The notes beneath the pieces were generated by a model. That model did not search any database. It saw only the letters and a list, made by a program, of their open reading frames with translations, and had not been told where the DNA came from. A program made the position numbers and the translations under genes. A DNA stretch of 21,614 nt from a virus: positions 1 to 21,614 of IMG/VR virus record IMGVR_UViG_3300017746_002716, one strand, 5' to 3'. Of the stretch, positions 1 to 21,614 are shown piece after piece. Every line of letters begins with the position of its first letter. The stretch's first letter is position 1.

Positions 1-143
1 AAACTCAAATTGACACGCACGAGGCTATTTGCGCTGAGAGGTGGCAGGAGACTATCAATCGCATTAAGAGACTTGAGTTAGTTATTTTGAGTTCTGGCGG
101 TGCAACGATACTTTTGCTAGTCAATATAATATTTGGTGGCTAG
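1..143 (+). CDS. C-terminal end of a small coiled-coil/membrane protein (partial)
   Basis: An open frame runs in from the left edge (codons starting at base 3) and stops with TAG at 141-143. About 46 residues are visible. They contain a charged helical stretch (CAERWQETINRIKRLE) followed by one hydrophobic segment (GGATILLLVNIIF) at the extreme C-terminus. This charged-helix plus tail-anchor layout resembles small phage proteins next to lysis genes, such as XhlA-like or accessory holin proteins. It lies 2 nt before the M15 peptidase gene, so a lysis or membrane-associated role is plausible. The start is outside the window and the family is not certain. Confidence 0.6.
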   Translation, partial: TQIDTHEAICAERWQETINRIKRLELVILSSGGATILLLVNIIFGG

Positions 144-145
144 AG

Positions 146-601
146 ATGTTTCTATCTAAAAACTTTAGTCTGCATGAGCTTATTAAAAGCAATACAGCCC
201 AAAGACTAGGAATAGATAACACTCCAGAAGATTTTGCAATTTTAAATCTTGAGGCATTGTGCAAGTTTATACTTCAGCCATGTCGTGATCATTTCGGTAT
301 ACCATTTACACCATCAAGCGGCTACAGGTCACCCGTATTGTGTGAAGCTTTAGGAAGCAAGCGAACATCACAACATGCAATGGGCATGGCGGCAGACTTT
401 GAAATTCCGTCAATAACAAATCTAGAACTTGCAGAATACATCCGAGACAATCTAGTTTTTGACCAGCTTATCTTGGAGTATTATGAGCCAGAGTTTGGCA
501 ATTCAGGTTGGGTGCATTGTTCTTATGTCTTAAACAATAATAGAATGCAGGTCTTAAACTACGATGGGGCGGAGTACAGAAAAGGGTTGACCAATGCTTA
601 G
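146..601 (+). CDS. Peptidase M15-family endolysin (zinc D-Ala-D-Ala carboxypeptidase-like)
   Basis: A 151-residue protein with the peptidase M15 (M15_3-like) pattern. FSLHEL lies near the N-terminus, SSGYRS at about 57-62, SQHAMGMAADFE at 75-86, and GWVHCSY near 121-127. The expected zinc ligands are H77, D84 and H124. Members of this family cut peptide bonds of the peptidoglycan stem and often serve as phage endolysins. There is no signal peptide, so release would depend on a holin, and a holin-like gene overlaps its 3' end by 8 nt. The length is typical of a single-domain M15 lysin with no cell-wall-binding domain. Assignment to lysis rather than a virion-associated enzyme rests on the neighbours. 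Confidence 0.88.
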   Translation: MFLSKNFSLHELIKSNTAQRLGIDNTPEDFAILNLEALCKFILQPCRDHFGIPFTPSSGYRSPVLCEALGSKRTSQHAMGMAADFEIPSITNLELAEYIRDNLVFDQLILEYYEPEFGNSGWVHCSYVLNNNRMQVLNYDGAEYRKGLTNA

Positions 602-1049
602 CTTGTTAGGCAGTGCGTTGGGTTTTGCTGGTTCTGCATTGCCAGCCGTAACCGACATAATGAAAAACAAGTCCAACCAAAAGTTTGAACTAGAAAAAAT
701 GCGTGTCGCCGCAGAACTAAGAAAATCAGGATATGACTTTGAACTCAAAGCACATGAAGCACAAGCGTCCGACAAGGAGCATGAGAGGCTCATACAGCAC
801 GATATTTCAATAAATGGTAGTACGGGGTGGATTTCGGCATTGCAACGCTCTGTGCGGCCTGTAATCACTTATTTCTTTTTTGGCCTTTTTGTTGTGATTG
901 AGGTTGTTCTACTGCGTGAGGCAATCAAAACAGGCATGGATGTTTCGTCTGCAATTCAGATTTTGTGGGACGAAGATACTAAAGCGATATTTGCGGCGAT
1001 CATCAGCTTTTGGTTTGGTTCAAGAGCAATAGATAAAGCCAGACGATGA
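594..1049 (+). CDS. Holin of the 3TM / GTA-holin type
   Basis: A 151-residue protein matching the layout of the Holin_3TMs/GTA-holin family. It has a short apolar N-terminal helix (LLGSALGFAGSALPAV), a long charged helical middle (about 22-75), then the signature ALQRSVRPVITYFFFGLF (about 82-100). The final hydrophobic segment is AIFAAIISFWFGSRA, preceded by the conserved-looking WDEDTKAIF. Such proteins permeabilise the inner membrane to let the endolysin out. The gene overlaps the endolysin by 8 nt and the next gene by 4 nt (ATGA), so the three are probably translationally coupled. The function is inferred from the family and the adjacency to the M15 peptidase. Confidence 0.82.
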   Translation: MLSLLGSALGFAGSALPAVTDIMKNKSNQKFELEKMRVAAELRKSGYDFELKAHEAQASDKEHERLIQHDISINGSTGWISALQRSVRPVITYFFFGLFVVIEVVLLREAIKTGMDVSSAIQILWDEDTKAIFAAIISFWFGSRAIDKARR

Positions 1050-1324
1050 GCAAGAAATATCCAAAGCTTTCAAATAATCAGACCACACGCCTTGGCGGTC
1101 TTATCGCTGTATCTTGTGGCAGACAGCCACATGACTGGTTACTCAATGATCTGATAAGGAGCGAATTTGTTTCAGACCAATCTAACTTGACGGAAAAGGG
1201 CATGAATGAGTTGGGCAGACTAATGAAGCTGTTAGGCATCAGCGTGGGCTATCTAAACGATGAGCCAGAAATCCAAGCTACAAGCGACCAACGCTCTCCT
1301 GATAACACGGCCTGTACACGATGA
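1046..1324 (+). CDS. Small hypothetical protein at the end of the lysis operon
   Basis: A 92-residue protein of unknown function whose ATG overlaps the holin stop (ATGA). The N-terminal 75 residues look like an ordered basic/helical domain (for example LIRSEFVSDQSNLTEKGMNELGRLMKLLG). That includes a TEKGMNELGRL stretch of the kind seen in small winged-helix-like phage proteins. The last 25 residues are polar, look unstructured, and are encoded antisense to the C-terminus of the leftward 2OG oxygenase gene: the two overlap tail-to-tail by 76 nt. The coding call rests on the tight coupling to the holin. Confidence 0.65.
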   Translation: MSKKYPKLSNNQTTRLGGLIAVSCGRQPHDWLLNDLIRSEFVSDQSNLTEKGMNELGRLMKLLGISVGYLNDEPEIQATSDQRSPDNTACTR

Positions 1325-1824
1325 GGAATAAAAGATGGGAAGCAGATAACATCACCCGCCCCAATTTGTAATTTCATTTCGCCGCTATCAAAAAAACATA
1401 ATTCACCGCCAGCAAATTCTTCATTAAGCGGAATCACTATGCTTATTTTTCTAGTTGACGCATCACCAGAGCCGAGGTCAGTGTGCCAGTCGTATTTTCC
1501 AAGAGCGGAATATTTCAACAAAACTGGACGTTCATATAAACCACAAATATCAAAATGAAAAAATTCTTCGTTTGCTTGTCTTGCCAATGTGCACAGCAAT
1601 ATTGAGAGCCAATCATTTTGGGGTATATCGGCAATGACCCACTGGTCAACTTGACGAGTCTCTATATCAATTACATTGTTGTCATCTGTTTGAACTCGTG
1701 CAGGTTTTTTTGGGTTGATAGCATCTTTGTGCATCTCAATGATCTGAGCGCAAATTTCTGGCTTTAAGTTATCTATACAAGTAACACCTAGACCATCAGT
1801 CCTATTTGTCGGCGGTATTATCAT
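1249..1824 (-). CDS. 2OG-Fe(II) oxygenase (prolyl 4-hydroxylase-like / PKHD-type)
   Basis: A 191-residue double-stranded beta-helix oxygenase. Visible catalytic residues are the iron ligands H114 and D116 (YDWHTDLG) and H168 (FIPHRVQAV), with R178 (GERWSLVAW) as the likely 2-oxoglutarate anchor. The order and spacing are typical of the P4Hc superfamily. The family couples 2-oxoglutarate decarboxylation to hydroxylation, usually of a protein side chain. Such genes are frequent in marine phages, and their targets are mostly unknown. It is the last gene of the leftward early operon: its ATG overlaps the HTH gene stop by 4 nt and there is no strong ribosome binding site of its own, so translation is probably coupled. 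Its 3' end overlaps the + strand 1046-1324 gene by 76 nt. Confidence 0.88.
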   Translation of the reverse strand: MIIPPTNRTDGLGVTCIDNLKPEICAQIIEMHKDAINPKKPARVQTDDNNVIDIETRQVDQWVIADIPQNDWLSILLCTLARQANEEFFHFDICGLYERPVLLKYSALGKYDWHTDLGSGDASTRKISIVIPLNEEFAGGELCFFDSGEMKLQIGAGDVICFPSFIPHRVQAVLSGERWSLVAWISGSSFR

Positions 1825-2000
1825 AATCGGTTTTTAATTTCTAGGTATTGACAAGCAAGCATGACACGTTTGGATGGCGGCAAAATACCAGACTCCATTT
1901 GTGCAATAGTTGATGGGCGTTGATAGCCAAGTTCATCAGCAGTTTTTTGCTGTGTCCAACCCATAGCCTGTCGCCATGTTTTCATACAAAATTCATTCAT
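1821..2000 (-). CDS. Small XRE/Cro-like helix-turn-helix DNA-binding protein
   Basis: A 59-residue open frame that is easy to miss because of its size. It reads MNEFCMKTWRQAMGW, then a classic helix-turn-helix (TQQKTADELGYQRPSTIAQM) followed by ESG. This is the T-Q-x-x-A-x-x-L-G...S-T-I-x-x-x-E-S-G pattern of XRE/Cro-type repressors. It has no extra domain, so it is Cro-sized. Its start overlaps the upstream gene by 8 nt and its TGA stop overlaps the oxygenase ATG by 4 nt, which supports expression within the operon. It is the only stand-alone HTH regulator in the window and the best candidate to bind the recurring TTGTTC-N6-GAACAA sites. The DNA target is inference. Confidence 0.8.
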   Translation of the reverse strand: MNEFCMKTWRQAMGWTQQKTADELGYQRPSTIAQMESGILPPSKRVMLACQYLEIKNRL

Positions 2001-2214
2001 TTAGTTTTGCCTTAATTTTGCTAACAAATTCATTATAGGTTAAGTATTCCCAGCTACTTCCATGCAGAACATAAGTCCTGCTTCTATATGGATGTGTGTC
2101 ATACTGATGCTGTGCGTAGTGCATGATCTTAATACAGTCACCATCATTGTCTTTTTCTGGCAGATATCTAAAGCCTTTGTATTCATACACTGGTTCTGGG
2201 TTGCAAATATCCAT
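1993..2214 (-). CDS. Hypothetical small early protein
   Basis: A 73-residue, aromatic-rich acidic protein (for example YEYKGFRYLPEKDNDGD and SSWEYLTYNEFVSKIKAKLNE) with no recognised domain. The ATG at 2214 is preceded by GGGG and the spacer AACTCA, matching the leader seen on other leftward genes. It is the first gene after a 43-nt gap containing an operator-like inverted repeat, and it overlaps the HTH gene by 8 nt. It may therefore head a small sub-operon: this gene, the HTH gene and the oxygenase. Function unknown. Confidence 0.7.
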   Translation of the reverse strand: MDICNPEPVYEYKGFRYLPEKDNDGDCIKIMHYAQHQYDTHPYRSRTYVLHGSSWEYLTYNEFVSKIKAKLNE

Positions 2215-2238
2215 TGAGTTCCCCTTTTGTATAAAATG

Positions 2239-2256
2239 CCATTCTTATGCGAACAA
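2239..2256. promoter_or_regulatory. Operator-like inverted repeat, variant of TTGTTC-N6-GAACAA
   Basis: The 18 bp read CCATTC-TTATGC-GAACAA on + (TTGTTC-GCATAA-GAATGG on the minus strand). They lie 25 nt upstream of the leftward 73-residue gene. A TTGACT -35-like box abuts the site on the minus strand (bases 2256-2261), but the matching -10 (CATTTT) is poor. One half-site is perfect and the other agrees only at its inner bases. Confidence 0.4.
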
Positions 2257-2257
2257 G

Positions 2258-2683
2258 TCAAGCCTGCAAACTATTATATTCTTTTGCTAGTCGTTCAAAG
2301 GTTGTTGCCGCCGCTATATCTGTATTGAACTCGGAGCGGCTTTTAATGCTACATAGTGCGCGAAGTGCATCTGCAATGGTGTTTGGATCATCAGGATTAA
2401 CATCTGCCATATTGTAGCTATCACGCAAAAACTTACCAAACATAGGTTCTTTGCATAATATACCCGCCTGTTGAATAAGCTTTGTAGCGGTGGGTTGCGG
2501 TGTTTGTATTTGTCTAAGTTTAGCTACAGCAATATATTGCTCTGCATCAGGCATTGGTAGACCAAAGGCATCTGTAAATTCCTTTTGTGCCTCTATCGGA
2601 AACTCAATTATCATTTGAAATACACGCCGTGTTTTGATTAATTTAAAGTCGCTGTATGTTCCAGCCATAACGCTATCTTGCAT
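2258..2683 (-). CDS. Conserved-looking hypothetical phage protein of the recombination operon
   Basis: A 141-residue soluble protein. It has a pattern I associate with an uncharacterised phage family found near replication/recombination genes: MAGTYSDFKLIKTRRVFQMIIEFPIEAQ, PMPDAEQYIAVAKL, QQAGILCKEPMFGKFLRD, and a DP(N)...ALRALCSIKSRSEF segment. No catalytic motif is apparent. The ATG at 2683 has GGGAG 9 nt upstream and overlaps the HNH gene stop by 11 nt. A second ATG 15 nt further in (2668) encodes the MAGTYSD start and is an alternative. Its place directly after the HNH, SSB-tail and ERF genes suggests a DNA-metabolism role. I cannot assign a function. Confidence 0.72.
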   Translation of the reverse strand: MQDSVMAGTYSDFKLIKTRRVFQMIIEFPIEAQKEFTDAFGLPMPDAEQYIAVAKLRQIQTPQPTATKLIQQAGILCKEPMFGKFLRDSYNMADVNPDDPNTIADALRALCSIKSRSEFNTDIAAATTFERLAKEYNSLQA

Positions 2684-2993
2684 TTAGTAACTCCCAGTGC
2701 GGTGAACTCAGCCATATCTTTTGCGCTTGCATTTTTCCGTGGCTATATGGCAAGTGCCGCCGTTCAAAAAATTTGTATTCAGTATAATGATGTAAAAGCG
2801 CGTGATGGCCGCGACACAGAGGTATGCAATTCATGTCCTCTGATTTCATAGCCATACCCCGATAACCATACCAAGGCTTCATTAAATGATGTGCTTCTAC
2901 ATTACCAGCGCATCCATGCGGACCTACCAGACAAGGCAGAGTCCGCACGTATGCTAAGTGTTTTTGGCTTTTATAACGGGATGTCGTCATCAT
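2673..2993 (-). CDS. HNH/zinc-finger nuclease-like phage recombination protein
   Basis: A protein of about 106 residues if started at the double ATG at 2993/2990. It shows CLVGPHGCAGNVEAHHL, then GYRGMAMKSEDMNCIPLCRGHHALLH. The C-x6-C...HH...PLCxxHHxxLH arrangement is that of small treble-clef HNH proteins in phage recombination cassettes (DUF968/NinG-like). These act on branched or nicked DNA or are of unknown role. The frame stays open to 3098, but those extra N-terminal residues overlap the SSB-tail gene and look non-native (lysine/arginine-rich, no family similarity), so I use the inner start, which overlaps that gene by about 20 nt. Cleavage activity is inferred. Confidence 0.78.
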   Translation of the reverse strand: MMTTSRYKSQKHLAYVRTLPCLVGPHGCAGNVEAHHLMKPWYGYRGMAMKSEDMNCIPLCRGHHALLHHYTEYKFFERRHLPYSHGKMQAQKIWLSSPHWELLNAR

Positions 2994-3348
2994 TTGCCCG
3001 TGGTTGGCTGTCTTTTTCTTTAAATGAAAGCGAGGTATAAGCCGTGCCTTTCTTCGACACTTTTTCGCGCCCCCAACACATAATTGGTATGTCACCAATC
3101 ATGCCGTTTACAAAGTGGTCGCTATCATTTTCATTGCGCTTTTGCTTGTTGGCAGAATATACCCCGACGACCACGGCCAGCTTGTGCATAGTGCGCTGTT
3201 GACCATCAGGTGTTGTCCATGTGTTTTCGATAAGATAACAATCAGTCTCCTCATCAAAAAGTTTTACAGGTCCTTGCCCAACGATTGTCTCCCCGCGACT
3301 AGGAAACAGGGAGCCTGTCATATCGCGCATTTCAAATTTATCAGTCAT
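2971..3348 (-). CDS. Small phage protein with an SSB-type acidic C-terminal tip
   Basis: A 125-residue protein from the ATG at 3348, which has AAAGGA and a TTATTCA spacer upstream. The frame is open further up to 3402, but only this start gives the usual 8-nt overlap and a ribosome site. The N-terminal half (MRDMTGSLFPSRGE...) resembles small phage proteins of unknown role. A compact middle is followed by a polar linker and the terminus NDDDIPL. Bacterial SSB ends in DDDIPF, the peptide that recruits RecQ, RecO, PriA and exonuclease I, so this tail is a close mimic with L for F. Next to the ERF and exonuclease genes it could be an ssDNA-binding or SSB-mimic partner. I see no clear OB-fold signature. 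Confidence 0.7.
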   Translation of the reverse strand: MTDKFEMRDMTGSLFPSRGETIVGQGPVKLFDEETDCYLIENTWTTPDGQQRTMHKLAVVVGVYSANKQKRNENDSDHFVNGMIGDIPIMCWGREKVSKKGTAYTSLSFKEKDSQPRANDDDIPL

Positions 3349-3607
3349 TGAATAATCCTTTCTGTCTGTTATCAATGTTGTCGGCCTTAAATCGTATGTC
3401 AACTAGTCGGTAATCTTTACCGCCAATCTTGGACTTGAAAAGTTGGCCTACAGGCTCTAAAATATTGAGCCTATCAAGTCCTATAGTCATGGTCTGACCA
3501 TTGTGTGTAATGACCAGACCACCACATTGTTTTGCCTTTTCTAGTTCGTAATCACGAATAGAAACGACAGTGCCTTTAAACAGCTTACTTTTGTGTAAGG
3601 TCAGCAT
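3341..3607 (-). CDS. Hypothetical small protein of the recombination operon
   Basis: An 88-residue protein from the ATG at 3607. A TTG at 3613 (two residues longer) sits at better distance from an AGGG and is a real alternative. It is rich in beta-type segments (KSKLFKGTVVSIRDYELEKA, GGLVITHNGQTMTIGLDRL, GKDYRLVDIRFKAD) and has no recognisable active site. It overlaps the ERF gene by 23 nt and the SSB-tail gene by 8 nt, so it is translated within the operon. Function unknown; the position argues for an accessory role in ERF-mediated recombination. Confidence 0.65.
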   Translation of the reverse strand: MLTLHKSKLFKGTVVSIRDYELEKAKQCGGLVITHNGQTMTIGLDRLNILEPVGQLFKSKIGGKDYRLVDIRFKADNIDNRQKGLFND

Positions 3608-4244
3608 TAGCAAGCCATCCCTCTAAGTATTCTGTGCGGTTTTGTTTGCGTTTTGTTGTCAAGCCTTCATCAGCTTTTGTATCTAATAGAGCAACAGTTA
3701 TATCAGATTTATTTTCGCGGCAGATTTCAGTAGCTTCTGGCAAAGATTTATCTTTTAGCAATGATCTCAAGGCTTCGCAGTATTCAGCAGTGCCAAATAC
3801 AATCTGCTTTACATCTTTGCTTTTCCAAAGTGTGTATTGCTTTGACATTTCAGCAGGCGCGTTCTTTTGGGCATCATTGCCATCGTCATCATCTGCGCCG
3901 ATACCAACTGCAATAGCCAGTGAGTATCTACGTGCATAAGTAAGAGCAGAGCCAAAGGCATGTGCTGAGTTCTTATCAGCAGGGACATATACTGGTCCGC
4001 AATGTATTTCACCACCATGCCCCATTAAAATTGTTTCAACCTTTGCACCAGTTTCGCAATCATGTGCAATCTGTTGCCAGACAATTCCGTATTCCAGAAG
4101 CGGTGCAGTTACGGCATCAATAACATTCTCAAGGGTTGCGTATTTACTATCATGGAATGGATTAACTGAATCTGCCTTTGCATTCCTAATTTTGTGTTTA
4201 GCATTTACAAGATTGTAAACTAAGTGTGCGTTTGTTTGAGTCAT
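3585..4244 (-). CDS. erf: ERF-family single-strand annealing recombinase
   Basis: A 219-residue protein starting at the ATG at 4244 (GGAG 7 nt upstream, 1 nt after the nuclease stop). A longer open frame to 4340 lies inside the nuclease gene and is rejected. ERF-superfamily hallmarks are FHDSKYATLENVIDAVTAPL at about 30-49, and AFGSALTYARRYSLAIAVGI at about 96-115, followed by an acidic DDDDGND run at about 118-124. ERF proteins bind ssDNA and anneal complementary strands, serving phage recombination, genome circularisation and gene mosaicism. The C-terminal 90 residues are more variable. The gene directly follows a PD-(D/E)XK exonuclease, giving the usual exonuclease/annealase pair. Confidence 0.9.
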   Translation of the reverse strand: MTQTNAHLVYNLVNAKHKIRNAKADSVNPFHDSKYATLENVIDAVTAPLLEYGIVWQQIAHDCETGAKVETILMGHGGEIHCGPVYVPADKNSAHAFGSALTYARRYSLAIAVGIGADDDDGNDAQKNAPAEMSKQYTLWKSKDVKQIVFGTAEYCEALRSLLKDKSLPEATEICRENKSDITVALLDTKADEGLTTKRKQNRTEYLEGWLANADLTQK

Positions 4245-4245
4245 T

Positions 4246-4992
4246 CTATTCTCCAAGTATTGAGTTAAAAAATTGCATTTCATGTTCGCCAATACGCCAG
4301 TCATCTGGGTCTGGCCTGAAATACAGCCGAATAATCTCATTGATGTCTTGGCTTAGACTAAGAATATTCAGCATTGCATTTGCGGCTTGTTTTGCTCGGC
4401 GGATTCCTGCCGCATGATCCACCTTAAAAATCGTTATCCCCTTCGGTCCAGTGTAGTAAACTTCGGCCTCTATTCCAGTAGCCTCTTGATACAGTGCCGC
4501 TTGCATATTAGCGGCGGCATCTAGCTTGTTAGTTGTTACGGCTTTTGATTTTAATTCAATTAGTTTATTATCGCATATCATGTCAACGTATCCGATAAAT
4601 GGTATTGGGATATCGCCAAGCATAAATTCTATTCTACGTTCGGACTCAATTACCTTGTCAGTCCAACCAGTGCGAAGCATCTGCACAGTATTTACTATTA
4701 GCCTGTGTTCTTTGATGGCGGCAGGGCTATCTTTTGATATACTGCCCATCATTAAGTTTTTAAAATACGATTGCTCGGCGGCGGCTAACGCAGAATCTGC
4801 ACCTCCCTTGCCTTCGCCTAACCATGCGGCGGCAATTCCTACAGCCGTTCCGCGAAAAGCGGCGGGTCCAACTTTTGATTGCATGCCTGCTATTCTGGCA
4901 AGCCACAGCGCATGACTATGAATAAAAGAATTGCATTGTGATGCAGAAAAGTTTTTTACATTATGCCATTCGGCGGGGTTGTTTGATACCAT
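4246..4992 (-). CDS. PD-(D/E)XK (RecB/Cas4-like) nuclease
   Basis: A 248-residue first gene of the leftward operon. Motifs are an N-terminal helix with FRGTAVG (46-52, motif I area), GYVDMI with D137, IELKSKA with E146 and K148 (the D...ExK active site), and QAALY (Q164...Y168), matching motif IV of RecB/lambda-exonuclease-like enzymes. Members degrade or resect DNA to expose 3' single strands. Next to the ERF annealing gene it should supply the resection step of phage recombination, as lambda Exo does for Beta. The ATG at 4992 has AAGGAG with the spacer TTACTCAAG. It lies just downstream of a good leftward promoter. Confidence 0.87.
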   Translation of the reverse strand: MVSNNPAEWHNVKNFSASQCNSFIHSHALWLARIAGMQSKVGPAAFRGTAVGIAAAWLGEGKGGADSALAAAEQSYFKNLMMGSISKDSPAAIKEHRLIVNTVQMLRTGWTDKVIESERRIEFMLGDIPIPFIGYVDMICDNKLIELKSKAVTTNKLDAAANMQAALYQEATGIEAEVYYTGPKGITIFKVDHAAGIRRAKQAANAMLNILSLSQDINEIIRLYFRPDPDDWRIGEHEMQFFNSILGE

Positions 4993-5005
4993 CTTGAGTA
5001 ACTCC

Positions 5006-5023
5006 TTGTTCGTCTATGAATAT
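5006..5023. promoter_or_regulatory. Operator-like site TTGTTC-GTCTAT-GAATAT
   Basis: One perfect half-site (TTGTTC, 5006-5011) faces a partial half-site GAATAT after 6 nt. It covers the -10 and predicted start of the leftward nuclease-ERF transcript, where a repressor would block initiation. It fits the 18-bp family found at 2239, 5985, 6572, 18111 and 19480. Confidence 0.45.
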
Positions 5024-5046
5024 AAACGATATTCGATGCTGGTCAA
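5019..5046 (-). promoter_or_regulatory. Leftward early promoter for the nuclease-ERF operon
   Basis: On the minus strand, TTGACC (5046-5041) is followed after 16 nt by TATATT (5024-5019). Each box matches the sigma70 consensus at 5 of 6 positions. It would start transcription near 5012, giving a leader of about 20 nt before the nuclease ATG at 4992. Confidence 0.65.
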
Positions 5047-5068
5047 CAGCTATTTTTTTGTTTATAAT
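5040..5068 (+). promoter_or_regulatory. Rightward promoter divergent from the early operon
   Basis: TGGTCA (5040-5045, 4 of 6), a 17-nt spacer, then a perfect TATAAT (5063-5068). Its -35 shares bases with the leftward -35. Both lie in a 13-bp quasi-palindrome, GCTGGTCAACAGC (5038-5050). The predicted start near 5075 lies downstream of the ATG at 5016, so the following gene probably starts at the later GTG at 5118. Confidence 0.6.
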
Positions 5069-5117
5069 CAACGCACACCATAAGGTGCTAACGCAAGCCA
5101 GATGGCTGGTATTAAAT

Positions 5118-5657
5118 GTGGAACCCATATCAGCAACCCTTACAGGCATTGCGCTTGCTAGACAGGGCTTAGAACTTTTAAAAAATACAAAAGATGGCGT
5201 AAGCGATGCACAGCAAATAGGCGGTGCGTTGATGTCTATATTTGAGGGACACCGCCAATTCAATGAAAAAAGATATTCCAAGACAGCCAAGATAGGCTTT
5301 AATGATGTCGCTACTGAAGCCATCGAATATCAAAATCATTTAGAAGATTTGTATGAATTAAAAGTCCTGCTTAACAGACGCTATGGGCATGGCTTTTTTG
5401 AGAAGATACAAAAAGAATATCAAGACAGAGTAAACGATCAGAAAGAGCAGGAAAAACTTGCAAGGCAGGAGAAGATAAGGCAATGGGCAAAATACAGAGA
5501 GTGGTTTCAGACGGGGGCAATAATCTTTATTTTAACTGTCCTACTTGTGGTCGGCCTACTACTTTGGATGGCCTACGAAAAAGGACGAGGGGACTTAGTA
5601 GTGCCGACAACATACAACGCATTAGATATCGAATCTCAAGTCTTGCGGAAAGGTTAG
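5118..5657 (+). CDS. Coiled-coil, single-TM phage protein (marine-phage-type hypothetical)
   Basis: 179 residues from GTG 5118, beginning VEPISATLTGIALARQGLELL. The frame is open back to an ATG at 5016, but the rightward promoter lies inside that extension, so the GTG is preferred; its ribosome site is weak. It has a small N-terminal helical domain, a long charged helix (about 75-130, rich in K/E/Q), one hydrophobic segment AIIFILTVLLVVGLLLWMAY (about 134-153), and a short polar tail. Proteins with this M/VEPISA...coiled-coil-TM plan recur in marine tailed phages, often beside an EF-hand membrane protein as here. Some have been called structural, but I cannot confirm a role. Confidence 0.7.
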   Translation: MEPISATLTGIALARQGLELLKNTKDGVSDAQQIGGALMSIFEGHRQFNEKRYSKTAKIGFNDVATEAIEYQNHLEDLYELKVLLNRRYGHGFFEKIQKEYQDRVNDQKEQEKLARQEKIRQWAKYREWFQTGAIIFILTVLLVVGLLLWMAYEKGRGDLVVPTTYNALDIESQVLRKG

Positions 5658-5660
5658 GCT

Positions 5661-5984
5661 GTGCCGAAGAATTTCCAAGAAAATACTAAATATGCCAAGC
5701 ACGATTTGGATGGCGATGGGGTTATTACTGATGATGAAATTGCTCGTGAAAAGGAACTTATAGAACTTGAACTTCGTGAGTCGAAGTCTCAGGCACAGCA
5801 GAGCATGGCTTGGGTTGCTATGTGTAGCATGCTTGTATTTTCTACTTTTTTGTTTCTGCCTATTATACCTGACTCTCGCGTCAACGCTCTTGCTGATTTG
5901 TTGGGTCTTTTTTATATCGCTCAAGCTGGCGTGGTCGGTGCTTATATGGGTGTTACGGCCTATATGAGTAGAAGCCCAAAATAA
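5661..5984 (+). CDS. EF-hand calcium-binding membrane protein
   Basis: 107 residues from GTG 5661, with AAAGG 8 nt upstream and 3 nt after the preceding stop. Residues 15-26 (DLDGDGVITDDE) form a textbook EF-hand loop with ligands D15, D17, D19, T23 and E26. Then come a charged helix (about 28-46) and two hydrophobic segments at about 50-68 and 80-100, ending in basic residues. A single EF-hand plus a helical hairpin membrane anchor is a recurring marine-phage architecture, here paired with the coiled-coil/TM gene before it. The EF-hand should face the cytoplasm or the virion interior, depending on topology. Calcium binding is well supported by sequence; the biological role is unknown. Confidence 0.8.
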   Translation: MPKNFQENTKYAKHDLDGDGVITDDEIAREKELIELELRESKSQAQQSMAWVAMCSMLVFSTFLFLPIIPDSRVNALADLLGLFYIAQAGVVGAYMGVTAYMSRSPK

Positions 5985-6002
5985 TTGTTCTTGACAGAAC
6001 AA
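5985..6002. promoter_or_regulatory. Perfect inverted repeat operator TTGTTC-TTGACA-GAACAA
   Basis: Perfect 6-bp arms flank the TTGACA -35 box of the following promoter, so a bound protein would occlude it. This is the best half-site match of the operator family and supplies its consensus. Confidence 0.65.
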
Positions 6003-6019
6003 ACAAAGTGTTGTATAAT
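5991..6019 (+). promoter_or_regulatory. Fully consensus sigma70-type promoter
   Basis: TTGACA (5991-5996), a 17-nt spacer, TATAAT (6014-6019): 12 of 12 consensus bases with ideal spacing. The start would be near 6026, giving a leader of about 100 nt before the gene at 6127. It is the strongest promoter I see in the window. Confidence 0.85.
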
Positions 6020-6126
6020 GTAAATATAATAAGAAGATGATATTTGAAATTGTAAATAACATTCCAGCGCAGAGATGCGAGAGGCGATAGCCAATTCATT
6101 TCAATGTAAATTCAATAGAGAGTATT

Positions 6127-6507
6127 ATGACTGAAAAATTTATATTCAAACCAAACTATCAAGTAATTATCTACACTGACCAAATTAGCCTCGCGGCGGT
6201 TGATACCGATTATGATGATCGGTGGATATCAAAGCAACGAGAGGATATGGTGCATTTCCTACAGATTGCAGTAGGGATGGAAGTAATAATTGGATATTTA
6301 CAAAACCCCGAAAATGGCAGACGAGATTTAACTAATACTCAGATGTCAATTAAGGGCGAACTTGAATATTCCGAGGATAGGGATGCATATAGGATTCTGA
6401 TTGATAATCAGACCTATTGCTACTTTACCTCTTGGGATGTGATTTCAGCTACCTTTGATGGCAGTAATGAAACCACTAATAATTATCCAACCATAATGAT
6501 ACGTTAA
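6127..6507 (+). CDS. Hypothetical protein in its own promoter-terminator unit (moron-like)
   Basis: A 126-residue soluble, acidic protein with mixed beta/alpha character (KFIFKPNYQVIIYTDQ..., DYDDRWISKQREDMVHFLQIAVGMEVIIGYL, then TYCYFTSWDVISATFDGS). I recognise no family and no catalytic motif. A perfect sigma70 promoter with an overlapping operator lies upstream and an intrinsic terminator lies 5 nt after the stop, so this is an independent transcription unit. The arrangement is typical of morons or of early host-takeover, anti-defence or exclusion genes that are expressed at once on entry or from a prophage. No strong Shine-Dalgarno is present apart from AGAGAG near 6117. Function unknown. 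Confidence 0.75.
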   Translation: MTEKFIFKPNYQVIIYTDQISLAAVDTDYDDRWISKQREDMVHFLQIAVGMEVIIGYLQNPENGRRDLTNTQMSIKGELEYSEDRDAYRILIDNQTYCYFTSWDVISATFDGSNETTNNYPTIMIR

Positions 6508-6512
6508 GATTA

Positions 6513-6539
6513 GGGCGGACTTCGGTCTGCCCTTTTTTT
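6513..6539 (+). terminator. Intrinsic terminator with UUCG tetraloop
   Basis: GGGCGGAC (6513-6520), loop TTCG, GTCTGCCC (6525-6532), then seven T. The 8-bp stem has a single G-U pair and a C(UUCG)G cap. It ends the 6127-6507 transcript and insulates the replication genes. Confidence 0.93.
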
Positions 6540-6571
6540 GCGGGTCTTGCCAAATCAGAAATAGCTGTGCT

Positions 6572-6589
6572 ACCTTCGTCAACGAACAA
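6572..6589. promoter_or_regulatory. Operator-like site ACCTTC-GTCAAC-GAACAA before the replication genes
   Basis: It has a perfect right arm GAACAA and an inner TTC on the left. It ends directly at the AGGGAG ribosome site of the initiator gene (ATG 6601). A weak promoter can be drawn upstream (TTGCCA 6547-6552, 17 nt, CTACCT 6570-6575), putting the site at the transcription start. The promoter is uncertain. Confidence 0.4.
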
Positions 6590-6600
6590 GGGAGATAGGC

Positions 6601-7236
6601 ATGAGCTTTGAAGCGATGAAATGGGCTAGTGGACAGCAGGCTGGCTCATCAACTAATAAACTTTTACTGCTTTTACTTGCTAACTACGCAGACCAAGACT
6701 ACAGTTGTTTCCCAAGCATCCGTAAACTAGCGGAGATGGCGGAGTGCTGTGAGTCAACAGTCAGACGATCACTGAAAGACTTGCGCGGACTTGGCTTGAT
6801 TGAGGTGCGCGAGAGATACGAAGCCTATGGCGATAAAAATAGGCAGACCTCCAATACCTATATACTCAAGGGGGGCTGTCAAATTGACACCCACCCCCCT
6901 GTCAAATCTACTACCCCGCCCCTGTCAAATATTGCAGGGCATATAACCAATCAGAATAACCAATCAGAATATACATCTACTTTTTTGGAGTTTTGGAAGG
7001 CTTACCCGCGCAGACCCAACTCATCTAAGAAGGATGCTTTTAAGAAATATAAAATAGCTTTACAAAAAATACCGCAGGCTAAACTATTAGAAGCAACAAT
7101 AAACTTTGCGAAAACACAAATTAACACAGACCCACAATACATACCGCATGCCTCAACATGGCTAAATCAAGAGAGATACATGGATGTATTAGAACAACCG
7201 AAACTCAAAACGAACAGGAATAGGATTGCAGGATGA
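6601..7236 (+). CDS. Phage replication initiator / helicase-loader-type protein (HTH + C-terminal DnaT/O-like domain)
   Basis: A 211-residue, two-domain protein. The N-terminal part is a winged helix (HTH_36-like): NKLLLLLLANYADQ at about 19-32, then CFPSIRKLAEMAECCESTVRRSL with the recognition helix, then LGLIEVRER. The low-complexity linker at about 91-125 carries the DNA repeats described below. The C-terminal part is FLEFWKAYPRRPNSSKKDAFKKY...YIPHASTWLNQERYMD, the pattern of phage replisome organisers that recruit the helicase. It plays the part of lambda O: bind the origin, load the helicase. The next gene, a primase-helicase, overlaps by 4 nt. AGGGAG precedes the ATG. Confidence 0.85.
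   Translation: MSFEAMKWASGQQAGSSTNKLLLLLLANYADQDYSCFPSIRKLAEMAECCESTVRRSLKDLRGLGLIEVRERYEAYGDKNRQTSNTYILKGGCQIDTHPPVKSTTPPLSNIAGHITNQNNQSEYTSTFLEFWKAYPRRPNSSKKDAFKKYKIALQKIPQAKLLEATINFAKTQINTDPQYIPHASTWLNQERYMDVLEQPKLKTNRNRIAG
6876..6930 (+). repeat. Three iteron-like repeats of CTGTCAAAT at exact 23-bp spacing
   Basis: CTGTCAAAT occurs at 6876-6884, 6899-6907 and 6922-6930, each start exactly 23 bp from the last. The second and third copies share a further CCCC in front. The first copy also forms the palindrome TGTCAA-A-TTGACA (6877-6889). The repeats lie in the unconserved linker of the initiator gene, as lambda iterons lie in O. Candidate initiator-binding sites. Confidence 0.7.
6944..6969 (+). 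repeat. Perfect tandem 13-mers (TAACCAATCAGAA x2), candidate DNA-unwinding element
   Basis: Two identical, directly adjacent copies of an AT-rich 13-mer (6944-6956 and 6957-6969) are followed by TATAC. They start 13 nt after the last iteron-like repeat. Iterons beside AT-rich 13-mers is the usual layout of initiator-dependent origins. Confidence 0.6.
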
Positions 7237-8939
7237 CACTTTACGAACAAGGGATAAAGCTTAACTCAAACAGCGTAGGAAACCATAAGACCACTTGCCC
7301 AGAATGCTCACATACTAGACGCAATAAACAAGACCTTTGCTTGTCTGTAAAAATTGACCCAGATGGCGGAGCGGTTTGGAAATGTCATAATTGCTCATGG
7401 GCTGGTAACATAGCAGGGGCAGGCTTTACCCCGACACCTAGACAGGTAAGAAAAATTACTTTGCCCGACGATCAAGAGCGAGACGATAAGTTTTACTCGT
7501 GGTTTGGCAAGCGCGGCATATCAAAGAAAACAGTAGATGCCTTTGGTATTTACAAAACCAAAATGTACTTTGGCAATGGAGAGGAAGCCTGTATTGCTTT
7601 TCCGTATCGGCATAATGGTGAACTCTACAACATAAAATATCGCACGGCAGACAAAAAGTTCCGCCAAGAAAAGGATGCCAGAAAACAATTCTATATGGCA
7701 GAGACTCTTGACCTACTTGAACAGGATGCCTTGATAATCGTTGAGGGCGAGTTGGACGTTCTTTCATTATACGAATGCGGCTTTTCAAATGTTATCAGCC
7801 TACCAGATGGCGCACCCAGCAAAGCAGAATACCGAGAGCAGGATAAACGCTTTGAGATACTGGCAAACCTTGAGGGGCATAAAGCAACTAAGATAATCAT
7901 AGCGGTAGATATGGACGATGCAGGGCAAGCCCTTGCCGATGAATTACAGCACAGATTTGGCAAGGATATATGTTGGCGGGTAGAATGGCCTGATATGCAT
8001 GATGTGACTTGCAAGGATGCCAATGAAACTCTGGTAACGCATGGCAAGGAAGTAGTCAAAGAATGTATAGATGCCGCAAAGCCAAACCCGATTGATGGTG
8101 TATTTACAGCACAGCAGTATCTAGGCGGCGTTCTTGACCTTTACTATGGCAGGACAGCCAAGCCACTATCAACAGGCTTTCCAGAACTAGATAAAATCTA
8201 TAGAATAATGCCTGCAACTTTTCACGTTATTACTGGCGTACCAAACCACGGCAAGTCTAACTTTCTTGACCAGCTTATCATCAATATGGCAGAGGGTCAC
8301 TTTTGGAAGGTTGGCATATTTAGCCCAGAACATTCGACACAGCAACACTTGCGCAGGCTTGTAGAAAAGCGGATGCGAAAACCCTTTGAGCATGGACCCA
8401 CTAGCCGCATGAGTGAGGCAGAAGTTCGACAGGGCATAGATTGGCTTAACGATCACTTTCACTTTATTGAAAGCGGTGATGAGATACCAACGATTGATTA
8501 CATACTTGACCGAGCCAAACAGATAAACTTGCGCTACGGCTTGGATGGCCTTGTCATTGACCCATTCAATAAGATTGATGCAACTAGAGATGGCGGCAAG
8601 CGAGAGGATGAGCATATCCGCGACCTGATTGCCAAATGCCAGAGGTTTGCCCAATACTACAACGTGACTGTCTGGATGGTGGCGCACCCTCACAAACTTT
8701 ACAGAACGGATGAGGGCATAATACCAGCCCCAGACCTTTACCAGATAGCAGGTTCGGCTCACTGGAATAACATGGCAGATGTCGGCATGGTTGTTCACCG
8801 AGACTTTGAGACCAATGAAACGCGAGTAATAATGAGAAAGATAAGAGAGCAAGATGTCTATGGTAATATAGGCGAATGCTACTTCACTTATAATACCACG
8901 ACCAGATGTTACGATGAGGTTGTGCAAGACACCGATTGA
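7233..8939 (+). CDS. Bifunctional primase-helicase (T7 gp4-like, TOPRIM + RecA-type DnaB helicase)
   Basis: A 568-residue protein with three regions. A zinc ribbon uses C22, C25, C51 and C54 (CPEC...CHNC). A TOPRIM domain has LIIVEGELDVLSLYE near 166-180 and IIIAVDMDDAGQALADEL near 222-239. A DnaB/RecA-type helicase has Walker A GVPNHGKS at about 335-342 and Walker B GLVIDPFNK at about 439-447, followed by VWMVAHPHK. It would unwind DNA at the fork and synthesise RNA primers, like T7 gp4. It overlaps the initiator gene by 4 nt (ATGA), so the two form one replication unit. All key motifs look intact. A long antisense open frame at 8187-9032 is a codon-usage shadow. Confidence 0.93.
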   Translation: MTLYEQGIKLNSNSVGNHKTTCPECSHTRRNKQDLCLSVKIDPDGGAVWKCHNCSWAGNIAGAGFTPTPRQVRKITLPDDQERDDKFYSWFGKRGISKKTVDAFGIYKTKMYFGNGEEACIAFPYRHNGELYNIKYRTADKKFRQEKDARKQFYMAETLDLLEQDALIIVEGELDVLSLYECGFSNVISLPDGAPSKAEYREQDKRFEILANLEGHKATKIIIAVDMDDAGQALADELQHRFGKDICWRVEWPDMHDVTCKDANETLVTHGKEVVKECIDAAKPNPIDGVFTAQQYLGGVLDLYYGRTAKPLSTGFPELDKIYRIMPATFHVITGVPNHGKSNFLDQLIINMAEGHFWKVGIFSPEHSTQQHLRRLVEKRMRKPFEHGPTSRMSEAEVRQGIDWLNDHFHFIESGDEIPTIDYILDRAKQINLRYGLDGLVIDPFNKIDATRDGGKREDEHIRDLIAKCQRFAQYYNVTVWMVAHPHKLYRTDEGIIPAPDLYQIAGSAHWNNMADVGMVVHRDFETNETRVIMRKIREQDVYGNIGECYFTYNTTTRCYDEVVQDTD

Positions 8940-8953
8940 TGTTATAAGAATAA
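8936..8953. promoter_or_regulatory. Weak match to the recurring operator (TTGATG-TTATAA-GAATAA)
   Basis: The right side (TTATAA-GAATAA) is identical to the site at 18111-18128 and the left arm keeps only TTG and one other base. It overlaps the primase-helicase stop codon and precedes the modification-like operon. It could be chance. Confidence 0.2.
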
Positions 8954-8998
8954 CTTCCTTGTTCGGAAGGGGCGGGTGTACCTCCATATACTCGCCCC
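8954..8998 (+). other. Two tandem stem-loops in the leader of the 9015 operon
   Basis: The first is CTTCC-TTGTTC-GGAAG (8954-8969). The second is a 12-bp stem, GGGGCGGGTGTA (8969-8980) with TATACTCGCCCC (8987-8998), including two G-U pairs and a CCTCCA loop. No T-run follows, so it is not a standard terminator. The stems share base 8969, so they are adjacent or compete slightly. The AGGAG ribosome site of the next gene begins 5 nt after the second stem (9003), and the loop contains a four-base complement to GGAG. Possible attenuator, processing site or RNA switch. Confidence 0.6.
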
Positions 8999-9014
8999 AA
9001 TTAGGAGACTGTAA

Positions 9015-9572
9015 ATGCAGACGGATAAGCAAATAGAAACTCGCCTAACGAGCGAACTCAAGCCATATAAAAAGAACTCGCGCACCCATAGCGACAAGCA
9101 AATAGAGCAAGTAGCAAACTCTATCAAAGAATGGGGATGGACAATTCCAATTTTAGTTGATGAAGAAAATACTGTATTAGCTGGACACGCTAGGCTGTAT
9201 GCCGCCGAGTATTTAGAATTACCAAAAGTGCCATGTGTTGTAGCGACAGGCTGGTCTGACGATCAAAAGAAAGCATATGTAATCGCAGATAATAAGCTGG
9301 CGGAAAATTCTGATTGGGACTTTGGTTTGTATTATACGGAACTCAAAGACCTTAACTCAGCAGGCTTTGACCTTTCGCTTACTGGATTGACAGAAAACTT
9401 TTCATTTGATTTTGAGCCAAATCTAAATCCAGAAACAACATATGAAGAAGTTACCAGTGTTGATATGAACAGCGCGGCGGAACGTGTTGGCAATGTAGGC
9501 GAAAGTTCAGTGAAAAAAACGAATGTGATTTGCCCCGAATGTGGTCACGATTTTGATTTTTTCGGTATTTAG
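9015..9572 (+). CDS. ParB/Srx-like domain protein with C-terminal zinc-knuckle
   Basis: 185 residues; AGGAG lies 7 nt before the ATG. Residues about 8-85 form a ParB/sulfiredoxin-type N-terminal domain: LKPYKKNSRTHSDKQIEQVANSIKEWG, then PILVDEENTVLAGHARLYAA with the G-H-x-R box, then VPCVV. A helical region follows (DDQKKAYVIADNKLAENSDW), then an acidic variable part, then CPECGHDFDF at the end (C173, C176). In phages this ParB unit with AYVIADNKLAE usually forms the N-terminus of, or neighbours, a DNA adenine methylase. Here the methylase domain is absent and six coupled genes follow. A DNA-binding or nucleotide-dependent role in a DNA-modification system is inferred; plasmid partition is unlikely, as there is no ParA. 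Confidence 0.8.
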   Translation: MQTDKQIETRLTSELKPYKKNSRTHSDKQIEQVANSIKEWGWTIPILVDEENTVLAGHARLYAAEYLELPKVPCVVATGWSDDQKKAYVIADNKLAENSDWDFGLYYTELKDLNSAGFDLSLTGLTENFSFDFEPNLNPETTYEEVTSVDMNSAAERVGNVGESSVKKTNVICPECGHDFDFFGI

Positions 9573-9869
9573 ATGAATATTGAAGACATAAAAATCAAGC
9601 TGGAATCAGCCAAATGGAAATATGCAAAAACAATGCCCCAGTGGCCGCACGACTATACCCTTAAAGAAACATGGGATAACCCTAATGAATTTATAGAGTT
9701 GTCAATTTACATAAATAAACATGGTAAAAACGAATTGTGGCATTACGAATGGAAGGGGGAAAAGCGTTCAAAACCAAGGATATATTTTTATTTAGGCAAA
9801 TATAAATATTGGATTATGGAAAAAGAGCCAAGCAAAGCAATTCTTATAAATAGAGCGGTGGTAGAATGA
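9573..9869 (+). CDS. Small protein of the modification-like operon (unknown)
   Basis: A 98-residue protein beginning directly after the preceding stop, with its stop overlapping the next ATG by 4 nt. Its features are KYAKTMPQWPHDYTLKETW near the N-terminus, a central KNELWHYEWKG, and IYFYLGKYKYWIMEKEPSKAILINRA at the C-terminus. The AKTMP..PH.YTL...YWIM...INRA pattern reminds me of a short domain found beside or fused to methyltransferases in bacteria, but I cannot confirm that from memory. It is basic and aromatic-rich. A partner or substrate-recognition role in the cassette is a guess. Confidence 0.65.
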   Translation: MNIEDIKIKLESAKWKYAKTMPQWPHDYTLKETWDNPNEFIELSIYINKHGKNELWHYEWKGEKRSKPRIYFYLGKYKYWIMEKEPSKAILINRAVVE

Positions 9870-10426
9870 AACTTATCATGCGTACTTGTATAGGGCGTGA
9901 GGATTATGCAGAATACATGCATAAAAATCTTGATGGTCTTATTGAAATTAAAGATGAAAAAAAAGACCCTGTTGGTTGTTTTCTAAGGGCATTAGAGGCG
10001 GCTGGCAATGAGGCGGCAATACATTTTGAAGATGACTGTATCTTGACACAAGACTTTTTGCCAAAAGCAGAAATGGTAATATCGCTTCATTCGGATAAGG
10101 TTATACAATTTTTTTCAATGCGTAAGGCTGATTTAGAGATAGGTTCTCGTATTGAAAATGGTTCATCATTCTTGGCGGCAGTGTGTTTTTATACACCCCC
10201 GAACATAAGCGCAGAAATGAGGGAGTTTTTTCCAACATGGGATAAGTGGAATGAGCATCCAACAGGTCTTGATTTGACTATTGCTGATTATCTAAAAGCA
10301 ACTAAACAAAAGTATTTTATTCAATGCCCAAATCTAGCCGACCATCGTATTGGCAAATCAGAAATAGACAGTAGGAGGTCAAGCAAAAGAATAAGCAAAA
10401 CATTTGTTGACCCAGTGTTGCCATAA
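9866..10426 (+). CDS. GT-A-fold glycosyltransferase-like protein
   Basis: A 186-residue protein. The N-terminus MKLIMRTCIGREDYAEYM... leads to a core with AAIHFEDDCILTQDFL at about 50-65. The E-D-D after a hydrophobic beta strand is the metal and nucleotide-sugar binding (DxD-type) motif of GT-A transferases such as the GT25-like group. Later come SSFLAAVCFYTPP, a GLDLTIADYL acidic helix typical of acceptor/catalytic loops, and CPNLADHRIGKSE. It is shorter than most GT25 enzymes (about 250), as are several phage DNA-base glycosyltransferases. Neighbours (ParB-like, 2OG/cupin-like, PP-loop) suggest a DNA base rather than a surface glycan as acceptor. Substrate and activity are inference. Confidence 0.62.
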   Translation: MKLIMRTCIGREDYAEYMHKNLDGLIEIKDEKKDPVGCFLRALEAAGNEAAIHFEDDCILTQDFLPKAEMVISLHSDKVIQFFSMRKADLEIGSRIENGSSFLAAVCFYTPPNISAEMREFFPTWDKWNEHPTGLDLTIADYLKATKQKYFIQCPNLADHRIGKSEIDSRRSSKRISKTFVDPVLP

Positions 10427-10957
10427 ATGGATGTAGGTTGGAATTATGAGATTAAAGACGATCAAAGAACAAATCCAGTTGTATTTGCTCAACATGTGAA
10501 TCTGCCAGATGATATAATTTTTCCAACAGAAGATATGTTAAAAAAAGTATTTAAAACAGAAAAATTTAAGGAAAGGGCGGGTAGGTTAAAAACATGGGGC
10601 AGACTTAAGGGCAGTGATGGCAAAATTGCCTATAAAGATAGTCCACATTGGATTGCTGTAAGAAATGGCACACCGCTTCATTTAGACCCGCCATATCCAA
10701 GATATAGTCATCATCTCAAAATCAGAGTTGATGAAGGTATGTTTGTAAGGGGCTTGGATAAAATAGAGATGCAGTTACATACAGGAACATTCTACATTTT
10801 AGATACACACAGTCCACATCAAGTTTTCAGCAAAAACCAGTTTGATAGCTGGAATGTAGCAATTTCTATTGATAGTGATAATAAATGGACTCCAGATAAA
10901 GCTATCCAAGCCTGTTTAGATTATGCCGCGAACAATGATTTTGTGAGGGCTACATGA
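10427..10957 (+). CDS. Divergent double-stranded beta-helix protein (2OG-oxygenase/cupin-like)
   Basis: A 176-residue protein whose ATG follows the previous stop with no gap. From about residue 75 it reads as a jelly-roll: HWIAVRNGTPLHLDPPYPRY, HHLKIRVDEG, GTFYILDTHSPHQVF, SWNVAISID. H85, D87 and H131 have the H-x-D...H spacing of a 2OG-Fe(II) or aspartyl-hydroxylase-like metal site. The arginine normally found about ten residues after the distal histidine is absent (the strand reads FDSWNVAISID), so cosubstrate binding may differ or the fold may be a cupin. It lies between a glycosyltransferase-like and a PP-loop gene and could oxidise a base or sugar. Moderately sure of the fold, not of the reaction. 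Confidence 0.55.
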   Translation: MDVGWNYEIKDDQRTNPVVFAQHVNLPDDIIFPTEDMLKKVFKTEKFKERAGRLKTWGRLKGSDGKIAYKDSPHWIAVRNGTPLHLDPPYPRYSHHLKIRVDEGMFVRGLDKIEMQLHTGTFYILDTHSPHQVFSKNQFDSWNVAISIDSDNKWTPDKAIQACLDYAANNDFVRAT

Positions 10958-12153
10958 AAATATATTCTAAAGATAATGTTTATAATGCGGCAAAAAAAAG
11001 AATAGCGCGGCTGTTTGAGGAGTTTCCAAATGTTGGTGTTTGGTCATCAGGCGGTAAAGATAGCACCGTAATTTTAAATTTGACGCTAGAGGTAGCGGAG
11101 GAACTAGGTAGGTTGCCAGTAACAGTTTGTTTTGTAGACCAAGAAGCTGAATGGCAGGCGGTTATAGACTACCAAAGAATTGTCGCCAATGATCCCAGAG
11201 TAAATATGCATTGGCTACAAGTTCCTATAAGGCTATTTAATGCAACATCTATGGATAGTCATTGGCTTAACTGCTGGGACGAGAATGAAGAATGGATGCG
11301 AGATAAAGAGCCTTACTCAATTCAAGAAAATATATACGGAACAGACCGCTTCTATCCAATATTTGGCAAATACTTGGAGCATCATTTTCCAAATGAAAAA
11401 ACTGCATTTCTTGGCGGTGTTCGTGCAGAGGAAAGCCCGAATAGAGCATCAGGACTTACTGTTGGCGCAACTTATAAAGATATAACCTACGGGAAAAAAC
11501 AGAACGAAAAGCAGGGGCATTATACATTTTACCCAATTTATGATTGGTCATACAGGGATGTATGGAAGGCAATTCACGATAACAAATGGGATTACTGCAA
11601 AATTTATGACCAATATTACAAGCATGGTATTAACCCAATAAAAATGCGGGTATCAAACCTGCACCATGAAACTGCCGTAGACCAGCTTTTTTATTTACAT
11701 GAGATGGAGGCGGAAACTTGGGGCAAGCTAACAAAACGCTTGCAGGGAATTAATCAAACGCATCATATGACTAGAATGGAGATGTATAAGGTAAAAGAAC
11801 TGCCATTTATGTTTAATACATGGAAAGAATACCGAGATTTTCTGGTTGAAAAACTTGTATCAGATGATGAGATAAAGAAGAAATTTAAGAAAAAATTTGC
11901 TTGGATGGATAACAAATACGAGGGAATGAATTTGTCACAAGAGAGGCACGATCAAGAAATAGCATGCATTTTGGCAAATGATTTTGAATTTACCAAATTG
12001 TCTAATTTTGAATCGCGTCCTGCATGTATTAATTTTTGGAAACATAAGCGCGGTAAGTCTTTAAATTGGGATAGAAGCGAGGGCGTACATTTGAAGTATA
12101 TTAGACCAGAGATAAGAGGCAAAGATTATGAGCCAGAACACACATCCAGTTAG
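10954..12153 (+). CDS. ibrA: IbrA-like PP-loop ATPase / PAPS-reductase-family protein (DUF3440-type)
   Basis: A 399-residue protein. The PP-loop SSGGKDSTVIL at 31-41 binds ATP. Then come CFVDQEAEW, a PAPS-reductase-type GGVRAEESPNRAS, FYPIYDWSYRDVWKAI...WDYCKIYDQYYKHGI, and MRVSNLHHETAVDQLFYL...ETWGKLTKRLQGIN, the layout of the DUF3440/IbrA family. The length is close to that of E. coli IbrA. The ECGIH redox signature of true PAPS reductases is not seen. IbrA with IbrB activates prophage-borne eib genes in E. coli, and related PP-loop enzymes (DndC) take part in DNA sulfur modification. Here it overlaps the previous gene by 4 nt and the ParB-like ibrB homologue by 26 nt, preserving the ibrAB pair. 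Biochemical activity unknown. Confidence 0.85.
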   Translation: MKIYSKDNVYNAAKKRIARLFEEFPNVGVWSSGGKDSTVILNLTLEVAEELGRLPVTVCFVDQEAEWQAVIDYQRIVANDPRVNMHWLQVPIRLFNATSMDSHWLNCWDENEEWMRDKEPYSIQENIYGTDRFYPIFGKYLEHHFPNEKTAFLGGVRAEESPNRASGLTVGATYKDITYGKKQNEKQGHYTFYPIYDWSYRDVWKAIHDNKWDYCKIYDQYYKHGINPIKMRVSNLHHETAVDQLFYLHEMEAETWGKLTKRLQGINQTHHMTRMEMYKVKELPFMFNTWKEYRDFLVEKLVSDDEIKKKFKKKFAWMDNKYEGMNLSQERHDQEIACILANDFEFTKLSNFESRPACINFWKHKRGKSLNWDRSEGVHLKYIRPEIRGKDYEPEHTSS

Positions 12154-12691
12154 CAATGTACAGTGGGTAGATGTCGACAAAGTAGAACCTAATGACTATA
12201 ACCCCAACTCAGTGGCGGGGCAGGAAATGAAGTTGCTATACACTTCAATCAAGCATGATGGATACACTCAGCCTATTGTTACAATCTACGATGAGGAAAA
12301 GGACAAATACGTTATTGTTGATGGGTTTCATAGATACTTTACCTGCAAGAATAACGCGGATATCCGAGAGGCTACAGGTAGCTGTGTTCCCGTTGTGGTA
12401 ATTAAGAAGGATATAAACGACCGCATGGCATCAACAGTTCGACATAACCGAGCCAGAGGGCGGCACAGTATAGATGGCATGAGTAATATGGTTTTTAGCT
12501 TGCTAGATAACGGATGGGCAGATGAGGATATTTGTAATCACTTAGGTATGGAACCCGATGAGTTATTGAGACTAAAACACATAACTGGGTTTAGTAAGCT
12601 TTTCGAGGATACAGAATACTCACAGGCTTGGGAATCAAGGCATCAAATATTGTTACGAAAAAAGATACAAGATGAGACTATTGAAAACTAA
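12128..12691 (+). CDS. ibrB: IbrB-like ParB/Srx-domain protein
   Basis: 187 residues, with GAGG 8 nt before the ATG, which lies inside the end of the IbrA-like gene. The ParB/Srx domain covers about 12-105: VDVDKVEPNDYNPN, LYTSIKHDGYTQPIV, YVIVDGFHRYFTC with the G-x-H-R box, VPVVVIKKDINDRMASTVRHNRARGRHSI. A C-terminal helical DNA-binding-like part follows (about 115-165: MVFSLLDNGWADEDICNHLGMEPDELLRLKHITG), as in ParB-like regulators and IbrB. Always-paired IbrA/IbrB genes occur in many phages and prophages. It shares its domain type with the 9015-9572 gene, so the operon is bracketed by ParB-like proteins. Role: DNA targeting or nucleotide-dependent catalysis for its PP-loop partner (inferred). 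Confidence 0.83.
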   Translation: MSQNTHPVSNVQWVDVDKVEPNDYNPNSVAGQEMKLLYTSIKHDGYTQPIVTIYDEEKDKYVIVDGFHRYFTCKNNADIREATGSCVPVVVIKKDINDRMASTVRHNRARGRHSIDGMSNMVFSLLDNGWADEDICNHLGMEPDELLRLKHITGFSKLFEDTEYSQAWESRHQILLRKKIQDETIEN

Positions 12692-12716
12692 TGGGAATTT
12701 GTGATAACAGTAAGCT

Positions 12717-13274
12717 ATGAGCAAAGGTGTCCCAGAATCTAAGTTTGTAAGAGCAAAGCGCGATTTCATTGAAGGCGTTATGCAGGGAGAAGTGCGTGAG
12801 TTTCTCAGCCTTGCTGATATAGGAAAACTCCACAGAATACCAAAAGCAACTCTGTATCGCAGGGCTAAAAAAGACGATTGGCAGGGCGATAAGAATAGAT
12901 TTCAAACAGATGTTGAACAACAGACTAATGAGACTAGGGCGGCAACTATTGCTAGTCAGGCGGCAGAGTTTGATAAGAATTGCCTACAGATAGCGCAGGG
13001 CTTGATGATCGAGGTGGGGCGCAAGATACAGCGCAGTCAGCAGGAGCAACGGACAGACCCAGACAGTGAGGGTTTGCCAGTATCATCACTTAGGGATATG
13101 AGCCACACATTAGCTAACGCTCAAAAAATTGGTAAACTCGCATTAGGTGAAGCACAAGAAATATCAAAGGTAGCGGCAGATGTCAGCATCCCAGACAGCT
13201 TTGGCGAACTCATCCGAGAACTGGACGAACTTGCCAACCAAAAAGCATCATTTGGTCAGCACACTTTACAGTGA
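12717..13274 (+). CDS. terS: Terminase small subunit-like protein
   Basis: A 185-residue protein. The N-terminal helix-turn-helix (FVRAKRDFIEGVMQGEVREF, then SLADIGKLHRIPKATLYRRAKKDDW) is typical of the DNA-recognition domain of small terminases. The helical middle (about 70-150) would form the oligomerisation ring, and the C-terminal acidic helix IPDSFGELIRELDELA would contact the large subunit. It lies directly before the large terminase. The ribosome site is weak and there are 25 nt between it and the IbrB-like gene, so it may be expressed from read-through. Identification rests on the HTH plus position; the sequences of small terminases diverge widely. Confidence 0.78.
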   Translation: MSKGVPESKFVRAKRDFIEGVMQGEVREFLSLADIGKLHRIPKATLYRRAKKDDWQGDKNRFQTDVEQQTNETRAATIASQAAEFDKNCLQIAQGLMIEVGRKIQRSQQEQRTDPDSEGLPVSSLRDMSHTLANAQKIGKLALGEAQEISKVAADVSIPDSFGELIRELDELANQKASFGQHTLQ

Positions 13275-14475
13275 TTGGATAAAGCAAGCACGACCCAGCC
13301 AAACACCCCTAGATGCTGATTGGAGTATCTGGCTTATACTTGCAGGCCGTGGTTTTGGTAAAACGCATACAGGAGCGCGATGGGCGGCTCTGTTTGCCCT
13401 ACAGAACCCCGAAGTTCAAGTTGCGGTAGTAACACCTACATTTGGAGATATCCGCCGTGTGGCCTTTGGTGGACCTTCTGGCATCATGTCATTTATACCG
13501 CCAGAGTTATTACTTAGTGGCAGGGGACAGGGTTATAACTCATCTGCCGCCGAGATACGCTTATTCAATGGCTCTAAGATTATGGGTTTCAGTGCCACCG
13601 AGCCTGATCGTTTGCGCGGACCTCAGTTTCATTATGCGTGGTGCGATGAGATAGCGGCATGGAGATACTCAGATACTTTTGACCAGCTTATGTTTGGATT
13701 GCGGTTGGGTAAGAACCCACAGTGTATAATCACAACAACCCCAAAACCAACACAGCTTGTTAAAAGCCTAGTCAAGCGCACCAACACACTGATTACAACA
13801 GGCTCAACATTTGAGAATGAAGAAAACCTAGCACCATCAGCAATCCAGCAATTACGAGAGAAATACGCCAATACCCGTTTAGGTAGGCAAGAACTTTATG
13901 CCGAGATACTTGACGAGAGCGAGGGCGCGCTTTGGAACTACAGCAATCTAGATGAGACACGTATAAAAAAAGAAGAAGTACCAGAGATGCAGAAGATTGT
14001 TGTCGGAATTGACCCAGCAGTTACAAGTGGGGATGACAGCGATGAAACAGGTATGATTGTGTGCGGTAAGGGGGTTGATGGCAGATACTATGTTCTTGAT
14101 GATCTCAGCCTTAGAGATACCCCCGATGGCTGGATGCGTAAGGCAGTGGGCGCATATTATAAATACAACGCCAATGTTATTATTGCAGAAACAAACAATG
14201 GTGGTGACCTTGTGCAAAGCCTCTTGAGAACAATAGATAAGGGTGTGCCATATCGCAAGGTTCACGCAAGCAGGGGCAAGCTAACAAGGGCGGAGCCTAT
14301 CGCGGCATTATATGAACAAAAAAAGGTGTCACATTGCGGAATATTTGCTAAGTTAGAAGAACAGTTATGTTTTTATACGGGAGATGACAAATCTCCTGAT
14401 AGATTGGATGCTCTAGTTTGGGCATTAACAGAGTTAAGCCGTTCAGACGGACAGGCTACTTGGAGAATTAGCTAA
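13180..14475 (+). CDS. terL: Terminase large subunit (packaging ATPase/nuclease)
   Basis: 431 residues if started at ATG 13180 (AAGG about 10 nt upstream), which overlaps the small-subunit gene by 95 nt. A TTG at 13252 would reduce the overlap to 23 nt, so the start is uncertain. The ATPase domain has Walker A AGRGFGKT (about 55-62) and Walker B YAWCDEIAAW (D156, E157), followed by the coupling segment IITTTPKPT. The RNase H-fold nuclease has VVGIDPAVTSGDD (D278), IIAETNNGGDLVQSLL, and DRLDALVWAL (D407, D410). It resembles the GTA/HK97-like large terminases of alphaproteobacterial phages. It pumps DNA into the prohead and cuts the concatemer. TAATG joins it to the portal gene. Confidence 0.94.
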   Translation: MSASQTALANSSENWTNLPTKKHHLVSTLYSDWIKQARPSQTPLDADWSIWLILAGRGFGKTHTGARWAALFALQNPEVQVAVVTPTFGDIRRVAFGGPSGIMSFIPPELLLSGRGQGYNSSAAEIRLFNGSKIMGFSATEPDRLRGPQFHYAWCDEIAAWRYSDTFDQLMFGLRLGKNPQCIITTTPKPTQLVKSLVKRTNTLITTGSTFENEENLAPSAIQQLREKYANTRLGRQELYAEILDESEGALWNYSNLDETRIKKEEVPEMQKIVVGIDPAVTSGDDSDETGMIVCGKGVDGRYYVLDDLSLRDTPDGWMRKAVGAYYKYNANVIIAETNNGGDLVQSLLRTIDKGVPYRKVHASRGKLTRAEPIAALYEQKKVSHCGIFAKLEEQLCFYTGDDKSPDRLDALVWALTELSRSDGQATWRIS

Positions 14476-16628
14476 TGCCGACATTCAGACAGCGACTAGC
14501 AAGCTTTATCAGCCCGCCCAGCCTTGAGCGTAAAGAGTTCCCTATGGTCATGTATCAAGGCGTGACAGCATACAACCAAAGCAAATACACATACCAACGC
14601 CTGTCCCAAGAGGGCTATCAACAGAATGCTATTGTCTATCGCTGTATTAATGAGATAGCCAACGGAGCTAGTGCCGTTAAGTTTCAAGTATTTGATGGTG
14701 ATACACAGATAGAAAATCATCCGCTTGAGGTGTTGCTTAACAGACCCAACGCACAAATGGCGGGGTCCGAGTATTTCCAGTCATTGTATTCTTATTTACT
14801 GCTTGATGGTAACTCTTACGCAATGCGCTCAGATGTAAATGGTAAGCCAAGTGAGTTACACATATTACGTCCAGACCGCATGACAATTACGCCAAGCAAG
14901 ACGCAGATACCTAAGAATTACCAATACAAGATTAATGGGCAAGTAGCGGCTCAGTATGATGTTGACCCAGAGACAGGCGCATCAGAGGTTAAACACCTTA
15001 AACTGTGGAATCCACTTGATGACTATTATGGGCTTTCACCAATTAGCGCGGCGGCGGTAGATATTGACCAGCACAATCTAGCGGCAAGGCATAACGTCAA
15101 TCTGCTGAACAATGGCGCAAGGCCATCGGGGGCTATCGTATTCAAACCTAAAGATGATGCGGGTATGCCTGTACAATTATCCGAGTCGCAAAGACAACAG
15201 CTACATACAGATTTAAACGCAAGGTTTAGCGGTCCAGATAATTCAGGTCGTGCGATGTTGCTGGAAGGCGACTTTGATTGGAAAGAAATGGGTTTGACAC
15301 CAAAAGACATGGATTTCCTTGAACTTAAGAATATGAGTGCAAGGGATATCGCCTTGTGCTTTGGCGTTCCATCCCAGCTTGTTGGTGTACCAGATGCACA
15401 GACCTATGCAAATGTCCAAGAGGCGCGACTTGCCTTATATGAGGATACTATTGTTCCGCTTATGATGCGAATGCAGAGCGACCTTAACGAATGGCTTTCA
15501 CCGTCCTATGGTGAGAATATAGAAATCAGATATGACATTGACTCTATTCCAGCAATGGCAGAGCGCAGACGGAGAATTTACGATAATGTAATTAATGCAG
15601 TCCGCGAGGGGATCATCAGCAGAAACGAAGCCAGACAGCGACTTGGTCTGGATGATATTTCAGGCGGTGATGATGTTTATATTGCGGCAAACCTGTTCCC
15701 ATTGGGCGCACCTAACACGGAGGATGCAGATGAAGACGATGCAAAAGATATATATGGCGGCAAAAGAGAAGTTGAAAAAGATGTATTTACAACTGAAGGC
15801 GAAGCTGAAGAACGCGCTCAAGAGATAGGTTGTAGCGGTATACATGCCCATGAAACTGAAAACGGGACAGTTTACATGCCATGCGCCAGTCATTCAGACT
15901 ACGAGAGACTTACAGGCGATGAATTGGAAACACCGAAGGCGGAGGCTGATATTGATACGAAGCCGACAGAAGCTATGGCAAATGCCGCCAGACGGGGGCT
16001 AGAAATGAGGCGCGAGTTTGGGCGAGGAGGGACAGCAGTTGGTGTTGCTAGGGCTAACCAGCTAGTCAAACGAGAAAACCTCTCACCGTCCACTGTAAGG
16101 CGCATGCATAGCTTTTTCAGCAGGCATGAGGTTGATAAACGAGCCGAGGGCTTCCGTGAGGGAGAGGATGGCTATCCAAGTGCTGGCAAGGTTGCTAATC
16201 TGCTTTGGGGTGGAGATAGCGGTCAGGCATGGGCAAGACGTAAAGTTGAGCAGTTAAACCGAGAGCGCGATAAGAACTTTGAGGTCGATGCCCTTGTGAA
16301 CGAGGTATTTGAAAGCAAGGCTACAGTATCAGCAAGAGCCAAAAAAGCTATTGCCAAAAAGGTTAAAGACCATAATGACGAACATGGCGATAAAAAAGGC
16401 AAGCGTGTAACTCAGCGTATGCTTGAGGCTGTTTTTCGTCGAGGCGTAGGGGCTTACAATACAAACCCTGGTTCAGTCCGCCCAACAGTGACAAGCAGTG
16501 ACCAATGGGCACAAGCCAGAATTAATGCTTTTTTATATGCAGTTCGTAATGGTAGGTTCAAGTCAGGTAAATTTGACCTTGATTTATTACCCGAAGGCCA
16601 TCCAATGAAAAGCGATAAGAAAAAATAA
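14475..16628 (+). CDS. HK97-type portal protein with long C-terminal accessory domains
   Basis: 717 residues, about 300 longer than usual HK97-type portals (near 400). The portal part (about 1-410) has NAIVYRCINEIANGASAVKF, HPLEVLLNRPN, SYLLLDGNSYAMR, DDYYGLSPISAAAVDID and CFGVPSQLVGVPDAQTYANV, all family hallmarks. Then come three added modules: TTEGEAEERAQEIGCSGIHAH...VYMPC (about 439-475), AANAARRGLE-type text with RREFGRGGTAVGVARANQLV...GKVANLLWGGDSGQAWA (about 497-595), and a basic C-terminal domain with MLEAVFRRGVGAYNTNPGSV...FLYAVRNGRFKSGKFDLDL (about 604-710). The last two are domains I know as small units in other phage head proteins. The frame is unbroken. The portal is the 12-mer DNA-entry vertex; the roles of the additions are unknown. 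Confidence 0.9.
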   Translation: MPTFRQRLASFISPPSLERKEFPMVMYQGVTAYNQSKYTYQRLSQEGYQQNAIVYRCINEIANGASAVKFQVFDGDTQIENHPLEVLLNRPNAQMAGSEYFQSLYSYLLLDGNSYAMRSDVNGKPSELHILRPDRMTITPSKTQIPKNYQYKINGQVAAQYDVDPETGASEVKHLKLWNPLDDYYGLSPISAAAVDIDQHNLAARHNVNLLNNGARPSGAIVFKPKDDAGMPVQLSESQRQQLHTDLNARFSGPDNSGRAMLLEGDFDWKEMGLTPKDMDFLELKNMSARDIALCFGVPSQLVGVPDAQTYANVQEARLALYEDTIVPLMMRMQSDLNEWLSPSYGENIEIRYDIDSIPAMAERRRRIYDNVINAVREGIISRNEARQRLGLDDISGGDDVYIAANLFPLGAPNTEDADEDDAKDIYGGKREVEKDVFTTEGEAEERAQEIGCSGIHAHETENGTVYMPCASHSDYERLTGDELETPKAEADIDTKPTEAMANAARRGLEMRREFGRGGTAVGVARANQLVKRENLSPSTVRRMHSFFSRHEVDKRAEGFREGEDGYPSAGKVANLLWGGDSGQAWARRKVEQLNRERDKNFEVDALVNEVFESKATVSARAKKAIAKKVKDHNDEHGDKKGKRVTQRMLEAVFRRGVGAYNTNPGSVRPTVTSSDQWAQARINAFLYAVRNGRFKSGKFDLDLLPEGHPMKSDKKK

Positions 16629-17401
16629 TGCATGCTAATAAGCAGAGGCGTGGCAGTCTAATATCAGCACGCAGAGAGGTTGCAGAGCAAAATCGTATCC
16701 GTAATGGATATGAGCGCAATCTTGCACAGCAACTTGTTTCAGCATTCAATCGGATAGGCACAAGGGCTGGCGAGCAATACGAATACGGCGGACTCCGCAC
16801 GATCAATCGGAATCAAATAACGCAAGACCTTACCAATGTAATCCTGCCTAGCATCCGCGCAGTTATGACAGCTATGGTTGACCGCTTTACCCTCATACGA
16901 GCCAAGCAATCGCCTTATGAACGATTTATTGAGGAATACATTAATACTCAGGTCGGGAGCCGCATTCAACTAATGGATGCGACTACAATCGCACTTATCC
17001 GCAAGGCAATCCTAGATGGGACAGGAGATGATTTAGGTCCAGCCCAGATTTCAAGGTTAATACGGGAAAGAGTTTCAACGATCGGCAGACGCAGGGCTAT
17101 CACGATTGCCAGAACAGAGACACATAGTGCCGCATCATTCGCAAACAATGCTGTTGCCAAAGAAATAGGTGTTGACCTAAAAAAACGCTGGGTCAGTACA
17201 AACGATGAAAGAACACGCGAACACCACAGGGCGGTCAATGGTCAAGAGGTCGGGATGGATGAGGATTTTATTATTCCATACAAGGGTGTTGATTATCGTT
17301 TACAATATGCTGGAGACCCCCGTGGGGGTCCCCATAACACCATTAACTGTCGGTGTGTCGTAGTCTACTACGAGGAAGGCGATGAGATACTAGATTCGTA
17401 G
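16628..17401 (+). CDS. MuF-like (SPP1 gp7) head morphogenesis protein
   Basis: A 257-residue protein joined to the portal by TAATG. The N-terminal helical part (1-155) binds the portal in known members. The Phage_Mu_F domain spans about 157-250: TIARTETHSAASFANN, KKRWVSTNDERTREHHRAVNGQEV, then GDPRGGPHNTINCRC (229-243), with the conserved HR, G-D-P and INCRC. Such proteins sit at the portal in small copy number and are injected or needed for efficient DNA delivery; some carry toxin or ART domains, but this one has none. The codons for GDPRGGP form a GC-rich hairpin. Its 3' end overlaps the leftward 17368-17802 gene by 34 nt. Confidence 0.9.
   Translation: MHANKQRRGSLISARREVAEQNRIRNGYERNLAQQLVSAFNRIGTRAGEQYEYGGLRTINRNQITQDLTNVILPSIRAVMTAMVDRFTLIRAKQSPYERFIEEYINTQVGSRIQLMDATTIALIRKAILDGTGDDLGPAQISRLIRERVSTIGRRRAITIARTETHSAASFANNAVAKEIGVDLKKRWVSTNDERTREHHRAVNGQEVGMDEDFIIPYKGVDYRLQYAGDPRGGPHNTINCRCVVVYYEEGDEILDS
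17313..17332. repeat. GC-rich hairpin repeat, copy 1 (inside the MuF gene)
   Basis: GACCCC-CGTG-GGGGTC with flanking GA and CC. It is identical at 18 of 20 positions to the element at 17825-17844; only the two central loop bases differ. It lies 36 nt beyond the stop of the leftward 17368-17802 gene. Confidence 0.8.
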
Positions 17402-17802
17402 ATGGCCTTGATTGGGTCATCAATTACATCAAGTTTAGTCATGTCATGCCTATCGCGTGATATTGTCATTACGCTATCACCAAACTTATTAGCAATCCAA
17501 GATAGCAAATGCCAGACAGCCAAGTCGTATGGCATTTCTCTGGTCTTGCAGAAATTAAATTTATAGTATTCATCTGGTCGGCCTTGTTCTTTTGCATTCG
17601 CAAATGGAGTTTGGTCAAGAACAAAAGTTTCGCAATCGTTACCTTTTGTGCCATTAAAGGCAATCTCGGTATCATGCTGTGTTTCATCTACAAAGATGTG
17701 GTGTTCACAGGTATCACGCAGATAGCTGTATTGGTCTTTGATCATTAGCCATTCCGCCCCAGTAAAGTCGCGATATTGTTTCCAGTAGTTTGTATATCCC
17801 AT
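17368..17802 (-). CDS. Hypothetical MGYTNYW-type protein
   Basis: 144 residues from ATG 17802, which has AAGGAG and the spacer AACTCAA. The frame is open to 17859, but that start lies before a hairpin and has no ribosome site. The N-terminus MGYTNYWKQYRDFTGAEW recalls a phage/plasmid family starting MGYTHYW, of unknown function. Then come an acidic beta-rich middle (HHIFVDETQHDTEIAFNG) and YYKFNFCKTREMPYDLAVWHLLSWIANKFG. No catalytic motif is clear. On the mRNA it is flanked by two matching GC hairpins, one 23 nt before its start and one 36 nt after its stop. Last gene of the leftward cassette. Confidence 0.75.
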   Translation of the reverse strand: MGYTNYWKQYRDFTGAEWLMIKDQYSYLRDTCEHHIFVDETQHDTEIAFNGTKGNDCETFVLDQTPFANAKEQGRPDEYYKFNFCKTREMPYDLAVWHLLSWIANKFGDSVMTISRDRHDMTKLDVIDDPIKAIYESSISSPSS

Positions 17803-17824
17803 TTGAGTTCTCCTTGAGTTGGGA

Positions 17825-17844
17825 GAGACCCCCGAAGGGGTCCC
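17825..17844. repeat. GC-rich hairpin repeat, copy 2 (leader of the 17368-17802 gene)
   Basis: Read on the minus strand it is a 9-bp stem, AGGGACCCC with GGGGTCTCT, capped by a C(UUCG)G tetraloop, with a single G-U pair. It lies in the 46 nt between two leftward genes. No T-run follows, so it is more likely an mRNA-stability or translation element than a terminator. Confidence 0.8.
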
Positions 17845-17848
17845 TAGT

Positions 17849-18073
17849 TTAATCAACAAATTGTATAAATTTATCTCTGAATTGGGAGGCGGTTAGCGGC
17901 ACTTCCCATTCTTGAAGTCCAGATACTACAAAAATATCTTCACCACTATCAGGTCCACACACCACATCAATAAGCCTGCATGTGCAAGCGATTTTTCCGA
18001 GGTGTAAAGAATAGCCTTTTAGGTAAAAGTCGTTTTCAAATCCTTTGGCAATTATTTCATATATATCAATCAT
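17849..18073 (-). CDS. Hypothetical small protein under its own regulated promoter
   Basis: A 74-residue protein from ATG 18073, with AAAGGA and the spacer TTACTCA. The sequence is mixed (GFENDFYLKGYSLHLGKIACTCRLIDVVCGPDSGEDIFVV, then EWEVPLTASQFRDKFIQFVD). I recognise no domain. The C-terminal WE..LT...F..K pattern weakly resembles the end of the 73-residue early protein at 1993-2214, which also follows an operator site; the likeness is too short to claim homology. It is the first gene after a strong promoter with an operator in its spacer. Confidence 0.7.
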   Translation of the reverse strand: MIDIYEIIAKGFENDFYLKGYSLHLGKIACTCRLIDVVCGPDSGEDIFVVSGLQEWEVPLTASQFRDKFIQFVD

Positions 18074-18104
18074 TGAGTAATCCTTTCATTGCTTTAGTAT
18101 CTTT

Positions 18105-18133
18105 AATATACTATTCTTATAAGAATAAGTCAA
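18105..18133 (-). promoter_or_regulatory. Leftward promoter TTGACT-17-TATATT
   Basis: On the minus strand the -35 is TTGACT (18133-18128) and the -10 is TATATT (18110-18105), each 5 of 6 to consensus with a 17-nt spacer. It follows directly after the terminator of the preceding gene and drives the 74- and 144-residue genes. Confidence 0.75.
18111..18128. promoter_or_regulatory. Operator-like palindrome CTATTC-TTATAA-GAATAA in the promoter spacer
   Basis: The inner 16 bp TATTCTTATAAGAATA are a perfect palindrome filling the -35/-10 spacer of the leftward promoter. It is a member of the TTGTTC-N6-GAACAA family with the outer bases changed. Confidence 0.6.
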
Positions 18134-18135
18134 GC

Positions 18136-18171
18136 AAAAAAAACACCCCCAATCAAAAAAAATCAGGGGTG
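18136..18171 (-). terminator. Intrinsic terminator of the leftward DUF932 unit
   Basis: On the minus strand CACCCC (18171-18166) pairs with GGGGTG (18149-18144) across a 16-nt T-rich loop, then eight T (18143-18136). It lies 13 nt after the stop at 18184. The large loop makes it less ideal than the terminator at 6513. Confidence 0.7.
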
Positions 18172-18183
18172 CTAGATTTCTAT

Positions 18184-18579
18184 TTATCGTGTTTTCTGTT
18201 CGCGGATATATTCTGCACAATCTTCTTCATGCTCACTTTCAAATTCAATACACCCGTGTCCATCTGCACCAAAAGCAATAACATAAAATAAACTGCAGTA
18301 TTCTGTTACAGTATATTTTACAGGTCCAATCCAGTTAGGTGCTTTCCATTCTAATATATGCTGGACATCTTCTTGGTTGTAATCCTCATCAATCCATACT
18401 GAACTACCTTCGCTCATTGCATCTACAAATGAACCCAAGTCCATTGGCACTTCTTCACCAGATGAGTTCCAACGATCAACGTCCTTTTGGTTGATAAGCA
18501 TAACCGCAACATCTTCATCATATGGTGTAGCTGTTAGTGCGTGTATCAACTCACTTATTTTAAATACACCTTTAATCAT
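18184..18579 (-). CDS. Hypothetical acidic protein of the leftward cassette
   Basis: 131 residues from ATG 18579, which has TAGGAG and the spacer TTACA. The open frame extends to 18609, but that start lies inside the DUF932 gene without a ribosome site. It is strongly acidic, with FKISELIHALTATPYDEDVAVMLINQKDVDRW at the N-terminus, WIDEDYNQEDVQHILEW in the middle and IEFESEHEEDCAEYI near the end. Small acidic early phage proteins are often inhibitors or DNA mimics of host or defence proteins, but nothing here proves that. It sits 8 nt after DUF932 and before a terminator, so these two genes form one transcript. Confidence 0.7.
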   Translation of the reverse strand: MIKGVFKISELIHALTATPYDEDVAVMLINQKDVDRWNSSGEEVPMDLGSFVDAMSEGSSVWIDEDYNQEDVQHILEWKAPNWIGPVKYTVTEYCSLFYVIAFGADGHGCIEFESEHEEDCAEYIREQKTR

Positions 18580-18587
18580 TGTAACTC

Positions 18588-19436
18588 CTAATCTAGCAGT
18601 ATCTGCCATTCGTTGCTTCTTTGCATCTTAGCAACAAGGTTTTCGCGCTCTCTGGTTTTGTCCATCGGGTTAGCAAACTCGTATGTATGCGTTGCCCAAT
18701 GTGTTGCGGTGTTATAGGCCGCCCACATATTATGCCCAAGTTCATTAGAATACATCTCATAGATACCGCCAAGTATCTCATGTTGCTTTTTGTTGAAGCT
18801 TACAGGGTCATCTGGTCTGGCTATTGTTTGCTTTTTATTCGAAGCGCAAAGTGTTTTTTCAAATAACCAGCTTACATCAGTTATATCGCAATTTTTCTCA
18901 GATAGCTTTTTCCAATGATCGCGCTGATGCCAGAAAGTTTCCAAGCCATTTTGAATTTGTTTACTATAGGCAGATACATCCAAGGCATAGGTATGTTTTT
19001 GCCAAGCCCTAAATACTGCATCAGGAGTTGTGCATCCATTCTCACACCAGAGGCGGAGAGCATCACAAGCTATCTGAACTGACCATCTGCCATCGTAGCT
19101 ATTGTAAAACTGTATGCGGAATTGAACGAAGTCATTTTTTACAGGCTCAACAATAAGGTCGGGAAAAAGTATCTCCCCTTTCATCCGTGCGCCATTATCT
19201 GAAAGTGTAATCTCTGTTTCGTAATCATTAGAGATATTAGCTTGCTTGAGTGCGTCATGCACAGCGTTGTAAACATCATCATGTGAAATAAGTTCATATC
19301 TTTGCCCGTGTATGCCAAGCACCTCATTGGTATCAGTGCGAACAACCGCATGGCCTAGATTCTTTGGAATGTTTATATTTGAAAAAGTTTGAATCCCTTG
19401 CATTTCTACTGGGAAGTTGTGGTCTTGAATAGTCAT
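18588..19436 (-). CDS. DUF932 phage/plasmid protein
   Basis: A 282-residue protein from ATG 19436, with AAGGAG and the spacer ATTACA. The family pattern is clear: NLGHAVVRTDTNEVLGIHGQRYELISHDDVYNAVHDAL near 29-66, LSDNGARMKGEILFP, VQFRIQFYNSYDGRWSVQIACDALRLWCENGC, HQRDHW, and LGHNMWAAYNTATHWATH near the C-terminus. The length is normal for DUF932/TIGR03299. The family is widespread on phages and plasmids with no settled function; suggestions include DNA metabolism or recombination. It heads the leftward cassette between the MuF and protease genes and follows an operator-bearing promoter, so it is likely expressed early rather than with the head genes. Confidence 0.88.
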   Translation of the reverse strand: MTIQDHNFPVEMQGIQTFSNINIPKNLGHAVVRTDTNEVLGIHGQRYELISHDDVYNAVHDALKQANISNDYETEITLSDNGARMKGEILFPDLIVEPVKNDFVQFRIQFYNSYDGRWSVQIACDALRLWCENGCTTPDAVFRAWQKHTYALDVSAYSKQIQNGLETFWHQRDHWKKLSEKNCDITDVSWLFEKTLCASNKKQTIARPDDPVSFNKKQHEILGGIYEMYSNELGHNMWAAYNTATHWATHTYEFANPMDKTRERENLVAKMQRSNEWQILLD

Positions 19437-19468
19437 TGTAATCTCCTTGAGTTTGTTTTGACTATCCT

Positions 19469-19497
19469 ACTATGCATGATTGTTCTTATAAGAGCAA
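19469..19497 (-). promoter_or_regulatory. Leftward promoter with embedded operator before DUF932
   Basis: On the minus strand TTGCTC (19497-19492) is followed after 17 nt by CATAGT (19474-19469); each box matches consensus at 4 of 6. The operator TTGTTC-TTATAA-GAGCAA (19480-19497 on +, one mismatch between arms) covers the -35 and spacer. Confidence 0.55.
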
Positions 19498-19506
19498 GCA
19501 AAAAGT

Positions 19507-19535
19507 TTGTCTTTATTTTAAACACAAGATATAGT
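19507..19535 (+). promoter_or_regulatory. Rightward promoter for the protease-capsid genes
   Basis: TTGTCT (19507-19512, 4 of 6), 17 nt, TATAGT (19530-19535, 5 of 6). The -10 lies in a perfect palindrome AAGATA-TAG-TATCTT (19526-19540). It would restart late transcription downstream of the leftward cassette, which separates these genes from the portal operon. Confidence 0.5.
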
Positions 19536-19578
19536 ATCTTCAATGTGCCAATACTTTAATTATGACAGGGCGTAAAAT

Positions 19579-20250
19579 ATGACAGATGAGATTGAAACAA
19601 ATTATCTGGATACCATAGCTGAAATTAAAGCTTATGATGATGACGATGATGAGGATAAGGGTGAGTTTGAGGGCTATGCCTCAATCTTTGGAAATAAAGA
19701 CTTAGGCAACGATGTCGTTGATATGGGTGCATTCAAAAGATCATTGAGACGCCGTGGCTCAAAAGGTGTAAAGCTACTCTATCAACACGATACAAAACAG
19801 CCTATAGGCGTATTTGATAAAATCCGTGAGGATGACAAAGGATTATATGTTAAAGGCAGACTTGCGCTTGGCACACAAAAAGGCAGGGAAGTTTTTGAAT
19901 TAATGAAGATGGGAGCCATTGATGGGCTGTCCATTGGATACAAGGTTGACAGCAAGGGTTATTCATATGACCAAGGCGGCAAGCGTAGACGCTTGAAAGA
20001 GGTTGACCTTATGGAGATTTCTGCTGTGACTTTCCCTATGAATCCGCAAGCCACTATTTCGGCTGTAAAAGCGGAAGGTCGCACAGTTAGGGAGTGGGAG
20101 GGTTTTCTTCGGGATGAAGGAGACTTGAGCCGTTCCGATGCTAAGATTGCGGCAAAGGCCGTGTCTGATGCTTTGACTTGTCGGGATGACGAGGCACAAG
20201 CTGACTTAATAACCGCTATACAGCAAATTACCAAAACCCTGAAAGGATAG
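19579..20250 (+). CDS. HK97-type prohead maturation protease (peptidase S78)
   Basis: A 223-residue protein. Family features are GEFEGYASIFGNKDLGNDVV (28-47), FKRSL, VKLLYQHDTKQPIG with catalytic H70, GLYVKGRL, MKMGAIDGLSIGYKV with catalytic S118, and VDLMEISAVTFPMNPQA. It cuts the capsid scaffold (delta) domain and itself during prohead maturation. The acidic N-terminal stretch YDDDDDED is unusual but lies before the core. It has its own promoter candidate because a leftward cassette separates it from the portal and MuF genes. It ends 4 nt before the capsid gene. Confidence 0.93.
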   Translation: MTDEIETNYLDTIAEIKAYDDDDDEDKGEFEGYASIFGNKDLGNDVVDMGAFKRSLRRRGSKGVKLLYQHDTKQPIGVFDKIREDDKGLYVKGRLALGTQKGREVFELMKMGAIDGLSIGYKVDSKGYSYDQGGKRRRLKEVDLMEISAVTFPMNPQATISAVKAEGRTVREWEGFLRDEGDLSRSDAKIAAKAVSDALTCRDDEAQADLITAIQQITKTLKG

Positions 20251-20254
20251 TAAA

Positions 20255-21472
20255 ATGACAGATGAAGTCAAAAACTATGTTGAGGAAATGGGGCGGACTT
20301 TTGAGGAATTTAAGTCAACGATGGAAACTCGTTTGTCTGAAGTTGAATCAAAAGGCCAAGCAGACCCTTTGACCGAAACAAAACTTGAGAATATTGAGGG
20401 CGACCTTGATAGACTTGAAGATTTCAATCAGAAGCTAACTCAGCAAGAAGCCGAGTACAAGCAGATGGAAGAAAAACTAACACGCTTTGAAACAATGCTG
20501 AAGCGTCCTGATGCCGCCATTGAAACCGCAAGTGTCGATATGGCAGTCAAGGCGTTTGACCAGTATCTTCGTAAAGGCGACAGCGAACTTACTTCAGAGG
20601 AAAAGAAATCCCTAACAGTCGGCGACAATACCGCCGCAGGCTTTCTTGCACCAAGCGAGTATGTAAATGAACTGATTAAAACTGTAACCGAGATTTCACC
20701 AATGCGTTCAATCGCAAGAGTGCGTCCAACCACACAGAAGTCAGTACAGATGCCATCACGCACAGCTACTTTCTCCGCCGTATTTACAGCAGAGCAAGGC
20801 ACACGTTCTGAAACAACAGGATACACAACTCAGCAGGAAGAAATCCCTACACACGAGATGTATGCCCTTGTTGATATTTCTGAGCAGTTGCTTGAGGACA
20901 GTGTTTTTAATCTTGAGGCAGAGATGCAACAAGAGTTCGCTACACAGTTCGCAAAAGCTGAAGGTACAAAGTTCGTAACAGGCACAGGCGTTGGCGCACC
21001 AGAAGGCATTACAATTAATGCGGATGTTGCAACAACTAACTCTGGCTCTGGTACAGTATTGACAGCCAATGGATTGCTTGACCTTGTCCATGCAATCAAG
21101 TCTGACTATACGAATAATGCAACATTTGTGTTTAACCGCACAACCCTAGCGGCAATTCGTAAGTTGCAAGACACCGCAGGTCAGTATGTATTCCAAGCTG
21201 GTATGCTTCTTACGGGTGGCGTTCCAAATACAATTCTTGGATATCCATATGTTGAGATGCCAGATATGCCAGACGTTGCATCAAGCGCAAAGCCTGTTGC
21301 ATTTGGTGACTTTAGCCGTGGATACATGATTGTTGATCGTGTAGGCTTGGCAGTCCTTCGTGACCCATTCACACAAGCGACAAGTGGTAATGTTCGTTAC
21401 TACGCCCGTAAGCGTGTCGGTGGTCAGGTTGTGCTTGCTGAAGCAATCCGCACACAAACTATTAGCGCATAG
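20255..21472 (+). CDS. HK97-fold major capsid protein
   Basis: A 405-residue protein. The N-terminal ~90 residues are a charged coiled coil (EEMGRTFEEFKSTMETRL...EKLTRFETML), the internal scaffold/delta domain removed by the protease. The capsid core follows with GDNTAAGFLAPSEYVNELI, ISPMRSIARVRPT, E-loop-like VFTAEQGTRSETTGYTTQQEE, ALVDISEQLLEDSVFNLEAEM, FVTGTGVGAPEGI, FVFNRTTLAAIRKLQDTAGQYVF, ILGYPYVEMPDMPDV, and VAFGDFSRGYMIVDR. The order of elements matches HK97 gp5-type proteins. It forms the icosahedral shell. GAAAGG lies just before the ATG, and it is co-transcribed with the protease. Confidence 0.95.
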   Translation: MTDEVKNYVEEMGRTFEEFKSTMETRLSEVESKGQADPLTETKLENIEGDLDRLEDFNQKLTQQEAEYKQMEEKLTRFETMLKRPDAAIETASVDMAVKAFDQYLRKGDSELTSEEKKSLTVGDNTAAGFLAPSEYVNELIKTVTEISPMRSIARVRPTTQKSVQMPSRTATFSAVFTAEQGTRSETTGYTTQQEEIPTHEMYALVDISEQLLEDSVFNLEAEMQQEFATQFAKAEGTKFVTGTGVGAPEGITINADVATTNSGSGTVLTANGLLDLVHAIKSDYTNNATFVFNRTTLAAIRKLQDTAGQYVFQAGMLLTGGVPNTILGYPYVEMPDMPDVASSAKPVAFGDFSRGYMIVDRVGLAVLRDPFTQATSGNVRYYARKRVGGQVVLAEAIRTQTISA

Positions 21473-21481
21473 GAGTAAGAT

Positions 21482-21614
21482 ATGTACGATTTATCAAATT
21501 CCATAAACCCAGCCGTATCACTTGCCGCCGCAGTTCGTTCAGCCGCCGCAAATGGTACAGGTGTTGACCTTAAAGGCTATGAAAGTGCAACCATCCTTGT
21601 TGACGTAGGTGCTG
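21482..21614 (+). CDS. Start of a post-capsid head gene (partial)
   Basis: 44 codons are visible to the right edge. AGGAG lies 6 nt before the ATG and the start is 9 nt after the capsid stop. The text MYDLSNSINPAVSLAAAVRS then GTGVDLKGYESATILVDVGA matches a type of small protein often coded right after HK97-type capsid genes, with unknown or head-decoration/completion role. Partial, so no firm call. Confidence 0.7.
   Translation, partial: MYDLSNSINPAVSLAAAVRSAAANGTGVDLKGYESATILVDVGA

Follow-up and report, generated by a model that had tools for sequence, protein, structure and literature searches.

What does a phage make with six coupled genes that set two ParB-like proteins and a PP-loop ATPase beside a glycosyltransferase-like and a jelly-roll protein? 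The last two genes of this operon encode IbrA and IbrB, which occur in hundreds of sequenced phages and for two decades have been named prophage co-activators or AMG (PAPS reductase). An earlier note, made from sequence alone, proposed that the operon builds or reads a modified base. We analysed the window (the whole 21,614-nucleotide stretch of virus record IMGVR_UViG_3300017746_002716) together with homologous loci, and we put at about three in four the probability that the operon is a phage DNA-hypermodification cassette with an IbrAB core, lying in a slot between replication and terminase genes. The features are as follows:

ParB1, 9015..9572, + strand: ParB/Srx N-terminal domain and C-terminal CPxC
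sm98, 9573..9869, + strand: 98-aa domain with motifs AKTMP..PH.Y ... KYW.M ... INRA
GT, 9866..10426, + strand: predicted GT-A-fold glycosyltransferase; EDD at 55-57, D136, H160
cup, 10427..10957, + strand: jelly-roll protein, Fe(II)/2-oxoglutarate-oxygenase-like; H85-x-D87...H131 (nt 10679-10687, 10817-10819)
IbrA, 10954..12153, + strand: PP-loop ATPase with DUF3440; SGGKDS at residues 32-37 (nt 11047-11064)
IbrB, 12128..12691, + strand: ParB/sulfiredoxin fold; YNPN, DGFHR (nt 12320-12334), RHNRARG (nt 12440-12460)
Terminase genes, 12717..14475, + strand: small subunit 12717-13274 (weak match to phrog_1206, E 4e-4) and large subunit 13180-14475

An ORF check of the window found the six + strand genes to be one contiguous operon at exactly these coordinates, with the coupling that the earlier note had described: gaps of 0 nt between ParB1 and sm98 and between GT and cup, overlaps of 4 nt between sm98 and GT and between cup and IbrA, and an overlap of 26 nt between IbrA and IbrB. 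Since homologous loci repeat this order with its overlaps (sm98-GT in 32/32, GT-cup spacing of at most 20 nt in 32/32, IbrA-IbrB overlap in 90/96), the operon is not a chance arrangement. The motifs pointed out for ParB1, GT, the jelly-roll protein, IbrA and IbrB are also real, being kept across the homologue alignments.

The cassette is clearly both conserved and modular. A search with GT recovered 62 viral loci, 58 of which carried IbrA or IbrB, the remaining four being cut near the gene, and 43 of the 44 usable loci from the IbrB search (nonredundant, with at least 2.5 kb upstream) carried at least one tailoring enzyme. Co-occurrence of the six-gene homologues, on which the earlier note had staked its modification idea, is therefore not rare. 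The loci do not, however, hold to one fixed six-gene set as that note had supposed; instead, a constant frame of IbrAB and ParB (with or without sm98) receives interchangeable tailoring enzymes, and in the segment from ParB1/sm98 to IbrA, genes for oxygenase, GNAT, DNA N6/N4-methylase-type enzymes (scoring above the Pfam cut-off), AdoMet decarboxylase, methyltransferase and other GTs take one another's place. Near-identical phages of three swap pairs differ only in this segment, and their alignments resume a few nt from the IbrA start (L035/L082, IbrA 99% and IbrB 100% identical; L088/L090, 99% and 98%; L047/L138, IbrA 99%). Tailoring type changes at least 36 times on a 94-row IbrA tree. Some partners are fused to one another (GT2+IbrA at L149, EctC+IbrB in phage Gaia). 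Pseudoalteromonas phage XCL1123 has the arrangement IbrA-EctC-IbrB, and Microbacterium phage Hendrix has GT, GT, MTase, GNAT and IbrA. More distant IbrAB phages (Streptococcus, Flavobacterium) have an SNF2-type helicase in place of these tailoring enzymes, which we counted against the main reading.

Such free exchange of tailoring genes, together with the many phages that have IbrAB without GT or oxygenase, is also consistent with a hotspot in which the ParB-TerL interval gathers unrelated accessory genes, each protecting alone and none sharing a pathway. We consider this unlikely: coupling is near-universal within the clade (the 43 of 44 loci above), gene order with overlaps is strict, and fusions cross partners. 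Tailoring-family matches also number 274 in 503 kb near IbrAB versus 6 in 516 kb of flanking DNA, an enrichment that is partly circular because the profiles were trained on cassette members.

The IbrAB pair itself is well defined. IbrA scored above the cut-offs of PF01507 (E 3e-16) and PF11922 (E 2e-9), matched phrog_2302 (E 1e-79), and retained each position of SGGKDS in 99-100% of 113 IbrA rows; with profile matches to CysD (1zun, E 3.5e-9) and FAD synthase (E 6e-7), it belongs to the PAPS-reductase/CysD/FAD-synthase branch of PP-loop ATPases, joined to DUF3440. Two more specific assignments were rejected. As a PAPS reductase (CysH), IbrA lacks the conserved catalytic C-terminal cysteine (ECGxH), and curated CysH models scored far below cut-off; as DndC, it reached 24.7 bits on TIGR03183 against a cut-off of 290.4, and no cysteine dyad is conserved across the 113 rows. 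IbrB, in which YNPN, DGxHR and RHNRARG are conserved across 125 rows, scored above the PF02195 cut-off (E 3e-6) and matched phrog_2159 (E 1.5e-75), Noc (7ol9, E 6e-8), SbnI (5uje, E 5e-4) and the SerK NCBIfam model (E 3e-4); by these matches it is a predicted relative of CTP-binding ParB/Noc and of SerK/SbnI serine kinases. Both identifications in the earlier note were correct, and the window pair, a PAPS-reductase-like PP-loop protein with DUF3440 adjoining a ParB/Srx protein, is of the IbrAB/YbdNM type. About 215-219 INPHARED phages have both IbrA and IbrB. IbrA/IbrB of E. coli prophages and YbdN/YbdM of E. coli K-12 are adjacent pairs of the same families (PF01507+DUF3440, ParB), but these are named co-activators or unknowns and stand without tailoring enzymes, whereas the window pair anchors an enzyme cassette. 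We propose that IbrA could be an adenylating core enzyme and IbrB its nucleotide-using or DNA-targeting partner.

The same superfamily raises the question of sulfur, which the earlier note had listed among its possible products. IbrA might, like DndC or TtcA, place sulfur on the backbone or base for the other genes to decorate, and Dnd phosphorothioation (DndBCDE) resembles the cassette in pairing a PAPS-reductase-superfamily PP-loop enzyme (IbrA matches TIGR03183 at E 1e-5 and the PADLOC DndC model at E 4e-7) with a ParB-superfamily partner, DndB (PMC10853773). DndC, however, requires its cysteine dyad (PMC10853773), and the best cysteine column of IbrA reaches 64% in the 113 homologue rows. 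The lack of a conserved cysteine in IbrA speaks against sulfur chemistry, which we judge quite unlikely: the DndC score is far below cut-off, several tailoring enzymes are of N- or O-modifying classes, and general library scans of the six window genes and of a set of variable genes recognised neither a cysteine desulfurase nor DndD or DndE.

PDB sequence profiles gave nothing significant for GT and the jelly-roll protein, so structure prediction was applied to both. The AlphaFold2 model of GT (pLDDT 95.6) had Mimivirus R655, GnT-I, POMGnT1 and COLGALT1 as its best Foldseek matches (E 3e-5 to 1e-3); D57, D136 and H160 are present in 94-98% of 85 GT rows, and the sequence matched phrog_854, a glucosyltransferase family (E 4e-5). 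Predicted fold, acidic metal motif and distal His agree in supporting the GT-A-like transferase first suggested for this gene. Alignment confirmed no GT relatives in GTDB genomes. The cup model (pLDDT 96.1) likewise agrees with the suggested H-x-D...H jelly roll: its Foldseek matches were L-proline cis-4-hydroxylase (E 2.4e-4), AspH and the nucleoside-antibiotic hydroxylase 7v4f, and the triad of H85, D87 and H131 is invariant (100% of 42 rows), as in an Fe(II)/2-oxoglutarate oxygenase. Cup could nevertheless be a non-2OG cupin, since it shows no obvious 2OG-binding Arg about 10 residues past H131 (R92, which is invariant, might take this role) and Foldseek gave it modest TM-scores (0.37-0.49). 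No cup relatives were found by tblastn in INPHARED or by a single-sequence scan of IMG/VR; the searches with GT and with IbrB alone reached them.

ParB1 matched PHROG 620 (E 4.6e-52), the ParB-MTase fusion family phrog_498 (E 2.2e-44) and the N-terminus of PADLOC MTase_II (E 2.4e-31). It had been described as ParB-like with a zinc knuckle; the ParB domain and the conserved CPxC (97%/95% of 103 rows) hold, but the supposed knuckle is a single CPxC pair, half a zinc ribbon. We propose that ParB1 may be a DNA-binding or NTPase companion common to several phage DNA-modification modules. Profile library scans gave sm98 no match in Pfam, NCBIfam or PADLOC. Its first iterative HMM drifted into methyltransferases because sm98 is elsewhere fused to SAM methyltransferases (sm98+MTase, n=12), as it is to AdoMet decarboxylases (AdoMetDC+sm98, n=3). 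All 6 viral loci found through sm98 carried IbrA and/or IbrB, and we propose sm98 as a putative substrate-recruiting domain.

The main evidence for reading the cassette as DNA modification is its position. It sits between replication genes and terminase genes, with terminase as its downstream border (48 cassette loci have a TerL homologue no more than 3 kb downstream), and relatives fill this position with proven or recognised DNA-modification modules. L172, a phage of the window lineage (TerL 62%, portal 63% identical to the window, and 44% for the ParB1 that precedes its TET/ADDT module), has Tet_JBP (E 3e-23), N6_N4_Mtase (E 8e-12), ADDT (E 5e-13) and a P-loop kinase between ParB1 and TerL, whereas its 40 kb lack IbrA. 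Hydroxylase (TET/JBP), DNA methylase, amino acid:DNA transferase and kinase together are the set known from thymidine hypermodification. In cluster B mycobacteriophages (Bclasvirinae), where ParB orthologues and TerL flank the corresponding slot, Athena (a Pipefishvirus; host M. smegmatis mc2 155) has IbrA-IbrB, Lolalove has TET-ADDT-kinase and LizLemon has the preQ0/DpdA set, DpdA-QueCDE-FolE. LizLemon is of the same species as Rosebush, whose DNA carries dPreQ0 by LC-MS (PMC6884629).

Thymidine hypermodification (TET/JBP hydroxylase, 5-hmU DNA kinase, amino acid:DNA transferase) thus shares with the window cassette both the slot and modular decoration enzymes, but its core is TET/JBP and ADDT rather than PP-loop and ParB/Srx proteins. 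The dPreQ0/dG+ (DpdA) system shares the slot and the ParB companion in the sister mycobacteriophages LizLemon and Funsized, yet differs in chemistry and enzymes, and IbrA is absent from both genomes. TET/JBP and ADDT, positive in L172, were found in 0 of 25 IbrAB-cassette records, nor did these contain a thymidylate synthase of the hydroxymethyl-nucleotide route, although many of the records may be incomplete. The Pfam TGT search was negative everywhere and has no power on the presence of DpdA, because it also missed LizLemon, the positive control, with its annotated queuine tRNA-ribosyltransferase (DpdA). Evidence from the slot is evidence of position, and other kinds of accessory gene could occupy it; we counted this against the main reading.

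GT-A, GNAT, the GalE-type epimerase at one locus (L089) and cupins are typical of polysaccharide clusters too, and the enzymes might tailor a surface or virion glycan or sugar nucleotide, on host envelope or tail proteins, with IbrAB adjacent by chance or as a regulator. This seems highly improbable to us, as the tailoring enzymes are tied to IbrA/IbrB by overlaps and fusions, the neighbours of the cassette are replication and terminase genes rather than tail genes, the same tailoring slot also takes DNA N6/N4-methylase-type enzymes, and the cassette as a whole is replaced in relatives by known DNA-modification modules. Most improbable of all is a regulatory system in which IbrA and IbrB are transcriptional co-activators, with the enzymes producing a signal or modifying a protein: the name and phenotype (co-activators of prophage eib genes, as cited in PMC4541368) and the place of E. 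coli ybdNM within a CitR-regulated operon (PMC9068703) favour it, but the PP-loop and ParB nucleotide motifs are intact and invariant, and enzyme-rich, fast-swapping surroundings are atypical of a regulator. This co-activation is the sole reported IbrAB role, and its being regulatory was also counted against DNA modification; DNA modification could itself alter transcription, so the phenotype is compatible with our main model.

Co-occurrence and the independent slot comparison thus support an operon that builds or reads a modified base, the base itself being inferred, and the target is probably phage DNA. As we picture it, IbrA would spend ATP on adenylating a group, which sits either directly on a DNA base or on a moiety that the base carries, and would couple a small, probably amine-bearing group to the adenylated position, with IbrB and ParB1 as nucleotide-using or DNA-targeting partners. 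An N-linked adduct made in this way is a tentative suggestion, against which we lean. There is a likeness in the CmoA-CmoX-CmoY phage operons, in which an AMP-forming ligase, the asparagine-synthetase homologue CmoY, completes the base modification by attaching glycine to 5-carboxymethylcytosine in DNA, and ParBc proteins are found in many CmoY-system contigs (PMC12783734); CmoY is asparagine-synthetase-like, whereas the window IbrA is of the PAPS-reductase/CysD branch. In the window phage, the 2OG-Fe oxygenase would then hydroxylate, and the GT-A enzyme glycosylate, the added group or base, and a product that is both hydroxylated and glycosylated is possible, at a little less than even odds. 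Other phages would acetylate, methylate or aminopropylate instead, and the modification would protect the genome against nucleases of the host prior to packaging.

The cassette appears to be widespread and so far undescribed, though IbrAB may have been mentioned before as a modification gene. We regard as evenly balanced the broader proposal that IbrA-IbrB is the core of an undescribed DNA-hypermodification class (PP-loop adenylation with a ParB/Srx partner) in phages of many host phyla, rapidly diversified in marine and actinobacterial phages by swaps of tailoring genes (hydroxylase, GT, GNAT, amino-methylase, AdoMet decarboxylase, EctC) that would give near-identical phages different DNA 'chemotypes'. 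The prophage co-activator name of IbrA/IbrB is misleading, and slot replacement and tailoring swaps turn the locus into a testable claim, that IbrAB phages carry an as yet uncharacterised modified base. If true, this would be a new core chemistry for phage DNA modification and a source of new DNA-modifying enzymes, DNA-decoration modules would be exchanged between near-identical phages, with a bearing on restriction evasion, and the misreading of the IbrA family as a viral sulfur-metabolism gene would be corrected. On the broader proposal above, YbdNM of cells would likewise modify DNA or nucleotides, and this would account for the co-activator phenotype long ascribed to IbrAB.

The six genes stand at exactly the positions assigned by the earlier note, which had proposed a DNA hypermodification or regulatory operon, and are joined by gaps of 0 nt and overlaps of 4, 4 and 26 nt. 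The window is an entire 21.6-kb IMG/VR record, probably a fragment, with the following features:

1249-1824, - strand: second 2OG-Fe(II) oxygenase-type protein (PF13640, E 1e-13), distant from the cassette
7233-8939: DnaB-type primase-helicase gene, upstream neighbour of the operon
9015-12691, + strand: ParB1, sm98 (98-aa domain), GT (GT-A-like), cup (jelly roll), IbrA (PP-loop), IbrB (ParB/Srx)
12717-14475: terminase genes, downstream neighbours

ParB1 belongs to a ParB-like family (phrog_620, E 5e-52; phrog_498, E 2e-44) that is also found fused to DNA methyltransferases. Domain matches identify IbrA as a PP-loop protein (PF01507, DUF3440) and IbrB as a ParB/Srx protein, and Pfam gave no significant match for sm98, the GT-like or the jelly-roll protein.

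The strongest evidence on the function of the IbrAB cassette is its exchange within the interval between ParB1 and the terminase large subunit (TerL). In the window's own lineage, a contig (L172) sharing 62% identity in TerL, 63% in portal and 44% in ParB1 carries in this slot a Tet_JBP (TET/JBP hydroxylase family) oxygenase (E 3e-23), an N6/N4 DNA methylase (E 8e-12), an amino acid:DNA transferase (ADDT; E 5e-13) and a P-loop kinase; IbrA was absent across its 40 kb, and neither Tet_JBP nor ADDT was found in 25 IbrAB-cassette records (0/25). In an unrelated phage group, made up of Bclasvirinae plus a Gordonia relative, the same interval is bordered by orthologues of ParB (42-50%), TerL (52-63%), RuvC and portal, and IbrA occurs in only the first of six phages:

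Athena: ParB-x-x-IbrA-IbrB
LizLemon: DpdA (7-deazaguanine DNA-modification enzyme)-QueC-QueD-QueE-FolE
Funsized: the LizLemon set plus QueF
Lolalove: Tet_JBP (E 5.5e-6, below the curated cut-off)-ADDT-kinase
Gordonia phage NHagos (L164 1-2473): ABC-ATPase/GNAT protein and formyltransferase-like protein, possibly another undescribed DNA-modification module
Suffolk: kinase only

Rosebush and LizLemon belong to one species, and LC-MS has shown dPreQ0 in Rosebush DNA (PMC6884629). Thus, in two independent phage groups, IbrAB and recognised DNA-modification modules replace one another beside the same ParB partner and, judged by gene content, the ParB1-TerL slot is a DNA-modification slot.

We scanned IMG/VR with GT, IbrB and sm98 queries, obtaining about 140 loci. 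Co-occurrence of the genes, named in the earlier note as a test of its proposal, was borne out: IbrA or IbrB was present in 58/62 GT-query loci, the remaining four having the gene at most about 1 kb from a contig end, and at least one tailoring enzyme (an exchangeable gene between ParB1/sm98 and IbrA) was present in 43/44 nonredundant IbrB-query loci with both genes and at least 2.5 kb upstream, as were ParB1 (43/44) and sm98 (37/44). Because the IbrB-query loci derive from the best 80 of about 600 or more IbrB matches, the tailoring-enzyme rule is true of the sampled clade and not of all IbrAB. Adjacent genes mostly overlap (sm98-GT 32/32, cup-IbrA 26/29, IbrA-IbrB 90/96), and in a density comparison, profiles partly trained on cassette members gave 274 matches near IbrAB versus 6 far from it.

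Different loci carry different enzymes between ParB1/sm98 and IbrA:

2OG-type oxygenase
GNAT acetyltransferases (PF00583, E 9e-12)
DPPW-type DNA methylases, two groups (PF01555; two scanned members above cut-off)
AdoMet decarboxylases (PF02675, E 5e-11)
class I methyltransferases
NNMT-type amine methyltransferase
GT2-type transferases
nucleotide-sugar epimerase, one case, adjoining GT (E 1e-44)

An IbrA tree of 94 rows required at least 36 changes of tailoring type, and several near-identical phages differ solely in this interval: L035 has sm98-GT-oxygenase whereas L082 has two methylases (IbrA 99%, IbrB 100% identical), L088 has GT-oxygenase versus sm98-GT-methylase in L090 (IbrA 99%), and L047 has GT-oxygenase versus GNAT-methylase in L138 (IbrA 99%). 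DNA alignment in these pairs picks up again no more than a few bases from the IbrA start. The constant core is IbrA-IbrB, and the exchanged part is the decoration enzymes. Fusions join GT2 to IbrA (L149), sm98 to methyltransferase (n=12) and AdoMet decarboxylase to sm98 (n=3; L084 4315-4992, L104 3181-3840, L086 3736-4380), the last suggesting from sequence that decarboxylated SAM may be an aminopropyl donor in some cassettes. An ectoine-synthase-like cupin is fused to IbrB in Mycobacterium phage Gaia (L002 5608-6507) and adjacent to it, unfused, in Pseudoalteromonas phage XCL1123 (L001 5607-5999; PF06339, E 2e-35); an osmolyte role for it seems unlikely. One divergent cassette encodes a 287-aa protein without a Pfam match between methylase and IbrA (L033 8154-9017).

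In other IbrAB lineages, from Streptococcus, Flavobacterium, Fusobacterium and Microcystis phages, a SNF2/ResIII-type helicase adjoins the pair in place of tailoring enzymes (L158 2527-3762, L159 3785-4996, L005 5862-7058, L006 2806-4215), again pointing to a putative nucleic-acid substrate. Fusobacterium phage phiFN37 also has a second ParB beside queuine transglycosylase and queuosine-transporter genes (L005 8454-10489) about 3 kb from IbrAB, so both kinds of module can coexist.

Structure prediction gave models for cup (pLDDT 96.1) and GT (pLDDT 95.6). Among the solved structures closest to cup are 2-oxoglutarate hydroxylases (L-proline cis-4-hydroxylase, proline 3-hydroxylase, AspH), as well as a nucleoside-antibiotic hydroxylase and general cupins, and the cup residues H85, D87 and H131 are invariant (42 homologues); the GT model resembles the GT-A enzymes Mimivirus R655, GnT-I, POMGnT1 and collagen galactosyltransferase. 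The closest matches of IbrB are CTP-binding Noc/ParB and the serine kinase SbnI. Across 113 IbrA homologues the SGGKDS motif is preserved almost without exception, but no cysteine column exceeds 64%; in a profile search, the solved structures closest to IbrA were those of ATP sulfurylase CysD and FAD synthase, which both transfer adenylyl groups. Given these relatives and the missing conserved cysteine, a PAPS-reductase or DndC role for IbrA finds no support.

From the observed gene content, predicted folds, invariant motifs, modular exchange and slot equivalence, we infer that IbrA may adenylate a base-linked oxygen or acid and then couple a small group to that site. The lack of conserved cysteines in IbrA and the amine-acting classes among the tailoring enzymes (GNAT, NNMT type, amino-methylases, AdoMet decarboxylase, ectoine-synthase-like cupin) make sulfur a less likely outcome than an N-linked adduct. 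A precedent is phage CmoY, an AMP-forming asparagine-synthetase homologue that puts glycine on 5-carboxymethylcytosine, and many CmoY-system contigs also encode ParBc proteins (PMC12783734). The roles of IbrB and ParB1 are probably nucleotide use, DNA targeting or both, and oxidation and glycosylation would complete the modified base in the window phage. Finding no thymidylate-synthase family gene in 25 records, many possibly incomplete, favours modification after replication. We found no literature proposal of IbrAB as a DNA-modification system, though our coverage missed two key papers. The IbrA family, phrog_2302 (10954-12153 in the window), bears the label 'PAPS reductase, auxiliary metabolic gene' despite the missing conserved cysteine, and sulfur-metabolism claims built on this label need checking.
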